A stretch of DNA of 64,000 nucleotides. It comes from Chroococcidiopsis sp. TS-821. Its GTDB lineage: Bacteria > Cyanobacteriota > Cyanobacteriia > Cyanobacteriales > Chroococcidiopsidaceae. Both the position numbers and the translations under genes were made by a program. The DNA lies in the NCBI RefSeq assembly GCF_002939305.1, contig NZ_MVDI01000006.1:206009-270008 (forward strand). The letters run 5' to 3'. This document shows positions 1-64,000 of the stretch, in pieces. The notes beneath the pieces were generated by a model. That model did no database searches and was not told the DNA's origin. It was given only the letters and a program-made list of their open reading frames with translations. The stretch's first letter is position 1, and every line of letters begins with the position of its first letter.

Positions 1-2496
1 GAATTTCTAGGCGACGATCTACTTTGGCAGACCACCACAAAAGCTCAAGAACCCACTCTGCGAGACATTCCAGGCGACTTGCCTCCTGAACTGACAAACG
101 CCCTCCACGAGCAGGGAATCAATCGGCTTTACTCGCATCAACTCAAAGCCCTGCAAGCAATTCGAGCTGGGAAAAGCTTAATTTTGACTTCCCCAACCGC
201 CAGCGGTAAAACCTTGAGTATTTATCCTGGCATGATTGAGGGTTGCATGCAAGGACATCGAGCATTGGTGTTTTATGGGTTTAAAGCATTAGCAGCAGAC
301 CAGTACAATAAGGTTTCTAGCCTTCTAGCTAAAATCCCTCAGAAAGTCAGACCCAGGCTGGGAATGATTACGGGCGATGTCAAAGAGCAAGACAAGCGAG
401 CGGAGATTTTAGCTAGCAACCCTCATATCTTGGCAGTTACGCCAGAGCTAATTCATTTCCAACTACGGCAAGCTTGGAAATCAGAAGGATGGGCAGGTTT
501 TTACAGCAAGCTGAGGTATATTGCATTTGATGAAGCTCATACTCTTTCAGGCAGCTATGGGGCGAATATGGCGTGGCTCATTCGTCGCATCAAACTAGCA
601 GTAGATCGCTACGGCGGAGACTCGAAGCAGCTGCAATTCATTTTCTTGAGTGCAACTTGCGGCAACCCCCGTCAGCTTGCCCAAAAGCTTTCTGCCCTGA
701 AGCCAACTAAACGCGACCTCAAACCCATTATTTGGATTCGCAAGAGCGGAGCAGCAGTCCCTCCCAAGCGAATTGTAGTAACTCACCCCAGTCACAATCT
801 TACTGCTGACACCGCTCGGATTATTCAATTCTTGCTGTCACAGGGTAAGTCGGGGATCGCGTTTTGTAATTCGCGCAGAAGCGTGCGAGAGCTAACGGGT
901 TTGCTGAAATCTGCTAAGGTGTCTGCATTCTATAGCGGCATCACGCCAGAACGTAGAGCTGAGGTGGTAGAGCAACTTCAAGCTGGAACTATCCAATGGA
1001 TTGTTGCCACAGATGCCCTCGAAGCTGGAATCGACCTACCTGAATTAGAGTGCTGCGTACTTCGGGGTTGGCCTGGGTCAAAAAAATCTTATCAGCAACG
1101 AGCGGGCAGAGCTGGACGACAAGCGCCTGGATTGACGGTGCTAATTCTCAATGCCCTCAACCCTATCGACCTTTATGTGGCAGAACACCCTGAAATGCTG
1201 GTATCTGGGGAAGCAGAAGAAGTGTCTTTCAATGACGAGTATCCCATCTTTGCCGCCAAGCACCTCATGTGTGCGGCAGCAGAAACAGGCATTCCCACAG
1301 ACAAGATTAAGCACTACTTTGGCAGTGCTGCGGTTGAAGTCGCGAAACTGCTCCTGTCACAGGGACATCTCAACAAAGGTAGGAATGGGCTATGGACGAA
1401 AGGCAACCCTCATATTGACATTAATTTTCGCGGCGGAGCTACTCAAAGCACGATAAAGTTGGTAGATGCCGAATCAGGGGAAGAACTGGAGGAAGTCTCT
1501 CTTGACATTGCCTATCGAGAGGTTCACCCTAGAGCAATCTACAAACGACAAGATATTGATGGAAAAATGCTCGCATACAATTGCATATCTTTGGATTTGC
1601 AAGGTCGGCGGGCAATCTTGAAGCAGGCGGCAGATAACTCCTTATATACAGTTGCTAACACCGAATTTGAAACTAGCAGCATCAAACTCCTAACCGATCC
1701 AGTGCAAGTTCCCTTGCTCTTGCCCCAAGAACTACACGAATGCGATCGCGAACAAAAGAAAGAATTTACCCCTGCGATGAAGCTGGAACTCAGCTTTGGA
1801 CAAGTCAGCTACATCACCAGTGGCTATAGCTTGATGAATCAAATCTACGAGCAAACTTGCTTAAACAAGCGATGCCTGAGCTACAAAGAGCCGCTGCCAG
1901 GGAAACGTCAATGCCCATCTTGCGGCAAGGCAACTCGTAAAGCCATTATTACTGAGACGTTGGCAGAAGAAAACTTTGAGCAGCCTTACCGAGTGCAGTT
2001 CTCTACACCAATGGTGAAAGTGATTTTGAATCAACAAGCCCAGGCTGCGATCGAACAAGTTGCTAAAGCCACTCGCCTTAGCTTGAGCCGTACTGGGCTA
2101 CCCATTCCACCAGGCTATCAACAACTTTGGGAGCATCCCAGTAATTTGATTGCGTTGCACAGTTTCGGGCATCAAATCATGCAGGCATTGCAACTGGTTG
2201 TACGGGCTGACCCCAAAGAAGTGAATTTTGCCACTTCCAAAGAACTGGGAGAAACTTCCATCTATGTGGGCTATTTCTACGATGAGGCGGACGGTGGTAA
2301 TGGTGCTTCAGAAGCTGTGTTCAAGCAATTGCCTGAACTTGCTCGTGCGGCAGCTGCGATCGCCCGCAGCTGCGATTGCTCAACTGGATGTGCCAAGTGC
2401 CTGATCCAACATGGTTGTCCGGATGGTAACACTGCATTGCTCAAGCAGTTGGGGTTAGTTTTGCTGGAGGCGATCGCCCCTCCTAGCCCTAACTAG
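1..2496 (+). CDS. MrfA-like DEAD/DEAH-box helicase, 5' end outside window
   Basis: Superfamily 2 helicase with a C-terminal DUF1998-type zinc domain, the architecture of Bacillus MrfA (YprA), a 3'-5' DNA repair helicase. Seen: Walker A TSPTASGKT near nt 187-215, DEAH box (FDEAH) near nt 527, the SAT motif (LSAT) near nt 645, helicase C-terminal motifs with QQRAGRAGR near nt 1093. A four-Cys zinc ribbon lies near nt 1855-1930 and a terminal Cys cluster near nt 2375-2425. A TTG at nt 79 could serve as a start, but the frame is open to nt 1. The residues upstream fit the usual N-terminus of the family, so the real start most likely lies before the window. It stands alone, and the next gene starts 224 bp later. 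Family is clear; biological role here (DNA repair or a defence island helicase such as DrmA-like) is inferred. Confidence 0.85.
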   Translation, partial: EFLGDDLLWQTTTKAQEPTLRDIPGDLPPELTNALHEQGINRLYSHQLKALQAIRAGKSLILTSPTASGKTLSIYPGMIEGCMQGHRALVFYGFKALAADQYNKVSSLLAKIPQKVRPRLGMITGDVKEQDKRAEILASNPHILAVTPELIHFQLRQAWKSEGWAGFYSKLRYIAFDEAHTLSGSYGANMAWLIRRIKLAVDRYGGDSKQLQFIFLSATCGNPRQLAQKLSALKPTKRDLKPIIWIRKSGAAVPPKRIVVTHPSHNLTADTARIIQFLLSQGKSGIAFCNSRRSVRELTGLLKSAKVSAFYSGITPERRAEVVEQLQAGTIQWIVATDALEAGIDLPELECCVLRGWPGSKKSYQQRAGRAGRQAPGLTVLILNALNPIDLYVAEHPEMLVSGEAEEVSFNDEYPIFAAKHLMCAAAETGIPTDKIKHYFGSAAVEVAKLLLSQGHLNKGRNGLWTKGNPHIDINFRGGATQSTIKLVDAESGEELEEVSLDIAYREVHPRAIYKRQDIDGKMLAYNCISLDLQGRRAILKQAADNSLYTVANTEFETSSIKLLTDPVQVPLLLPQELHECDREQKKEFTPAMKLELSFGQVSYITSGYSLMNQIYEQTCLNKRCLSYKEPLPGKRQCPSCGKATRKAIITETLAEENFEQPYRVQFSTPMVKVILNQQAQAAIEQVAKATRLSLSRTGLPIPPGYQQLWEHPSNLIALHSFGHQIMQALQLVVRADPKEVNFATSKELGETSIYVGYFYDEADGGNGASEAVFKQLPELARAAAAIARSCDCSTGCAKCLIQHGCPDGNTALLKQLGLVLLEAIAPPSPN

Positions 2497-2720
2497 CATT
2501 GGTGGAAGTTCCGCTACTGCTGCTTACTTACTTATTAGGAGTGAAAGGAAGCTGTTACTACAGATACTTGTTGAACTGCTGATCTCTACATCATTTTCGT
2601 TCGCTACTCTACCTGAATCATCGAATCACAACCCTTTGTTAAGCGTTACGACAGAGGTCAAGACCATCACAAAGGGCATCGATGCGAATTATTAAATCAT
2701 CGGCATTAGGAGGTTTCAAG

Positions 2721-3158
2721 ATGTCTGCAATCCAAGACTTTCTGACATTTGTTATCGAATTTATCGCTATGTTTTCGTTTCTAGCTATGGTTGTAGATTA
2801 CATCGTAAGACCCTATCATACAACGCTACCCATGCAGCCACGCTTAAAAACAGACTGCTGCCAAAGTATTTGTTGTGATGCTAACTTTACTAAAGCAGGC
2901 GTTGATCCACAGCCGCAAATTGCCACATTGGACTGGCTTTTATCGCAAATTACCTTAGTAGATGAGATTGCTGATGCGCGTGACAAAGACGTTATCGAAC
3001 TAGCAAAAGTTCGGGCGATCTCACTCGTAAAGCCGCCCCGACTTGATTATGCGGCTATGACCGTTCAAGAATTGAGAAGTTTAGCTAGAGGCAAGGTTAG
3101 AGGATTTATGCAAATGAAGAAAGCCCAACTAATTGAGGCACTCGCTGCCACTGCGTAA
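2721..3158 (+). CDS. Small membrane-anchored protein with SAP/Rho-N-like C-terminus
   Basis: A 145-residue protein of unknown function. The ATG at 2721 is chosen over an upstream in-frame start at 2682 because a strong AGGAGG (2708-2713) sits 7 nt before it. Residues about 5-27 form one hydrophobic segment (FLTFVIEFIAMFSFLAMVV), so the N-terminus is probably in a membrane. The last 35 residues (MTVQELRSLARGKVRGF then MKKAQLIEAL) look like the helix-extended-helix fold of SAP or Rho N-terminal domains, which bind nucleic acids. A membrane anchor plus a nucleic-acid-binding tail is inferred, not demonstrated. Confidence 0.6.
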   Translation: MSAIQDFLTFVIEFIAMFSFLAMVVDYIVRPYHTTLPMQPRLKTDCCQSICCDANFTKAGVDPQPQIATLDWLLSQITLVDEIADARDKDVIELAKVRAISLVKPPRLDYAAMTVQELRSLARGKVRGFMQMKKAQLIEALAATA

Positions 3159-3328
3159 AAATTGTCCCTTGCACTGTAATTAACAGTAAATGGTTAGCTC
3201 CTACATTTAAGTTTAAAAGAAAGGCAAGTACCTAGACACAAACACCGCGTTCTCATTCCAGCCCTAAGGTAAAAGCTTAAGAAGTAGGGATACAAGCGCG
3301 GTTCAGCTAACATGGAGGAAAGACAAAT

Positions 3329-3517
3329 TTGCCGACAGTAGAACAAGCTTTCGCCTGCATGCGAGTGTGTCAAATGCTCTCAAACAGCTACCGAGCTATT
3401 TATGTATTTCGATATGACACAAGGAGACAAATTGTGTACATCCAAGCAGGCACCGAAGTACAAACTGACGAAATTGAAGTAGAAATTCCTCAAGGCGGAC
3501 TTTGGAGATTCATCTGA
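3329..3517 (+). CDS. DUF6888-like small protein, first gene of a pair
   Basis: A 62-residue protein starting at a TTG preceded by GGAGGA (3314-3319) at 9 nt. It resembles the small cyanobacterial DUF6888 family (pattern ACMRVCQMLSNSYR, then a Tyr-Ile core and a final GLWRF). I recall these as paired with DUF6887 genes, as here. The stop TGA overlaps the ATG of the next gene by one base, so the two are translationally coupled. Function is unknown. The size, pairing and overlap resemble toxin-antitoxin modules, but that is only a hypothesis. Confidence 0.6.
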   Translation: MPTVEQAFACMRVCQMLSNSYRAIYVFRYDTRRQIVYIQAGTEVQTDEIEVEIPQGGLWRFI

Positions 3518-3744
3518 TGACAAAACCAAACTTTAAAGAAATGAGCCGCGCTGACCTCAGAACTTATGTGACAGATCATCGAGATGATGAAGAAGCATGG
3601 GATGCTTTTTTTGCAAAGATAGAACAGGAGAGAAGCCCTGATACCAAGTGGTATCCAGCACCTTTAGATGAGGAGAGCATCAGGATCGGGGAAGAAGCCA
3701 TTCGCCAGAAAATTCAGGAAATCGAAAATAGGAGATCGCGCTAA
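3517..3744 (+). CDS. DUF6887-like small protein, second gene of a pair
   Basis: A 75-residue protein beginning MTKPNFKEMSRADLRTYV. It resembles the cyanobacterial DUF6887 family (MTKPNF...M...L..YV..HR.D..A). The ATG at 3517 overlaps the stop of the upstream gene (TGATG). GGAG at 3504-3507 provides a ribosome site, so this start is preferred to an in-frame TTG at 3502. The second half is charged and helical. A strong terminator follows at 3842. Function unknown. Confidence 0.6.
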   Translation: MTKPNFKEMSRADLRTYVTDHRDDEEAWDAFFAKIEQERSPDTKWYPAPLDEESIRIGEEAIRQKIQEIENRRSR

Positions 3745-3841
3745 AAACGAAAACTAGATGAGAACAGCAGAGATGATTGTATCAAGCACTCTATCTGCTT
3801 GCTAAGTTATTTACTACTTAATGATGCTACTTGTTAACTTA

Positions 3842-3876
3842 CTAGCTGGAAATTGAATTTCCAGCTAGCTTTTTAA
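3842..3876 (+). terminator. Rho-independent terminator after the DUF6888/6887 pair
   Basis: CTAGCTGGAAATT and its complement AATTTCCAGCTAG form a near-perfect stem (realistic loop of about 5 nt). It is followed by CTTTTTAATTTT. It lies about 100 bp after the pair and before an unrelated gene. Confidence 0.8.
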
Positions 3877-3937
3877 TTTTCTAGTTTGTAGCCGCAGCTA
3901 CCGCTCTTGGGATGGACCGTTTAAGATCAGCCCATTA

Positions 3938-4567
3938 ATGTCATTAATTACCATCCCTCAACTTAACCAAATAATTGCTAAGAACCGACTTCTACCCGTT
4001 GTAAAAGATGATAATGCAACCAAACAAGACGAAGCTAATTTTCAGCTTGTCATGAAACAGATGTTTCTAGGGCTACCCGTTGAACCCTTGTTAAGGGTTC
4101 ACCCACACATGGGGCGCTGGATGCGTCAGATGAAAAAACTTGCTCCCGAATTGTTTCAACCCAAAAGGAAACTACTGATTGATACCCAGATTGTTGCACC
4201 TCTTGCCGAGAACGCATTTATTCAAGTTCATACTAATCTGGGGTTCAGGCGTGGCATTCCTAGGCTCTACGAGTGGGCAGTTCGCCGTCCAAAGTTAATT
4301 TGGCAAGACAGAATTAAGCTGTGGGCAGCGTGCGAGCAATACTCTGTGTCCCCCCAGCTAGTGCAACTTATCATCTTAGCCCTACATCCCTCCAAACCAG
4401 TTTGTAGAGTGAAGATAGGTTGGAACCAAGAGCAACACGCTCAAACCCAGCTATGGTTGAGTCAGATCGTTAACCAGTCCCTTGAAGAAACCCCAGTACG
4501 ACCACAAGTTGAGCAGTCTATAACACCAATGCTAGACTTGGAAACGATCCCAGAGGTTACAATCTAG
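3938..4567 (+). CDS. Hypothetical protein, 209 aa
   Basis: Not recognised. A soluble, basic protein starting MSLITIPQLNQ, with a central basic segment (MGRWMRQMKKLAPELF, then QPKRK) and a Pro/Glu-rich C-terminal 30 residues. There are no membrane segments or catalytic motifs. No clear Shine-Dalgarno precedes the ATG. It is a single gene between a terminator at 3842 and the MNT/HEPN operon. The 238 bp after it hold no evident gene. Confidence 0.5.
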   Translation: MSLITIPQLNQIIAKNRLLPVVKDDNATKQDEANFQLVMKQMFLGLPVEPLLRVHPHMGRWMRQMKKLAPELFQPKRKLLIDTQIVAPLAENAFIQVHTNLGFRRGIPRLYEWAVRRPKLIWQDRIKLWAACEQYSVSPQLVQLIILALHPSKPVCRVKIGWNQEQHAQTQLWLSQIVNQSLEETPVRPQVEQSITPMLDLETIPEVTI

Positions 4568-4805
4568 TTTGGCAGCACGGCACACTCTCTTAAAGACCCA
4601 GACCAATGCTAAACGCTTTCGCCAACACAACTGCAAGTGTATGCTTCAGGGTCGTGCTGGGAGCGTTACTAGAAAAGCTGAGCGGTGCGATCGCCACCGC
4701 CGATTCAACTTCTTAATTCCAGTTTTGCTCTAGCTATTAGCCCCAGGCACGACTTAGGTTGATTCACGGAGTACGAACAACGAGTAATAATTAAAAATCG
4801 CAGTT

Positions 4806-5537
4806 ATGAACCCTGTTGAAAAGCCTCAAAAAGCTCCAAAGCAAACAAGCATTCTAGAAGTTGCTGCCTCAAACACTCTACCTTCAGCACAAGCAGAGCT
4901 AAAACCGTTGAGTGCGGAGGAAGCGATAATCAAGCTTGTGAGTTTAGCTCCCGATTACCCCAAGTTTAGCATCAAATCACTAGCAATATTTGGCTCCGTA
5001 GCACGGAACGAAGCTCGACCTAATAGCGACGCCGACGTAGATATTTTAGTAGAATTTTTTACTGAGCCGACATTTGATATGTACATAGATTTGAAACTAC
5101 ACTTAGAAACACTACTCAAAAGAAAAGTAAATTTAACAGATTTAAAGATGCTCAGACCAGAAATTATTCCAAAGGTTATGGAGGATGCTATTCCTATTAA
5201 CTTAGTTCAATTTGATAGGGAAAGCCAGCCTCAAAATCACAGTATTCCTAGCCCAGAAGAAGTGATAATTTCAATTATTAGAAACTCCGAGCAGATTGCT
5301 CAATTTGGAGTAAAAGCTATAGCACTATTCGGCTCTGTAGCACGGGACGAAGCTCGACCAGATAGTGATGTAGACATCTTGGTGGAGTTTGAAGGAACGC
5401 CAACTTTTCGGAACTATGTAAAACTCAATCGCTATCTAGAAGACTTATTAGGGAGAAAAGTTGATTTAGTTGATTGGGATACGCTCAGACCAGAAATTCG
5501 TTCTAATGTAGAAAAGGACATCATCCCCATTGCGTGA
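4806..5537 (+). CDS. Tandem MntA-type nucleotidyltransferase (antitoxin), two domains
   Basis: Two copies of the minimal nucleotidyltransferase (MNT) domain in one 243-residue chain. Domain 1 (about residues 40-135) has FGSVARNEARPNSDADVDIL. Domain 2 (about residues 150-243) has FGSVARDEARPDSDVDIL. The GS and D-x-D residues bind the triphosphate and metal. In domain 1 the loop carries two extra residues (DA) before the DxD. The two halves are clearly homologous along their length, including LRPEI near each end, so this is a tandem duplication. In known MntA-HepT systems the MNT enzyme adds AMP to a tyrosine of the HEPN toxin and silences it. The partner gene overlaps the last 8 nt. Most family members have one domain, so the duplication is unusual. 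Confidence 0.85.
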   Translation: MNPVEKPQKAPKQTSILEVAASNTLPSAQAELKPLSAEEAIIKLVSLAPDYPKFSIKSLAIFGSVARNEARPNSDADVDILVEFFTEPTFDMYIDLKLHLETLLKRKVNLTDLKMLRPEIIPKVMEDAIPINLVQFDRESQPQNHSIPSPEEVIISIIRNSEQIAQFGVKAIALFGSVARDEARPDSDVDILVEFEGTPTFRNYVKLNRYLEDLLGRKVDLVDWDTLRPEIRSNVEKDIIPIA

Positions 5538-6291
5538 TTACAGATTGTATTTAGAAGATATTATCAAAAGCATTAATAAGATTCAGCGCTACACTTGCAG
5601 TATGAGCTTTGATGACTTCATAGCTGACGAACGTACTTTTGATGCGGTGGCTCGCAATCTAGAAATAATTGGGGAGGCTGTTTTAAACATACCCAAAGAA
5701 GTATGCGAACGCTATCCAGAAGTTGAGTGGCAAGACATTGGCAGATTACGAAATCTCTTAGCTCATGGTTATTTTAAAGTAAGAGAAGCAGTAATCTGGG
5801 ATATTGTGCAAAATGACGTTCCGCTCTTGCAAGAACCAGTTAAGCGGATTTTAAAGCTAGAAAGTACGCCAGAATCGATGGCTAGCACAGAGTCCACTCA
5901 AGTATCATACAAACCTCAACGATCTATAGAACAACAATCAAGCTCTACAGATTTTAACACTAGATCCATATACCCACCCCAACGGGAACGAGCAGCAGCG
6001 ATCGTACCTATTGCTCGCCGTTTATTAGAAGCAGGGCGTGCTCCCTACGCTTTGGTTCCGACTCAAGAAACCGGTCCAAGTCTAGAAGAATTAGAAACAA
6101 AAGATTACAAGCTGACGCTCGACAATCAAGCAAAAACCTTGCTAATTTCTGCCATAGACGAACGTGGAATATTGATAAAAGTTAATCTGGCAGAGCCAAC
6201 TGAAAAATTAGAATTAGCTAAGAATCTCACGCCTAAAGATGTTAATAAGTGGTTGCAAATCAAACAGGATTTGGATAAGCGATCGCAATAA
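5530..6291 (+). CDS. HepT-type HEPN toxin with an extra C-terminal domain
   Basis: Residues 1-115 are a HEPN (DUF86/HepT) domain. The motif RNLLAHGY is an exact R-x4-H-x-Y: Arg and His are the RNase residues, and the Tyr is the AMP acceptor of the MntA partner. It starts at a TTG overlapping the stop of the MNT gene by 8 nt, so translation is coupled. HepT proteins are usually about 110-150 residues. This one has 253, with a linker rich in Ser/Gln and a C-terminal segment (about 150-253, from YPPQRERAAAIVPIARRLL) that I do not recognise. That segment includes a beta-rich stretch ending TPKDVNKWL. It may be a substrate- or partner-binding addition, or a piece of another gene fused by deletion. 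Confidence 0.8.
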   Translation: MRDYRLYLEDIIKSINKIQRYTCSMSFDDFIADERTFDAVARNLEIIGEAVLNIPKEVCERYPEVEWQDIGRLRNLLAHGYFKVREAVIWDIVQNDVPLLQEPVKRILKLESTPESMASTESTQVSYKPQRSIEQQSSSTDFNTRSIYPPQRERAAAIVPIARRLLEAGRAPYALVPTQETGPSLEELETKDYKLTLDNQAKTLLISAIDERGILIKVNLAEPTEKLELAKNLTPKDVNKWLQIKQDLDKRSQ

Positions 6292-6486
6292 AAAAGACTC
6301 AACAACAATTAGACTTGTCAAATTCTCCAGCAAAACTGCACCAAGCATTCAACCAGACAGCACAACACCTACAGAGTCTAGTAGGATTACCGCTTTGATT
6401 GCTAAAAACTGCGACCTGTTGCCGCATTGCTGCTAAATAGATAGTAAATTAAAAGATGCACCAGCAAAACTGTTTTAACTAAAGCA

Positions 6487-6852
6487 ATGCGACAAACCAC
6501 TCAAACCACTCAACCTGTTCGAGTTCAGCAGTCTGTTTTAGTCAAGTGGATTGTCAAAGGTCGTAGCCTCATGGTGCAAAACCGAGTTCTTAATGTAACT
6601 AACTGTCAAATTGTTTTCTATCCACAAGCGTTGACAGAACTAGTAAAAGGAGATGTGGTCGAATCAGTGGAGTTTTGGTATCGCTATCCAGTTGCAGGTG
6701 CAACTTTATGTATCCCAAACCCTGAAACGGGCTTGCTTCGTCCTGCTAAAAGCACAGAGTTATTCAAGGTGAGCAATAGTCACAAGCAATGGGTTGTTCA
6801 ATTTACAGGCAAAACAGCACGGATAATTCGCAGGCTCTACAAGCAGCTTTAA
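6487..6852 (+). CDS. Hypothetical protein, 121 aa
   Basis: Not recognised. A small basic protein, probably beta-rich, starting MRQTTQTTQPVRV, with aromatic strands (FWYRYPVAGATLCIP) and a basic C-terminus (ARIIRRLYKQL). It stands alone after the HepT gene and converges on the coupling-protein gene, whose stop is only 17 bp away. Function unknown. Confidence 0.5.
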   Translation: MRQTTQTTQPVRVQQSVLVKWIVKGRSLMVQNRVLNVTNCQIVFYPQALTELVKGDVVESVEFWYRYPVAGATLCIPNPETGLLRPAKSTELFKVSNSHKQWVVQFTGKTARIIRRLYKQL

Positions 6853-6869
6853 CCTACTAGAATGATTTT

Positions 6870-8840
6870 CTAACTTGCTTCTTGTCCAGTGTCAGGTGCG
6901 ATGAAGTCTAGAGCATTAACATTAGAGCGTGGAGTGCGCTCAGCCGAAAATCGTTTTGGTGTAGTCCCCCGTGGTGGTGCAGCTGAGGGTGGTGGGGTTT
7001 GACTGCCCTCTTCTGGTGGATCAGGCAACAACTTCTTGGCGTGTTCTACCCGTAAAAGCAGTTCTCGTGTGAGTTTTTCCGGATCGGGTGGTGGCACTCG
7101 TCTTGAGAGCGCAGGTCGCACGTGAGAATCCCACAACTGCTCGCACTCTTCTGCTCGTGTTTCATCTGACTTAGGAACCGGAATTTTCAGTGCGTAAGGA
7201 ACCGAACCCTCTTTACCTACTCGGTAACCAGGGTTGGTAATCACGCACCAACCTTCAGTGAACTTCAAGATTTGGTCTACCGTAAATAGAGGAATTTTTT
7301 GCAGTGACTCGTTCCAGCTTACCGACTGCGAGTTTGCCGAGCTACTTGTAGAGCGATTTTTCAGCTTAATTTCTTTTTCCCCGTACCGCTTGGAATACTC
7401 TTCAGCGGTTTTAGCATCGCCAGGGTTGAAGAGGATGTGAGTAGAACATGCCGATGCGATCGCAGCGCCCATCTTCTCTCCGTAAGTTTCGTAGAGCTGG
7501 TTGAGCGACTGAATTCCTAACACGAAGCAACCGCCATTAGAACGGTACTCGTTAATCCACTGCGGCAGCTTATCCAACTTAATTGACGGTAACTCATCTA
7601 AGAAGATGGCGAGCGGGTCGCGTCGGGGTACAGACAAGTTGGAAACAATGCACAAGTGAATAGCTGCTGCTAACAACGGTCCAATCACTGTGCGGCGTTC
7701 GTCATCGAGTTTGAAAATAATCAGCTGCTTGCCTTCAATCCGTTTTGGAATTGTAGAACTGCCCATAAATGCGTGCAGCAGGTCAGCCTGGATGAATGAA
7801 GAAAAAGTACCTGTCGCCGTAGTCTGAATGCCTGCAACAGTTTTCTCAGCATCCTTACTTGATAAAAATTGGTTGAAACTGGTTGCGATCCATTCGTCAA
7901 TTTGTTTTTGTTGCACGGCATAGTCTAAACGTTTGACTAGTCCAGGCAAGCGCAGAATCGCATAAAGCATCGCCATGTCATGAAACTTGGCTTCAGGGCT
8001 TTTCACTAGCTGAAGTAAGCCTTTAGCTAGCAAATCCCCAGCTTTAGAAAAGAATTCATCTGTTTTACCGCCACTTGATGCATTGCGGTTGATGACCTGC
8101 GCTAATTCTCCTGCCATGACGGAGTCTCGTTCATCTCGCAGGAAGTCTAACGGGTTAAGGATATCGCTAAACGGTTCGCCAGGAGCAAACACAAATACTT
8201 TATAGCCATAGCGGGCAGCCAAGGGTGCGTGCAACCGCATTTGGTCTCCTTTCTTGTCGTAGATTATTGTGGGTATCCCTTGAGCAAACGCACTTTCGAT
8301 CGCTCGATCAATGCAGCCAAATGTTTTACCAGAACCTGGCGCACCAATCGCAAGCATACTCCGCTGGGCATCGGGGAGCCAAACCGTAGGCGATACCCCT
8401 AGCATAGTTTGTAGTCGAGCAACGAATCCTTTACCTGTACCATTCCACCAGTAGCGAGGCATACCACACCACAGAGTCATGCGGTTATGGGCAGGCTTTT
8501 TTGGTGAGCTAGGCTCAGATTTTTTAGTCTTAGAACTAGTTGGTTGGACAGCATTTTCAGTTTGCGTTCTAGCAGAACGATTGTAAATTTGCAAATCCCG
8601 AACAATGTTTATTTGCTTGAGTGCCAGATTAGTCGCTGAAAGCTTTTCTGAAATACCTGCCAGCCGTCCAGTGGAAATCTTGCCCTTAGTGCTACCTGCC
8701 ACGCGGAAGAGCGCCACTAGAAACAGCAGTCCCCCAATCATAGCCAAGCCTTCAGGGGTATTGTACTTTTGAAATATTTTGCCTAAGTCAATTGACGCCA
8801 GCGTTGGAGATGGCGCGACTTCATAAGTCAGATGATTCAC
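6870..8840 (-). CDS. Type IV coupling protein, TraD/TraG/VirD4 family
   Basis: Inner-membrane hexameric ATPase that brings the relaxase-DNA complex to a type IV secretion channel. Seen: one hydrophobic segment (about residues 31-48), Walker A GAPGSGKT at 166-173, the conserved ILNPLDFLRDERD region, and Walker B LAIFLDELPSI near 400-410. The usual VirD4 has two N-terminal membrane helices; only one is evident. The C-terminal 90 residues are Pro-rich and low complexity (KLLPDPPEEGSQTPPP). Length 656 aa is typical. It diverges from the DUF5895-like gene at 9012, and 171 bp of AT-rich DNA between them must hold both promoters. The MobA/MobC relaxase genes lie 10 kb away on the same strand and are the likely cargo partners. 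Confidence 0.88.
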   Translation of the reverse strand: MNHLTYEVAPSPTLASIDLGKIFQKYNTPEGLAMIGGLLFLVALFRVAGSTKGKISTGRLAGISEKLSATNLALKQINIVRDLQIYNRSARTQTENAVQPTSSKTKKSEPSSPKKPAHNRMTLWCGMPRYWWNGTGKGFVARLQTMLGVSPTVWLPDAQRSMLAIGAPGSGKTFGCIDRAIESAFAQGIPTIIYDKKGDQMRLHAPLAARYGYKVFVFAPGEPFSDILNPLDFLRDERDSVMAGELAQVINRNASSGGKTDEFFSKAGDLLAKGLLQLVKSPEAKFHDMAMLYAILRLPGLVKRLDYAVQQKQIDEWIATSFNQFLSSKDAEKTVAGIQTTATGTFSSFIQADLLHAFMGSSTIPKRIEGKQLIIFKLDDERRTVIGPLLAAAIHLCIVSNLSVPRRDPLAIFLDELPSIKLDKLPQWINEYRSNGGCFVLGIQSLNQLYETYGEKMGAAIASACSTHILFNPGDAKTAEEYSKRYGEKEIKLKNRSTSSSANSQSVSWNESLQKIPLFTVDQILKFTEGWCVITNPGYRVGKEGSVPYALKIPVPKSDETRAEECEQLWDSHVRPALSRRVPPPDPEKLTRELLLRVEHAKKLLPDPPEEGSQTPPPSAAPPRGTTPKRFSAERTPRSNVNALDFIAPDTGQEAS

Positions 8841-9011
8841 GGTAGTAAAAAAACTTTTGTTGCTAATTATACCCAGTATTAATCATGATGCACTTCCTGC
8901 ACGTAAAGCTTTGTTGAAATTTTGATAATCATAGCAATACTGCGTGCATTCAGTTAAGCGATCAAATTAACGGCTAACGCCTTTTTATTAGGCAGAATTA
9001 CTAGCATAAAT

Positions 9012-10097
9012 ATGGCTCGAACCAGCAAATCAACCTCCAATCGCTCTGTACGCAATAATTCGGCAAAGCCATCAGCAAGAGCCGCATCTTCTGGTGCATC
9101 CCAAGCCCAATCGAAGCAAGCATCAAAGCCTAAACCCAAAGCGGCTAAAGTCGATCCCAACTACCAGCTTTCCCCAGAAGTACTCGGTGAAGAACACAAC
9201 GAAGTTCATCCCCCCGATATGGCTTATGGCATTGTAGTTAATGATGAACCAGCTGGCATTCTCATCCCGCTCGATCAGTTGGAGGAAGCAGGTTGGACCA
9301 ATCTCCCAGATGAAGATGACTTGACCACCTGCAAATTCGGCAAGAACCGAGTCACGGGACTGTTCCTCACCCAAGCCCGCGTGTTAATTCTGGGCAAACG
9401 TAAGGATTACATCCAAACAAAATCAGAGGGAGACGAGTTACCTGAGTTCGTCGGCTTTTACGATGAAAAACGAGATGACTACGATCCAGAAACGATGGAA
9501 ATCCGCTCGGATTATGCCTTTATCTTTCTGGATGATGACAACCAACCCCTGCACACTGTTGCTGCGATCAAAATTAGCTGGCGCAAAATTGCTCGTAAGG
9601 AATTCAACAAAGCCATCCGCAAGTTCAGACGACAACTGGAAAAGGCGTTTGTGGACTACTGTACCAAAAAGAAAATCCGAAATGCGTCCAGCAAGCCAAT
9701 TACTTATTCTGGCAAGGGCGATGCGTGGCACGCCTGTGCTATCCTCGACCTCGAATTCGTAGCTGAAGACCGAGGCTCAGACCAAACTCATCCCTGTTGC
9801 ATCACTGTCATTCGTAACAAACCTTCTTGGAAAACCTTTGAGGAAATCTTCTACTTTGGTAGTGTCAACGCCTATCAGCAGCTAACAAGCCAGCGAGAGG
9901 AGATTATTGGTTTCATTGAAACTTCATCTCCTGTTCCGGTACTGCCTTCTAGCTCCAGCGAGCCAGAAGTAGCAGACTCAGACGAGTTTGATGAATCTGA
10001 CGATGACTTCCTCGATGTAGAAGCCGAAGAGGTGCTTGACAACGATGAAGGGGATGAAGACGACGATGAGTTTGACTTCGAGGAGGACGAAGACTAA
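9012..10097 (+). CDS. DUF5895-like protein with acidic tail
   Basis: A 361-residue protein resembling a cyanobacterial family of unknown function (DUF5895, recalled, not searched). Residues 1-45 are Ser/Ala/Lys-rich and basic. The middle (about 50-300) is the conserved part, from MAYGIVVNDEPAGILIPLDQ onward, and is probably beta-rich. The last 50 residues are almost wholly Asp/Glu, like the tails of some single-strand-DNA-binding or partition proteins. No enzyme motif is visible. It diverges from the coupling-protein gene, so a role in DNA processing for transfer is possible but inferred. Confidence 0.6.
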   Translation: MARTSKSTSNRSVRNNSAKPSARAASSGASQAQSKQASKPKPKAAKVDPNYQLSPEVLGEEHNEVHPPDMAYGIVVNDEPAGILIPLDQLEEAGWTNLPDEDDLTTCKFGKNRVTGLFLTQARVLILGKRKDYIQTKSEGDELPEFVGFYDEKRDDYDPETMEIRSDYAFIFLDDDNQPLHTVAAIKISWRKIARKEFNKAIRKFRRQLEKAFVDYCTKKKIRNASSKPITYSGKGDAWHACAILDLEFVAEDRGSDQTHPCCITVIRNKPSWKTFEEIFYFGSVNAYQQLTSQREEIIGFIETSSPVPVLPSSSSEPEVADSDEFDESDDDFLDVEAEEVLDNDEGDEDDDEFDFEEDED

Positions 10098-10110
10098 CTA
10101 GCACCGTTTA

Positions 10111-10148
10111 GTTAATTGGTTGTGGAAGGGCTTTCACAGCCAGTTAAC
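10111..10148 (+). terminator. Hairpin after the DUF5895-like gene
   Basis: GTTAATTGGTTGTG pairs with CACAGCCAGTTAAC (12 of 14 positions plus two G-U pairs) around a 10-nt loop, 14 bp after the stop. There is no long T-run, so it may be a processing or Rho-assisted site. The rest of the gap to 10333 shows nothing recognisable. Confidence 0.45.
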
Positions 10149-10333
10149 TTCAGGAGAGTTTTGCTGCTGAGCGATCGCCACATTTATTTTGCTACTGACT
10201 CCTGCTTTAACCATCTTCAAAAGAGAGTAACGCGCTTTTGTGGAATGATTATTACAATGTCAACTAAGCCCCCAGTTTATCGTGGGAGAACGTGAATTGT
10301 GCCCATACAAATGAATGACTTACTTAATGTAAA

Positions 10334-11095
10334 TTAACGAACTGTACTTGAATTGCGTGAATAACGCGATTTAGAAGAAATTGGGGATGGAGATTTTGTA
10401 GATGTTGAATTGGCGTTTTTCAACAGTACGCCATCAACAGTTTGGTACTGCTGCCCGTTAAAGCACAGGTGAGTTTGGCGCACGAGCTGTTGCTGCGTTT
10501 TGTCAAGCTGAACCACTTCTAAGCAAGGCAACACTTGGTTTTGTTGAGGTAGATCGCTAGCTTTAAATAAGGCTTGTCCATTCGGTAAATTGGGATCGAG
10601 GTAAACTGAAAAAACCTGAGTGGCTGGCTGATTTTTCCTTAACCACACACCGCTGTAGAGGCATCCTAATGCGCCACACAAGTCTGGCGTGTTGAAGTTG
10701 AGTACAACTAGTTTACCGTCACTGCCATTGACTTTCCAGCCTTGCATTGACTGAACGAGCTGCCCAACCGCTTTCCCACTTAATGTACTGTTTTGAGCAA
10801 TGACTTGCTCTAACACGGGTTCAGGGACTAACGCGGCTGCTTGTTGCCAAGGAACACCACCGGCACCTACGCTGCATCCAGTGAGTCCTAACAGAGAAGA
10901 AATCAACAAAAAGAGTCCTAGCCCGATCCGAAACCACCAAGCAAACCGCTTCAACCAAATAGGAGGTAGGGGTAGCTCGCTGCTGGTTTCGTTGGTTTTG
11001 CCCTTGCTAGAAGCTAACACCAGTTCAGCAGAAACAGGCTGTGTTGCAGCATCAAATGGTTGTAAATTTAGCGATATCTGCGATTGCTGAGACAT
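10334..11095 (-). CDS. Single-pass membrane protein, last gene of the secreted-protein operon
   Basis: 253 residues from the ATG at 11095 (a longer in-frame start exists at 11182 but would run far into the upstream gene). A cytoplasmic N-terminus of about 50 residues is followed by one membrane helix (FRIGLGLFLLISSLLGLTGCSVG). This ends in LTGC, like a lipobox, but too far from the start for a normal lipoprotein. The periplasmic part has paired cysteines (DLCGALGCLYSG, VLPCLEV, HLCFNG), so disulfides are likely. Function unknown. It is 20 bp after the stop of the 11116 gene. Placement beside a VirB1-like lytic enzyme and a T4CP suggests part of a cell-envelope transfer apparatus. Confidence 0.6.
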   Translation of the reverse strand: MSQQSQISLNLQPFDAATQPVSAELVLASSKGKTNETSSELPLPPIWLKRFAWWFRIGLGLFLLISSLLGLTGCSVGAGGVPWQQAAALVPEPVLEQVIAQNSTLSGKAVGQLVQSMQGWKVNGSDGKLVVLNFNTPDLCGALGCLYSGVWLRKNQPATQVFSVYLDPNLPNGQALFKASDLPQQNQVLPCLEVVQLDKTQQQLVRQTHLCFNGQQYQTVDGVLLKNANSTSTKSPSPISSKSRYSRNSSTVR

Positions 11096-11115
11096 AATCG
11101 TTTGGAGAAAGGTAA

Positions 11116-11601
11116 TTAATCCAAGGTTGCAGGTACAGCAATACCTAGCCGTTTCAGCGCCCAGGTTTCTTCCGCAAACCACTGCTCGGCGGATTCTGAA
11201 GCGGAGATTGCTTGTTGTTGGAGTGCCGATCTACCCATTTCATTGAGTTCTTTGCGGTATCTTTGTAGAGTCAGTTGTTGTGCCACAGCTAAAGGCATCG
11301 AACCAGCTAGAGGAGTGCGATCGCCTGTGGGGTTGTAAAACAAGCGCTGGCAAGTTTTGCCTGTCGCTGCAACCACTAGGTCGGTTGCATCTTCATCCCC
11401 CTGCTCGTAAGCAGCCAAGAGATAGTAAGCTTGTGCTTGCAGTCTAGCAGTACCGATCTGTTCAACTCGCTCAAGCCCAAGGGGTGCGATACAAGTTTGA
11501 TAAGAAGGTAGACGGGCTTGAGCTGAATGACAAAAGGCTGTTGCGATCGCGGTGGCTAGCCCCATCGCAAATAGCAGAATAATTCTGAAAATCTGATGCA
11601 T
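11116..11601 (-). CDS. Small secreted protein
   Basis: 161 residues from the ATG at 11601. A TTG at 11619 would overlap the upstream gene. It has a classic signal peptide (IFRIILLFAMGLATAIATAFCHSAQA), then a helical mature domain with two cysteines (TCIAPLG, KTCQRL) and Gln/Ala/Glu-rich helices. It is not recognised. It starts 7 bp after the stop of the lytic-enzyme gene, so it is cotranscribed. Helical periplasmic proteins of this size occur in T4SS loci (VirB5- or TraH-like), but no specific similarity is seen. Confidence 0.55.
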   Translation of the reverse strand: MHQIFRIILLFAMGLATAIATAFCHSAQARLPSYQTCIAPLGLERVEQIGTARLQAQAYYLLAAYEQGDEDATDLVVAATGKTCQRLFYNPTGDRTPLAGSMPLAVAQQLTLQRYRKELNEMGRSALQQQAISASESAEQWFAEETWALKRLGIAVPATLD

Positions 11602-11608
11602 TGCTTCG

Positions 11609-13888
11609 TCAACTTGCAAAGTAGTTTCGTGGATTCACTGCTCGACCGCTAAACGGGTTGCCTGCAATCGCTCCTTCTCTCATTTCAATGTGGAGAGTGG
11701 ACGAACCAGTAAGAGCGATTAGGTCGCCCTGTTTGACTTTAGTACCGACTATCGGTTGGATAGAAGTCACGTGCGCGTATCGGGTTTGCCGTCCGTTGTC
11801 GTGTTCCAGCACAATTGTGTTGCCATAGCCTTCTGCGTGTCCTGCATAAATGACTTTCCCTTCTGCTGCGGCATAGATAGGCGTGGTTTCAGCCACCTCC
11901 ACGTCAATGCCTTTGCTGTGCTGGTTGCTTGCCGCAACCGCTGGTGCGCCAAACTCGCGCACTACGCGATAGGAGTCTCGAACTGGGAAAATCGCAATTG
12001 GCAAAGAACCAGCCCTACCAATTGGAGCACACGTCAGAGTGGTGTTGCTAGCCTGATAACGAGCTGCTACTTGCCTTCCGTAGTCTCTGAGGCTCAAACT
12101 TCCCAGCGTATCCGAGCTACTTCCATCAACAGCACTGTAGAGACCACCAAAATGCATCTGGGCAACTCGCTCAATCAAGCGACCGCCTGTGAAGAACTGG
12201 CCTGTCGTAGGGTCAATTTCTTGGCTGGCTCGTGCGATTGCGCTTGATAGAGAACTGTTGAATGCTCGGTTTTGATCTTCTGGTGGGAAATACTGCATCA
12301 ATTCGGCTGGGGCCGGTTCGTACCCCCTACTGACTTGCTTCAAAAAGTCCTGTCCGTTTGGTTTAGCTGCAATTAAACTAGTAGCGTACTCGTTATAGCT
12401 CATGAACTGGTAGCGACCGAGTCCGCGCCCGCAGTTTCCACCCCCGTCAGCGCAGGTGTAAACGCCGATCGCCATAAAGTCACCACTGGCAGCACTTTCA
12501 ATTGAGGCGATCGCCTCCGACAGTTCGCTCAACTTGAGCGTAGAACCATTGGCAGAAGTGAAGCAGTCTGGTGTCAGCAGGTTGCTAGTGCCAGTTTGCC
12601 CACCACCATAGGAACTGGACATGCTGCGGGTAGCGCCTGTAGGTTGGGACGAGGCAGAAGAATTTCTCTTCTCCTCCAGAAGGCCAATGAAAATAGGTGC
12701 ATTAACCTTATAGGTGAAAAAGGGTATCGGACCAATGAAGTAGGGGGTGCAGCCAAGATCGGGAATTCCTCGGTTACAGAAGCGAAAAAACAACGCCGTA
12801 TCTACCGTATCTGTTGCCTCATCTGGTTCTGTTACCACTACTTTGAAAGCAGAACCAAAAGGGTGGCGTCCGGTCGGTTCCTTTCCACCATTAACTGCGC
12901 CTAGGATGCCAAAACCACCTTCAACTTCCTGGTATTTGCCAGAGATCCACTGCTTACCTTCTAAATTAGCTCTAGCACCTCGCCCTGCGTTCTCCAGATC
13001 GTCGAGTTCGATGTAGGCGCAGTCCTTTTCGTCACAAGGTACAGAATACCCTTGTTGGTCTGAACCGGAAACGGTGTTATTTCGATGCATTTCCGACGAA
13101 CCGTAGATCGTGTCAATCCGCATTACCACCGAGCCAACTTCTGTAATTGGAGTCGGGAAGTCAGAAAAAGCAACTTGGTTGAGGCTTGGCACGTTGCTAA
13201 CAAAGCTATTTTGCCAGTTCGCAAAATTTTGCAGCTCAATTGCTCTTAAGCTGGGAATGGAATCAATACTAAACGTTGACAAGTCAATTTGATTGAGCTG
13301 TAACTGACCAAGCCTTGGATTGGTGACAATATAAGCCAAAGTTGCAGAGCTGCCAACCGTATTACCCAGTTGGGTTTGAAGTAGCTTTGCAACTGGAGGC
13401 ACATCTGCAACTGTTAGATTGCCCAGACCTGGCACAATCTTCACCAATTGTTGGAGAGTTTGCTCTCCTGCCAGCGTAAAAGCATCTAAAGAAACTTGAG
13501 AAAGGTTCAGTTCAGTGAGTTGACTAATAGCATCTAGAGAAAATACCTCTAAACTGAGAGCATCTGAAAGATCGCCCAGCTTCAAGTATTGATCGGGAGT
13601 CATGCCAGCACTCCAGTTCCGGCTGAGATCGTACCCTACCGTCTTAGTGTAGGCACTACCATCAAATGAGCCGTTAGAGGCGATCGGTGGCATACTGGCT
13701 AAGCTAATTTTGCTCCAATCTGGCAACAGCACGTTAGTAGTTCTCTCGCCCATCGGGACTTCCCAAACTCGTGTTGGGAACCGTCCCGACTCTGCTTTTG
13801 CAACTGCTGCCCAACCGGACCAAGCAACTGTAATCAAAATGAATACAACAAGCACCTTGCTCAAGTGCTTTACCACATCAGCAGTCAT
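11609..13888 (-). CDS. VirB1-like lytic enzyme: transglycosylase-like domain plus degenerate M23 peptidase
   Basis: 759 residues from the ATG at 13888 (a TTG lies at 13912). N-terminal signal or anchor helix (VLVVFILITVAWSGWAAVAKA), then a Leu-rich beta-repeat-like region (about 60-250) with recurring L..L.L..I..Fsi patterns. In the middle is a lysozyme-like segment: IESAASGDFMAIGVYTC, then GRGLGRYQFMSYNEY, as in transglycosylases, with the Glu of IES as probable acid. The C-terminal 130 residues are LytM/M23: HSKGID gives the zinc His and Asp, and RYAHV the first catalytic His. The usual HxH near the end is TLH, so one catalytic His is missing. Such enzymes open peptidoglycan for conjugation. 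It heads an operon with two envelope proteins. Confidence 0.75.
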   Translation of the reverse strand: MTADVVKHLSKVLVVFILITVAWSGWAAVAKAESGRFPTRVWEVPMGERTTNVLLPDWSKISLASMPPIASNGSFDGSAYTKTVGYDLSRNWSAGMTPDQYLKLGDLSDALSLEVFSLDAISQLTELNLSQVSLDAFTLAGEQTLQQLVKIVPGLGNLTVADVPPVAKLLQTQLGNTVGSSATLAYIVTNPRLGQLQLNQIDLSTFSIDSIPSLRAIELQNFANWQNSFVSNVPSLNQVAFSDFPTPITEVGSVVMRIDTIYGSSEMHRNNTVSGSDQQGYSVPCDEKDCAYIELDDLENAGRGARANLEGKQWISGKYQEVEGGFGILGAVNGGKEPTGRHPFGSAFKVVVTEPDEATDTVDTALFFRFCNRGIPDLGCTPYFIGPIPFFTYKVNAPIFIGLLEEKRNSSASSQPTGATRSMSSSYGGGQTGTSNLLTPDCFTSANGSTLKLSELSEAIASIESAASGDFMAIGVYTCADGGGNCGRGLGRYQFMSYNEYATSLIAAKPNGQDFLKQVSRGYEPAPAELMQYFPPEDQNRAFNSSLSSAIARASQEIDPTTGQFFTGGRLIERVAQMHFGGLYSAVDGSSSDTLGSLSLRDYGRQVAARYQASNTTLTCAPIGRAGSLPIAIFPVRDSYRVVREFGAPAVAASNQHSKGIDVEVAETTPIYAAAEGKVIYAGHAEGYGNTIVLEHDNGRQTRYAHVTSIQPIVGTKVKQGDLIALTGSSTLHIEMREGAIAGNPFSGRAVNPRNYFAS

Positions 13889-13999
13889 AACAAATATTGC
13901 CAAAGTAAACAATCGCTAGACAGCAGAAATTGTCTAGTTTTTCAAGGCTAGAAAGCGAATGATATTTAGTTGTCCAATGTTTTAGTACCTAAAGTTCAA

Positions 14000-14302
14000 C
14001 TACAGTTCAAAATCCTCGTACTTGTAGCCCTTTTCGGCTGAAGGATTGTTAAATTGGGGATTAGGATTAGCAGCAGTCTCGGTGTAGGGCGAATCGGCGT
14101 GGTTCACTTCAAACACGTTCTCCTGGTAGCCGTTGCTGAAAAGATCTTCTTGCCAGCTGCTATCTCCAGCTCCAAACACGTTGGTGCCACCATAGCCTTC
14201 AGTCTCATACCCATTCGATCCATAACCATTAGAGTCGTAACCGCTAGAACTGTAGCCATTCGTGGTGTAGTTTTCGTCTTCGGGTAATCCGTAAGTATTC
14301 AT
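14000..14302 (-). CDS. NGY-repeat low-complexity protein
   Basis: A 100-residue acidic protein, rich in Asn, Gly, Tyr and Ser, with repeated SNGY/TNGY/SSGY/TEGY units in residues 10-45. There is no signal peptide or domain. Tyr/Gly-rich disordered segments of this kind can phase-separate or self-assemble. It lies 87 bp upstream of the TTG of the lytic-enzyme gene on the same strand, so may be cotranscribed. No function can be assigned. Confidence 0.5.
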   Translation of the reverse strand: MNTYGLPEDENYTTNGYSSSGYDSNGYGSNGYETEGYGGTNVFGAGDSSWQEDLFSNGYQENVFEVNHADSPYTETAANPNPQFNNPSAEKGYKYEDFEL

Positions 14303-14651
14303 TTCAGTTAAATCTTTAAATCAAGTACCGCAGCCCTACTATAAATGTATTATTGTTAATTCTAATTATCAGTATTTTTGAGTAAATTTCAAATTATCTT
14401 TATACATAGTTTAAAAAATATCCAGTTATAAATAAACAATAAAAGTCTTAATATTTCCATACTTTGTAAGGAAATCAAGAATCGAGTAAAAATCATGTCA
14501 AGTTTTCTTAAGGTATTAGTAAGGTTATAAAAATCACAAAGTTTTAATTAGAGAGCAAACGAGCTTTCTGCCTAGCTACCGCTTTTAATTAAGTGCGTTT
14601 TTATGCTTGCCCAAGTGCTTGGCAGCGGGATTTTTCTAAGTTTGTAGTTTC
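14303..14651. promoter_or_regulatory. AT-rich divergent intergenic region
   Basis: 349 bp between a minus-strand gene (14302) and a plus-strand gene (14652). It is markedly AT-rich (especially 14330-14560), with no ORF of note. It must carry both divergent promoters. No clear operator repeat was found. Confidence 0.4.
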
Positions 14652-15245
14652 ATGATACCGACTCACCTTTATCCTCTCTATCAGTCCATTACTCAAAACC
14701 CGCCTTATGGTTGGTTTCCAAGCTCTCCCGATCTAATTGAGCGAATGCTAAAGCTAGCAACGATTACGCTCGGAATGCGAGGGCTTGACCCATCTGCTGG
14801 TTCTGGAACTTTAGCTTGTGCAATGCGCGAACGAGGGGCAGTTGTGGACGCGATCGAGATCGACCCCAATTTTCAAATGTTGCTGAAGCAGCAGGGATTC
14901 AATCTCGTTGGCACTGACTTCTTGACTACCGAACCTCAAACGCTCTACGACATCATTCTTGCCAACCCACCGTTTTCCGATCGCCACACCAGAGGGGTAG
15001 ATCTGGAACACATTCAACGTGCATTCCACCTATTTCTTGCTCCTGGCGGTCAATTGGTGACAGTTGTCAGCGCATCGATGAATTGCAAGAACTGTCCTCG
15101 TGCGAGAGCGTTTCGAGCCTTCTTGCAACGCATTGATGCACAAGTAGAGAAATTGCCACTAGAGATTTTTTGGCAGAGCGATCGCCCAGTAACGGTTGAA
15201 AGTTTCTTAATTTCAGCTCGCAAGCTACCGCTGCACGCTAAGTAA
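14652..15245 (+). CDS. Orphan N6-adenine-type DNA methyltransferase
   Basis: A 197-residue Rossmann methyltransferase. Motif I (DPSAGSGTLACAM, about residues 44-56) binds S-adenosylmethionine. Motif IV NPPF (about 105-108) is the catalytic tetrapeptide of amino-methyltransferases acting on adenine. No target-recognition domain and no restriction gene are adjacent, so specificity is unknown. Proteins of this size also occur in phages and plasmids, where they protect against host restriction. The polymerase gene starts 26 bp downstream, suggesting a small operon for DNA synthesis and modification. Confidence 0.75.
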   Translation: MIPTHLYPLYQSITQNPPYGWFPSSPDLIERMLKLATITLGMRGLDPSAGSGTLACAMRERGAVVDAIEIDPNFQMLLKQQGFNLVGTDFLTTEPQTLYDIILANPPFSDRHTRGVDLEHIQRAFHLFLAPGGQLVTVVSASMNCKNCPRARAFRAFLQRIDAQVEKLPLEIFWQSDRPVTVESFLISARKLPLHAK

Positions 15246-15270
15246 TTTCCAACTCCAGATTTACGTCTCC

Positions 15271-17067
15271 ATGATATGCGCTCTAACTTCCACACTGCGG
15301 GATTACTCAACTCCTAATTACCTTCTGATTCAAGATGAAAAAACCCTAGCTCGGCAGCTCAAGGCAATTCAAAGCACTGCTCTATTCGGGATTGACTGTG
15401 AAACGACAGGACTCGATCCCAAGCGCGATCGCCTCCGGCTGGTGCAGATTGCCGTTCCCCACGCGAGAGTCCTGCTCATCGACTTATTTGCGATCGCACC
15501 AAAGCACCTCAAACCGCTTCGGCAACTCTTAAACAGTCCTGCCCTGAAAATAGGACACAACCTGAAGTTTGAGTGGCAATTCCTTACTCAAGCTGGATTA
15601 GGGTTAGCTCATCCTTTCTTCGACACGCAACTAGCATACCGAATCTGGAGTGCGGGGATCAAAACTAAACTGTCTCTCAAATCAGTTGCTAGCAAACTGC
15701 TGGGAGTGAAATTAAATAAATCATTGCAGCACAGTAATTTTGCTCAAGCTGAATTGACCTCCCAGCAACTCCGATACGCTGCGATCGATGCAGCCATTCT
15801 GCTGGATCTATATCCCATCCTGCACGGCAGACTCAAACAAAGCCAACTGCTCGAAGTCGCTCGATTAGAGTTTAGTTGTATCCCTGTCACCGCGCAGATG
15901 GAACTCAACGGGATGTTACTCGACCTCAGCCGTTGGCAGGGGTACGGTGCATCGTTAGAAAAGCAAAAAGCAGCCGCGCTTGCAGTGGTGAAGCAGCTTT
16001 CGATTCCTGGCAAGCAACAACTGTCGTTGTTACCAGAAATAACCGATACTATCAACCCCAACTCACCCAAACAACTCCTTGCGGCACTACAAGCGATTGG
16101 TGCGCCGATCAAATCTACAAGCGAAAAAGAACTCGTCCCGCTGGCGGGGCAATTCCCAGTCATTCAAGCATTGCTGGATTACCGCAAGCTGCAAAAGGTA
16201 CTAACTGTTTTCGACACTAGCCTACCCAAACACATCCACCAGACGACGGGTCGGATTCACGCTAACTGGTTTCAATATGGAGCTAAGTCTGGCAGATATA
16301 GCTGCCGCAACCCAGCACTGCAAACCGTTCCCCGCAATAAAGCGGCACGGCAATGCTTTGTGGCTTCCCCTGGCTGTCGAATTGTCAAAGCGGACTACAG
16401 CCAAATCGAGCTACGTATTGTTGCCAAGTTGAGTGGAGATGCGCGGCTGCTGCGGGCGTATCGCTTAGGAGAAGACATTCATCGCCTGACTGCTTCACTG
16501 ATTACAGAAAGACCCATTGAAGAAATCGCCCCAGAAGATCGAACGCTAGCAAAAGCGATTAATTTCGGACTGATTTACGGTATGAGTGCTGTCAAACTCC
16601 AAGTCTATGCTGAAACCAAGTACGGCATTCGCATGTCACTGGAGGAAGCTCGTCGGTTCAGGAAACGATTCTTTGAAGCATATCCGGGCATCAAACGTTG
16701 GCATGATATGCTAGCAGGACTGGTCTACGGTCATCAGAAAGTAAGTGAGATTCGCACGCTCTTTGGCAGACGCAGGCGATGGAGGAAAAAACCTCGGCTC
16801 ACCGAGTTCTACAATCACCCAGTGCAAGGATTGTGTGCCGATATCCTCAAACTGGCTTTGATCGACTTAGAAACGGTTTTAATAAAGTTCGGCGCAAAGC
16901 TGATTGCTGTGGTGCATGATGAAATCCTGCTGGAGTGCCCAGAGGTTGTTGCTCTAGCGATCGCTCAACAACTCAAGCGATGCATGGAACGAGCTGCTCA
17001 GCCTTTCCTCGACCCGATCCCAGCTGTAGTAGAAGTTAAAGTGGCTGCTAATTGGGGTGGTGAATAA
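15271..17067 (+). CDS. PolA-type DNA polymerase with 3'-5' exonuclease
   Basis: A 598-residue family A DNA polymerase lacking the 5'-3' exonuclease domain of chromosomal PolA. Exonuclease: GIDCETTGLD (residues 40-49, metal ligands Asp42 and Glu44), GHNLKFEW near 98, YAAIDAAILLD near 168. Polymerase: motif A DYSQIELR near 374, motif B RTLAKAINFGLIYG near 423, motif C VHDEI near 547. All catalytic residues are present, so it should be active. Such short enzymes occur on phages and cyanobacterial plasmids and probably serve replicon replication or repair. The start ATG lacks an obvious ribosome site. It converges on the AAA ATPase gene with 3 bp between stops. Confidence 0.9.
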   Translation: MICALTSTLRDYSTPNYLLIQDEKTLARQLKAIQSTALFGIDCETTGLDPKRDRLRLVQIAVPHARVLLIDLFAIAPKHLKPLRQLLNSPALKIGHNLKFEWQFLTQAGLGLAHPFFDTQLAYRIWSAGIKTKLSLKSVASKLLGVKLNKSLQHSNFAQAELTSQQLRYAAIDAAILLDLYPILHGRLKQSQLLEVARLEFSCIPVTAQMELNGMLLDLSRWQGYGASLEKQKAAALAVVKQLSIPGKQQLSLLPEITDTINPNSPKQLLAALQAIGAPIKSTSEKELVPLAGQFPVIQALLDYRKLQKVLTVFDTSLPKHIHQTTGRIHANWFQYGAKSGRYSCRNPALQTVPRNKAARQCFVASPGCRIVKADYSQIELRIVAKLSGDARLLRAYRLGEDIHRLTASLITERPIEEIAPEDRTLAKAINFGLIYGMSAVKLQVYAETKYGIRMSLEEARRFRKRFFEAYPGIKRWHDMLAGLVYGHQKVSEIRTLFGRRRRWRKKPRLTEFYNHPVQGLCADILKLALIDLETVLIKFGAKLIAVVHDEILLECPEVVALAIAQQLKRCMERAAQPFLDPIPAVVEVKVAANWGGE

Positions 17068-17070
17068 GGC

Positions 17071-18711
17071 TTACATTTCTACGTAGGGCAGTTGCGCGGG
17101 TTCCTCCTCGTCGCTCTGAAATAGCTCCTTGCGGGGTTTAGCAAATTTTGAACGATCAGGTCCTGCGACTGGCTTAGCAAACGTTGCATTATTTCTAATT
17201 TCTAACATTTGATTTTCCTCTCGAATCATAGCTGGGGTGAACTGCCACCGCTGCTGCTTCATCTCCTCAAAGGTGATTTCGAGGGGATCGCCCAGTCTTC
17301 CAGATCGATCGAGTTGGAAATATTTCTCTTCAGCCACTCGGCGCACGGCATTACCAATCTCAGCAGGCGTACACAGTCTGTATTCAGTCAGTAGTACGTG
17401 CCACTGGTCGTCAGTCCAAGGCGAAATCCCCGTTTTTTGTGCTTCGCAGAAGGCGGGAAAGTACTTGGCTAAGTGCAGGTTGAAAATGTCGTACCGCCCC
17501 CCGTCATGCGGTAGGTCTACAAAGTAAATGTCATCGACTCGGCGTTGCAACTCTAACGGTAGCATTCCCAAACGGTTGACCGTAGCGATGACAAACACCT
17601 GCGATTGATGTTCCTGCATCCAAGTCAGTAGTTTGCCCGCGCGTCTTTTGGACAATCCTCCATCTGCATTAGAATCCCAACCTGCGAATCCTTTGTCGAA
17701 ATCGTCGAAATACAGAACTACAGGAGCCATCGCTTCGGCTGTAGCCAATAAAAATCGTAACTCTCGATCGGATGATATGGATGCCCAATCCACGGCCATC
17801 AGCGGCACCCCCATTTTTTTGGCTGCGAGTTTTGCTGAAAGACTCTTTCCAGTGCCAGGTGGACCCCAGAGAATTAAGCCTCTGGGAAACTTTAACCCAT
17901 ACTGCTTTTGTGCTTCTGGATTGAATAAAGCACTAATGCGATCGAGTCGTGTATCCAACAAGTCCAGTCCTGCTGCTGTTGGCACATCTGGATCGGCAAT
18001 AAAGTCCAGTCCCCTACCACTAAGTTTGGCGAGTTTGTAAGACAGTACCATCTGGGCTAATTGCCCTACAGTTCGAGCAAAAGGAAGCGACTGAACGAGC
18101 ACCAGATCGATCTCTCCCGCAGATAACCCCTGACAAGCTCTAATTAAGCGAGTTTGAGTATCAGCATCGGTTTGCAAGTTATTGTGAGATTGGCAAAACT
18201 GCTCGACTGCTTGCGTAATTTGTTGCAGGCTAGGTAAAGCATTGATCAAGACTGGGATAAAAGGCTGTAAGCTCGGCGAGAGTTCGATTTGCTCTGCCAG
18301 CAACACCCAATATTGACGAATCTTGCCCCAAGAAAGCTGTTGGAAAGCATTAGAAAGCTGATAAATCAAGTGATCGCTCAACTGCCCGCGCTCGTCAAAT
18401 TGCAACACGCCTTCGAGCAAAAAAATTCCTGGTTGTGGAGTGTCAAGCAGATATTGGATAATATCGCGATCGCGCTCTGCAAGTGTTGTTGGTTGAAAAA
18501 CTGTACGTACAGTATTTTCCACCTCCTGATTACCCAGTTGTTGAATGGACGAACAACCAGGATTCCAAAAATAAACAGGAAGCGATCGCTCCTCTCCCCA
18601 GCGTTGGAAGTGTTGAAAGATTTGACCTCTATCAGTCAAAAAATACTCAACCCCCACAATAAACGTGCCTCGGTCAGCTAGGGCTGTCCAATCAAACAAA
18701 GTTCTGTTCAT
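17071..18711 (-). CDS. Ycf46-like AAA ATPase
   Basis: 546 residues. The N-terminal half resembles Ycf46, an AAA protein of cyanobacteria and algal plastids. The C-terminal half is the AAA module: Walker A GPPGTGKS near 282-290, Walker B LYFDDFDKGF near 337 (Asp in place of the usual Glu), sensor 1 VIATVNR, Arg finger LELQRRVDD. In Ycf46 the same DDxDK form is seen, so ATPase activity may be retained. Known Ycf46 is implicated in CO2-uptake regulation; plasmid copies have no known role. It is transcribed alone. Confidence 0.8.
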   Translation of the reverse strand: MNRTLFDWTALADRGTFIVGVEYFLTDRGQIFQHFQRWGEERSLPVYFWNPGCSSIQQLGNQEVENTVRTVFQPTTLAERDRDIIQYLLDTPQPGIFLLEGVLQFDERGQLSDHLIYQLSNAFQQLSWGKIRQYWVLLAEQIELSPSLQPFIPVLINALPSLQQITQAVEQFCQSHNNLQTDADTQTRLIRACQGLSAGEIDLVLVQSLPFARTVGQLAQMVLSYKLAKLSGRGLDFIADPDVPTAAGLDLLDTRLDRISALFNPEAQKQYGLKFPRGLILWGPPGTGKSLSAKLAAKKMGVPLMAVDWASISSDRELRFLLATAEAMAPVVLYFDDFDKGFAGWDSNADGGLSKRRAGKLLTWMQEHQSQVFVIATVNRLGMLPLELQRRVDDIYFVDLPHDGGRYDIFNLHLAKYFPAFCEAQKTGISPWTDDQWHVLLTEYRLCTPAEIGNAVRRVAEEKYFQLDRSGRLGDPLEITFEEMKQQRWQFTPAMIREENQMLEIRNNATFAKPVAGPDRSKFAKPRKELFQSDEEEPAQLPYVEM

Positions 18712-18931
18712 ACTGGCTTCATTGATGCTTAGTTTCGTTGCTAAATAGTTCCAGTAAATCTCCTATAAAGAAGTAACAAAATCAGTTGAAAAATTAATCG
18801 AGATAACTTAACACTGCTCTATATAAACATCGTCAATTTAACTTTGATAATCATTAGATTTAATCGATTAAATTCCAGAACTAAAAATCAATCTTTAACA
18901 TAATAATAAAAAGTCTTTAAAACTTAATTTT

Positions 18932-19303
18932 TTATATCTGTAGCTGCCTTTGTCGTCCCCGCCTCCGTCGGTGCGTCCTTCTTTGCTGAAAGTCTTGTGG
19001 TTTTGTCTCTCCAAGATGTAAAAACCACTGAACATCTTTTTGAGTAATTAACTGCTGTATATGAATTTGGGTTTGATCGCCTGAGCGTTGGAGCATAAAT
19101 AAACACCCCCGTCCTTTCACCTCCACTGTTAAGCTTTTCTCGGTCAATAATGGTTGTGCGTAAGTGATTTGATAAAGTCCTAGGTTCAATTGCCAAATAT
19201 TACGGTTGGGGTCTACCAGTTTCGTTAGCCCCTGCTCGTGTGCTTGTTGAAAATAAGGAACTGCAATCTGAATAATTAACGAAGCTCGCTGTTGATTGCA
19301 CAT
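18932..19303 (-). CDS. Mobilisation operon protein, basic tail
   Basis: 123 residues from the ATG at 19303, whose A is the last base of the relaxase stop (TGATG), so translation is coupled. N-terminal helical part (IIQIAVPYFQQAHEQG), then beta strands. The C-terminal 25 residues are strongly basic (QQRRTHRRRRGRQRQLQI) and probably bind DNA. It is not recognised. As the third gene of mobC-mobA-X it is likely a relaxosome accessory protein (inference). The 220 bp downstream are AT-rich and gene-free. Confidence 0.6.
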   Translation of the reverse strand: MCNQQRASLIIQIAVPYFQQAHEQGLTKLVDPNRNIWQLNLGLYQITYAQPLLTEKSLTVEVKGRGCLFMLQRSGDQTQIHIQQLITQKDVQWFLHLGETKPQDFQQRRTHRRRRGRQRQLQI

Positions 19304-20232
19304 CAAAGTTCTAATTGCACCTGCTTTGCTCGGTTTTGTTGCTGACAGTTGCGATCGAGTTGCACGATAAGGGTTTTATTCTCATGCGAGTCAAATTGGG
19401 CGATCGCCTTTTCATTGGCTTCAACTTCAAAAGCCGCAGTTTGAGACGAGCCATGCTTCGTGCCAATCAGTTGCGCGATCGCCTCATCGTCTCGATCGGG
19501 TACGTAACTCACTCCTCGATACTTTTGCAAGCCAACAAATGAATAATCCCTACCTAGTTTGTTACCACTAAACGCAACTCCTTCAAGGGCATAAGAAATG
19601 CCTTGTTCGGTGACTCTGACTTCTACTCCAGCTGACTGTACCTGCTGAATGTAGTCTGGCATCGTGTCGGTGTGTGCCGTTGCCCAATTCAAAATTGGAT
19701 AAAGCTTTTGACGAACACTAGGCTGCCCCAAACGCTTCTGCTGGCTAAATTCTCCAGAGGGGTGAGCGCGGTTTGGTTTGTCCCAACTTGGTTCTGTCGA
19801 TTGTAAGTCATAAGCCTGTTCTAGTTGACGAATCAAAACTTCACTCCGGCGATAGTCCCAAGAATCGCTCACGATAGACCCATCCCCAATCCGAATCCGA
19901 CTTGCCACCATGTGAATGTGGTCGTGAGCGGTGTCGTGGTGTCGGTAAACTACGTACTGAGAATCTCCAAACCCCATCCCTTGCAAGTAGTCTTCAGCAA
20001 TATCCATCCACCGATCGTCATCCATTGTTTCGATGGGAATAACGCTTAAAGAAGCATGATAGACCGACCGCTTAAGTCGAGGATTGAGCTTGCGAGACTC
20101 GTGAAATTCCTTGACAAGCCCATCGAGTGTTACACTCCCCATATTTGTGCCAATTTGTCTTGCACCTGACTTGTTGTGTAAGTAATTGAGTATTTTGCGA
20201 AACGACGCACACTTAAACTGTTTTCCAATCAT
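19303..20232 (-). CDS. mobA: MobA/VirD2-type relaxase
   Basis: 309-residue relaxase of the relaxase/mobilisation nuclease family (MOBP-like). It nicks oriT and stays bound to the transferred strand's 5' end through a tyrosine. Seen: N-terminal LNYLHN with a candidate catalytic Tyr (17), the GTN and SVYHASLSV motifs, and the histidine triad HDHIH at 103-107 that binds the metal, followed by ASRIRIGDG and LEQAYDL. The protein is short; longer family members carry primase or other C-terminal domains. It overlaps the MobC stop by 4 nt. Together with the coupling protein at 6870 it makes the replicon at least mobilisable. Confidence 0.88.
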   Translation of the reverse strand: MIGKQFKCASFRKILNYLHNKSGARQIGTNMGSVTLDGLVKEFHESRKLNPRLKRSVYHASLSVIPIETMDDDRWMDIAEDYLQGMGFGDSQYVVYRHHDTAHDHIHMVASRIRIGDGSIVSDSWDYRRSEVLIRQLEQAYDLQSTEPSWDKPNRAHPSGEFSQQKRLGQPSVRQKLYPILNWATAHTDTMPDYIQQVQSAGVEVRVTEQGISYALEGVAFSGNKLGRDYSFVGLQKYRGVSYVPDRDDEAIAQLIGTKHGSSQTAAFEVEANEKAIAQFDSHENKTLIVQLDRNCQQQNRAKQVQLEL

Positions 20233-20609
20233 TCATCTTGCCTTTCAATCGTTGTTAAATTGACCAAGTCAGGATTTAGTACTTGCAGCTGCAATTGCCT
20301 AACCCGATCTTCTAACTCTTTCAACCATTCCACGTTGATATTAATGTCGCCTCCCTGCTTCTTTTCTTGGTTGCAGGCTCTAACAATTTGGTTGAGATGA
20401 TTCCGAATCCAACCCAGCTGCAAATAAGTCTCTCGATTCAGCTGCGGCGCAGGCGGTAAAGTTTTCATCTTTAACCCAGCTCGACGAAAGTGCTCGTTTA
20501 AGCTAAGGTTGCCTGCTAATTCCTTAGCTTGTTTCTTTTCATCTGCCGTCAGGTAAATTGTCACCCGCTGGTTAGCTGGTGTTCCATCTTCTGATCGCGG
20601 TCTTCGCAT
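20229..20609 (-). CDS. mobC: MobC-like relaxosome accessory protein
   Basis: 126 residues from the ATG at 20609 (TTG at 20615 is an alternative). N-terminal RVTIYLTADEKKQAKELA is a ribbon-helix-helix-like DNA-binding segment. The middle (RETYLQLGWIRNHLNQIVRACN) matches the helical core of MobC proteins, which help melt oriT and guide the relaxase. It ends by overlapping the relaxase start by 4 nt. oriT should lie upstream, in 20610-21274. Confidence 0.8.
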   Translation of the reverse strand: MRRPRSEDGTPANQRVTIYLTADEKKQAKELAGNLSLNEHFRRAGLKMKTLPPAPQLNRETYLQLGWIRNHLNQIVRACNQEKKQGGDININVEWLKELEDRVRQLQLQVLNPDLVNLTTIERQDE

Positions 20610-21274
20610 AATCAAATCGATTGCATCACTACATCGCTAACAATACTGAGTTGGTACGTGGCAGTCCTCTCGCTTGCAAAAAAGCGATCGCACGACTCCA
20701 TTCCCTAAGATTATTTAAGCAACTTACGTAAAATTTTTTACATATAAAAAACATGGCTTGCTACTCCGTCAACTCCACGTCCATCACCAACTAACGCACC
20801 CAACTTGGGTGAGCTTTAGGAAATTTAGACAAGTTGCATCGCAGTCCAATTGCAGGCTAATCGCGCTTTAATAAAGGTGCGATCGCAGTCCGGTCGGGGT
20901 AGGACGAGAAAAATTTTGTTAAATACATATTAATCCATGAAAATCGAGGGAGCGATCGGGGTTGGATAAAGGTTTGATGAAGGTATGTTTGGTATTTTGT
21001 AAAGGTCTAACCGCGATCAGATCGAGGAGTGATCGGGGTTGAATGAATATACCATGAAAGGGTGACAGCTTTGGGTTCAAAATTCGCCCCATCCTTGATG
21101 AAGCATTGTTTAAGTTGAAAATACTTCAGTGAATTTACGATTAAGCAAGTAAAATTAAATGCAATATACACTTCCATTTGCTATAACTTTGAGGGGAGAG
21201 TTTATACTTTCTCAGTAGTAAGTCAAGTTAGTCGCACCCTTCAATGCGATCGGCAATTCCCCTTAACTAAATCA
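20610..21274. promoter_or_regulatory. Divergent intergenic region, candidate oriT and centromere
   Basis: 665 bp between mobC (minus) and the actin-like gene (plus). It contains a short AT-rich inverted repeat GTAAAA-TT-TTTTAC near 20727 and two long direct repeats (see 20943-21047). By position, oriT for MobA/MobC and a binding site for the actin-like/partner segregation genes are expected here. No recognised nic consensus was found. Confidence 0.45.
20943..21047 (+). repeat. Two imperfect direct repeats, about 27 bp, 78 bp apart
   Basis: Copy 1 at 20943-20970 reads ATCGAGGGAGCGATCGGGG then TTGGATAAA. Copy 2 at 21021-21047 reads ATCGAGGAGTGATCGGGG then TTGAATGAA. A weaker related stretch (GGTCGGGGTAGGACGA) lies at 20892. 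They sit 230 bp before the actin-like ATPase gene, as centromere repeats (parC) do. Confidence 0.6.
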
Positions 21275-22408
21275 ATGGCGGATCTTACTCTCAGTTTCGA
21301 TCCAGGGGCATCCCTGACCAAGGTAATTTATGAATTAGGCAATGAAGAAACTATTCGGCTCCTCTTAATGGAACCAGAGATGATTCAACTGCCTCAAAGT
21401 TCAATTGAGTCGTATTTAGTCAATCGGCAGGGGGTTGGGCAGGCTCGACCTGAAAATGAAGCCTGGGTGCAATGCGCGGGTGAATCAGAATGTCAAGTGG
21501 TGGGTTTTCTAGCTCGACAATTCCTAGCCTCCCCTCGCCTCAACCGACTCAAGTACGAATCTACCCTTCATAAAGTGCTGGCGGCGGTTGGGGCAATCGC
21601 TCAGTCTAGCGGACTTCCTAATCGCTTTTCTCTGGCGCTTGTAACTCCTTTACCGTATGGGGAGTATCGCAATCACCCGCAGCTGAAAGCTCATCTCCAA
21701 AAAGCTCTCAAAGACTTTCGGTTTCGAGGACAGCGGTTCAAAGTCAAGCTAGAAAGCTTTAATTGTCTACCAGAGGGGGCAGGGTTGGCACTAATCCAAT
21801 GCCAGCAAAATGGAGTTGAGTGGTTTCAACGTCAGGCGATCGCGGTGTTAATGTTTGGACACCGCAACACCACTGCCCTGATCTTTGAACGAGGCAAAAT
21901 GACCGCCGGACACACCACCAACTTGGGATTCCATCAATTGGTGCAACAGGCGATCGAGCGGACTTCTGGGCAAGAGTTAGTCTCTTTGACCGCTGCCATC
22001 TATGAGGCAGGAACTGAGTTAACTCCCAACAATCCCGTTCTGCAATCTTTAGTCAAGAGCCATAATCCAGATAACCAGGTAGTAGAACTGAAACAACTCA
22101 TTGGGGCGATCGCTACGGCAAGAGTGGAATACTGGCGCAGGCTTCAAGAATGGCTGGATGCGGTGCTGCCTAGAACAATCACTCAAGTGGTGCTTTCAGG
22201 TGGTGCAGCAATGTATCTTTACCAAGAACTAGAAGACTACTTTCCCAGTACGCCAACTTACTGGGGTATGGACTTACAGCATCAAATTGAGCAAATCTTA
22301 GGCTTAGACTATCGTTCCTGTCAGTCAGGCAAGGAATCGCTGTCGTTTCGGTTAGTCGATGGGTTCGGTTTATTTTTAAAATTTAGAGCAACTCAGTCAG
22401 CTGTATGA
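21275..22408 (+). CDS. Actin-like ATPase, ParM/StbA type (PRTRC D-like)
   Basis: 377 residues of the actin/Hsp70 ATPase fold. Phosphate 1 loop SFDPGASLTKV is at residues 6-16. A second nucleotide region is VLMFGHRNTTALIFERGK near 190, and the adenosine motif VVLSGGAAMYL is near 310. ParM-type proteins form filaments that push plasmid copies apart. PRTRC cassettes usually include an actin-like D protein of about this size, and the rest of that cassette lies at 30.6-34.8 kb. The next gene overlaps the stop by 4 nt, as ParR-type partners do. Direct repeats lie upstream. Confidence 0.82.
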   Translation: MADLTLSFDPGASLTKVIYELGNEETIRLLLMEPEMIQLPQSSIESYLVNRQGVGQARPENEAWVQCAGESECQVVGFLARQFLASPRLNRLKYESTLHKVLAAVGAIAQSSGLPNRFSLALVTPLPYGEYRNHPQLKAHLQKALKDFRFRGQRFKVKLESFNCLPEGAGLALIQCQQNGVEWFQRQAIAVLMFGHRNTTALIFERGKMTAGHTTNLGFHQLVQQAIERTSGQELVSLTAAIYEAGTELTPNNPVLQSLVKSHNPDNQVVELKQLIGAIATARVEYWRRLQEWLDAVLPRTITQVVLSGGAAMYLYQELEDYFPSTPTYWGMDLQHQIEQILGLDYRSCQSGKESLSFRLVDGFGLFLKFRATQSAV

Positions 22409-22887
22409 ATAAGCGTATAACCAAACAGCGCCAAGTCTTTATCTTCCGTTACCAGCCTTATGCGGACAGTTCTGATGATGTCCTTCTACGCTTTCTCGAA
22501 GCTGGAGATGGCATTCGCTGTGGTAGAGAAATGGCGATCCAGGCACTGCGGATGTGCTATTTAGCTCTAGCCTACCAATGGGCAGGCACTCTCAGCGATG
22601 AAGAACTTCGGCATGTTAGTTTGAACTGTTGTAATGCTCTAGAACAACAGCTGATGCACCTGCGACAAACGCTGCATTTGCCTGCCTCTGGCGCTTCTAC
22701 TGCGAGCGCTGCTTTGGCGATCGCTCCGGTTACTACCCCTGTTAGCGCTCCCTTTGAAATAAGTCAACCCGTAGCTCCAATGGCTAGTCGTGCCAACTCA
22801 AAGCGTACTCGAGTCGTGAAATCTGATGCCCTGCTACCTGGAAAAGGCTCATTTCAAGACGAAACTGGATTATTTGACGGGATTTGA
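22405..22887 (+). CDS. Small partner of the actin-like ATPase, candidate ParR/StbB-like adaptor
   Basis: 160 residues, overlapping the previous gene by 4 nt (ATGA). The N-terminal 90 residues are helical (CGREMAIQALRMCYLALAYQ), followed by an Ala/Ser/Pro-rich linker and a basic patch (SKRTRVVKSD). There is no specific family match. Location directly after an actin-like segregation ATPase, with repeats upstream, points to the DNA adaptor role of ParR. This is inferred from context only. Confidence 0.55.
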   Translation: MNKRITKQRQVFIFRYQPYADSSDDVLLRFLEAGDGIRCGREMAIQALRMCYLALAYQWAGTLSDEELRHVSLNCCNALEQQLMHLRQTLHLPASGASTASAALAIAPVTTPVSAPFEISQPVAPMASRANSKRTRVVKSDALLPGKGSFQDETGLFDGI

Positions 22888-22978
22888 TTTTGACTATTAA
22901 GCACAAAGATACAGCGTGGACACAACTGCACCGACTTGTTTAAAGCAACCTACCTAACCAAATGGAGTATTAGTTATT

Positions 22979-23815
22979 ATGCCAACGATTCACTTTGTTG
23001 ACGGCGAAAAGGGAGGAGTCGGTAAATCCCTATTTTGCCGAGTTATGGTGCAATACTGCCTTGATAAAGGATATCCGTTTACCCTAGTCGAAGCCGATCG
23101 CAGTAACCCTGATGTGGGAGAGTTTTATCCAGAAAATGTTGAAGATAAAAATGGCAAAAAGATTGTCCATTATAAACAAGCTATTTTCAGCGAATCGGAG
23201 CGCAAGCTTTATGAGGCAGACAAGATTTTTGAACTAGCGTTAGCCAAACCTGTAATTGTCAATTTGCCTGCTCAAGTCTTCACAACTGTTAATGATTGGA
23301 TGGAACGCAACACGTTGTTAGATGTTAGTTCCCAGCATGGAATTGACATTTGCAAATGGTTCGTTTGCACGGGTGGTTTTGACAGTGTCAAACTGTTTGT
23401 GGAATCGGTCAATCATTTTGAAGGAAAAATTCGGCATATCCTGATTCGTAATTTGGGACTGCAAGACGATTGGTCGCACGTTTACGAGCGTAAAGAACTC
23501 AAAGATCTGATGAGCAAATACAGTATCAAAGCGATCGATTTACCTAAATTCAGCTACCGAGAGCGAGACTATATCGATGAATATCGGATCTCATTTGCCC
23601 AAGCGAGGGGACTCAATGAGTTGGGAGTTTTAGGGTTACAGCGCATCCATAAGTTTCTCAAAGAGGCGTATACAAACATCGACCAAACTGAAGTGTGGAG
23701 TAAGCCAGTGAAATCTACTCGGTCTGCTTCTAAGTCATCTAAATCAAACGCTTTGGCTGCTGCAACTGCTGAAACTCCAGCTACTGATGCCCAAGCCGTT
23801 GTGAGTGGTAAGTAA
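22979..23815 (+). CDS. ParA/MinD-type P-loop ATPase, TraL/MobD-like
   Basis: 278 residues. The deviant Walker A KGGVGKS (residues 10-16) is followed by FTLVEADRSNPDV in place of the usual D-x-D switch. Layout and size resemble the TraL/MobD/StbB ATPases of mobilisable plasmids, which act in transfer or stabilisation, more than canonical ParA. The last 45 residues are Ser/Ala/Lys-rich and disordered. It is in the same direction as the actin-like pair (91 bp gap) and the membrane protein that follows. Confidence 0.7.
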   Translation: MPTIHFVDGEKGGVGKSLFCRVMVQYCLDKGYPFTLVEADRSNPDVGEFYPENVEDKNGKKIVHYKQAIFSESERKLYEADKIFELALAKPVIVNLPAQVFTTVNDWMERNTLLDVSSQHGIDICKWFVCTGGFDSVKLFVESVNHFEGKIRHILIRNLGLQDDWSHVYERKELKDLMSKYSIKAIDLPKFSYRERDYIDEYRISFAQARGLNELGVLGLQRIHKFLKEAYTNIDQTEVWSKPVKSTRSASKSSKSNALAAATAETPATDAQAVVSGK

Positions 23816-23846
23816 CTAATTACAGTGAATAAATAGAATTCGATCT

Positions 23847-24782
23847 ATGGCAACCAAGCCGCAAGTTGATGACGAAAACGAATTTACAGACAATGAGCTG
23901 GACGACGAAGACTTGTCCGAGTTGTTGGACGAGTCAGATACAAACGCTGCAATTGAGCCACTCACGGCTGAAGTACCTAAGAAGGCTTCAGAGAAAGTTA
24001 TCTCTAATGGGATGACCCGTGAAGCAGTTAACCAACGCAAAAAGAAGCGATTGCTCTACGAACAACGGCGCAAGCAGCTCGACCGCACGATCCTGGCTTT
24101 AGCCCTGCGGGGAAAAGATGAGTCGTTCAAAGCCAAGGTCTACGAAATCGTCATCCAAACGGGACTCGATCCCGAAGATCCAGCTTTTCTGCTGCTGGTC
24201 GCTACGGGGCGATTAGAGCTGCTGCTGGAGGAATCTCCCAAAGAGCTAGAAGCGTTGTTCGACCAATGGGCTCAAGGCATTCACGCGCAACTGCAAAACT
24301 ACCGAGAAGGACTGGAGCACTACGAACGAGCAGCTCTCAAAGCTCAAGAGAAGGCGATCGCCCAATCGGTGCAGGCGCTGCTCCAAAAGGCTGCTATTGA
24401 CAAATTTCTACACTCGATCAATGCCATTTCCATTGCGGCTGGAGCTGTAGTACTCCTGGTAGCAGGGGGACTGGGTTCGGTGTTGGGAGTGGGGTGGACA
24501 ACCTGGCAACAAGCACAGGTGGAGTATGCCCCTGGCAAACCTCGCCAGCTCACCCTAGAGGAAGTCACCGCTTTGAAGTGGGCAACCAGTTCTGAAGGGC
24601 AATTTGCCCGCAACCTGATGAGTTGGAACCAAACTCTGCTTGCCCAACAGGGATTCAGCCGCAGCCGACTGTGCGAACAAGATGCTAAACAACTCGGCGT
24701 CACACTGGAGTTGGAAGGAAGAAAAGCCAAGAGTGGGTTTTGTACCCTCTGGATTGTGCCGCCCAACCAACGCAAGTTTTGA
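23847..24782 (+). CDS. Membrane protein with acidic N-terminus and coiled coil
   Basis: 311 residues, unrecognised. Residues 1-50 are very acidic (NELDDEDLSELLDESD). About 60-190 are helical and charged, probably coiled coil. One strongly hydrophobic Gly-rich segment lies near 196-218 (SIAAGAVVLLVAGGLGSVLG), with a C-terminal domain holding two Cys (SRLCEQ, GFCTLWIVPP). It is 31 bp after the TraL/ParA-like gene, so in the same operon. A cytoplasmic head linked to the membrane near transfer genes would suit a transfer or anchoring role (inference). Confidence 0.55.
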   Translation: MATKPQVDDENEFTDNELDDEDLSELLDESDTNAAIEPLTAEVPKKASEKVISNGMTREAVNQRKKKRLLYEQRRKQLDRTILALALRGKDESFKAKVYEIVIQTGLDPEDPAFLLLVATGRLELLLEESPKELEALFDQWAQGIHAQLQNYREGLEHYERAALKAQEKAIAQSVQALLQKAAIDKFLHSINAISIAAGAVVLLVAGGLGSVLGVGWTTWQQAQVEYAPGKPRQLTLEEVTALKWATSSEGQFARNLMSWNQTLLAQQGFSRSRLCEQDAKQLGVTLELEGRKAKSGFCTLWIVPPNQRKF

Positions 24783-24944
24783 GCGATGCAAAACTCTCTC
24801 TCATCTGAAAGGTGTTTGTGCGCTACCGCTGATAAATTGTGTGGTTTGATAAAACCAAAACTTAGCGATTCTGGTGGGTAGATTTTGACGAGTTGTGTGT
24901 CGCCTGTTGATGTTGGTTCTGCCTTATTCAACACTCACGCCTTT

Positions 24945-25529
24945 ATGAATCACACTAAACTGACTTTTATTCTGTTAGGAGCGCTATTGACTGGATCGGG
25001 CTGTTCTGCTTCAATCACAGCCAATAATTCGGCGACTTCTGCATCAGTCCAACCACATGAAGTAGCACAGGCAATTCCTCAGTATCCTCCTCTTTATGAA
25101 GTGCAGGTACAAGTATGCGGTGACATCATAGTTTCACAGAATAGCAACGGAGAACGATGCGCTGCTAACAAATTATATTTGTGGGGACCTGTCGGAGAAA
25201 CTCGTTTAGTTCAAACCGAGCTAGACATGCCACTGACTAGTAACTTGGGTCATCGAGTAGCTGTTCGAGCTAAAGGTTGCTACCCAGCTTACAAGCAACC
25301 GAATGAAAACCAATTTTACTGGGCAGGTATGGAAGTTCGCGTACACAAAGGTGGTAAAACATTGGTAGAAAGCAAAAAGACATTGCTTTCAAACGAGCAA
25401 GTGCATGAAGTTGTCAAAAACCGATTCTCTGGTGTAACGATTCAAGCCTTTGGTAGACCGGATTGCCAACCTGCAGATGTTGAGCGATATATGAAGCTCC
25501 AACAATCGAGGAAAATAAAAAAGATTTAA
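24945..25529 (+). CDS. Putative lipoprotein
   Basis: 194 residues from the ATG at 24945, chosen because it gives a lipoprotein signal peptide: KLTFILLGALLTGSGC, with the lipobox Cys at residue 19. A TTG 60 nt upstream would add unlikely residues. The mature part begins with a Ser/Thr-rich linker, then a beta-rich domain with three or four Cys (VQVCGD, ERCAAN, AKGCYPAY, PDCQPAD). It is unrecognised and last of the plus-strand run from 21275. Confidence 0.6.
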   Translation: MNHTKLTFILLGALLTGSGCSASITANNSATSASVQPHEVAQAIPQYPPLYEVQVQVCGDIIVSQNSNGERCAANKLYLWGPVGETRLVQTELDMPLTSNLGHRVAVRAKGCYPAYKQPNENQFYWAGMEVRVHKGGKTLVESKKTLLSNEQVHEVVKNRFSGVTIQAFGRPDCQPADVERYMKLQQSRKIKKI

Positions 25530-25575
25530 CTTGTTCTCTGTTTCGTACTGTTTTTGTGACTCCATTAAAAAAATA

Positions 25576-25596
25576 ACTACACCTACTATGTGTAGT
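25576..25596. terminator. Short hairpin after the lipoprotein gene
   Basis: ACTACAC and GTGTAGT with a 7-nt loop, 47 bp beyond the stop. Seven A's precede it on the plus strand, so it would end transcription better on the minus strand. Weak evidence. Confidence 0.4.
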
Positions 25597-25658
25597 CATT
25601 CAACTTTAGTGACAGAATCTAAGCTAAGATGCTCATAAGTATTTAAACCAGGGGTACT

Positions 25659-25808
25659 ATGGCAATTGACCCCTCCTTTAAGGAACAAAAGAGAAGCCAA
25701 GCAGCAGAAGCGCTGCACTATTTTGAGTCAGCCCACAGGGAAGATTTGGAGGCGATTATTCAGGTTTTGGTGAAGATCGCACCAGCGGATTTAGCCGCAT
25801 CTTGCTAA
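25659..25808 (+). CDS. Possible 49-aa protein
   Basis: ATG at 25659 after AGGGG, encoding MAIDPSFKEQKRSQAAEALH and 29 more residues, amphipathic and helical. It is too short to assign. The stop falls just before a cluster of palindromes (25836-25889). It may be translated together with the zinc/AT-hook protein downstream. Confidence 0.4.
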   Translation: MAIDPSFKEQKRSQAAEALHYFESAHREDLEAIIQVLVKIAPADLAASC

Positions 25809-25857
25809 CAAAGGCAGGAATTCAGGCGATCGCAAGCTTGGCGATCGCCAAGAAATG

Positions 25858-25889
25858 CTGTTAGCAAAACTTGCAAGTTTTGCTAACAG
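25858..25889. repeat. Perfect 32-bp palindrome
   Basis: CTGTTAGCAAAACTTG followed by its exact complement CAAGTTTTGCTAACAG. A second palindrome, CTTGGCGATCGCCAAG, is just upstream (25836-25851), and another TTGCTAACA lies at 25803. It precedes the ATG at 25897 by 7 bp, so it could be an operator or a translation-blocking hairpin. Confidence 0.7.
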
Positions 25890-25896
25890 ATTATTT

Positions 25897-26154
25897 ATGC
25901 ACGACGAGCCAGAACTCCAGGTACGAGAAGAAAAGCAGCACACACGCGCTGTCAACACGCGGGAAGTGACGTTTACCTGCACCGTATGCGAGCAGACAGT
26001 GATACAGCATCGGTTTCCTGGCCCTGTGCCGCAGTCCTGTAGTGACGAGTGCAAGCAGACAGCCCGCCGAGAGCAGATGCGGGAACTCATGAGAGCGAGA
26101 CGCAAAGCCCAGCTGCCGAAGAAACGGGGCAGACCAAGGAAGACAAATTTGTAA
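25897..26154 (+). CDS. Small zinc-knuckle and AT-hook protein
   Basis: 85 residues from the ATG at 25897 (an ATG at 25855 would add 14 residues read from the palindrome). CTVCEQT and SCSDECK give a four-Cys zinc site. After a run of Arg/Glu helices the chain ends KKRGRPRKT, an AT-hook that binds the minor groove of AT-rich DNA. The palindrome before it may be its own operator. Probably a DNA-binding regulator; target unknown. Confidence 0.6.
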   Translation: MHDEPELQVREEKQHTRAVNTREVTFTCTVCEQTVIQHRFPGPVPQSCSDECKQTARREQMRELMRARRKAQLPKKRGRPRKTNL

Positions 26155-26192
26155 AAAAATGAGCTACTCTCTTTGATGTAGCTCATTTTTTT
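26153..26192. terminator. Bidirectional terminator
   Basis: Seven A's then ATGAGCTAC... pairs with GTAGCTCAT then seven T's around a 10-nt loop. It lies between convergent genes ending at 26154 (plus) and 26197 (minus) and can serve both. Confidence 0.85.
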
Positions 26193-26196
26193 GGGC

Positions 26197-26523
26197 TTAT
26201 GATGCCTGTGCGATTCGCTCAGCCCGCTGTTGCTTGTGAGCGGCACGACGCTCTTTTACAGCGTCGAGGTTCTTGAGTCCGTAAAACTTGCGGGCTGCTT
26301 CCAAGAGTTGCTCTAGGCTCCAGTCAGCATAATCGCTGCGAAAGTCAGCGTTGTGCTGTTCCCAGTCGAAGGTCTGTCCGTTGAAGCGAGCTTTTGCAGT
26401 CAATTCCCGTCCAGTTTCCTCCCTAAGTACTTCGATGACCATTAGGCGTACCTTTTCGGCATAGGAAATTGTCCGTTCCAGAGCAGCAGTGCGGGTCGCG
26501 GTTTTAGCAGTGTTCTTAGCCAT
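26197..26523 (-). CDS. FDW-family small protein 1
   Basis: 108 residues from the ATG at 26523, which has AAGGAG 7 nt upstream (an in-frame start at 26541 lies before it). It is clearly related to the protein at 26752: both share a K-rich N-terminus, KVRLMVIEVLREETGREL, then FDWEQHNADFR and a basic end (KERRAAHKQQRAERIA). Likely nucleic-acid binding from charge and size; no known family recalled. It is monocistronic with its own terminator (26153-26192). Confidence 0.6.
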   Translation of the reverse strand: MAKNTAKTATRTAALERTISYAEKVRLMVIEVLREETGRELTAKARFNGQTFDWEQHNADFRSDYADWSLEQLLEAARKFYGLKNLDAVKERRAAHKQQRAERIAQAS

Positions 26524-26691
26524 TTTCTTCTCCTTATTCACTATTGCTTGGCTTTCCTCACGAAAATCGCGTCGGCAGACGCAATCTATTCAATTCAATC
26601 CAATGTCTAAATTCATTAAATTGAACTCGTAAAACCTACAACCTGCAATCGCCTCCGCTCTCTAACTTCCACGGCTGTTTCACGGAACTGT

Positions 26692-26733
26692 AAAAAAAAT
26701 CCCAGACTTTATTAAGGACTGGGATTTCTTGCA
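26692..26733 (-). terminator. Rho-independent terminator of FDW gene 2
   Basis: On the minus strand AAATCCCAG...CTGGGATTT is followed by a T-run. The stem begins 19 bp after the stop of the 26752 gene. Confidence 0.8.
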
Positions 26734-26751
26734 GGCATTACAGAATTTAGT

Positions 26752-27183
26752 TTACGCGAGTTCGATTTTGTCTCCCTCTAAATCCTCCATCTCCAAGCTG
26801 TATCCTGCATCCTCATCGGAGAGGTCTGCAAAGCCGCCTGCATTGGCGATGCGCTCTCGTCGGCGCTGTTTGTGTTGAACTCGGCGTTCTCGGATTTCGT
26901 CCAGGCTGTTCAAGCCGAACTTGATACGTGCGTAACGCATCAATTCCTTGAGGGAAGTTGCTCCGTAGTCCTTACGGAACTGAGCGTTGAATTCTTCCCA
27001 GTCAAAGTCCTGGTTGCTGAACCGAGCGGTAGCGGAGAGTTCACGACCTGCTTCTTCCCGCACTACTTCCAGTACCATCAATCTGATCTTTTCCTGATAC
27101 GGAATGACCAATTCTAATGCTGGTGTGTGTTTGCGCTGCTTGGTGGATTTGGCAGACTTACGAGTTGCAGTTGCAGTAGCCAT
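26752..27183 (-). CDS. FDW-family small protein 2
   Basis: 143 residues from the ATG at 27183, with AAAGGAG upstream (an in-frame start at 27288 is less likely). Paralogue of the protein at 26197: basic N-terminus (RKSAKSTKQRKH), KIRLMVLEVVREEAGREL, FDWEEFNAQFRKDYG, LDEIRERRVQHKQRRRERIA. It adds an acidic tail of about 25 residues (LSDEDAGYSLEMEDLEGD). A basic core with an acidic tail is common in nucleoid or single-strand-binding proteins. Function unknown. Confidence 0.6.
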   Translation of the reverse strand: MATATATRKSAKSTKQRKHTPALELVIPYQEKIRLMVLEVVREEAGRELSATARFSNQDFDWEEFNAQFRKDYGATSLKELMRYARIKFGLNSLDEIRERRVQHKQRRRERIANAGGFADLSDEDAGYSLEMEDLEGDKIELA

Positions 27184-27340
27184 GATTTTTTCTCCTTTTG
27201 GTTGTTTGAATGGCTCACGAGCATTGCGTTGGCAAACGCATTCCAGTTCAATTTCGCTTCGAGTCAGTGCGGGTTGACGCTTTCTCAACTTCTTCGCGGT
27301 GATCGCCGCGAAGCTTGGTTAATCCAAGGTGCCAAATTTA

Positions 27341-27382
27341 ATAAAAAAATCCCTGCATCTACTCGGTCTAGTTGCAGGGATC
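27341..27382 (-). terminator. Rho-independent terminator of FDW gene 3
   Basis: On the minus strand ATCCCTGCA...TGCAGGGAT is followed by a run of T. It lies about 50 bp after the stop of the 27433 gene. Confidence 0.8.
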
Positions 27383-27432
27383 GCGCAATCGCCTTGTTAC
27401 AATCGCCTTTTTGGTTTCAGCCGATGCTTTCG

Positions 27433-28068
27433 CTATTCCAGCTCGTCGTCTTCCTCGTCCTCAAAGTCCTCATCATCATCGTCAAGGTCATCCTCATCAT
27501 CCCCTTCGTCGAGATCGGACTCGGCTGCGGCATCGAGGTCGTCCTCATCGTCGAGAACGCTGTCATCAAACTCTTCATCATCGCCTTCAAGGTCTTCGTC
27601 TTCAGACTGCTCCAGGATAGCATTGCGCCGCTCCAGTGACTGCCTGTTGAACTCTACTAAATCAGCCACAGCTTGAGTAGGCTCTTCACTAATGGTGTCG
27701 TAAAAGTAACTAGCGATTTTCGCCATCACTGGAGCTGAATACTTGGGCGCTTCGGGCTTACCGAAGAGGAGTACGAATACTTTATTGTTCCATTTTTGCC
27801 AGTCAAAAGTGCCATTATTTTTGCGGACTTGGGTTTGCAAATCCAAGCCCATCTTTTCCCTCAAAGCATGGTAGACCTTTAAAGCCACTCGCTTTTTGCG
27901 ATCGTTAAGGTTGACTTTATAAGTCTTTTTGAGAGTTGTAGTCACCCGCCCAATTAAATCGTTTGCAGAAGCCGCAGGTTTGGTAGCGGTATTAGTAGTA
28001 GCCTGAGACTTGGCATTGGCTGTAGCTGAACCATTTTTGTTGACAGTGGATTTAGTTGTAGTTGCCAT
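27433..28068 (-). CDS. FDW-family protein 3 with long acidic tail
   Basis: 211 residues. N-terminal Ser/Thr/Asn/Lys-rich linker (1-35), a helical core (about 38-150) with FDWQKWNNKVFVLLFG that matches the FDW motif of the two neighbouring proteins, then a tail of about 55 residues that is almost all Asp/Glu. Distant relationship to the 26197 and 26752 proteins is inferred from the FDW-x3-N motif, gene position and overall layout. The leader (28069-28140) holds a hairpin at 28106-28125 (AAAGCCAC/GTGGCTTT) that could affect expression. Confidence 0.55.
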   Translation of the reverse strand: MATTTKSTVNKNGSATANAKSQATTNTATKPAASANDLIGRVTTTLKKTYKVNLNDRKKRVALKVYHALREKMGLDLQTQVRKNNGTFDWQKWNNKVFVLLFGKPEAPKYSAPVMAKIASYFYDTISEEPTQAVADLVEFNRQSLERRNAILEQSEDEDLEGDDEEFDDSVLDDEDDLDAAAESDLDEGDDEDDLDDDDEDFEDEEDDELE

Positions 28069-28344
28069 AGATACGAATCACTAAATATTACGGTTTACCA
28101 CAACTAAAGCCACGGACGTGGCTTTCCCTTCGTATCCATTTCCTCGATTTTCCTTACCTCCCCCTTCTCCTCCAATTTTCAATTTTTTGCGTATTTAGTT
28201 CTACCGGATAAAGATGGCGATCGCCGCTAGAAGAAAAGTTTGCTGAGGAGAGAAATGGCTTACCTAGAGCGAAAGCGGCTAACAAAGGTAAGTACAGACT
28301 TTTCTAGGAGATTGAGTAAATCTGAAATAGACATGCGTGGTTTT

Positions 28345-28593
28345 CTTAGTCTACTCTCCTGAGTCTGGAGTACCTCATGCCTTGAGTCGGGAGATAGGTC
28401 ATACAGGTAAATCAAGAACTGATCTGCACTCTAGGCTTCAACCCGAAACTGGCGCGCGAGATGCAGCTGGGAAATGCTTGAGGTTATCTGTTACAATAAC
28501 ATGCGCTTTTGCAATTAAAAAAGCAGCCGCCAAAACGTGGCGATCGCCCTCGTCATTATCCATGAACCGAAATAAGTGTAAAGATACTAGACC
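28345..28593 (-). pseudogene. Remnant of a PIN-domain toxin (VapC-like)
   Basis: Reading the minus strand gives DNDEGDRHVLAAAFLIAKAH followed by VIVTDNLKHFP, the hallmark C-terminal half of PIN-domain RNases (acidic residues and TDN). After a frame change near 28440 the chain continues SADQFLIYLYDLSPDSRHEV. The N-terminus is missing and an in-frame stop precedes it. It is a decayed toxin, with no antitoxin left nearby. Confidence 0.7.
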
Positions 28594-28774
28594 TTATCTG
28601 TTGTGCTGAAGGAATGTCAAAGTTTGTTATTACTGGGTTCTAAATTGAAAACAATTCTTGCTCTGCCAAAAAAATAGTATGTTCAACCTCATGGATTAGA
28701 CGCAGTACAGCCGTTAGTTGCCACAGCGCAACGACTAGGTTTATTTAGCAGTTTTTCAAAAACTTGCTAGAGCT

Positions 28775-29950
28775 TTAATCTTGTTCAATATGCCAAGAAT
28801 CACTGATAGTGATACGGGGTTTTATTGAATTTAAGTATGCATAATTAGTTGCGTAGTGTAAAAAATCCTCTATTCTATCTAATAAAGATTGTTGATTAAC
28901 GCTTCGTTCCACTAATTCCATTAAAACAAGGCAGTTTACCTGTGCATCAACTTTATTAACATCTATATATTCAAGCTCTGGTATAACTGAGTTGCCTCCT
29001 AAAATACTAGGTATATAATCAATCAAGTTTTTGGTTTTTTCAGTAAGACCTTCTTTAAAGGAAAAAGCACAGGCGGCTGCTGCAATATCTGCTATTTGTA
29101 TACCAGGAGATGTTTTAGATTCAATGAATTGAATATCTTGCGATAGATTAAAAGTAATTGGTTGTTCTCCGCGTTGAAAGAAGTCTATAAAATTTTTATC
29201 TTCATTTCCAATCATATTATTAAATAGCGATTGATCAGATTGCAAAGGCTTACTAGCATCACAAAATACTTTAAGTTGATAAAACTCTTGTCCCCATTCA
29301 ATAAGAAGAGAATACAGAGCCGTGGTGGAAAGCTCTAAAACCCATTTATCTGTGCCTGTGGATCTTAAACTATCTATTTCTCGATTGATCTTATTTTTAT
29401 TGTAAAGACAGAAAGTCTTTATGGTATCAAGAATAGGAGAAATTTCAGGAGTACTAGAGGAATCAAAAAGATAACAATTCTCTTCGGAATCTAATTCTGG
29501 GATAAGCTTTTGAAAATCTTTAAAAATTTCTTCTGCATACTTATCCTGACCCTCAAAATGAACGTACAAAATATTGCTGATAAATCTGTGAAATTTAATT
29601 CGGTAGAATAAACTACTTTTTTTTGCTAATACTGGCTCAAAGATATATTCAAAAAACTTACAGGCAAGATTAAACTTTTTATGAAAAACAGCTACTTTAA
29701 TGCGATTGTTTAAACGACTCAAAATATGTTCTATAGCTTTTCTTCCACGGTCGTGCCTTAAAAGGTTCTTTCCTTTTAATTCATTTCCTTCTAACTGGCA
29801 ATCTTTAGTGACTTTATCTACACATTCTTTAGCTTCATCTTCATTAATGGCTACACTGGCATAAGCAAAATAAGGCTGCTGTTTATCCATAAGGTTATTA
29901 CCAGTAAAGCCTGCTTCATCACAATAAATTTCTTGGATAATTCGCTTCAT
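28775..29950 (-). CDS. DUF3800-like protein
   Basis: 391 residues. N-terminal IYCDEAGFTGNNL with PYFAYASVAI, a central LKVFCDASKPLQ and a late SPGIQIADIAAAACAF match the DUF3800 family, an RNase H-like fold with acidic active-site residues (Asp11, Glu12 and the later Asp residues). DUF3800 proteins have no settled function but often sit in defence or mobile regions. The gene is clearly more AT-rich than its neighbours, a sign of recent transfer. It stands alone. Upstream (29951-30406) is gene-free. Confidence 0.65.
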   Translation of the reverse strand: MKRIIQEIYCDEAGFTGNNLMDKQQPYFAYASVAINEDEAKECVDKVTKDCQLEGNELKGKNLLRHDRGRKAIEHILSRLNNRIKVAVFHKKFNLACKFFEYIFEPVLAKKSSLFYRIKFHRFISNILYVHFEGQDKYAEEIFKDFQKLIPELDSEENCYLFDSSSTPEISPILDTIKTFCLYNKNKINREIDSLRSTGTDKWVLELSTTALYSLLIEWGQEFYQLKVFCDASKPLQSDQSLFNNMIGNEDKNFIDFFQRGEQPITFNLSQDIQFIESKTSPGIQIADIAAAACAFSFKEGLTEKTKNLIDYIPSILGGNSVIPELEYIDVNKVDAQVNCLVLMELVERSVNQQSLLDRIEDFLHYATNYAYLNSIKPRITISDSWHIEQD

Positions 29951-30406
29951 GTTTATTCCACCTAGTTAAGCGGTTTCCATGGCGACAGTACCTCAACAGT
30001 ATTATTCCCAAGGAAAAGCCGATCGGTAGCTTATGAATCTGGGGTTACTTGACTAATTAATAAAATCTGTATGCTAGAGAAATTAAAGCTGTCCGAGCTG
30101 CTTTTTATTCATCACGCTCATCTTTGCGACCTTCAGTAGTTCCAAGGCTATTCAAAGTCTCAGTTCCAAACACCTGCTCTGCTAGCTTGCGCGATCGCTT
30201 CTGCTTGTTTCACTAATGCTTCCGAGCAGTTGTTTAGATATGTCTCATACACATACGCTAGGCTGCTGCGTACTTACTTGCTCAGTCTGCACCAGGTTAC
30301 TGCCAGCAAATACCTCTGCAACTCTCCTATTGACGGCAGAAATTTATGAATGCTAGCAATCAAGAATGCAAAATAGTTGTATACACTTATATCGGTCGCA
30401 AACACC
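29951..30406. other. Intergenic region with a decayed minus-strand reading frame
   Basis: No intact gene. On the minus strand about 30150-30345 encodes short open pieces in two frames (one ends LNNCSEALVKQAEAIAQASR), which look like a frameshifted remnant of a helical protein. Low confidence. The 3' half of the region leads into the small gene at 30407. Confidence 0.3.
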
Positions 30407-30646
30407 ATGCCGCTACCTCACCCCGATCAACTACCTAAAATAATTTCTGCCCAAGTCGCTCGGCAGCCTGGATTTCAGCTAGGCTCAAATGATTGGATTG
30501 ACTTAGACGACGAACCAATCCTAACGTCTTCAGTCAACCCAAACAATAGCCGTCTGTACGATCGCTACAACAAACGAGCAATTGCACTGCAAAACGAACC
30601 AGCCGACGAGCTGTTAAATCAGCCAGATGGCATCGAGTTAGTCTGA
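30407..30646 (+). CDS. Possible 79-aa protein
   Basis: ATG at 30407 (an in-frame start at 30377 would add 10 residues). A soluble, Asp/Asn/Pro-rich chain (WIDLDDEPILTSSVNPNNSR, then LYDRY). Its 3' end overlaps the 3' end of the convergent ThiF gene by 28 bp. No family recognised. Confidence 0.4.
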   Translation: MPLPHPDQLPKIISAQVARQPGFQLGSNDWIDLDDEPILTSSVNPNNSRLYDRYNKRAIALQNEPADELLNQPDGIELV

Positions 30647-31482
30647 ACTGAGGAGGCGATCGCATCATTTACTGCTTTGGGTGTGATGTATCGGTATTTT
30701 GTGCCACTACGCAGGTCGAAGTACGCAGCAAAACGGGTCAGCTCGCCGTTTACCAAATCTAGCGCCAGAGCGGCTGCAACTGTTGCTGCTTGAGCATTAA
30801 CTACCAAGCTTTGCCGAGCGAGTCGTGCTAGTTCGGCACAGGACAATCGATTTTCCTGGAGTTCTTCCGGCTTGTCTACCAGCATTTCGGGGGCTTGTAT
30901 GCCTGGGCTAGGTAAGCTCAAGCAGCCCAAGTTTGTAAAGCGATAGTCGTTTGGCTCGACTGAAAGACTAGAGCCAACCAACACTTGTCCGTGACGATCG
31001 CCATTGCCAGCGTCAATCCACCACACGCTTTTTTGGCTACGATAGTGGTTGCAATCGAGAGCCTGATGGAGCGATCGCCGCCCAGATGCCCTGTCCACGC
31101 AACCGATCAAAACTGTTAGCGTGTTAGGGCGATCGCCCCAATAAGATTGGTAAGTAATCCACTGAGGGTGAAACGCTAATGGTACTGCCTCAATTTCAAT
31201 ACCGTGAGCTAGAGAGTAGCGGAGCGCTAACGTTTGAGCCTTATTGCGCCCGATCTCTGCTTCGCAAAAGCACTGTCGAATCGTGTTTTTAGCTTCAACT
31301 CGATCTGGGTCTACCAGCGTAATCTTAGTCGGCTTGCCAGAGCGAATTAGGTCTAGTGCAATCCTGACAACCAGCCCAACCAGGAACGACCCCGTTCCTC
31401 CACACCCAACAATCCAAAAGTGAACGCGCTCGTAGACTAGCGTGACTGGAACAGCCTCTACGATGTCATAGTTGAGGGACAT
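30619..31482 (-). CDS. PRTRC system ThiF/E1-like protein
   Basis: 287 residues from the ATG at 31482, preceded by GGGAGAA; it overlaps the previous gene by 17 nt. E1/ThiF adenylation fold: GCGGTGSFLVG binds ATP, then VDPDRVEAKNTIRQCFCEAEIG (Arg and Asp near the nucleotide) and LIGCVDRASGRR. In PRTRC cassettes this protein is found with A, B, C, E and F proteins, a ParB and an actin-like D, on plasmids. E1-like proteins activate a small beta-grasp protein; here the C-like protein at 33732 is the natural candidate. Last gene of the operon. Confidence 0.8.
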   Translation of the reverse strand: MSLNYDIVEAVPVTLVYERVHFWIVGCGGTGSFLVGLVVRIALDLIRSGKPTKITLVDPDRVEAKNTIRQCFCEAEIGRNKAQTLALRYSLAHGIEIEAVPLAFHPQWITYQSYWGDRPNTLTVLIGCVDRASGRRSLHQALDCNHYRSQKSVWWIDAGNGDRHGQVLVGSSLSVEPNDYRFTNLGCLSLPSPGIQAPEMLVDKPEELQENRLSCAELARLARQSLVVNAQAATVAAALALDLVNGELTRFAAYFDLRSGTKYRYITPKAVNDAIASSVQTNSMPSG

Positions 31483-32158
31483 TGCTGTTCTCCCATTTAT
31501 TGTAGTAGTAGCGGCTATCTTGCAAACCAAGATCCTCAAAGAAACACCCCCCTTTCAAGTCAAACACCCGAGCAAGTGGTACATGCCAGCAATGCCCAAA
31601 CAATCCCACACGCACGAGCATTTGAGGTCTTGGGCTACGAACCTTGCCCATCACGCCATAGAGCCGAAACCCCGATGACTCGTCCCGATCGTCGGTAGGA
31701 GAGAAAAACGCTTCCATCGTTCCATGCGAGTGAATCTCAATTGCTGCATTGCAAGTAGATGAGTTAGCGCTCGTATCGATTGGCTGACAGCTCGTCGCAT
31801 CCTGCTTTTGTTCGGGAGTAACGAGTTGCCAATGCCCCTGAACCCACACCAAATGAAACAAAGCCTCTAGCAGGCGATCGGTTGCTGGGTCTATCGCCTG
31901 ACATGCCACTACCCAAACGTGCAACAGCAACTCGATTGGCACTAGCGGTTCTACTTTCAAGTAAGGCTCAAGCGAGACTAGCCCTTTCAGAGGCTGGTGG
32001 TAGTTGATCGGCATTAGCACGTTGATGCCAGGTCGAGTAGCTCTGGCGAAGATTCCATTCTGCCCGACCCAATACTCCAGGCCGCTGCTGGAGAAGTCTG
32101 GCAGTGGCAAACTATAGGCAAACTGATGTCCGACAATGCGCTCGTCAATCAATTTCAT
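31466..32158 (-). CDS. PRTRC system protein A (JAB/MPN-like)
   Basis: 230 residues from the ATG at 32158; it overlaps the B gene stop by 14 nt. The C-terminal half has IEIHSHGTMEAFFSPTDDRD, a JAB/MPN metalloprotease motif (HSH then S-x-x-D). Known JAB enzymes cut ubiquitin-like tags. Family A proteins of the PRTRC cassette carry this motif. The pairing with an E1-like enzyme and a C-type protein implies a small-modifier cycle (inference). The N-terminal half has no known motif. Confidence 0.75.
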   Translation of the reverse strand: MKLIDERIVGHQFAYSLPLPDFSSSGLEYWVGQNGIFARATRPGINVLMPINYHQPLKGLVSLEPYLKVEPLVPIELLLHVWVVACQAIDPATDRLLEALFHLVWVQGHWQLVTPEQKQDATSCQPIDTSANSSTCNAAIEIHSHGTMEAFFSPTDDRDESSGFRLYGVMGKVRSPRPQMLVRVGLFGHCWHVPLARVFDLKGGCFFEDLGLQDSRYYYNKWENSNVPQL

Positions 32159-32885
32159 CAAACAAATACTCCTGCACTAACTTATCGAGCGTCATTGCTC
32201 TGCCAATAGGCAGCAGAAATCGCTCTGGTTGGGCATAGCGCCTGCTAGACGTGCAATGTAACTCCACAAGCTGTTGGCGAATGTCGTCTTGGTAAGCCTT
32301 CTGTTTGGATTTTCCCTTCACTAGCTCTCCTGAAAATTGGCTACTGATGAATAATTCCCAAACTGCTGGGATAGTTTGTCCGCTAGCAGATGGAGGCGTA
32401 TTTTCTCCCCAGCAAATCTTTAGGTCGGCGTAAATATTTGGTAGGGGTGGGTGAAAGCAAACTGCATCCGGAGCGAACGCTTCAACCGCCACTGCACACA
32501 GCCAATAATCCTTCTCCAGTCCGATCAAGACCAGCCCTGGCAGCGGGACTGTCAGTTTTCCGATCGCACTTAAGTCGATACAGTGACGAGCGGGGGGGAC
32601 GAACATGACAGCCCAATTGCCACCAGAAGAGCAACCGCAGCGAACGACTCCTGGTGCAATCCAACTCGAATCGATCGCGGTATTGTTGAAGGCAACTCTC
32701 AAGCTATGAGGTGACAGGCATTTATAGCGATAGGTTGGTGGGTTTGTTTCAACAAGTCGTTTGTAGAAATAGCGCCCTTGCGAAATGAAAATCGCTGCTT
32801 CAACTTTGGCGGTGAGCGGGTCGCCGAGAAATTCGTCAATTATGGCAGATTCGATCGATTGAATATCTGCTGTATTGTCATCCAT
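32145..32885 (-). CDS. PRTRC system protein B
   Basis: 246 residues from the ATG at 32885 (TTG at 32894 possible). The region PLPNIYADLKICWGENTPP is the best-conserved part of PRTRC B proteins, followed by VWELFISSQFSGELVKGKSK. No catalytic motif is known. Position between F-like and A genes is the standard cassette order. Confidence 0.7.
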   Translation of the reverse strand: MDDNTADIQSIESAIIDEFLGDPLTAKVEAAIFISQGRYFYKRLVETNPPTYRYKCLSPHSLRVAFNNTAIDSSWIAPGVVRCGCSSGGNWAVMFVPPARHCIDLSAIGKLTVPLPGLVLIGLEKDYWLCAVAVEAFAPDAVCFHPPLPNIYADLKICWGENTPPSASGQTIPAVWELFISSQFSGELVKGKSKQKAYQDDIRQQLVELHCTSSRRYAQPERFLLPIGRAMTLDKLVQEYLFDEID

Positions 32886-32912
32886 TGCAGTCAAAAAATA
32901 GAGTTAATCGAA

Positions 32913-33725
32913 TTAATTTGTAATTGGATAAGGTTGGTTCCATAGTTCCAGTACAATGTTGAAATGTGCTTGTAAATCTTGTCCCAACCAATTTGTAAAT
33001 TCATTGCAGCACTTGATCGCTTTCTGCGCTCGATGCCATTCTTTGGTCAGAAATCGAATCGATGCCTCAGTCCAAGGATATTTGCTGCTATAGTCCGAGC
33101 CGTAACAGTAACTGCACTGTTCGTCCAGCCAAACATTACCTGTATTTTTATCCAAGACACGCAGGACTAATGGCAGAAATTTTAACGGAGTGCCTGCTTG
33201 AAGGCAGCGTTTTCTCAACAAGTATTGAGGTACGAGATCGGGAGATTGAATTGTTTGAATGGAAATCCCAAACTCTAACTCGTACCACTCTGCCAACTCT
33301 TGGTCAATTGATATTAACCAATAATAGCCTTCACTACTAAGTGGAATTAGGATCTTCCATTCATCCAGTAGCCCTTCGATGCCGTCTTCACACTGCCAAC
33401 TGATTCCCTTATCTTCAATGGGAATATGTTCTAGCCGTTGCTCGTATGCCCACTCCATTGCCCATTCTGGAAGTGGAAAGCAATGCTCGTAGAGCAAATC
33501 GAGCAACTCACGCTCTCGTTGACTGTGTCCTTGTCCGATCAGCAGAGTAGATGCACGACTGGCGGCAAACTGTTTTGGGAAAAACACCTGATACAGATGC
33601 AGCATCTGGTAAATGTTCAGCTTAGCTTCAAGAATCTCTAGGGCTTGAAACCGGCTCAAAAGTAGTCTGGGTAGATAGTTTTGCAGTCGATAAATAGCTG
33701 CTTCGGAAGTAGTTGGGATATCCAT
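32913..33725 (-). CDS. PRTRC cassette protein in the F position
   Basis: 270 residues, Leu/Glu/Trp-rich and mostly helical, with a Cys pair near 205-207 (EQCSYCYG). I do not recognise it from sequence; it is named from its place between C-like and B genes, where F sits in known cassettes. The stop is 27 bp before the B start, and the previous gene ends 7 bp before its ATG, so it is cotranscribed. Confidence 0.5.
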   Translation of the reverse strand: MDIPTTSEAAIYRLQNYLPRLLLSRFQALEILEAKLNIYQMLHLYQVFFPKQFAASRASTLLIGQGHSQRERELLDLLYEHCFPLPEWAMEWAYEQRLEHIPIEDKGISWQCEDGIEGLLDEWKILIPLSSEGYYWLISIDQELAEWYELEFGISIQTIQSPDLVPQYLLRKRCLQAGTPLKFLPLVLRVLDKNTGNVWLDEQCSYCYGSDYSSKYPWTEASIRFLTKEWHRAQKAIKCCNEFTNWLGQDLQAHFNIVLELWNQPYPITN

Positions 33726-33731
33726 ACTGAC

Positions 33732-34199
33732 TTAAAATCCAACTGGAATCGCGCTAACAGCCAAGGATTGGTCGAGCCGTTTTAGGCACTGCTTAACTGA
33801 ATCTGACGAATGCCGCGATTGAGCGATCGCCGTCTCAATCTGCTCCACAATAGCTTGAGCATTGCAGGGATTAATTCCCTGCAATAACTCGATTTTTCGC
33901 AATTTTACGCACATCAAAATAGCAGGATCGACCTCAGACGGTGCTGTATCTAAAACTGCTAAAACTGATGCTGCGGTTGGCAAGTTATAAGATGAATGGA
34001 TTGTCCCTTTTGTCCCCTTTTTCGGCACAATTTTAATTTGACTTGGCTCTCGTTGGATTTCTGCTGCGGCTAGTTCGGGGCTAAGCCCACTAAATAACAT
34101 TCGCAATAAATCATCGTTGTCAGCAATCGATTTGCGTACCCAATGCTGCTGTCCTTCGAGAAGAACGAGTAGTTTGTCTTCATGAATGTCATTGCTCAT
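33732..34199 (-). CDS. PRTRC protein C-like, ubiquitin-fold candidate with extension
   Basis: 155 residues. Residues 1-65 fit the short PRTRC C protein: KLLVLLEGQQHW, then LLRMLFSGLSPELAAAEI and IKIVPKKGTKG (the family has PELA.A...GTKG). C proteins are about 70 residues and have a beta-grasp look. Here about 90 more helical residues follow, so the GTKG is internal. If C is a modifier that the E1-like ThiF activates, the extra part would need removal by a protease such as protein A. This is a hypothesis. Confidence 0.55.
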   Translation of the reverse strand: MSNDIHEDKLLVLLEGQQHWVRKSIADNDDLLRMLFSGLSPELAAAEIQREPSQIKIVPKKGTKGTIHSSYNLPTAASVLAVLDTAPSEVDPAILMCVKLRKIELLQGINPCNAQAIVEQIETAIAQSRHSSDSVKQCLKRLDQSLAVSAIPVGF

Positions 34200-34202
34200 T
34201 TT

Positions 34203-34784
34203 TTAAAAGAGTGAAATTTGAGTAGTTTCGGACGATATTTGTTGTTTGGTTTCAACTGAAGGTGGTGTTGAACGAGCCGACGCTCGAGCTGAATTGGTCG
34301 ATTTTGCTTTTGACTGCTGACGCTGATAGCGAATTTTACGAAGCGGCAGGTCAGCTTTAAGCTCCCCTAATAACTGAGCTAGAGCAGCGGGTAATTCTCC
34401 CAACTCAGATTCGCCTACCAGGTTAGAAATAGGAAAGTCATTGTAACTGGACGCTGCAATCAACACCTGTCGTTCTTTGGCATCTGAATTTAAAGGAAGC
34501 CAGACGATCTGCAATCGAATCGGGGTTTCATGCCAGCGATACGAACGCCCTTTCTCGCTGCTAAGTTGCAGCGTTTGAGATGTTGCAGCCGATACCGAGG
34601 AGCTTGCAAGTTGCTCTAAAAGCTGCAAAAACTCTTTCCCCGCTTGCCAGCGCTTGCGATCAAACAAAAGTCCGTGCGCCTGAAATCGCGCTTCCGGCGC
34701 TTTGTCGGTTAAGCACTCCTCAAGCTGTTGCACTCGAACAGAAACAGCTTGAGCTGCTGCTTCTAAGGTAAGCCATCGTGCCAT
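34203..34784 (-). CDS. PRTRC cassette protein in the E position
   Basis: 193 residues. The N-terminal part (LTLEAAAQAVSVRVQQLEECL) resembles a helix-turn-helix. The middle has beta strands (PIRLQIVWLPLN, RQVLIAASSYNDF) and an acidic helix (LGELPAALAQLLGELKADLP). The C-terminal 40 residues are Ser/Thr/Lys-rich and disordered. It is first of six minus-strand cassette genes; no firm similarity to E is claimed. Confidence 0.45.
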   Translation of the reverse strand: MARWLTLEAAAQAVSVRVQQLEECLTDKAPEARFQAHGLLFDRKRWQAGKEFLQLLEQLASSSVSAATSQTLQLSSEKGRSYRWHETPIRLQIVWLPLNSDAKERQVLIAASSYNDFPISNLVGESELGELPAALAQLLGELKADLPLRKIRYQRQQSKAKSTNSARASARSTPPSVETKQQISSETTQISLF

Positions 34785-34952
34785 ATTGTCAATTAGTAGC
34801 TATCAGTTGCAAATGGCGGTAGCCAAAAGCTGGCTCGAAGTTCGCGGTTTATAGTGGCAGCGATCGCAGTTTCAAGTTTCAGCTCGATCGAGCGTTCCAT
34901 CCCAAAAAAGCGATCGCCTCTAACTACTTTCGATCGATTTTCAGTAGAATTA

Positions 34953-34972
34953 ATGTACGTAATGCTGTACAT
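34953..34972. promoter_or_regulatory. Candidate YefM-YoeB operator
   Basis: Inverted repeat ATGTAC-N8-GTACAT ending 5 bp before the yefM ATG. The right half contains TGTACA, the core reported for the yefM-yoeB operator of E. coli. The position suggests autorepression. Confidence 0.6.
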
Positions 34973-34977
34973 CATTT

Positions 34978-35280
34978 ATGTTCTCCTACGAAATTACTTC
35001 TCCAACGGATGCCAGGAATAGCTTCTTTCAGTTATTAGACTCTGTAGTTGAAAACCATCAAGTTTTCATCATCAAACGGCGCGAAGGAGAAAATGTGGCG
35101 CTGATTGCCGAATCAGACTTAACTAGCCTGGTTGAAACAGTGTATCTGTTGCGAAACCCTGCCAATGGTCGTCGCCTGCTCGATGCGATCGCCGAATCAA
35201 AATTGGGCAAAATTCAGCCTCAGACAATAGAAGAACTACGGCAGGAGTTGGGAATTGGCAGCGAAGAGAAAGAAGCATGA
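34978..35280 (+). CDS. yefM: YefM/Phd-type antitoxin
   Basis: 100 residues with the Phd/YefM fold: EITSPTDARNSFFQLLDSVVE at the N-terminus (DNA binding), VFIIKRREGENVALIAESDL in the core, then a helical C-terminal part that would wrap the toxin. Length is normal (about 85-100). It overlaps the toxin gene by 26 nt. The ATG follows the inverted repeat at 34953-34972 with no Shine-Dalgarno, so the mRNA leader must be short or translation weak. Confidence 0.85.
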   Translation: MFSYEITSPTDARNSFFQLLDSVVENHQVFIIKRREGENVALIAESDLTSLVETVYLLRNPANGRRLLDAIAESKLGKIQPQTIEELRQELGIGSEEKEA

Positions 35281-35569
35281 ATCAGAGGAAACTCCGCTAC
35301 CGATTCAGCGCAGTCCTGGATTCAGCTCGCAATTTAAGGAAGACTTGGCTTGGTGGTTCAAGACTGACTATAAAAAAGCATCCAAAATTTTAGATCTGGT
35401 TACGGCTGTGATGGCAGACCCGTTTCAAGGAATTGGTAAACCAGAACCATTAAAATACTTGGATGCAGATGTTTGGTCGCGCCGAATTGACTTAGAACAT
35501 CGGCTGATCTATCTAGTCGGCAGTACTCAAATTGATTTTCTCGCTTGCAGATTTCACTACAAAGATTGA
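35255..35569 (+). CDS. yoeB: YoeB-type mRNA interferase toxin
   Basis: 104 residues; RelE-fold RNase that cleaves mRNA on the ribosome. Core features: FKEDLAWWFKTD, DPFQGIGKPEPLKYL, WSRRIDLEHRLIYLV, and the terminal CRFHYKD with the catalytic His/Tyr. It starts from a TTG 26 nt inside yefM, giving about 15 extra N-terminal residues compared with E. coli YoeB (84 aa). All active-site residues appear intact. Confidence 0.85.
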   Translation: MAAKRKKHESEETPLPIQRSPGFSSQFKEDLAWWFKTDYKKASKILDLVTAVMADPFQGIGKPEPLKYLDADVWSRRIDLEHRLIYLVGSTQIDFLACRFHYKD

Positions 35570-35665
35570 CCGACAATAACTAACTACAAGCTCGGTCAAC
35601 AGCTTTAGCAAACTATTTCTTTGGCATAACATAGTCTAAGCTCAAGTTTTCTTTGACTAGAGCAA

Positions 35666-36064
35666 TTAAATAGCACTCCACAACTCTATCTGCTGCAATT
35701 GAGTAAATTTCTCCACGACTTTGACTTCGCAATCTTCAACAGAAGTTACTCCATGAACGTGTGACAATATTCGTTCGTTGACGACTATGAATGGTGGACT
35801 CCACTTCGTTCGCTTCTTGGCATCGCCAACTTTAACATTAAACTTGTACCCCAACCGATGCTGTTTACGAATTTCCCACTCCTGATAAAGTTGGGGATAT
35901 TGAATACACCAGACTTCGTGTATGTCATCAGGATAGAGGCAGCCGCAAGCGATCGCCCACCGCACGCACCGATCGCTCGTAGATGCACAGCACAACCTGG
36001 CGCACAACGATAGGCTGAAGCGGCAAAGACACCATCTTGTGTCTGGGTGTCCCTTTAAGCCCAA
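35666..36064 (-). CDS. Doubtful protein, 132 aa
   Basis: Reads partly like a real chain in its C-terminal half (YPDDIHEVWCIQYPQLYQEW, and FTQLQQIELW). The N-terminal third is Cys-rich and unlike it (LCRFSLSLCARLCCAS). It may be the surviving end of a larger gene whose 5' part is the remnant at 36055-36239. No family recognised. Confidence 0.3.
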   Translation of the reverse strand: MGLKGHPDTRWCLCRFSLSLCARLCCASTSDRCVRWAIACGCLYPDDIHEVWCIQYPQLYQEWEIRKQHRLGYKFNVKVGDAKKRTKWSPPFIVVNERILSHVHGVTSVEDCEVKVVEKFTQLQQIELWSAI

Positions 36065-36239
36065 TTAATTTGGAGGCGATCGCCTCCATTGAGCAAATCG
36101 GCAACAGTCGGCTGTCCAGGGTTGGAAAAGCGAAACACTTGCCACGGAACGGTTGGTTTGTAGAAAGCATCAATCGCTGCCCTTAATTGTGGTAGATCCA
36201 ATCAAATAATTGGTACATAACAGCTTCAATAGGCACTAC
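36055..36239 (-). pseudogene. Frameshifted gene remnant
   Basis: On the minus strand one frame gives VPIEAVMYQLFDWI, and after a one-base shift near 36200 another gives DLPQLRAAIDAFYKPTVPWQ then VFRFSNPGQPTVADLLNGG and a stop at 36055. The two pieces read as one protein. Parent family not recognised. Confidence 0.45.
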
Positions 36240-36271
36240 CCACATTGAATGAGTAATAGGTAACGACCAGC

Positions 36272-36928
36272 CTAACGCCGAGAATGTTTAGCTACGGATT
36301 GAACCTCACCTTTGATCTGCTCTAGGCTGGTCGGGGCAATCTCGTAGACGACCCTGCGCTTGCGTTCCACGCGAGTCCCTGGTACTGGAGTACCTTTACT
36401 CCAAGCTGCTTTAATTTTGGTTTTATCTGGTTTGCGCTCTTCCACTACCTTCACGGTGATGTAATCTGGAGGTACTTCATTGATGTTGAGGATTTCACAC
36501 GCAGGTGGATTGAGTTTTATTCGGATTCGCCGAGACTGTCCTGCTGCCTCACTGCTAACTAGCCCTGATTCATTCAGACGCAGGATGGTAGTATCCAGGT
36601 TTTCTCGCCAACGGACGAGCCGAGCAAGCTCTTTGGTGTGAATACTGACTAAATGCTCCATCCTAGCTTTCACAGCTGCAATCTCAGCGTCAATTTGATC
36701 GGCTAACTCTGCCTGAGCATCAATGGCAGCTTCTCGATCGTCTTGAACTTGCCACAGGTGAGTTAAAATTTCAACTTCTTCTTCCAGGGTTTCAGCCCTA
36801 GAAAGCTGTCTCCAAATTTTTGCAGCTAGTAAACTTAGCCCTTTGAGAGACTGAGACATGATAGATATAGGCAATTGGGAACGCTTAGGCTGACCGTTTG
36901 TCGAACCCGATTTCACTATTGAAGTCAT
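36272..36928 (-). CDS. Siphovirus Gp157-like protein
   Basis: 218 residues; a shorter start at 36859 (MSQSLKGL) is equally plausible since neither has a good ribosome site. A long coiled coil covers about residues 40-125 (AIDAQAELADQIDAEIAAVK). The C-terminal part RIRIKLNPPACEILNINEVP, then PPDYITVKVVEERKPDKTKI matches the Gp157 family of phage proteins, linked in streptococcal phages to superinfection effects and often found beside recombination genes. Here it is isolated, downstream of a TA pair. Role unknown. Confidence 0.65.
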   Translation of the reverse strand: MTSIVKSGSTNGQPKRSQLPISIMSQSLKGLSLLAAKIWRQLSRAETLEEEVEILTHLWQVQDDREAAIDAQAELADQIDAEIAAVKARMEHLVSIHTKELARLVRWRENLDTTILRLNESGLVSSEAAGQSRRIRIKLNPPACEILNINEVPPDYITVKVVEERKPDKTKIKAAWSKGTPVPGTRVERKRRVVYEIAPTSLEQIKGEVQSVAKHSRR

Positions 36929-37276
36929 GGAGTAGATAAATTTAGAACTGCTAAGGGGGCTGGCGCGATAGCGCCTAGCTAAGGCTAGTTATAGGCATTG
37001 TTTTGAGCATCGTCGTGAAGCAGCGATCGCGCAAGCGCCTCAATATTCTCAAGAAACTGAGTTGAGCTAGTTGGCGGTGACTATGTTACAGCTCAACAAC
37101 TGTAAAAATCTAAGCAAGGTTCGAGCCTTAGATGCCAAGATAGGACGCTAGGAGAAACAGCAACAGAGCATAATTACTAGAGAAGCCAAGAAGTATATGA
37201 TGCCCAGCCGCCTAAAAGACAGATATTAGACTTTATCATTCCTGTCGGGAAGACCCCAAGTTGCAGTAATGTATCC
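36929..37276. other. Intergenic region with hairpins
   Basis: 348 bp without a gene. It holds two inverted repeats: GGCGC-GATA-GCGCC (36962-36975) and GTTGAGCT...AGCTCAAC (37061-37097). It probably carries the promoter of the Gp157-like gene. Confidence 0.4.
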
Positions 37277-37546
37277 TGGGGAAACTTCCTCACAATATTG
37301 AAATATAAAGGGGATATCTACAGTTGTGAAATACGCTATGTAAATAGATTTTTCCCCTGTTCCAAAAGATGTTTTAACTGTGGCTACATCAAGGAGGATC
37401 TAACTCTTGCTACTCGTGAATAGGAGTGTCCAGAATGCAAGAGCTTTTGGGAGCGTGACACAAATGCTGCCCTCAACCTGATACTCTTTTTTGAATCAAA
37501 AATACCTCTGGAAGAGGGGAAATTCACGCCGAACAGCCTGTTGTAG
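37277..37546 (+). pseudogene. C-terminal remnant of an IS200/IS605-type TnpB
   Basis: In one frame: WGNFLTILKYKGDIYSCEIR, then RFFPCSKRCFNCGYIKEDL, a stop (TAG), then ECPECKSFWERDTNAALNL. That is the zinc ribbon (CxxC...CPxC) and the ERDxNAAxN catalytic end of TnpB, the RNA-guided nuclease ancestor of Cas12. Only the last third survives, with one internal stop. The 97 bp that follow (37547-37643), with hairpins, may include the right end of the element. Confidence 0.75.
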
Positions 37547-37643
37547 GACTGGGCATCACCCGCTTTCTTTGGGTGAGGTCAGGAAGCCCTGCACGTATTT
37601 TTACGTTCGCGTAGCGTGCGCTTAGCGCATAGTGCGGGGTACT

Positions 37644-38072
37644 TCACGCTGGAACCTTATTGTCAGTTGAATGTAAGTTCTGGCTTACGGCATCAGTGTT
37701 GGGATATTGAAACTTTTTAGCTAAGACTTCGGCTGAGAAAGCTATTACCGCAGCAATTTCTGTTGGGTCTAGTCTAAGAATATCAGCTTTGATTTGTTCG
37801 GGCGTGCGGCTGTATTTTGTGCCACTAGATAGGTATTCGTCGAGAGAAACCTCGCTGTCTAGGTAGAGTAAGAGCGATTCAGCCGTGCCGCCAGTTGCTC
37901 GTGCCAGTCCTTTGAAGTTGTTTGAGTTTGGCTCTGGAAGATTTTTACCAGCAAGCCAACGCCCAATCGTCGGCTGAGACACACCAATCGCTCTACTCAA
38001 GCTGGTTTGGTTCCAGCCGGAACTCAACATTGACTCAATTAACTCTATCAGTCGGTATTGGCGGTTTTCCAC
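37644..38072 (-). CDS. XRE-type transcriptional regulator
   Basis: 142 residues. A helix-turn-helix (WNQTSLSRAIGVSQPTIGRW, about residues 20-40) belongs to the Cro/XRE fold. The C-terminal half is helical and acidic. It is divergent from the ParB gene (150 bp between starts), so it probably controls the ParB-HTH-Rep run and itself. Confidence 0.75.
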   Translation of the reverse strand: MENRQYRLIELIESMLSSGWNQTSLSRAIGVSQPTIGRWLAGKNLPEPNSNNFKGLARATGGTAESLLLYLDSEVSLDEYLSSGTKYSRTPEQIKADILRLDPTEIAAVIAFSAEVLAKKFQYPNTDAVSQNLHSTDNKVPA

Positions 38073-38222
38073 AGAGACTAGTTCGTGCTTTACGTGAATT
38101 TACGTATTTCTATTTTGTGACAAAGATCGATCAGTTCACAAGTTTGCGTTGCATTACATTTCCATCTAATAAATGTATAATGCATTATAAACTATACACT
38201 TGCATAAACTAAAGCTTTTAAG

Positions 38223-39578
38223 GTGAGAGAACCAAAGCAGGAGTTAGAGTCAATATTTCATAAATTGGTTCCCCTGGATCAATTAAAGCCACACCCCCGC
38301 AACACTAGCATTTACGGCGATGATGAAGACGTTTCTGATTTGGTTGATTTGATATCTTGCAGTGGATGGATTAAACCTTTAGTTGTTACTCCTTCAAGTA
38401 TTATCATCAGCGGTCATCGGCGTTGGAAAGCTGCAATAAAACTCGGCCTTGAAACTGTCCCCTGTGTAGAGAGAGAATTTCCGGACGAGTTGGCAGAACT
38501 ACAAGCACTACTATTAGAGAATGCTAGCCGCCAGAAGACCAATGAGCAGAAAGTAAGAGAAGGCAAGGCTTGGGAAAGTATCGAGTCAGAGTTAGCTAAA
38601 GCGCGAAAATTAGCTACCCAAAACAACAATACGGCTAGAGCAGAGTGGAAAAATTTTTCCACTCTGGTAAATGACTTTGGCAGGGTTCGCGATCGCATTG
38701 CACAACGGGTAGGACTTGGATCGGGGGTGACTTACTCTAAAGCTGCCAAGGTAGTGGAGCTGATCGATCAATCAATAGATTTGGACGATTGCAAGCAGGC
38801 GGCAGCACTCCGTTTGATCCTCAACGAGCAGAGCATAAATGCTGCTTATAGAGTCATACGAGAATCAGTTGAGAAACGCCAATACGTCATAGATAAAATT
38901 GCTTCAGGGGAAGTGTCGGTCAAATGCGGGATTGCATTGCTTAAGTCCGATCGGCAACTTCCTAGTCCGAGTGTAGCAGCATCTACAGAAGCGGACGAGC
39001 AGGAGTTGTCTTCTTCGAGCGGTAATCGGGGCAAAGCAGCAAGCGATCGCGCAGACAATGACAACCCCTACAAGAGCTGCTGGAACTGTCATTGGAGGGG
39101 AAAATCTATTGATAACCAAACCATCTATTGCTACCAGCACGGCACTCTCAACATGGTAGAAAAAGATGGATTTCAACGAGCGCTTGAATGCGAATACTGG
39201 CAAGAGCATACCATCTCCCACCATAAAGCAGATTTTGGAAAAGGCGATAAACCGTTTGTTAAATATACCGTCTATCTTGCAGCCCAATTGGCAGAAGCTG
39301 TGCAACAAAGAGCTTATTCTACCAATAATTTAACTATTGAGAAGTATATTCACTCACTCATCCTAGCTGATCTAGAGAAGGCTGACTCCAACGCTAATCA
39401 TGACGGAGCCGTAATAGCTTCTGGGCTAGCAAATGATTCTATAACAACCGAGCAACTCGTCCCCCAACAAGGTGACGCGGCTTCTGAATTGAATAGGAGC
39501 GAAACAAGCTCACCAATCTTATCCCCAGATCGAATAGCTCCGTTGACGACTTTGCATTTCTCAAGAGAGCAAAACTGA
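38223..39578 (+). CDS. ParB/Srx-fold partition protein (PRTRC ParB-like)
   Basis: 451 residues from a GTG. N-terminal ParB domain: LDQLKPHPRNTSIYGDDEDV, ISGHRRWKAA (residues about 60-69, the nucleotide-binding GHRR), and LLLENASRQKT. A central helical DNA-binding part (about 150-230) follows. A Cys cluster (CWNCHWRGKS...YCYQH...LECEYW, about 285-330) is probably zinc-binding. The rest is a Ser/Asp-rich tail. ParB-like proteins use CTP and load onto parS. PRTRC sets include such a ParB. The stop overlaps the next gene by one base. Confidence 0.8.
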   Translation: MREPKQELESIFHKLVPLDQLKPHPRNTSIYGDDEDVSDLVDLISCSGWIKPLVVTPSSIIISGHRRWKAAIKLGLETVPCVEREFPDELAELQALLLENASRQKTNEQKVREGKAWESIESELAKARKLATQNNNTARAEWKNFSTLVNDFGRVRDRIAQRVGLGSGVTYSKAAKVVELIDQSIDLDDCKQAAALRLILNEQSINAAYRVIRESVEKRQYVIDKIASGEVSVKCGIALLKSDRQLPSPSVAASTEADEQELSSSSGNRGKAASDRADNDNPYKSCWNCHWRGKSIDNQTIYCYQHGTLNMVEKDGFQRALECEYWQEHTISHHKADFGKGDKPFVKYTVYLAAQLAEAVQQRAYSTNNLTIEKYIHSLILADLEKADSNANHDGAVIASGLANDSITTEQLVPQQGDAASELNRSETSSPILSPDRIAPLTTLHFSREQN

Positions 39579-39781
39579 TGCGGAAACCAAACGATAATAG
39601 CATTTGTAAAAAGCTTCGACGAGTTTACAGCTTGGAATTAGACAAGCGTTACCGCCACCTATACGCGACTGGTGACTCTTGGCGAGTAGAGGAAATCTAC
39701 GTAGCAGTTAAAGGTAAGCGGTGGACAAGCAAGGCAATACCTTGTAGCTGGCGATTGGTACTACAGTCATGTGCAAGTTGA
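39578..39781 (+). CDS. Small coupled protein, 67 aa
   Basis: The ATG shares one base with the ParB stop (TGATG). It is basic, with SWRVEEIYVAVKGKRWT in the middle. This resembles the first catalytic stretch of IS6-family transposases (WRVDETYIKVKGK), but no other transposase part is seen, so either a chance match or a captured fragment. Its end is 8 bp before the next gene's ATG. Confidence 0.45.
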   Translation: MRKPNDNSICKKLRRVYSLELDKRYRHLYATGDSWRVEEIYVAVKGKRWTSKAIPCSWRLVLQSCAS

Positions 39782-39789
39782 GGAGTAGA

Positions 39790-41241
39790 ATGGAGATGGT
39801 GCGTAAAAGCATACCTGGCAGCAAGCCGAAGCAATCAGCTACTAAAGGTGGAACCCGCCGCACGCGCTCAACTCGGCAAGTGGCTCAGAAACAGGATAGC
39901 AAAAAGCAACGTCAACTTACAGATAGACCTCAAACTAGTCCCGATCTCTTTGTCAATTCAGCAACAACCAGTATGGCTTCAGCAATGCCAATTTGGGGAG
40001 CAAGTAGTATCCTGACGCAGAGGAAGGATTTACCTTGGAGCGCCGATCCCAATGGTAAGCTGTGCTACGCCAAAGATGTTGAAAATGGTAAGGGAGTAGT
40101 CCTGTTTTGGGTAACGGAAGACCTGGAACATGAATATCCAGCAACACTAGCAGGTGCTGCGGCTCTAGCTGTCATTGATACTTTTGACATTCGAGCAGCT
40201 TGTATGCACCTGATTTATGCTGCCCATGCTACGCAGTTGGATCGCCCTTGGGAACAGGAACTCGTCATAGACGATCGGCAAATCGAAGCTTATCTCGGTC
40301 TGCAAAAACGTACCGATAAAAACCGACAACAAAAGTTAGCACTAATTAAAGAAATCGCCCAACAACCTTGCAAAATTACAACTTATGTTTCCTGGCCCGC
40401 TCAAGGCAAAGCGAAAGGGTTTACTGTAGAGGAAGGTAGGCTTTGGCATTTATTAGGAATTCGTTACCACTATCAACAAGATTTATTTGGTAATAAAGAG
40501 CTAACAGGCATCACTTTTACTGTTCGAGCTGGGCTATGGGCAAAGTACTTTCTCAACGATGAAGGACGTAGAGATATTAGTGCTTACTGTCTGTGCGGCG
40601 AACTATCTAAAGCATTGCTGGAGGATATTATGAGCCTTTGGCAACATCGTGAAGGTGCCGCCCGATTGATGGTGTGGCTGCTCTTCAAATCTAAAATTGA
40701 TCGGCAGAATCATCATGTAGCGCAGACTCTGATGGAAATTGCCTACGGCTCTCAAAGAATTGAAGCGGCAAGACAAGATAGCCAACTTCGTAAAAAACTT
40801 GCTAATAGTTGGGACGAGAACTTGTTAGCCCTGCACGACAAAGGTTGGCAACTTTACTTTCACCCAGAAACCTACCCTCCACAGTTGCGACCTCCTGGTT
40901 TTGGGCGCAGCAACCCGAGCAGACCGAAAGGATTCTTCGACCAACTTCTATCAGCACAGCTATGGATCGATCCTCCAGAAAGTTGGAAAAAAGATGCGAT
41001 CGCTCCTAGACGAACTAGCGAACCTGAAATACAACCAGTAGGATTACCAGTCCAGACAAAATATACTCTCACTGGTGCCCAAATCAAAGCTCGTAGAAAG
41101 GAAAAAGGTTGGAGTCAGCCAAAATTATCCGCACTTAGCGGACTCAGCCAAGGCTTAATTTCTCTAATTGAGAACGAAAAGCGTTCCCTGACAAGTGAAA
41201 ACCAAGAAATTTTGGAACGAACTTTTGCATTAAATTCTTGA
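39790..41241 (+). CDS. Plasmid replication/regulatory protein with C-terminal HTH
   Basis: 483 residues from the ATG at 39790, with AGGAG 4 nt before it. The first 55 residues are basic and disordered. The middle (about 70-400) has a conserved, mixed alpha-beta look (DLPWSADPNGKLCYAKDVEN, VVLFWVTEDL) that I associate with replication-linked proteins of cyanobacterial plasmids, without a firm family. The end is a HTH_3 domain: LTGAQIKARRKEKGWSQPKL, LSQGLISLIENEKRSLT. It lies just before the iterons, so it may bind them or control the primase gene. Confidence 0.55.
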   Translation: MEMVRKSIPGSKPKQSATKGGTRRTRSTRQVAQKQDSKKQRQLTDRPQTSPDLFVNSATTSMASAMPIWGASSILTQRKDLPWSADPNGKLCYAKDVENGKGVVLFWVTEDLEHEYPATLAGAAALAVIDTFDIRAACMHLIYAAHATQLDRPWEQELVIDDRQIEAYLGLQKRTDKNRQQKLALIKEIAQQPCKITTYVSWPAQGKAKGFTVEEGRLWHLLGIRYHYQQDLFGNKELTGITFTVRAGLWAKYFLNDEGRRDISAYCLCGELSKALLEDIMSLWQHREGAARLMVWLLFKSKIDRQNHHVAQTLMEIAYGSQRIEAARQDSQLRKKLANSWDENLLALHDKGWQLYFHPETYPPQLRPPGFGRSNPSRPKGFFDQLLSAQLWIDPPESWKKDAIAPRRTSEPEIQPVGLPVQTKYTLTGAQIKARRKEKGWSQPKLSALSGLSQGLISLIENEKRSLTSENQEILERTFALNS

Positions 41242-41514
41242 TCTTACTCGTCCGACGAAGGCTTCTAGAAGGTTGCTCGGAACGTCATGAGTCGAGCGCT
41301 CTGATTCCTGGCTAATTTTTGGCGATCGTTACAAAACCTATTACAAAACCTACAATTGCCCATGTACAGGGTTTTAAAGCACGCTTTTTGCTATTAGTCC
41401 CCTAGATATAGAGCTGTTATGAGAATCAACTTATTTTAAAGCTGGGCTATAGCAATTACCACGCTCGACGCTAAAACTTCCAGATACCCAAGTTTGTAAC
41501 ATATTACAAATAAC

Positions 41515-41617
41515 TCTAGAACCCCACCCCCCAAATTATTACAAACGGCTCTAGAACCCCCTACCCGAAAAATCTAGAACCCCACCCCCAAAGTCTCTAG
41601 AACCCCACCCCCAAATA
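41515..41617 (+). repeat. Four iterons, probable replication origin
   Basis: Four direct repeats with the core TCTAGAACCCC then A/T-ACCC start at 41515, 41550, 41573 and 41596 (spacings 35, 23, 23 bp; 23 bp is about two helix turns). ATTACAAA motifs precede the first two. Location directly upstream of a RepB-like primase gene is typical for an iteron-controlled origin. The flanks 41242-41514 and 41618-41901 have no genes, and the latter holds the promoter. Confidence 0.75.
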
Positions 41618-41901
41618 TAAGAGTTAGGTCACGATAGAGCAAGCGTTTCAGGCATCGCTCGCTTCAGGTTGTAATAAAAACTATTACAAATCAGCTCGAA
41701 AAATGGCTCGGTATCAATAAAGGCATCTGTTATAAAACCAAGAAGCACCTTTTTAAAGTCAAAGCCGAGACAGATGCAGCTCACTTAGCACCCCGACTTG
41801 GGAACAAGTTTTATCCCCGACTTCTCCGCGCAGAGCGGATTCAGGAGTCATGTTATTGCGATCACCTGCATTTGTCTTGGTTGCCAGCTAGGAGATTCGA
41901 G

Positions 41902-44900
41902 ATGTTCCAGGAGTCCGAAAATCAGTTCGTCGCATCACAAAAACCTTGCATTGATCGCAACCAAGCAACTGCTCATCTAGAAGCACTGGGTTATCAACCA
42001 GGGCATGCAGTTTACATCAGAGCATTTTTATCGAAGGAAGATCCCCGCTATGCTCCCAACACTGGACGTAAAGCCGAGCGCTTGAACTGGGAGCAAGTAG
42101 AACGTTGGCAAGCACAAGGATATGGCGTTTACATCGTGGTGAATGGTGGGGGACATAAAGACGAAGACGTCAAGTCCTGCCGTGCGATCTTCTGTGAATT
42201 TGACGATCGCCCCATTGAAGATCAAATTAATTTTTGGCAAAACTTGGGGATACCGGAACCTTCATTACAAATTGCTACCCGCAAGTCAGTCCACACATAT
42301 TGGGTATTTGACAAACCGATCGCCGTGGAACAATGGCGAGAATTGCAAACGGCTCTCCTCACCTATACTGGTTCCGACCCAGCATTGAAAAATCCCAGTC
42401 GAGTGATGAGACTGGCTGGTTCTTACCATATTAAACCTGGGTGCGAACCAGTACGCTGCAACATCATTCACTGTGGAGACAAGCGTTATAGCTACGAGGA
42501 GCTACGCGCTGCTATTCCACTACCAAAACCGCCAGCGACTAAACTGCCACTGTTGCAACCGATTTGTGGATCTACACCTCAAGGACAACGCTATGAAGAT
42601 ATTCGGATTCCAGTTCTTGAATCAGTCCCCCTAGAAGCGTGCCTTTCCAAGGAATCTCGCCTACTACTTGAATCTGGAGTAAATGAAGGCAGCCGCAACG
42701 TATTGGGAGCTAAATTAGCCCGCGACCTCATCGGTACTGCTAATTATCTTCAAACTATCGGGCAGCATTTTAACGGCAACCCCCAGCAAATGCTGGAAGA
42801 CTACGCTAACCGCTGCACCCCACCCTTACCTGCTTCTGAGGTAGATGCGATCTGGAAGTCAGCCGAAAAAGACCGCCCTGGTCCGAGCTGTCAACCAGAA
42901 GGAGTAGAGGCTTGTGTTAAAGCATGGTACTGGAAGCAGCACGTCAAACCAAATCGACAGCAGCAAGCTACCCAGAAAAGTCATAATCAGGTTTCTGGAA
43001 GAGGATTTGGTCATGGCAACGTTGGCAATACTGGGAAACCACCCGTTACTGCTGTAACTTTGTGCGATCGCATTAAAGAAATTCTCTCGCGGCACGAAAC
43101 TGAATCAGCAGTTGCCAGCGCCTTGATGGACTTAGCTACTGCTACCGGACGGACGTATAACGAGATTAACTCTCTAGCTAGGATTGTTCGGGCTGAAGGC
43201 GAACTAGCCACCGAAGTCATTGCGGCAGTCCAGTCTTTTCAAGGAATACTCACCAGTTGTCGCAAGCGATTGGATATCGGGCGCTATTTGGACAAGGCAT
43301 TAGCCGATCCGCTAGTGTCTATGGCAGCAGCGATGCCCACCGCACCAGAGTACCTATTTAACACTTTTCTTGCCTCTAGTGCCTCGCGCATCGGCACGGC
43401 AGCAAGGGTTGTCATTAATCCAGAAGGTGGCTACACGCAACCCTGTATTTTCTGGACGGCTAACGTCGCCCACAGCGGTCAAGCCAAAACTCCACCCCAA
43501 CAGGCAATCCTCAAGCCGCTAGAGGAAATGGAAGCAGCAGCCAAAGAAATCCACGACATTCAAATGGAGGACTACGAAAATGACAAGGATGCTGAAAGCA
43601 AACCACCAGTGCGACAGCGGCGGTTGCTGAATAACGTCACCACTTCCACCAAAATTCGCATTCATGACGAAAATCCACGCGGCTTGCTGGAATATCTGGA
43701 CGAGTTAGTAGCAGACTACCAACGCTTAAACCAGTATAAGAGCGGTAAGGGCGATGACTTGCAACTAGAACTATCGTTTTGGAATGGTTCTGGCGGTAAT
43801 TTCGACCGTCACGATGCGCGGCTATTTTTAGGTCGCGTTGCTTTGAGCAAGACGGGAACGTACCAATGGGATACGTTGGCGCGGTTAATGGCAGACGAAG
43901 TTAACTTCATTGCCAGCGGTTACTCGTCTCGGTTTCTCTACTGCTCGATTGTCGATGCACCAGCTAGGTATCTCGATCTATTGTCTTCTCGCTCTGCCAA
44001 TACTCTCAAACAGAAGTTGCAGGAGTTGTATGGGGAATTAGAAAAACTGCCCCAAACCGACTACCTACTCTCCCACGAAGCTAAAGTGCTGTTCCAGGGG
44101 TGGAACCATACTTTGGTTAATGCTGAGATTGAGGAAGTGCATTTTGGGCTGTCGCTAGTATACGCCAAGATTGAGTCTTACACTGCCCGCATTGCTTTGT
44201 GGTTGCATCTAGTTAATGCCGTGCTACAAGGCGAACAGCCGCTGCCAGTTATTAGTGGCGAGACAATGCAATACGCAATTGAAATTGCCTCGTTCTATCT
44301 ATGGCAGCACAAGCTGATTCATGCACACAACGCACCTAACCGCCAGCTAGAGGGGCTTTTTCTCAAGGTACAAACTCAAGCAGAGAAGTTTTTTACTAAG
44401 TGTAGCAAGGGTGTAGGGGCATCGTTCCTCAAGACGCGGATCAATGCCCTAAAAAACTGGGCAGTAGAAAAAATTCGCTGCTCAATTTTTCAGCCGTTAG
44501 CAGCAGCAGGTCACGGTCGGATTGAAGGTGAAGGCAGCGAGATGGTCTACATCCCCAACACTCAATCAGATGCCAATGATAAAGAATTGGTGGTTGTTGG
44601 TGGTAAGTTGGTGGCATCACCAATCGCTGAAAACTTTACTAGTACTAACTTACAAACACTAATTGATGAAATTGATGGACAAGATGCCCATATTACTTCT
44701 CAGCAGCCGAGTGAAGCAATAACTCAAGAGGGCAACGCTTACGCCTCTCCCCACCGGACAGTTGCCTCAACGGGGGACACCCCCACACGGCACTGTCCTC
44801 ACCAATTCACCAATTCAACTACCCAAAGCTTTGCTAATACTTGCACTCTTGCAGTTGGTGAGATCGCCAATTCATCACCAATCGCACCAATTGCACTCCT

Positions 44901-45348
44901 TCAAACAGAGTTGCCACAGCAAATACCAACTGCACGAGAATTGGCAGCAAAAGTGTTGGGCTGTGCCACCTGGGTAGAGTTGGCACAACAGGTACGCAGT
45001 GCCAAAAAGCTGATGCAGGCTGCTAGTTGCATGAGTTCGCAGCAACGCGATCGCGTTGTTAACTTGTTAACCACACATTTGTGTTCTGCTCCCGATGCGC
45101 TTTCTCAGTTGGCTTGGATACCAGAAAAGCTGCGAGATGTTGTGTTGAAACAGTTAAGTTTTACGATTCGACAGCTAAGAAAGAGTGCAGAAAGTTTAGA
45201 ACTTTATTGGGAGTACTTTTCTAATTGCCAGTTTGTTTCAGTGACGATTCAAGAAACAGGTCAACAGCGATGGAATTTTCAAACTCCTGATGGCAATACC
45301 ATCTCTGTCTTTGATCTCAAGGTAATTGAGGCGATCTCTCTTGCTTAA
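41902..45348 (+). CDS. RepB-like primase / DUF3987 replication protein
   Basis: 1148 residues from the ATG at 41902, with AGGAG 7 nt upstream (a TTG at 41872 is less likely). N-terminal RepB-like primase domain (about 25-230): FCEFDDRP (catalytic Asp residues) and ATRKSVHTYWVFD, RVMRLAGSYHIK. Then a PriCT-like linker with EGSRNVLGAKLARDL and a DUF3987 helicase-like domain (about 440-800): WTANVAHSGQAKTPPQQAIL, LSFWNGSGGNFDRHDARLFL, DEVNFIASGYSSRFLYC. The last 350 residues are linker and a helical cap. This is the type of initiator/primase used by large cyanobacterial plasmids. The iterons at 41515 lie upstream. Confidence 0.75.
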   Translation: MFQESENQFVASQKPCIDRNQATAHLEALGYQPGHAVYIRAFLSKEDPRYAPNTGRKAERLNWEQVERWQAQGYGVYIVVNGGGHKDEDVKSCRAIFCEFDDRPIEDQINFWQNLGIPEPSLQIATRKSVHTYWVFDKPIAVEQWRELQTALLTYTGSDPALKNPSRVMRLAGSYHIKPGCEPVRCNIIHCGDKRYSYEELRAAIPLPKPPATKLPLLQPICGSTPQGQRYEDIRIPVLESVPLEACLSKESRLLLESGVNEGSRNVLGAKLARDLIGTANYLQTIGQHFNGNPQQMLEDYANRCTPPLPASEVDAIWKSAEKDRPGPSCQPEGVEACVKAWYWKQHVKPNRQQQATQKSHNQVSGRGFGHGNVGNTGKPPVTAVTLCDRIKEILSRHETESAVASALMDLATATGRTYNEINSLARIVRAEGELATEVIAAVQSFQGILTSCRKRLDIGRYLDKALADPLVSMAAAMPTAPEYLFNTFLASSASRIGTAARVVINPEGGYTQPCIFWTANVAHSGQAKTPPQQAILKPLEEMEAAAKEIHDIQMEDYENDKDAESKPPVRQRRLLNNVTTSTKIRIHDENPRGLLEYLDELVADYQRLNQYKSGKGDDLQLELSFWNGSGGNFDRHDARLFLGRVALSKTGTYQWDTLARLMADEVNFIASGYSSRFLYCSIVDAPARYLDLLSSRSANTLKQKLQELYGELEKLPQTDYLLSHEAKVLFQGWNHTLVNAEIEEVHFGLSLVYAKIESYTARIALWLHLVNAVLQGEQPLPVISGETMQYAIEIASFYLWQHKLIHAHNAPNRQLEGLFLKVQTQAEKFFTKCSKGVGASFLKTRINALKNWAVEKIRCSIFQPLAAAGHGRIEGEGSEMVYIPNTQSDANDKELVVVGGKLVASPIAENFTSTNLQTLIDEIDGQDAHITSQQPSEAITQEGNAYASPHRTVASTGDTPTRHCPHQFTNSTTQSFANTCTLAVGEIANSSPIAPIALLQTELPQQIPTARELAAKVLGCATWVELAQQVRSAKKLMQAASCMSSQQRDRVVNLLTTHLCSAPDALSQLAWIPEKLRDVVLKQLSFTIRQLRKSAESLELYWEYFSNCQFVSVTIQETGQQRWNFQTPDGNTISVFDLKVIEAISLA

Positions 45349-45534
45349 GACCAACAGGAAGCCAGGATTGCTGCTCTTGAAACCAACAAGAGGTTTTTAG
45401 CCGATGCCTAATACAAGTAAACTACTACAGTAAAAATCGCAGTCTTAGAGGAACTTACCCAGAAGAGGAATGAGAACGACATTGGCTAGAAATCAAAGTC
45501 GATAAAGCTTTGAGTAAAGGCGGTCAGCGCTTGA

Positions 45535-45861
45535 GCAGCAAATAATGAGGTGAATTCGCATTCTTCAGAACCAGATTTATGTAACCAAAAATCTTTTGTA
45601 AATAGCACTTCGGATATTATCGAGCAGCTAAAAAAGCCTAAACCCGAAAAAGTTGTTAGTTCTTTCAATACTTATCAAGAAGCAAATGCATTCGTTATTG
45701 CTTTGTAGGATGAAGCCAAGACAAAATCTATGAAAGGTCAACGTGTAGAAGCTGTCTTTCTACTCGAATTTGGTATTGCTACTTGTAATGTTCTTGACGA
45801 CCCTGTTTTAGAGCTAGCAATCAACAAGGAATTGGAATTTATCAAAGCTCAACTACGCTAA
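45535..45861 (+). pseudogene. Reading frame broken by one stop
   Basis: One frame is open for 109 codons except a TAG at 45706: pieces SFVNSTSDIIEQLKKPKPEK, FNTYQEANAFVIAL, then VEAVFLLEFGIATCNVLDDP and a natural stop. No start codon is evident before 45700, and an ATG at 45730 could give a 43-aa product. Family unknown; it may be a decayed small gene after the replication protein. Confidence 0.35.
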
Positions 45862-46115
45862 AAAAGCAACGACCGCATTTTCAGCGTAACAATTAAATTT
45901 TTGTACAGACTAGTTTTCTTCTACAAAATTTCTTGACGTATGGGGTCTTGTCTACTTTTAGCACTCCGAGTTTTTAGACAACTCTAGAAATTACGACACT
46001 TGTGGGTTACATGCGCACAATTTTCATTGTTATGTGCAATGTGCTTTCCCGACATCGCTGTTAGTGTAGTTTTCGTGAAAAAATAGTTATTGAGAACCTC
46101 AGTTCCAACGACTAA

Positions 46116-47192
46116 ATGTCTGAAACTGACCGATTGGCGGCATCTAACAAGCAACTTGAGAGAACGAAAAACAAGGGCGAAAAGCAAAGCGAACCACAAC
46201 AAAGGAAATCGCCCCACCGTGGTAGGCGCTCGCTTACCTCAGGTGGAGTGAAAAGTCTCAAACTTTTCGCGCCCGTACCTTCTACCCTGCACCCAGCATC
46301 GGTGTACTTGGCTTCTTTAAGTCAAGGCTCTAGAGCCACCATGCGTCGCAGCTTGAACGCGATCGCCTCTTTGCTAACTGATGGCGAGTGCGATGCCTTG
46401 ACTTTAGATTGGTCTAATCTGAGCTACCAACACACGGCGGCAGTGCGGGCAATTCTTGTCGAGCGATTTGCTCCGGCAACGGCGAAAAAAATGGTGGCTG
46501 CCCTGCGGCGAGTGCTTAAAGAAGCGGCTAGACTGGGGTTGATGAGTTACGAAGATTATGCTCGTGCCACTGATCTGCCGCGCATTGATACGCCGCCGCA
46601 GAAATTGAGAGGTCGTGCCCTCGCCAACAAGGAAATTGCCACTTTGCTAGATGAGTGCGATGAGGCTAACACTATCGCAATTCGAGATGCGGCAATATTA
46701 GCTATACTGCGCGGCGGTGGCATTCGTCGGCAGGAATTGACGCGGCTCAAACTGCAAGACTACAACTCCAGCACGGGTGAATTAGAGATTTGCTCTGCTA
46801 AGCGCAAGTCATACAGAACTGTTTATTTGCCCGCAGCCGCAGTTAAGTTGGTAGAAGCGTGGCTTGAAATCCGAGGACGCAAGAGAGGGGCGTTGATCTG
46901 CCCCGTGCGTAAGGGAGGGCAAGTAGAACTGCGACATATGTCGGGGGATGCCGTGTTGAAGATCGTCAAAAAGCTCTCTGTGCGGGCAGGAGTGGAAGAA
47001 TTTTCTCCCCACGACTTCCGCCGAACTTTCTGTTCGGACTTGCTGGATGGGGGGATTGACGTGTTTACCGTGCAAAAGCTAGCAGGTCACTCCTCGCCCC
47101 TAACGACATCAAAGTACGACCGGCGGGGAGACCAAACCAAGCGCCAGGCAGTCGAACGGTTGTTTTTTCCTCAGCCAGAACCTGATGGCTGA
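46116..47192 (+). CDS. Tyrosine recombinase (integrase family)
   Basis: 358 residues. N-terminal disordered Lys/Arg-rich 45 residues, SAM-like arm (about 60-150), then the catalytic domain: GGGIRRQELTRL (first Arg), the Lys in SAKRKSY, HDFRRTF (His and second Arg), GHSSPLTTSKYDRR (His and nucleophilic Tyr). All catalytic positions are present, so it should be active. It resembles XerC/D-type enzymes and may resolve dimers or integrate the element. It is 72 bp from the end of the convergent integrase-like gene at 47265. Confidence 0.85.
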   Translation: MSETDRLAASNKQLERTKNKGEKQSEPQQRKSPHRGRRSLTSGGVKSLKLFAPVPSTLHPASVYLASLSQGSRATMRRSLNAIASLLTDGECDALTLDWSNLSYQHTAAVRAILVERFAPATAKKMVAALRRVLKEAARLGLMSYEDYARATDLPRIDTPPQKLRGRALANKEIATLLDECDEANTIAIRDAAILAILRGGGIRRQELTRLKLQDYNSSTGELEICSAKRKSYRTVYLPAAAVKLVEAWLEIRGRKRGALICPVRKGGQVELRHMSGDAVLKIVKKLSVRAGVEEFSPHDFRRTFCSDLLDGGIDVFTVQKLAGHSSPLTTSKYDRRGDQTKRQAVERLFFPQPEPDG

Positions 47193-47264
47193 TACTTGTT
47201 TGCCGCTGTTGAGGTCTGCCTAAAAGCTAGACCGACTAGCCCAAATATTTTCGGCAAAGTTTTA

Positions 47265-48065
47265 TCAATGCCATTGCACCGGAGCGAGCCAGTAATTGTG
47301 ATGAATCATCTCAAGGCGCGGAAACAACAAAAAAGCACCCAGCAGATAATCAATAACGTTTTCATCCAGCTTAATCCCAGTAAAAGCTTTCATCCGCTCT
47401 AGCGCTATCAAAAACGCAGATTTTTGCTTTGAACTAATGGCAAGATACTCTTGTTTTTCCTTCGCAGAAAAGGGAACGTTGGCTCTATCCCAATTCCAAA
47501 GTAGACAACATTGCCGTAAAGATAAGCTCGTACTCGCAAGCAGTAGCGCCGCGCGATAGTAAAGCCCAGTTCGCCGTAGCATATACGGATGAACAGGAAA
47601 AGGAAGCTGTGCAATTTCCCCAGCTTGTTGAATTTGATGATGCAGCGAACGGGCACTCAGGCGTTTTCGCCGCTCCGAGACAAATAACCACTCAGTTGTG
47701 CGTCGCTCCTGAAGCTGTTGCAGGATATTGATTTCAGCCGCGCACAACGGTTGAAGGTTAACAACAACTTGAGTTTGGTAGCGCTGTAGTGTAGCGCGAT
47801 TGCGAGCCACTTTGAGAGTGTTTTCGGCAAAGTTGAGGTCGCGCCAGAGGAGCCAGCACAATTCGACGGGTTGTAAGGCTTGGCAGAACAACAACAGCAC
47901 CAGAGCTTGATTTCTAATCGGGTTGCGCGTTGCCTCGGTGGCAGCAATCAGCGCATCGACTTCTTCAAGGTAGAGAAACTCGCGTTCGCGACGTTCGATA
48001 AAAGGAGTTTTCTGGGGTGGAGAAGGCACGCGGATAACTTTGCCGAAAAGGTTTACCGTAGTCAT
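47265..48065 (-). CDS. Degenerate integrase-like protein
   Basis: 266 residues of the tyrosine-recombinase fold without the usual active site. ALQPVELCWLLWRDL is the place of the first catalytic Arg (here Gln), and HPYMLRRTGLYY keeps His and Arg. No clear GH-x-Y end is present after LCLLWNWDRANV. It likely binds DNA but does not cut. It lies just downstream of the telomere-resolvase-like gene on the same strand (221 bp gap), so could be an accessory or regulatory factor. Confidence 0.6.
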   Translation of the reverse strand: MTTVNLFGKVIRVPSPPQKTPFIERREREFLYLEEVDALIAATEATRNPIRNQALVLLLFCQALQPVELCWLLWRDLNFAENTLKVARNRATLQRYQTQVVVNLQPLCAAEINILQQLQERRTTEWLFVSERRKRLSARSLHHQIQQAGEIAQLPFPVHPYMLRRTGLYYRAALLLASTSLSLRQCCLLWNWDRANVPFSAKEKQEYLAISSKQKSAFLIALERMKAFTGIKLDENVIDYLLGAFLLFPRLEMIHHNYWLAPVQWH

Positions 48066-48286
48066 GATACTGCAATAAAATGTGATCGCTCTAGAAGCCT
48101 AATCAGCAAAAAAGTAGCGTCAGGGAGCCACATTTCCACTTTTGAATGTTTTCGGCAAAGTTGTAGAAATAGCAACTGGCCCCTGCTCTCAAACTGGGCA
48201 ATGCATGATAATGCTACAAGCGAATGCGCGGAGCGCAGCGCTCTGATGCGATCGCAGCGTTCTGATTACCCAAGTAGGCGATTGGC

Positions 48287-50599
48287 TTATGCATTAAACT
48301 GCTGCACGAATGCTTTGAGCGCTACTGCATCCTTACCCCGATTGTGCCCGCGTTGATTGTCTACGCCAATCTGGGCATGGTGTTCGTCAATCAAATTCTG
48401 GTGTTTGCGGACAAACTCCTTAGCCGCCTTACGATTAATGCCAAAAGTCTCTTCGAGTAAACCGACAGTAATCGCCCAAGTATCCTGAGGATGTTGTTGG
48501 TTCCATTCACAAATAGCGGCAAAGATACGTTGTGCTCGGTCTAGAGCGCCACCGCTTCTAGCTGGTTTAGGTGTAGCCCCTCCTGAAATCTGAGTCGGGC
48601 CAGGATTGATCGTATGCGGCACTTGCTGTTGTTGGGTCTGCTCCTGCACTTGGTTTTGGTCATGTACTGTAGGAGCGCTAGGAGCAGAGCCGGCACTCCT
48701 AGCTTGTGTTGGAATTGTTGCTGGCGTAGAGTTACTCTCGCCCAAGAGAGCCGCTTTTGCCGCCTCAAATCGTGCCGCAGCTTGCTTAAGCTGCCGATTC
48801 TCGGCTTTGAGGTGTTCGATCTCCTGCTGTAACTGGCTCGACTGCTTTACCATAGCGATCGCTTGTTCGCGTTGTTCTTGAAGCTTAGCCAGTTCAGCTT
48901 CCAGCGCTTCAATTCTCCCCGTGAGCCAACTCAAGGTTCGAGCTTGGTCTACCACAACAGTTGCGATCGCGCTGTCTGCCACTACAGAAGTCCGCTCTTG
49001 GTGCGTAGAGTCATGTTGAGTCGTTTGTTCAGTAGCTATTGAAGCGCGAGAGTTGACTTCAACCATCTCTGGCTCTGGTATAGCTGCCTTAGTCGCTGGC
49101 GAGGCTTGAGTAGAGCTACCTAGTCGTGCTTCAACCCATTGCAGCAGTGCAGAGGTCTTTTCCTGCTGGTTGTTATGCTTAGGGCAGAGCGCATCCAACA
49201 CCTGATGCCAGCGGTCATGCTCGTCCTTAAAAATTCGCAGTAAACTATGTTGGCGTGGCGCTAGAGTCATATCATTAGACGTTGAATCATTATTGGATGA
49301 GGCGATCGCCGGTTCGCTCTCATGGGGGGTAGTTTTAGAGGATGCTTTAGAGGTAAGTTTGGTCTGCTTTGGTTCTACCTGTACCCACTCGGCTGGTAGC
49401 ACTGGCTCTACAGACTCTAGCAGTGCTATTGATTCCTCTTGAGATAGTGGCTGCGTTGGCTCTAGTTGTACTTCATCCTGATTCAGCGAAGGTAGCGCAT
49501 TAGCATCCAGTAGCACTCCCTGACCTTCTAGGGGTTGACCCTGCTCGTTGACTAATCGGTAGTGGAAGTAATGACTAGTTGCGATGCTGTTGGGTGCAGT
49601 CTGCTGCTGGTCAAGTACGTGTCCGAGATAGTGCTGGAGAAACCTGTGCTCGTGTTTGGTAGGAGGGCAGAACAAATAAATCGCGATTGCCCCATACACG
49701 CCTCGAAGCCTGTGAATTGAAACAGTCTTCTTGCCAGCCAATACAGGTATAATGCCAGTGTCTTGGAAGAGCTGTTTGACCTCGCGGTCAATACGCGTAT
49801 TGAGTACTCGGATTCTTGGGTCTTTGCTATCAACTCCTGCTAATTGTTCGATGGCAGGCAGCGTGCGGAACCGCTCGATGCCCTCTAGGACTTGGGTAGC
49901 AGGTACGAGTGTGAGAATGTCAAATCCAGGTGCTGCCTCATCTTCACCCATCTGCTTTTTCTGCTGTCCCTGAAAGTGTAATAGGTATGGATGGTGAGTC
50001 AGTTGAAAGTGTCCCTTGCTAATCACTTCAGTATGCCGCCTACCTGTCAGTGCCGCAATAGCAATCGCTAGATGTCGCTCGTCGTTTGATGCCAGCAATT
50101 CAGTGGCTGTATCGAGGTAACGTTGCAGTGGCACTGGTTGCAAGTTATCTTGTCGGCTATTATTCGCTGCTGTCCCTTCTCCACGAATTTGTTGGTACGT
50201 GGCTTGGTCGTACTTGAGGTAGTCAAGCGCGAAGTGTTCCTGTGTTTGTCCGAGTTCTCCCGTATTGCGCTTAGTCCAAGTCACTATATGACTATTTTCA
50301 TTAGTTAGGAGCAAAGTGCCTGTAGAAATTGCATCCTCGATCAGTCGGCGGTATAAAGGTATCTGATTGCCAGCGATTGTCGCTTGGGGATAGCCCTCTT
50401 CTAAAAGTTGAATTTCAGCTGTGCACAAAGCTTCAATCTCATCTGGTGAGTTAAGCAGTTTTAATCGGTCAACAAAATGTAGTGCTAGCTGTTCTAACTC
50501 GTGTTTCAACAGCTTAGTGCGATTGCCTTTGTGAATGCGCTGACGGTAGCGGGCAATAATTTCTTCTCTACTGAGGTCAAACCGAGTGGCATTGCTCAT
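48287..50599 (-). CDS. Telomere resolvase (protelomerase)-like protein
   Basis: 770 residues. The first half fits hairpin-telomere resolvases (TelA, ResT, TelN/TelK), which cut a replicated palindrome and rejoin each strand as a hairpin. Candidate catalytic residues: Arg187/188 (ALTGRRHTEV), Lys214/215 (FQGQQKKQM), Arg297/299 with His296 (SIHRLRGVYGA), His327 (YLGHVLD), Tyr344 or 347 (TSHYFHYRL). His-to-Tyr distance (17-20) is longer than in the ResT and TelA pattern as I recall it. The second half is linker, a coiled coil (about 555-610) and a terminal helical DNA-binding-like domain (ALDRAQRIFAAICEWNQQHP then ITVGLLEETFGINRKAAKEF). Alternative: a non-resolving relative common on cyanobacterial plasmids. 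The palindrome at 63875-64000 favours a real resolvase. Confidence 0.75.
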   Translation of the reverse strand: MSNATRFDLSREEIIARYRQRIHKGNRTKLLKHELEQLALHFVDRLKLLNSPDEIEALCTAEIQLLEEGYPQATIAGNQIPLYRRLIEDAISTGTLLLTNENSHIVTWTKRNTGELGQTQEHFALDYLKYDQATYQQIRGEGTAANNSRQDNLQPVPLQRYLDTATELLASNDERHLAIAIAALTGRRHTEVISKGHFQLTHHPYLLHFQGQQKKQMGEDEAAPGFDILTLVPATQVLEGIERFRTLPAIEQLAGVDSKDPRIRVLNTRIDREVKQLFQDTGIIPVLAGKKTVSIHRLRGVYGAIAIYLFCPPTKHEHRFLQHYLGHVLDQQQTAPNSIATSHYFHYRLVNEQGQPLEGQGVLLDANALPSLNQDEVQLEPTQPLSQEESIALLESVEPVLPAEWVQVEPKQTKLTSKASSKTTPHESEPAIASSNNDSTSNDMTLAPRQHSLLRIFKDEHDRWHQVLDALCPKHNNQQEKTSALLQWVEARLGSSTQASPATKAAIPEPEMVEVNSRASIATEQTTQHDSTHQERTSVVADSAIATVVVDQARTLSWLTGRIEALEAELAKLQEQREQAIAMVKQSSQLQQEIEHLKAENRQLKQAAARFEAAKAALLGESNSTPATIPTQARSAGSAPSAPTVHDQNQVQEQTQQQQVPHTINPGPTQISGGATPKPARSGGALDRAQRIFAAICEWNQQHPQDTWAITVGLLEETFGINRKAAKEFVRKHQNLIDEHHAQIGVDNQRGHNRGKDAVALKAFVQQFNA

Positions 50600-51120
50600 A
50601 GGTGCTATCAGGGACGCTTAAGCTAGGGATGATAGATCAGGGGTAGGTTAGTCAAGTTAAGTCTTGAACGGAATTGCTCCTGCGTACAATTGAACCTTTC
50701 TACAAGAAACGTATATGACTGTTAAATGTACAAGCGTAGTGCTTGATGATAGCAAGCTCATGAGCGATTGCGCTTCAAGTCTGATGCTGACTTAATCCGA
50801 ATATTGGGTGGAACTTTGCCAGCAGCTTGAGCGCTCAACTAGGCACAGAAGGAATATTCTCTGTTGAAATAGTCAAGGTATCCTTAGCTACGGACAAGAA
50901 CTGTGAGAGAAATTTATCCAGTTATTCTCCTCAATTACTTATACTGCTATATTGCCACGCTGATGTGATTCCGTCAATCTGACTATACGGACAAAACCTG
51001 AATTATGGCATACGTTTATGAAAGAAAAGGTAGCGCTCGCTGCCCTCACAGCATAAGGGACTTTGTCGTCATGCACTGACAGAAGTACAACATCATTTCG
51101 TATTGATGCTCCTATAGATG
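50600..51120. other. Intergenic region upstream of the resolvase gene
   Basis: 521 bp between the resolvase start and the end of the IS110-type gene. It should contain the resolvase promoter. No ORF, long repeat or palindrome was seen. Confidence 0.4.
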
Positions 51121-52179
51121 TCAAGTCTTTTTTGTGCTCCGCGATTTGCGAATGAGATGGTAAATCTCTCGCGCCACGTAACGCTTGAGACAGCGAATGA
51201 TCTCTCGTTGCGATAGTCCTTGTGCCGTGCGTCGTGCCAGATAAGTTTTAGTCGGTTCATGCCACCGCATTCGCACAATGACGACGCGAAACAAAGCAGC
51301 ATTGGCTTGACGATTGCCGCCTCGGTTTAAGCGATGGCGCTGGGTTTTGCCCGAAGACGCTGGAATCGGACAAACTCCACACATCTTGGCAAAGGCAGCT
51401 TCGGATTGGACGCGATCTGCATTCTCGCCAAAGGTGAGCAGCATTTCGGTCCTCCGTATCCGTACCAATGCCAAACGCTTGCACTAATTCGGGCGCTGCT
51501 GCTTGGGTGAGCTTTATGAGGTGCTGAGTATGTGCTTCAATTTCCTTATGTAACTGTGTCCACCGCTTTGCCATTGCAGCCAGGGCATAACGCATCGTCG
51601 CCATCGGCGTATCGAGAGTTCCGACTTCGAGGTGTTGGCAAGCTTTGATCAACTGAGGGGTAGACAAAGGTTCCAACTCTGCCCGTAGGACTGCATCGGC
51701 TGTGACGATCAGCGCTTTGAGTGAGACCATCACCTGAGTTTGAGCTTTGACGGCGGTATCTCTTGCCGCTTTGAGAATCCGGATCATTTCCACAGCTCCT
51801 TCATCCGATTTCGGGATTGCTGTGGCTTGTCCAGCCAGCACTTGTCGAGCCGCATCTTCTGCATCCAGTAGCTCATCCTTGCCCTGCAAGCGTTGCTGAC
51901 CCCGACGACAAGGACGACTGACTTCAATCACTTTCAGTCCTTGACGACGTAGGAACTGGCTCAAACCCTTGCCATACGACCCGGTTCCTTCTACGCCAAA
52001 AGCAGCAATCTCTATGTCTTTGCCCATTCCAGCAATTGTTGATATCCCGCTGGAGTGGCAGGGACAATGCAATCACCGAACCGTGCACCTAAGTCATTGA
52101 TGGCAACCGCAGCGTGAGTGTCTTTGTGCGTGTCAATACCAATGAGCACTGAATTAGAATTGATTGTGCTTTGCGTCAT
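51121..52179 (-). pseudogene. IS110-family transposase, two frameshifts
   Basis: Three frames together give one IS110-type DEDD recombinase. The start MTQSTINSNSVLIGIDTHKD is at 52179. The frame breaks near 52020 after LLEWAK and continues DIEIAAFGVEGTGSYG with DELLDAEDAARQ (acidic residues). It shifts again near 51460 and ends with CPIPASSGKTQRHRLNRGGN RQANAALF. The acidic and serine regions of the family are all present, but the gene is broken. IS110 elements have no long terminal repeats and, as shown for IS621, use a bridge RNA; no element ends could be fixed here. Confidence 0.8.
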
Positions 52180-52219
52180 GATCCACCGCCTGATTGAAAA
52201 GAATGACCGCTTGCAAGAC

Positions 52220-53051
52220 GGTTGTGTTGCAAAAAGTTATTAAGAACAGAAAACTCCTTGAAGAAGGAAAGAATTATGCAGCTACTCCAAAAATTTCAGC
52301 GATGAATTTCACCTGTTCTTTGACGGCTCCTTTTTTTACTTTCTTCACTTGTCCTTTCCTTAACATGTTGATGATTTCATAACCGTTTATCGTTCGCCTC
52401 GCCGTGTTGAACGAGCCAAATCCCATGCCAGGTTTGACTAACCTTTTAATAAATCTATGGTCTTGTTCAATGCGATTATTGAGACACTTGTTCTGTCGCA
52501 GTTGCACTTCTGCCGACAGCTGTTCTTTCTCTTTAAGTTCGTCAATCGCTTTGGGATAGGCAGCATTTTTATCGACATTAATCACACGAGGCTCTTGAGT
52601 GTGAACTGCATTCAACGCCTTGCGGAAAAATCGTTTGGCTGCTTGTGCATCACGCTTGGCTGTGAGCAGAAAGTCCAAGGTGTTGCCATCTGAATCTACT
52701 GCCCGATACAAGTATCTCTCCTTGCCTTTCACCTTAATATAAGTTTCATCCACCCTCCAAGAATTATTGGTCGGGCGCAGATGTGATCGGCATCGCCTGT
52801 CTAATTCTTGTCCATACTCCTGCACCCAACGAAACACCGTTGTGTGATGGATATCCATACCACGCTCATTCACCATTTCTGCTACTTGGTGGTACGAGAG
52901 TGGGTAGCTGAGATACCATCGGACACAACGAAGGATGATTTGGGCTTGGTAGTGCCGCCACTTGAACACGTTGGACTTGGTCATCGAGAGGCTTGAATCT
53001 GAACCACGAGTTTCTCAGCTTATCACCTCGCTCGTTTTTTGCAACACAACC
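52220..53051 (-). mobile_element. IS6-family insertion sequence
   Basis: 832 bp bounded by inverted repeats GGTTGTGTTGCAAAAA (52220-52235) and its complement (53036-53051). The single transposase gene fills the interior. The 8-bp flanks differ (TGCAAGAC left, CCGATGTC right), so no target duplication. This points to a deletion or cointegrate event after insertion. It lies directly against the start of the IS110-type gene on one side and a truncated Uma2 gene on the other. Confidence 0.88.
52274..52984 (-). CDS. IS6-family DDE transposase
   Basis: 236 residues. HTH-like N-terminus (YPLSYHQVAEMVNERGMDIH, TVFRWVQEYG), then the DDE catalytic core: WRVDETYIKVKGKERYLYRA (first Asp), VINVDKNAAYP (second Asp), NNRIEQDHRFIKRL (Glu). 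All three acidic residues are present and the length matches IS26-like enzymes, so it is probably active. Replicative transposition by this family fuses replicons. Confidence 0.9.
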   Translation of the reverse strand: MTKSNVFKWRHYQAQIILRCVRWYLSYPLSYHQVAEMVNERGMDIHHTTVFRWVQEYGQELDRRCRSHLRPTNNSWRVDETYIKVKGKERYLYRAVDSDGNTLDFLLTAKRDAQAAKRFFRKALNAVHTQEPRVINVDKNAAYPKAIDELKEKEQLSAEVQLRQNKCLNNRIEQDHRFIKRLVKPGMGFGSFNTARRTINGYEIINMLRKGQVKKVKKGAVKEQVKFIAEIFGVAA

Positions 53052-53469
53052 CCGATGTCTTGTCAGACTTCTAGGAACTCAAACTGCGTTTCGTCCTGAT
53101 GTCATTGTGTTAGACCAAACTCGGCTTGTAAACGAACCGTTGTGGCAACAAGAGCCTGTAATTACTCTGGGAGACTCAATCAAATTAGTTGTTGAAGTCG
53201 TCAGCACAAACTGGCAGAATGACTACGCCCGCAAGGTCGAGGACTACGCTCTGTTAGGTGTACCTGAGTATTGGATTGTCGATTATCTGGGTATTGGTGG
53301 TAGAGAATATATCGGCAAACCTAAAAAGCCAACTATTACAATTTGCACTCTGGTTGAGGATGAACATCAAAAACAATTGTTCCAAAGTAGCGAGCTACTT
53401 GTTTCTTCTCTGTTTCCCGATCTGCAAATAACGGCTTTACAGGTCTTTGCAGCAGGGCAGTCAACCTAG
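53052..53469 (+). pseudogene. Uma2-family endonuclease fragment cut by IS6
   Basis: From about 53050 the frame encodes TAFRPDVIVLDQTRLVNEPL, IKLVVEVVSTNWQNDYARKVE, YALLGVPEYWIVDYLG, the C-terminal two thirds of a Uma2 (PD-(D/E)XK nuclease-like) protein, common in cyanobacteria. The PDV and EVVS residues of the nuclease core are present. The N-terminus is missing, replaced by IS6 sequence; the open frame from 52993 is a chimera. A separate short tail remnant (NNEIAHLLDELAFLKQQ) lies at 53520-53570. Confidence 0.75.
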
Positions 53470-53680
53470 AACAGCGTTGCTCTTTTCAGCCCTTTCTGCC
53501 CAAAACGGTGACCTGAATAACGAAATTGCCCATCTTTTGGATGAACTAGCTTTCCTCAAGCAGCAGTAGCTTACAAACAACACAGGAAATGTTTACCAAC
53601 TGCATTCCCAATAGCACTCAGCCCCCTAGCTTTTTCCTAGCAGCCAAAATAACTCTGTCACTTAGCGCCTGCCTAAAAGA

Positions 53681-53705
53681 ATTTAAACATTTAAACATCT
53701 GAAAT
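53681..53705. repeat. Copy of the TTTAAACATCT repeat
   Basis: Reads ATTTAAACATTTAAACATCTG, similar to repeats at 58245-58282 and inverted at 59210-59237. It lies 22 bp beyond the 3' end of the CBASS operon. Confidence 0.6.
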
Positions 53706-53726
53706 AGGTCGTCAAAGCAGCTAAGG

Positions 53727-54194
53727 TTATGGTTTCTCTTGGCTTAATATTCCTTTAAAAGTCTTATAGCTTGGAAGAAAAACATTAATAGTTCCTTCCA
53801 GTTGTTGCATAGTATCGAGCCGTACGATCATCAAGACAGCAAAGTTTGCTCCTACACTTGGATCTTCAACGATCTCCCACATTGTTCTGCAATCCGTACT
53901 GCTTGGTTCTAAGGTAAATGATGGATGAGAATGCCATTCTCCCAGGTAGTTGAAGCGAGTAAAGTCATATCCTGTCTTGCGAAAAAAGTTCTGTAAAGGA
54001 TTGAAAATTGCTACTGGCAGACGCAGGAAAGAGATGACTGTGCCACTTTGCCTTTGGATGGTGATGTCTTTTACACGGTAAACACCATCTGAAATATGTT
54101 CTCCCATTAAGATGCCACCGATCTCCTTACTTCCTGCTCTTTGCAGAGCCTTAATTAATTTTTGGACGATCTTCTCAGGAAGGACTATCTGCAT
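53727..54194 (-). CDS. cap3: CBASS JAB/MPN isopeptidase, Cap3-like
   Basis: 155 residues from the ATG at 54194 (an earlier in-frame start at 54230 is less likely). JAMM motif: Glu24 in KEIGGILMG, then GEWHSHPSFTLEPSSTD with His88, His90 and Asp101 as zinc ligands and Ser98 nearby. In type II CBASS, Cap3 cuts the bond that Cap2 makes between the CD-NTase C-terminus and its targets. It overlaps the Cap2 gene by 20 nt and is the last of four genes. All catalytic residues are present. Confidence 0.85.
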   Translation of the reverse strand: MQIVLPEKIVQKLIKALQRAGSKEIGGILMGEHISDGVYRVKDITIQRQSGTVISFLRLPVAIFNPLQNFFRKTGYDFTRFNYLGEWHSHPSFTLEPSSTDCRTMWEIVEDPSVGANFAVLMIVRLDTMQQLEGTINVFLPSYKTFKGILSQEKP

Positions 54195-55956
54195 CCTGCA
54201 TTTTCTCCAGCAATTCGCTAAGAAAATCAATTCCTTCAGAATCTACATCAGGGGATACAGGATTGCCGCTTTCGATATGGACTACCTTGCTCGTGTCGAT
54301 GGGAATGGTATGGAACGGAGCCTTAAAAATCCATGCCTGCTGAAAGCCGATGACGTAAATTGAATATGGGAACAAGGATGGTTCTCTCGCTAAGAGAGTA
54401 TCAATTGCCAAGCGGGTGAGATGACCTGCCATAATGCTAACTTCGGCATCCGAAGCTTCCAAAACTTCCCCTCCCGTACTTTCTAGAATGTATTGATCGG
54501 TTGCAGTTCCTGGAAGTGCCACATCTTGCATAGATAAATACTCATGAAACGCTGCTTTCGTTGCCTGTAGATCGGGATCTTGTCCAGGGCGGCTCCGGGC
54601 AATCATGCCGCCGATACCACCCGCGAATACTTCTGCCCAAACCAGCGGTTTAGCGTAGCTTTTGGCGATGAAAGCAAGGAGATTAAAAATTATTGGGTTA
54701 GCCGTAGCATCAATCAGGAGGTCACATCGGTTTAACTGGCGCAAAACGCAATCTAGAGCAGCACTCGATTCTTGCCCTCCCAGACTCAGCGTTGCAACAT
54801 CAACTTGGGCAGTGGCGGTAATGTAGGACATAACCTCAGCAACAGCATGAACCTTATGTTCTCCAACATTCCGCCAGTCAAGATCGTTGCGGCAGATGTT
54901 TTCTGGTAGAAAAATATCCTCATCGACTAAATAAAATTTGCCGACACCTGTACGAGCTATCGAGGCAGCAACTTTACTACCAACAGAGCCTAAACCTACA
55001 ATTCCCACAGACTTACTGGACAGTTCGTGTAATTCTGACGGTAGGCGGGGGTTTATTGTGTCAAGGTTGGATTGCACAAAGGTAGCTTTCCAAACTTCAC
55101 TCTTACTAGCGGCAATTTTGAGGAAGAAGTGGAGATTATCTTCGGCATCCGTGAGGAGAACGCCAAATAGCCCTCCTGCATCTTTTTCTACCCAAATGCT
55201 ATGTTCCTTCAACGCAGCAGTTCCGTAGCCTGCTTGCTCAAGAACTGCTTCCAGGTCTTGCAATGTGTTGGTTGTAGCCAGAGCTTTGGGAGGAAGCCCT
55301 GTTTTATAGAAAGCACCTCGATTCTTAGCAGCGTTGTTTAATCTTTTGGGAATCAGTGTGTCGTTCCATGCTGGCAAATCATCAGGTTGGACACTGTAGA
55401 GCAGCACCAGGTAAGATTGGCTTTGCCATCGCCCTGAGAATTCGATAGAACCAGTGCTAAAGGACGATAATCCAGCTAGATAGGCGTTGAGGGCTTTGTT
55501 TACATAAACGCGGATGAAACTTTCGCGCAGTATTTGACCCGTGGAAAGCTCATGTTGAGATGGGACGATGTGTTGCTCACCTGTTCCACGAGGGTTTTCT
55601 GTGCTTAAAAGGGTGTAGGTGCTTTCTAAAACCTGCGCTCCCGTTACCTCAGTATGCCATGTGTCCGGTCGCCATTCCAAACATAAAGCACCACTGACAT
55701 ACTGGTGACTTGACCATCTTTCCTCAGAATTTTTGGGATACACCGTGGGAGGGACTGCTGGAAAGAGAGCCGGGTATACCATTTTTACGGGGTAATCGTA
55801 GCCGTGAGCTTGGATAATGGCTTCAACAACCAGCCTGCCGTTGTCAAGAATCCAGTTAGTCCCTGTCAGCCAGTCAACACTATCTTCAAGGAGGCAAATT
55901 GCTTCCCGCTCCTTAACTAGCCGCTGCAAATCACTGATAAACCATATATCGCTCAC
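54175..55956 (-). CDS. cap2: CBASS E2-E1 fusion, Cap2-like
   Basis: 593 residues. N-terminal E2-like domain (1-150) with the active Cys92 in VSGALCLEWRPDTW. A middle domain (about 160-320). C-terminal E1/ThiF adenylation domain (about 325-540): SVGIVGLGSVGSKVA (ATP), LVDEDIFLPENICRNDLDW, LIDATANPI. Cap2 attaches the CD-NTase C-terminus to a target, priming the cyclase. No cysteine occurs after about residue 415, so the usual catalytic Cys of the E1 domain is not visible; either it sits earlier or transfer goes directly to E2. It overlaps the CD-NTase gene by 4 nt. Confidence 0.88.
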   Translation of the reverse strand: MSDIWFISDLQRLVKEREAICLLEDSVDWLTGTNWILDNGRLVVEAIIQAHGYDYPVKMVYPALFPAVPPTVYPKNSEERWSSHQYVSGALCLEWRPDTWHTEVTGAQVLESTYTLLSTENPRGTGEQHIVPSQHELSTGQILRESFIRVYVNKALNAYLAGLSSFSTGSIEFSGRWQSQSYLVLLYSVQPDDLPAWNDTLIPKRLNNAAKNRGAFYKTGLPPKALATTNTLQDLEAVLEQAGYGTAALKEHSIWVEKDAGGLFGVLLTDAEDNLHFFLKIAASKSEVWKATFVQSNLDTINPRLPSELHELSSKSVGIVGLGSVGSKVAASIARTGVGKFYLVDEDIFLPENICRNDLDWRNVGEHKVHAVAEVMSYITATAQVDVATLSLGGQESSAALDCVLRQLNRCDLLIDATANPIIFNLLAFIAKSYAKPLVWAEVFAGGIGGMIARSRPGQDPDLQATKAAFHEYLSMQDVALPGTATDQYILESTGGEVLEASDAEVSIMAGHLTRLAIDTLLAREPSLFPYSIYVIGFQQAWIFKAPFHTIPIDTSKVVHIESGNPVSPDVDSEGIDFLSELLEKMQDADSPS

Positions 55957-56927
55957 GCAAATCCCCCCGGTTTTTTCGGAATTAGGGGTCGATTAGGGAA
56001 AGTCAGATTCTGTGCTGTGAAAGCTGCACTAAGAAGTTCATCTGCATTATCTTCAGCTAAGTGACAGGGAAATCTATCACCAAAATGCTTTTGCCACTCT
56101 TTACAAGCGTTTTTCAGGCTGGTTTTGTCGTCTAAAGCTTTCTCGGCAGAGCGGATCAAACTAATGAGCTGGCTCTTGAAATAGTTCTTATCGGTTTGGC
56201 TGTAGTTTTGCAACAAATCCTCATAGGTGGGTGTTGTGGGGCGGTAGCAGGTAAAGCTTAGAGCCAATGAGTTCTTGATACCGATTAGGGTATTGTAAAG
56301 GGCAATATCATCTCTTGCGTTAAAGTGAATGTTTCTCGTTGCCAGGATAGAGAGGATAAGTCCACTTGGCAGAGAGCCAGCCTTATAGTCACTCCAGGCT
56401 TTGAGATAGCGGACTACCCGCCGCAATTGTCTCTTGTCATCGGTTTTGTCTTGAAACCATTTGATGAATTCTCTAGGATCACTCTCGATCCAGCCCTTGC
56501 TTTTATGCGCCAGTCGTGGGTACTGCCCTTTGATGATGTAGTAGATGGGAAGATCAAGGTGGTATTGCCCTGCATAGACAACCCTAATGCAAGTTTGCTT
56601 ATCAATCGGCTCCTGTTTGGTATGCCCATCGACGGCTTCACAGATCCAGCGATGAAACGTATCAACGCTATAAATGGGTTCTTTATCAACGAGAAAGTAA
56701 ATGCCATCATCAATATCAAATTCTCCGTCACTAGGAAGGATGATGATGTTCATCATGAATGAACCCTGACCATGAAATTTAGGGAAAAAACCATTAGCTT
56801 TTTCCTTAAAATAACTTCTGATTCTGTCACGCACAGCATCGCGGGATGTCCGCAAGAATGCTTTATGGTTCGGTTTCAATTCGATGATGGAGTTGAATTC
56901 AAGGAATAGTTTATGACAATCCGCCAT
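55953..56927 (-). CDS. CBASS cyclic-oligonucleotide synthase (CD-NTase)
   Basis: 324 residues. Nucleotidyltransferase motif GQGSFMMN (Ser56), then FDIDDG with Asp71 and Asp73, and Asp125 in YHLDLPIYY as third metal ligand. It makes a cyclic di- or trinucleotide after phage sensing, which switches on the patatin effector. The C-terminus (PLIPKKPGGFA) is short and flexible and ends in small residues, as required for Cap2 joining. The clade cannot be given without a search; the patatin partner suggests a DncV-like cGAMP-type enzyme. The start overlaps nothing; the patatin stop is 5 bp upstream. Confidence 0.9.
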   Translation of the reverse strand: MADCHKLFLEFNSIIELKPNHKAFLRTSRDAVRDRIRSYFKEKANGFFPKFHGQGSFMMNIIILPSDGEFDIDDGIYFLVDKEPIYSVDTFHRWICEAVDGHTKQEPIDKQTCIRVVYAGQYHLDLPIYYIIKGQYPRLAHKSKGWIESDPREFIKWFQDKTDDKRQLRRVVRYLKAWSDYKAGSLPSGLILSILATRNIHFNARDDIALYNTLIGIKNSLALSFTCYRPTTPTYEDLLQNYSQTDKNYFKSQLISLIRSAEKALDDKTSLKNACKEWQKHFGDRFPCHLAEDNADELLSAAFTAQNLTFPNRPLIPKKPGGFA

Positions 56928-56931
56928 CGGC

Positions 56932-57954
56932 TTACCTTATGATGTAATGCTTTTGAGACGCAAAGAACTTGGCAACTTCAGGACGTTTTTCAAATATCAA
57001 CCCTTGGTCTTTCCCTTTGCTCAACATGATGTTTAGGGCTTCTGTTGAAGTGTTATCCAAATTAATAATTTGCGACTGTTTGGAAGAAAGATCAGCCCCT
57101 GGAATTCTGACGTACTCAAACGGGGAATCACAGTGTTGGGCGAATGTTTCAACAAAGTAACTGGTGATATATGCCTGTCCCTCAAAAAAAGTTGCAATCA
57201 AATCTTTGTTCCAGTCCAGCACCGAGCGATCGTGCTTGGCAACAAACCGTCTTCCAGGATTTGGTTCTAGCGAACCAATTGACATGACCATTAGCTGCTG
57301 AAACTTCTTATCTTTGCCCACAAAGTACCTGAAAGCTTCTGCTACCCCAATGAAGGTTGGATTGTTAGCGTATACACCACCATCAATAAATTGTCTGTAG
57401 TCGTAGTTTTCACTAGTGATAATCGGCAGATAGGTGGGTGCTGCGCTTGTTGCTAGAGCGACATCGACGTACTTGGTTTTGTTATCCCTGCTGAGGTCGC
57501 CTTCGGGGTGGTCGTACTTGAAGATGAATGGTCTGCCATCTGTTAAAGAAAAGGCAGGAATGCATAACAAACAGTGAGAATCTGCCAAAGTGCAATCGCC
57601 AAACATTTCTTGCAGAGCTTTTTCCAGTTCCTTGTTATCGTATTTACTGCCCAAGAAGATCTGCTTGAACAAGCTGTAGATACTGCCTCGTTTTCTAAAT
57701 ATTTGCTTGCCTCGCCCATAGTAGAGGTTGCTGATCTTACTGACAGGAATTTTTAGGGATAGACCAAGGGCGATCAAGCCTCCTGTTGAGGTTCCACAGA
57801 TGAGATCAAAGTAGTCAGCGATGCAACAATTAAATTTCTGTTCAAACTGTTCCAGGATTCTGGCTGAGTAAAGCCCTTTAATGCCACCTCCGTCGATTGA
57901 CAGAACTTTGAAGCATTTTATCTGTGCGTTAGAATCTTGAGGGGATTGGAGCAT
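56932..57954 (-). CDS. capV: CBASS patatin-like phospholipase effector, CapV-like
   Basis: 340 residues of the patatin fold: oxyanion loop DGGGIKGL (21-28), nucleophile Ser56 in GTSTGG, and catalytic Asp191 in IDGGVYANNP. When bound to the cyclic nucleotide, such effectors degrade membrane phospholipids and kill the infected cell. It is first in the four-gene operon on the minus strand. The promoter is in the 343-bp gap that follows (57955-58297). Confidence 0.88.
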   Translation of the reverse strand: MLQSPQDSNAQIKCFKVLSIDGGGIKGLYSARILEQFEQKFNCCIADYFDLICGTSTGGLIALGLSLKIPVSKISNLYYGRGKQIFRKRGSIYSLFKQIFLGSKYDNKELEKALQEMFGDCTLADSHCLLCIPAFSLTDGRPFIFKYDHPEGDLSRDNKTKYVDVALATSAAPTYLPIITSENYDYRQFIDGGVYANNPTFIGVAEAFRYFVGKDKKFQQLMVMSIGSLEPNPGRRFVAKHDRSVLDWNKDLIATFFEGQAYITSYFVETFAQHCDSPFEYVRIPGADLSSKQSQIINLDNTSTEALNIMLSKGKDQGLIFEKRPEVAKFFASQKHYIIR

Positions 57955-58297
57955 TCTCAGTTCTGATGCTACTAAGGGGATAATTTACTTCCCAGAGGTT
58001 TAATATAGAATAATTGTACTAATTTAAGTTTAATTCATAATCTTTACAATGCCCTTAGTGAATTTACTTAAGTTATTGCAAGCTTTTTATAATTGCCACC
58101 GAAATCCTACAAGTGGTGAAGGTATTGTCAGGTTAGCCGTCATGAGCAATAGCTCACAGCGAAGAAATGAAAACCTAATATTCTCCTAAGTGGCTCGAAG
58201 TTAAAGGAAGCCACCCGAAGCAGTGTACTAGAGTAAGGAAATTGCATCTAAACACTTAAACATCTAAATATTTAAACATCTAGATGAGCAAATGCTA
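57955..58297. promoter_or_regulatory. Intergenic region: CBASS promoter and partition repeats
   Basis: It has an AT-rich part next to the CBASS start (58000-58090) and a repeat array at 58245-58282. Three CATCTA cores start at 58245, 58261 and 58277, exactly 16 bp apart, the last two as TTAAACATCTA. No other feature was seen. Confidence 0.6.
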
Positions 58298-58567
58298 TTA
58301 TTTTACCTTGCGCTCTTCAAGGTATTTGGCGATTGACTCTGCCACAATGTCGCTCATCTCTCTTTCTTCGTCCGCCGCAGCTGTTTTGAGTTGCTTATGT
58401 AGCTGCTTTGGCAAATAAACTGTTGTGCGAATGTAGTCAGAATCGGTACTCTTGCTTTTGCGGACTGGCGTTTTTTTTGTTGGCTCTGCTAATTCCTCTT
58501 GCTCTTTACTGCCACTTCGAGCCGCGCCGAATAGATCGTCAAACCGACTGCCACTTTTCTTGGTCAT
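58298..58567 (-). CDS. Ribbon-helix-helix partition protein, ParG-like
   Basis: 89 residues from the ATG at 58567, overlapping the ParA-like stop by 4 nt. The N-terminal half is disordered and charged; the C-terminal half is a RHH fold (YIRTTVYLPKQLHKQLKTAA, VAESIAKYLEE). It resembles ParG, which binds short repeats in the promoter and centromere and acts with the ParF ATPase. Repeats flank the operon at 58245-58282 and 59210-59237. Confidence 0.75.
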   Translation of the reverse strand: MTKKSGSRFDDLFGAARSGSKEQEELAEPTKKTPVRKSKSTDSDYIRTTVYLPKQLHKQLKTAAADEEREMSDIVAESIAKYLEERKVK

Positions 58568-59157
58568 GGCAGGATCTCCTTCCCAACTTCGTAGTAGCAT
58601 CTCCACGCGATACCCGCATAGGAATCGCCTTTAACTTGATTTACTGGAACTCCCTTCAAAGCTGCGTGTTGGAATACAGCCAATCGCCTGATTCCAGTTC
58701 TGAAAACTGGTAGACCAGCATTAATTAAGGATTGCTTTGCCTCTTCCCCAACACGGCTGGGGTGTGGAGGAACCAGGGTGATAAGAATCTTGTAGTTAGT
58801 GTCTAATCCTTTTAAATTGTCTACCATTTGCAGCATTGCTCCCATTGCTAAAGCATCGGGGCTGGTAGGCAATACAAGCAGATCGCACCCCTCAGCAATA
58901 GTTTTCAATTCTTCAGAAGCGGGTCGAGCCGGAGTATCAATAATAATGTGTTCGTACTGCCTTGCAAAGCGTACTCCCTGCTTCTCATCCACAACTTTGA
59001 AGGGAAGATTGCCACGACTAGACCAATCTAAGGCGCTCTGGTTAAGGTCGCCGTCAACTAGCAGAGTAGCCGCCTTAGCTTGGAAGTAGGTAGCAAGATG
59101 CAGGGCTGTTGTAGTCTTACCCACACCTCCTTTAAACGAAGCAACGGTCACTATCAT
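58564..59157 (-). CDS. ParF-like partition ATPase
   Basis: 197 residues from the ATG at 59157 (GTG at 59166 also possible). Deviant Walker A FKGGVGKTT, LLVDGDLNQSALDW (Walker A' Asp), HIIIDTPARP (Walker B). Small ParA without the N-terminal HTH, so type Ib, which pairs with RHH proteins. The partner gene follows with a 4-nt overlap. It segregates plasmid copies over the nucleoid. Confidence 0.85.
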   Translation of the reverse strand: MIVTVASFKGGVGKTTTALHLATYFQAKAATLLVDGDLNQSALDWSSRGNLPFKVVDEKQGVRFARQYEHIIIDTPARPASEELKTIAEGCDLLVLPTSPDALAMGAMLQMVDNLKGLDTNYKILITLVPPHPSRVGEEAKQSLINAGLPVFRTGIRRLAVFQHAALKGVPVNQVKGDSYAGIAWRCYYEVGKEILP

Positions 59158-59205
59158 TGTTGCCACCAGCTAATTGCTAAGACACGATTGTACAACAAAC
59201 ATAGA

Positions 59206-59237
59206 CATTTAGATATTTGAATGTTTAGATGTTTAAA
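59206..59237. repeat. Inverted copies of the TTTAAACATCTA repeat
   Basis: TAGATGTTTAAA at 59226-59237 and TAGATATTTGAA at 59210-59221, again 16 bp apart, in reverse orientation to 58245-58282. They lie just upstream of the ParF-like start, so are probably the ParG-like operator and centromere. Confidence 0.65.
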
Positions 59238-59303
59238 TGTTTATGCATTTCGATGTTCAGACATTTATTTACTCTCAGTTACCTGGACAGCAAAGATCGC
59301 GGC

Positions 59304-59567
59304 TCACGGCTGATTTGAAAGAACTTCGTGTAGTTCTGCTAGTTTTTCAGCAAATTCCTTTTCCCTGCGCTCTAGTTCAGCCAGCTTTTGTGACAAGCGC
59401 TTTTTCTCTTCAGGAGTTCTAGTCGCAGATATCTCTCGTCGCACCAATTCTTTTTTTCGTTCCCACCTCTTTTTATGTCCAGAGGGTGTTGATATGGCGA
59501 ATACCCCACCAGCTTTAAACTCTAGCTCTTCTATCTCTCGATCGTACTTTTCTTCTGCGAGACTCAT
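59304..59567 (-). CDS. Small coiled-coil protein
   Basis: 87 residues, strongly charged (EERKKEL type), helical from about 30 to 85, likely coiled coil. No motif. It is upstream of the partition operon in the same direction, with the repeats between. Function unknown. Confidence 0.5.
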   Translation of the reverse strand: MSLAEEKYDREIEELEFKAGGVFAISTPSGHKKRWERKKELVRREISATRTPEEKKRLSQKLAELERREKEFAEKLAELHEVLSNQP

Positions 59568-59685
59568 GATTGTTTTTACTCTTAGTTTATAAGCGTTTAT
59601 TCATCAGTCGCCTAGCTGCGGCGGGAGCGTCACAATAGGAACTCATGAAGGTGTAGCCTAGAAATTATCACCTTAATTGCTATGG

Positions 59686-60339
59686 ATGAAAATCGACAGG
59701 CACGGCAGAGCAAAAATACTTACACAAGCCGAGATTCAGTTGCTATTTAGTCAGGGGCTGGATAACAACCGCGATCGCGCCCTGTTCGGCATCTGCCTAT
59801 ATACTGCCTGTCGAATTAATGAAGCCTGCACCTTAAGGCGAAAAGATGTCTTCGACGAAAAAAGAAGAGTGCGACCGGAACTAATCGTTCGCAAAGGTAA
59901 CACCAAAAGCAAGCTGGCAACGCGCACGATTCCTGTGGGTGAGGATTCCCCGTCCTATCAGTGGTTTCTGTTTAATGGTCGTCATGGCAAGGGACACATT
60001 AACCCAGATTCAGCCGCAAGGATATTAAGATCCGCCTGTTTACGAGTTGGAATAGAAGGGGCTAGTACCCATTCATTTCGGCGCACGGCGCTGACGATGA
60101 TGAGCGATGCCGGAATCCCTCTAAGGATTATCCAAGAGGTATCTGGACACCGCACCCTGGACGAATTACAAAAATACTTAGAGGTAAAGCCGGAACAAGT
60201 CAGGGGAGTGATCGCGGCTTTATCGATGTTGTCTCATGTCGGGAAAACAGACTATGACGACCTAGACCTAGTTCCCGACTTAGACGCGCCAAATCGAGAA
60301 GTTGACTGCTCTCTATTCTCCAATGATGAGTCAGTGTAG
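59686..60339 (+). CDS. Short tyrosine recombinase
   Basis: 217 residues from the ATG at 59686. Catalytic domain only, no arm domain: ACRINEACTL (Arg), Lys in RKGNTKSK, HSFRRTAL (His, Arg), SGHRTLDELQKYL (His and Tyr). It resembles stand-alone plasmid integrases of cyanobacteria. It may act on plasmid dimers. All catalytic residues are present. The C-terminal 40 residues are acidic. Confidence 0.8.
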   Translation: MKIDRHGRAKILTQAEIQLLFSQGLDNNRDRALFGICLYTACRINEACTLRRKDVFDEKRRVRPELIVRKGNTKSKLATRTIPVGEDSPSYQWFLFNGRHGKGHINPDSAARILRSACLRVGIEGASTHSFRRTALTMMSDAGIPLRIIQEVSGHRTLDELQKYLEVKPEQVRGVIAALSMLSHVGKTDYDDLDLVPDLDAPNREVDCSLFSNDESV

Positions 60340-60345
60340 TAAGCT

Positions 60346-60540
60346 TCATGTGTTTGGACAGTGCGTAAGTCCTAGAGTCCTAGCTACCTGGAACAGTTCT
60401 GCCGAGATATTGGGCGATCGCGGGAGCGCATCACAGAAGCTTCTTTTCTTCCAGATGCGATGGCAATAAGATTGAATTTGTTGCTGCCAGTCTTGGGGAA
60501 CCCTAGCCCAAGCATCTACGATTTTGCCATCCCTACTCAC
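60346..60540 (-). CDS. Doubtful small protein, 64 aa
   Basis: KIVDAWARVPQDWQQQIQSY looks protein-like, but the rest is irregular. It converges closely on the recombinase gene. It could be a gene fragment. Confidence 0.3.
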   Translation of the reverse strand: MSRDGKIVDAWARVPQDWQQQIQSYCHRIWKKRSFCDALPRSPNISAELFQVARTLGLTHCPNT

Positions 60541-60958
60541 TCTGCTATCGGTATGAATTCAAGGGTAGCCAATTGTAGGTGTAATCGGTAATAGCAGCAA
60601 TATCATAAGCAGAAATTATAAGGAATGCCTCAAACCCTTGTTTTTTAGTGAATTAGGGGAGCCGGATTGATAAGCAAAGTTTAAGTCGGGTTAGTTAGTT
60701 CAACCAGATTACGAGAAAACAATACTTTTATACCGCTATTACACGAAACTTACAATTAGAATTCACCAATGGTATTAGTATCTCGGCAGGCACCATTTGA
60801 GATTCGATCCACGTCTCTTATCACTTTGTGAATTTGTAGATACAGTGGCTGTGGAGTTTTGGATAATTATGTGGCTAGTCCGGCTCAAATAATAAATCAG
60901 GAGGGATTTTATAGCTAATAGTCCATCCGACCCTGATATTGAATAAAGGAGTATTCAA
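60541..60958. other. Intergenic region before the hydrolase
   Basis: No gene or repeat seen. It carries the promoter of the hydrolase, whose ATG has AAAGGAG 9 nt upstream. Confidence 0.4.
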
Positions 60959-61756
60959 ATGTCAACAAAAGTAGCAGTAGCCATTATCCACGGTATAGGT
61001 ACGGCAAATCCAAAGTTTGCAGAAGAAAATGATCCGGAGATGTTCACAAGCGGTATGGCTAAGAAGTTAAAGTATCGGTTTTCAACCTTGGTAGGAGAAA
61101 AGCCAGAGGATGCAGATTCAAAACTAGCGATTAAAGCAGTTTATTGGGCTCTAGTTCTTCAAGACCTTCAGGATAAGTTATACAGGGACTTGAGAATTGA
61201 CAGACTCAACGATTTTTGGGGGCTTCGTTACTTCGTATTTCATTCTCTTGCAGACAGTATCGGCTACCAGATCACTTCTTCGGCACCGAATTCAGAGCGA
61301 GACATTTATGACGGAGTACATAAATGCTTTGCCGCAACTCTAGCCGAACTAGCTCAACCTGATAATGCTGGTTCAAAAGCGCCATTATGTATTATTGGGC
61401 ATAGCCTCGGATCAGTGATAGCAAGCAATTACATCTGGGATCTTCAGAAGAAAAAAGCAAAAATAGAAATTGGTAGTACACCTTTGGAGCAAGGAGAAAC
61501 ATTGACACTGTTCTATACTTTCGGTAGTCAAATTGCTCTGTGGGGACTGCGTCACAATGACTTTGGTACACCAATCAAACTTCCTCCACCTCAACTCTCA
61601 CAGCATTACCCAAACTTGGGGAGCGAGTGGCTCAACTTTTATGACAGGGATGATGTTCTCGGATATCCACTTAAGGCGATGAATGAGCAATACAGAGATG
61701 TCGTTACCTCGACTTTAGCCATTTCGAGCAATAGAGCACAAAAAGGAATAGGGTAA
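60959..61756 (+). CDS. Alpha/beta hydrolase-like protein, probably truncated
   Basis: 265 residues. IIHGIGT near the N-terminus and the nucleophile elbow GHSLGSV (Ser near 149) identify a serine hydrolase of the lipase type, with a candidate acid in YDRDDVLGYPL. No histidine in a suitable place follows, and the chain stops 2 bp before the ATG of a transposase, so the 3' end was probably replaced by the insertion. Related proteins are sometimes effectors or membrane lipases; function unknown. Confidence 0.65.
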   Translation: MSTKVAVAIIHGIGTANPKFAEENDPEMFTSGMAKKLKYRFSTLVGEKPEDADSKLAIKAVYWALVLQDLQDKLYRDLRIDRLNDFWGLRYFVFHSLADSIGYQITSSAPNSERDIYDGVHKCFAATLAELAQPDNAGSKAPLCIIGHSLGSVIASNYIWDLQKKKAKIEIGSTPLEQGETLTLFYTFGSQIALWGLRHNDFGTPIKLPPPQLSQHYPNLGSEWLNFYDRDDVLGYPLKAMNEQYRDVVTSTLAISSNRAQKGIG

Positions 61757-61758
61757 GA

Positions 61759-62631
61759 ATGCTTCGAGTTCATGCATGCTTACCCCAGAAAATTGTTGTG
61801 TTCACTATACCAGAAATCTTAGAGACACTCCTTGAGCCATTTGCTCAGTTGTTTTCGCTTCGAGTTTGGCAGCATGCTCAAGTGCTGCTATTTGGAGCGA
61901 TCTTGAGTCCAGCTCAACGCACTGTTGCTGCTGCACTGCGAGTAATGGGACACTCAGAAGAAAAGCATTTCATCAACTATCATCGGGTGCTCGCTCGTGC
62001 CGTTTGGTCTAGCCGTCAAGCCAGCCAAATCTTGCTTCTACAACTGATAGCCGTCTTTGCCACTAGCGGTGTGATTGTGTTCGGGCTAGATGACACCCTT
62101 GAACGACGACGAGGCAAACAGATTGCAGCCAAAGGCATCTATCGAGACCTAGTGCGTTCTAGTCATGGACACTTTGTCAAAGCCAGTGGCTTGCGTTGGT
62201 TAAGCTTGATGGTATTAGTTGAGATTCCCTGGGTGCAGCGCGTCTGGGCACTGCCATTTTTCACGGTACTGGCAGCATCGCAACGATATAACCAGCAGCA
62301 GGGGCATCGCCATAAATGTTTAACTGACTGGGCACGGCAGATGCTCAAGCAAGTGCGACGGTGGCTGCCACATCGTCAGCTCGTGGTCGTGGCAGACAGC
62401 AGTTTTGCTGCACTGGAGTTGTTATTTGCGTTGTCTGGCATGAAATCTCCAGTGCACATCGTCACTCGCCTGCGCTTGGATGCGGCACTCTATGAACCTG
62501 CCCCACCTCGACAACCCCGACAGATGGGACGACCTCGACTCAAAGGTAAGCGACTGCCCACTCTGGCGACGATATTGAACGAGCCGCCAACACGATGGCA
62601 ACGAGTGGCATTGGCAGGCTGGAGCAGATAA
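61759..62631 (+). pseudogene. IS701/DDE_5-like transposase, 3'-truncated
   Basis: FGLDDTLERRRGKQIAAKGI (first Asp), then VVVADSSFAALELLFAL (second Asp) are the DDE core of IS701-like elements. The chain ends at VALAGWSR in mid-domain, without the final Glu, so it is not functional. GGGTAAG/CTTACCC (61751-61785) around the start may be the left terminal repeat. The right end is not recognised. Confidence 0.7.
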
Positions 62632-63874
62632 TAACTCCTTCGATATGGCTCAAAATTGAATGCAGCTTTCCCAACGTCAAACAACTCGGTATTGCAAAAG
62701 TGTGTAATCCCGAATTAGTTTAACTTGTTGGGGAACGCCGTAGCAGCAATTCTACTACATCATGACAGAATGACAGAGCCACCAACTCAAGCCAGTCATA
62801 ATCCTAGTCAGTCAACATAGCGTGCATGGCGGCTCGATTGACTGCTCTGCCTCAAGTCCAGAGACTGTGTGATGATGTGCAAATTGCCCAGAGCAATCAA
62901 TTGCAAGCTGCGGGTGTGGTGGGCGACCACCTACGCTAGTAAACCAAAAGCCCGTGCCAGTGAATTGCCATCCTCTAAAGCCGATAGGCTGACAGTGCAA
63001 CCAGCATGTTGTTATGTAGAGTGAGAGTGAGGTTTAGTTTTTAGATTTAGTTTAGTTTTTTAGGGGCGAAGACAGTTGAGCCGTAGCAGGCAGGAGTAGC
63101 GGACAGGTAAGTACTCAGGGCTGCGATTGCAGAGATAGCACCACAAATACTGGTTTAGGCGTACGGTTAGTCAGCAAAAATTTAGCTGTATAATAATGGC
63201 GCTCAGTGGAGCCAGACAATTTTATACGCTTAAGTAAGATAGGACTAAGGCTTGAGTTCAAAGTGAGCGATGTGAGCGATCGCCCTTCAATATCAGCAAG
63301 GCTACGAGCTAAACCCGAAATTCATCCAGGATCAGGCGAGGCATAGTAGCGGAGCTTGAGCTAGCAAGCGAGGACAGGCAAGGGAAATGACGCATTATAC
63401 TGAGTACAGCAGGGCAGGCAATAGCAGAACACGGTTAGAGGCAAGGCTAGCACTTGATCGCACTGTTTGACTCAGCAATGATGAAGGCACAAGAAGCAAG
63501 TGATCGCGCTGATAGCTAGAAACAAAGTCAAACAATCGCAGTATGCTATATCAGCAACCAATAGAGGCTACGATAGGGATGCGATCGCACTGCTTTAGGC
63601 TAAAGAGCCAACCAACAATCAACAGAGCAGAGGCACTCCTACGAGCGTACAATTACTGAAAGGCGAATAAATTAAAAGTGTATATGTACAGCAATTCCTA
63701 CAATCTTACAGACATATTTGTACATCTATACAGTTGTACGAGCAAGCTGTATAGGTGCATCTATGCAATGTAAATGTAAAAGCCTTGTTAGATAAGCACT
63801 CTAGACTAGCATACTCATGCCCTAAAATATCTGTATAAATCTAGGTAAGGGCGGATAAGTTGACCAAGTTGACC
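62632..63874. other. Gene-free subtelomeric region
   Basis: About 1.24 kb without a credible gene. It contains scattered short ORF pieces (perhaps transposase debris to about 63000) and several GCGATCGC sites. From 63660 on it has many TGTAC, TATACAG and CATCTAT motifs. CTATACAG (63726-63733) and CTGTATAG (63747-63754) form an inverted repeat, and AGTTGACC occurs twice in tandem near 63859-63874. Confidence 0.6.
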
Positions 63875-64000
63875 CTGTACAGTTAAAAATTTGACTGTAT
63901 ATACAGGTAAACACGAGCGTACATTGTTATATTGGAATTCCAATATAACAATGTACGCTCGTGTTTACCTGTATATACAGTCAAATTTTTAACTGTACAG
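63875..64000. other. Perfect 126-bp inverted repeat, candidate hairpin telomere
   Basis: Left arm 63875-63937, right arm 63938-64000, complementary at all 63 positions. The axis is in TTGGAA/TTCCAA (63937/63938). There is no spacer. Nested palindromes are CTGTACAG (63875-63882), CTGTATATACAG (63895-63906) and their mirror copies. It runs to the window edge, so its full length is unknown. This is the structure of a resolvase target or of a hairpin end read through in sequencing. The telomere-resolvase-like gene at 48287 supports it. Confidence 0.8.

Follow-up and report, generated by a model that had tools for sequence, protein, structure and literature searches.

The 64,000-nucleotide stretch of DNA analysed here (the window, G000:C6:206009-270008) ends in a palindrome that very probably represents assembler read-through of one member of a pair of identical hairpin telomeres, which are likely covalently closed. 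The plasmid is predicted to be linear and ~269.9 kb long, and its hairpins would be made by a telomere resolvase encoded 13 kb away. A preliminary description of this DNA had claimed that a spacer-free perfect palindrome of 126 bp closes the window, and the sequence bears this out: positions 63875-64000 are perfectly palindromic around a centre between 63937 and 63938 (the tip), with 63-bp arms that would be expected by chance in 64 kb about 1e-33 times. Contig C6 of the source genome (assembly of 5.23 Mb in 72 contigs) is 270,008 bp long, so that window base 64000 is its final base and the sequence stops there. The second palindrome for which the description had suggested a search is present at the opposite end, where C6:1-126 is identical to the palindrome of the window (C6:269883-270008). 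The two ends form an inverted terminal repeat of 1,385 bp, as C6:1-1385 is the exact inverse of window 62616-64000. In the source genome, the core TGTTATATTGGAATTCCAATATAACA was present at both C6 tips only, even with up to three mismatches allowed. C6 (1-126 and 269883-270008) thus has the two spacer-free palindromic ends that read-through of a hairpin-ended linear plasmid gives. Together with the family membership of the resolvase and a near-identical record deposited as linear, this second end supports the main proposal of the description, a hairpin telomere of a linear cyanobacterial plasmid, whose ends would be covalently closed. Cumulative GC skew of C6 reaches its minimum near 33.8 kb and its maximum near 166.6 kb rather than turning at the tips, and lends no support to replication ending there; skew inversion is described as unusable for locating origins in cyanobacteria in the available part of one report (PMC5987646).

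The length of 126 bp given in the description is not that of the telomere but is set by the assembler, and we rejected it as a biological feature because it equals k-1 with k = 127. When the first 500 bases of nine other contigs of the source genome were compared, the starts of C1 and C3 and those of C5 and C7 had exactly 127 bp in common and then diverged, indicating de Bruijn assembly at k = 127. A de Bruijn walk into a fold-back would halt once the k-mer to follow is the current one in reverse complement, leaving a palindrome of 126 bp. A 165,138-bp contig from another genome of the family (G441:C13) likewise ends 63 bp beyond its tip. As the palindrome length is technical, the real feature is the centre. 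If the ends are hairpins, the replicon would measure 270,008 - 126 = 269,882 bp, and bases 63938-64000 would belong to the opposite strand.

A resolvase-like gene 13 kb from the palindrome had also been claimed; it occupies 48287-50599 of the minus strand, and 13,338 bp separate it from the tip. Its 770-aa product matched the whole profile (1-181) of the ResT/TelK catalytic family PF16684 with 198.4 bits (curated cut-off 27), and its predicted fold matches solved resolvases more closely than other tyrosine recombinases. Profile and predicted fold together indicate that the protein belongs to the ResT/TelK/TelA telomere resolvase family, and both rule out a generic integrase. Aligned with the active site of TelA (R255, K286, Y363, R366, H394, Y405), the protein presents R188, K214, R299 and H327, which are invariant in 38 sequences. 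H296 occupies the position of TelA Y363, and Y344 and Y347 are both invariant, making either a candidate nucleophile. With 23 bits against a cut-off of 800, the protein did not reach the equivalog model of Agrobacterium TelA (NF052462), and a single scan of viral contigs returned no relative of it. The resolvase gene is adjoined by a tyrosine recombinase gene (47265-48065, minus strand; PF00589, 7.2e-16), and in plasmid pGLO7428.02 and in G. dulcis the resolvase is likewise followed by a tyrosine recombinase. Close to the tip lies a gene for a ParA-type ATPase (58564-59166, minus strand; PF01656, 3.5e-12), a probable partition protein that carries a ParA family annotation in pGLO7428.02. With its relaxase and coupling-protein genes, both present in the window, the C6 replicon looks like a conjugative plasmid rather than a prophage. 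The window also contains a DNA polymerase gene (15271-17067), to which pGLO7428.02 112341-136795 adds topA, dnaN, dnaX and holA; these are parts of the plasmid's own replication machinery. Between resolvase and tip (53727-57954) there is a four-gene CBASS-type anti-phage operon encoding a phospholipase effector, a DncV-like cyclase, and E1-E2 and JAB proteins.

The predicted target of the resolvase is a 24-bp core at the tip, GTTATATTGGAATTCCAATATAAC (63926-63949). Allowing up to two mismatches, we found this core in 5 of 388 genomes of the order, exact each time and always together with the resolvase. Within the family, 6 of 19 genomes carry the resolvase, and all five core-bearing genomes are among those six (by simple count, 6 chances in 11,628); the sixth, G005, in which the core was not found, is a draft of 150 contigs. 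Outside the core, the element CTGTATATACAGG in the left arm (63895-63907) and its mirror CCTGTATATACAG in the right arm (63968-63980) are predicted accessory binding sites: in the four distinct tips of the clade, the 17-18 bp flanking the core are variable, and then the element is invariant. By analogy with known members of the family, replication starting at an internal origin would pass round both hairpins and yield a circular head-to-head dimer, with a full palindrome at each of its two junctions. The core would be bound by a dimer of the resolvase, which would cut both strands near 63937/63938 through phosphotyrosine links, and each cut strand would be folded back and resealed, releasing two linear monomers. 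The arms would remain perfect because each hairpin is one continuous strand.

A near-copy of the plasmid has been deposited separately. pGLO7428.02 of Gloeocapsa sp. PCC 7428 (NC_020051.1; 201,822 bp) is recorded as linear and conjugative (PLSDB mobility type), and its resolvase is 100% identical. C6 matches it over 166,889 bp at 99.999%, 20,843 bp at 100% and 14,139 bp at 98.9% identity. The two plasmids agree in resolvase, tip and repeat, the exact inverted repeat of pGLO7428.02 measuring 1,340 bp; they differ in that pGLO7428.02 lacks a 68-kb block (C6:35028-103074) and that both its ends are trimmed, stopping 18 bp beyond the same tip. We found no paper on the ends of pGLO7428.02 in the open-licence PMC literature. 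Contig C5 of genome G430 equals pGLO7428.02 in length and tip positions. G430 is classed as a separate species of the same genus, and in one 6-kb sample of its chromosome the three largest pieces matching that of the source genome were 84, 90 and 87% identical. As a near-identical plasmid accompanies a diverged chromosomal sample, these sequences suggest that the plasmid probably moved between species recently, although the sharing may also come from contamination. On the largest contig of the pGLO7428.02 host (G430:C1:2378738-2379091), PF16684 matches in part; the matching stretch contains two TAG stops and is likely the remnant of a resolvase gene.

Because the two C6 ends are identical, the contig alone cannot separate two hairpins from one palindrome in a circle. 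A circular plasmid of ~269.9 kb with a single very long perfect palindrome (arms of ~1.3 kb), broken open by the assembler, would give the same assembly graph, and we consider it improbable but the strongest of the alternatives. Topology labels point both ways: pGLO7428.02 is deposited as linear, whereas the G. dulcis replicon with the same tip core (L033, NZ_CP119970.1 near 211060) holds its palindrome, with 1,738-bp arms, inside a record labelled circular. Likewise, G487:C2:470905 has the same core and a perfect palindrome with 2,739-bp arms inside a 673-kb contig. The G. dulcis assembly was produced by Trycycler from Flye and Raven, and the available part of its report names no separate topology test (PMC10516996). 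G. dulcis is 74.8% identical to the window sequence across the 69% that aligns, and yet its own arms are perfect throughout, as are those of G487. Arms that diverge between species but are perfect within a molecule suit a hairpin, as the two arms then belong to a single strand; in a circle, gene conversion could have the same effect. An active resolvase would be expected to open a long perfect palindrome, and in E. coli such palindromes are cut by SbcCD, both of which count against a circle.

Two relatives with unlike ends speak more directly against the circle. The ends of G662:C58 differ at 5 of 51 palindrome positions, and the read-through has no mismatch to its own arm but five to the other end; in G452:C23, it mismatches its own arm at 1 of 59 positions and the other end at four. 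Read in this way, each end of both contigs folds on itself, unlike a single palindrome in a circle; self-folding ends would also be expected from a head-to-head circular dimer, that is, a replication intermediate. The terminal near-palindromes of G452:C23 are odd-centred, with an A at one centre and a T at the other when both are read outward, a pattern that the resolution of an asymmetric junction into two hairpins would produce. In the linear record of pC052_H from Nostoc sp. C052 (L240, NZ_CP040280.1; 44,291 bp), two fold-backs with one core lie at 14179 and 38103, and the genes are mirrored; the first half compared with itself gave an imperfect match (91%, many gaps). This record looks like the unrolled dumbbell of a plasmid about half as long, in which case the length and the gene copy numbers of the deposited sequence are probably twice the true values.

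That the palindrome arose during library preparation or assembly, from chimeric inverted reads or an inverted mobile element and without any biological fold-back, is highly improbable. The palindrome length of k-1 and a DDE transposase gene (61759-62631) that abuts the inner border of the inverted repeat would fit such an origin. However, another species has the same centre in its separately deposited plasmid, as do three further genomes in which the arms have diverged, and terminal palindromes were absent from all 36 usable control contig starts described below; the conservation of the centre across genera largely excludes an artefact. Least probable, and rejected here, is a linear plasmid whose open ends carry a terminal protein. 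Long inverted terminal repeats, which are also found in Streptomyces- and phi29-type linear DNA, might suggest one, but at both of its ends C6 continues for 63 bp past the tip on the complementary strand, which is not expected of open ends, and a telomere resolvase is encoded.

Among 388 genomes of the order, 71 gave a PF16684 match (69 above the cut-off), as did 15 of 386 genomes of a phylum sample (14 above it). As matches also occur in the control genome, Synechococcus elongatus, and on contigs the size of chromosomes, the gene by itself proves nothing. We give the state of both ends for 56 resolvase contigs (the 16 others of the phylum survey and, of those new in the order survey, the 40 with the highest scores), those of G430, G441, G453 and G487 being handled apart. 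When palindromes of 24 bp or more with no more than 6% mismatches were counted, 14 of the 56 contigs, or 20 of 112 ends, had a terminal palindrome, and 42 contigs had none. Controls were 37 starts of contigs without resolvase (nine from G000, eight from G078 and 20 from other survey genomes), one of which was all N; none of the 36 usable starts had a terminal palindrome (Fisher 0.004, with the contigs of one genome not independent). Two contigs counted among the 14 (G470:C198 and G278:C104) have odd-centred short palindromes that may be ordinary stem-loops, and leaving them out gives 18 of 112 ends (Fisher 0.007). Four contigs are likely complete small replicons with palindromes at both ends: G078:C53 (22,857 bp; 106-bp palindromes, exact inverted repeat of 689 bp), G078:C59 (18,151 bp; 38 bp, repeat of 864 bp), G459:C70 (16,002 bp; 54 bp, repeat of 681 bp) and G470:C31 (85,325 bp; 68 bp, repeat of at least 1,500 bp).

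Tip cores track close groups in the resolvase tree, of which only close, well-supported groups were used, as several forks are weak and long branches meet. The clade of the window's resolvase and its neighbour G637 has the core TTGGAATTCCAA; a short-resolvase clade has TTCCTTGTTCTnnnnAGAACAAGGAA-like tips with CTAG, CATG or TATA at the centre; and GTTAATTTAAATTAAC occurs in G078:C53, pC052_H and pNsp_d, with half of it in the Nostoc N6 plasmids. Among 20 of the 24 matching plasmid records that encode a resolvase relative, 13 are labelled linear and seven circular, counts that cover resolvase-bearing records only. The preliminary description had regarded a resolvase and its target on one replicon as rarely described, a view that these 13 of 20 linear records and the hairpin-ended plasmids of Nostoc N6, reported in 2018 (PMC5987646, available in part), do not sustain: the setting is commoner. 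As a quarter of the examined contigs with a related gene end in palindromes, hairpin ends are likely commoner in the cyanobacterial phylum than the papers we found report.

In Nostoc sp. N6, the available part of the report infers hairpins on three linear plasmids from palindromic Nextera XT reads and describes a coverage drop and missing spanning pairs in a mate-pair library (PMC5987646); the strings 'telomer' and 'resolvase' are absent from its main text. Like C6, these plasmids (pNPM8, pNPM9 and pNPM10) have inverted terminal repeats, of 2.73, 0.16 and 1.06 kb according to the same part, and pNPM8 and pNPM10 encode relatives of the 770-aa resolvase, the matches covering 12-22% of that protein. 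Unlike C6, they measure 22-67 kb and have the tip core AAATTAACRGAC (PMC5987646, same part). Phages N15 (TelN) and phiKO2 (TelK), Borrelia (ResT) and Agrobacterium (TelA) form hairpins from palindromic targets with enzymes of the same fold, as described in the available parts of two sources (PMC3558466, PMC12624138). The 770-aa protein is ~20% identical to these enzymes in fold alignments and differs from them in a long C-terminal part, and the targets differ. The first of these sources, as far as available, lists cyanobacteria among bacteria with hairpin telomeres and gives no detail (PMC3558466). Linear plasmids of Rhizobiaceae are described, in the accessible portion of one report, as hairpin-ended, with terminal repeats of ~1.1 kb and genes for a resolvase and topoisomerase I (PMC13293297); likened by this description, they share topA with pGLO7428.02 and differ in their hosts and their size of ~80 kb. 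In Cyanothece (Crocosphaera subtropica) 51142, which has a 430-kb linear chromosome, a resolvase relative (54% over 47% of the query) lies on a contig of 429,701 bp. Replicons of Cyanothece 7822 and Nostoc ATCC 53789 are also called linear in the available parts of their reports (PMC4320622, PMC7118181). Our search of the open-licence PMC literature turned up no report in which a resolvase from cyanobacteria is matched with its telomere, and a paper on the host strain (PMC12967839) has nothing on contigs or plasmids. Hairpin-ended cyanobacterial plasmids are already known; the present case comes with an enzyme and its likely target, a separately deposited near-copy, and relatives in which each end folds back on itself.

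A perfect palindrome with the same kind of gene was also found inside a chromosome-sized contig. The one-contig genome G027 (C1, 4.68 Mb) starts at dnaA; at 45% of its length lies a palindrome whose arms measure 3,079 nt, with a 1-nt centre at C1:2113190. Its arms (6911-9989 and 9991-13069 of L050, G027:C1:2103201-2123200) each contain a gene for an 876-aa resolvase, and they are flanked by a malic-enzyme-like gene and TonB/ExbB-like genes (named by eye). The plasmid record AP018283.1, which is labelled linear, has the same 15 bp at the centre of its terminal palindrome. From this sequence, the main chromosome of G027 is possibly linear; G027 was the sole genome of its family and order available for comparison. 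With somewhat more doubt than conviction, we propose that hairpin telomeres are widespread and transferable in cyanobacteria, each resolvase clade having its own tip core, linear plasmids crossing species and the main chromosome having been taken over in one lineage (G027) or more.

With an enzyme that can be identified and a candidate target defined to the base, telomere resolution on the linear plasmids of cyanobacteria becomes testable in vitro, and several candidate enzyme-target pairs could extend the few in use for making hairpin-closed DNA. The survey also provides a sequence rule: a contig that ends in a self-palindrome beside a PF16684 gene is a candidate linear replicon in drafts where such contigs are now read as fragments or circles. 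The palindrome of G027 raises the question of whether some cyanobacterial main chromosomes are linear.

Two further linear records complete the comparison of ends. The large record NC_014534.1 has neither a repeat nor a palindrome at its ends; its bases 1-50 resemble what we take to be a cloning polylinker, so that the true end may be missing. In NC_014535.1 (L039; 13,777 bp), there are short tandem repeats of the CTTGTATAGGG type at both ends, and each end starts just a few bases from CTCGCGAG, which may be another tip core.
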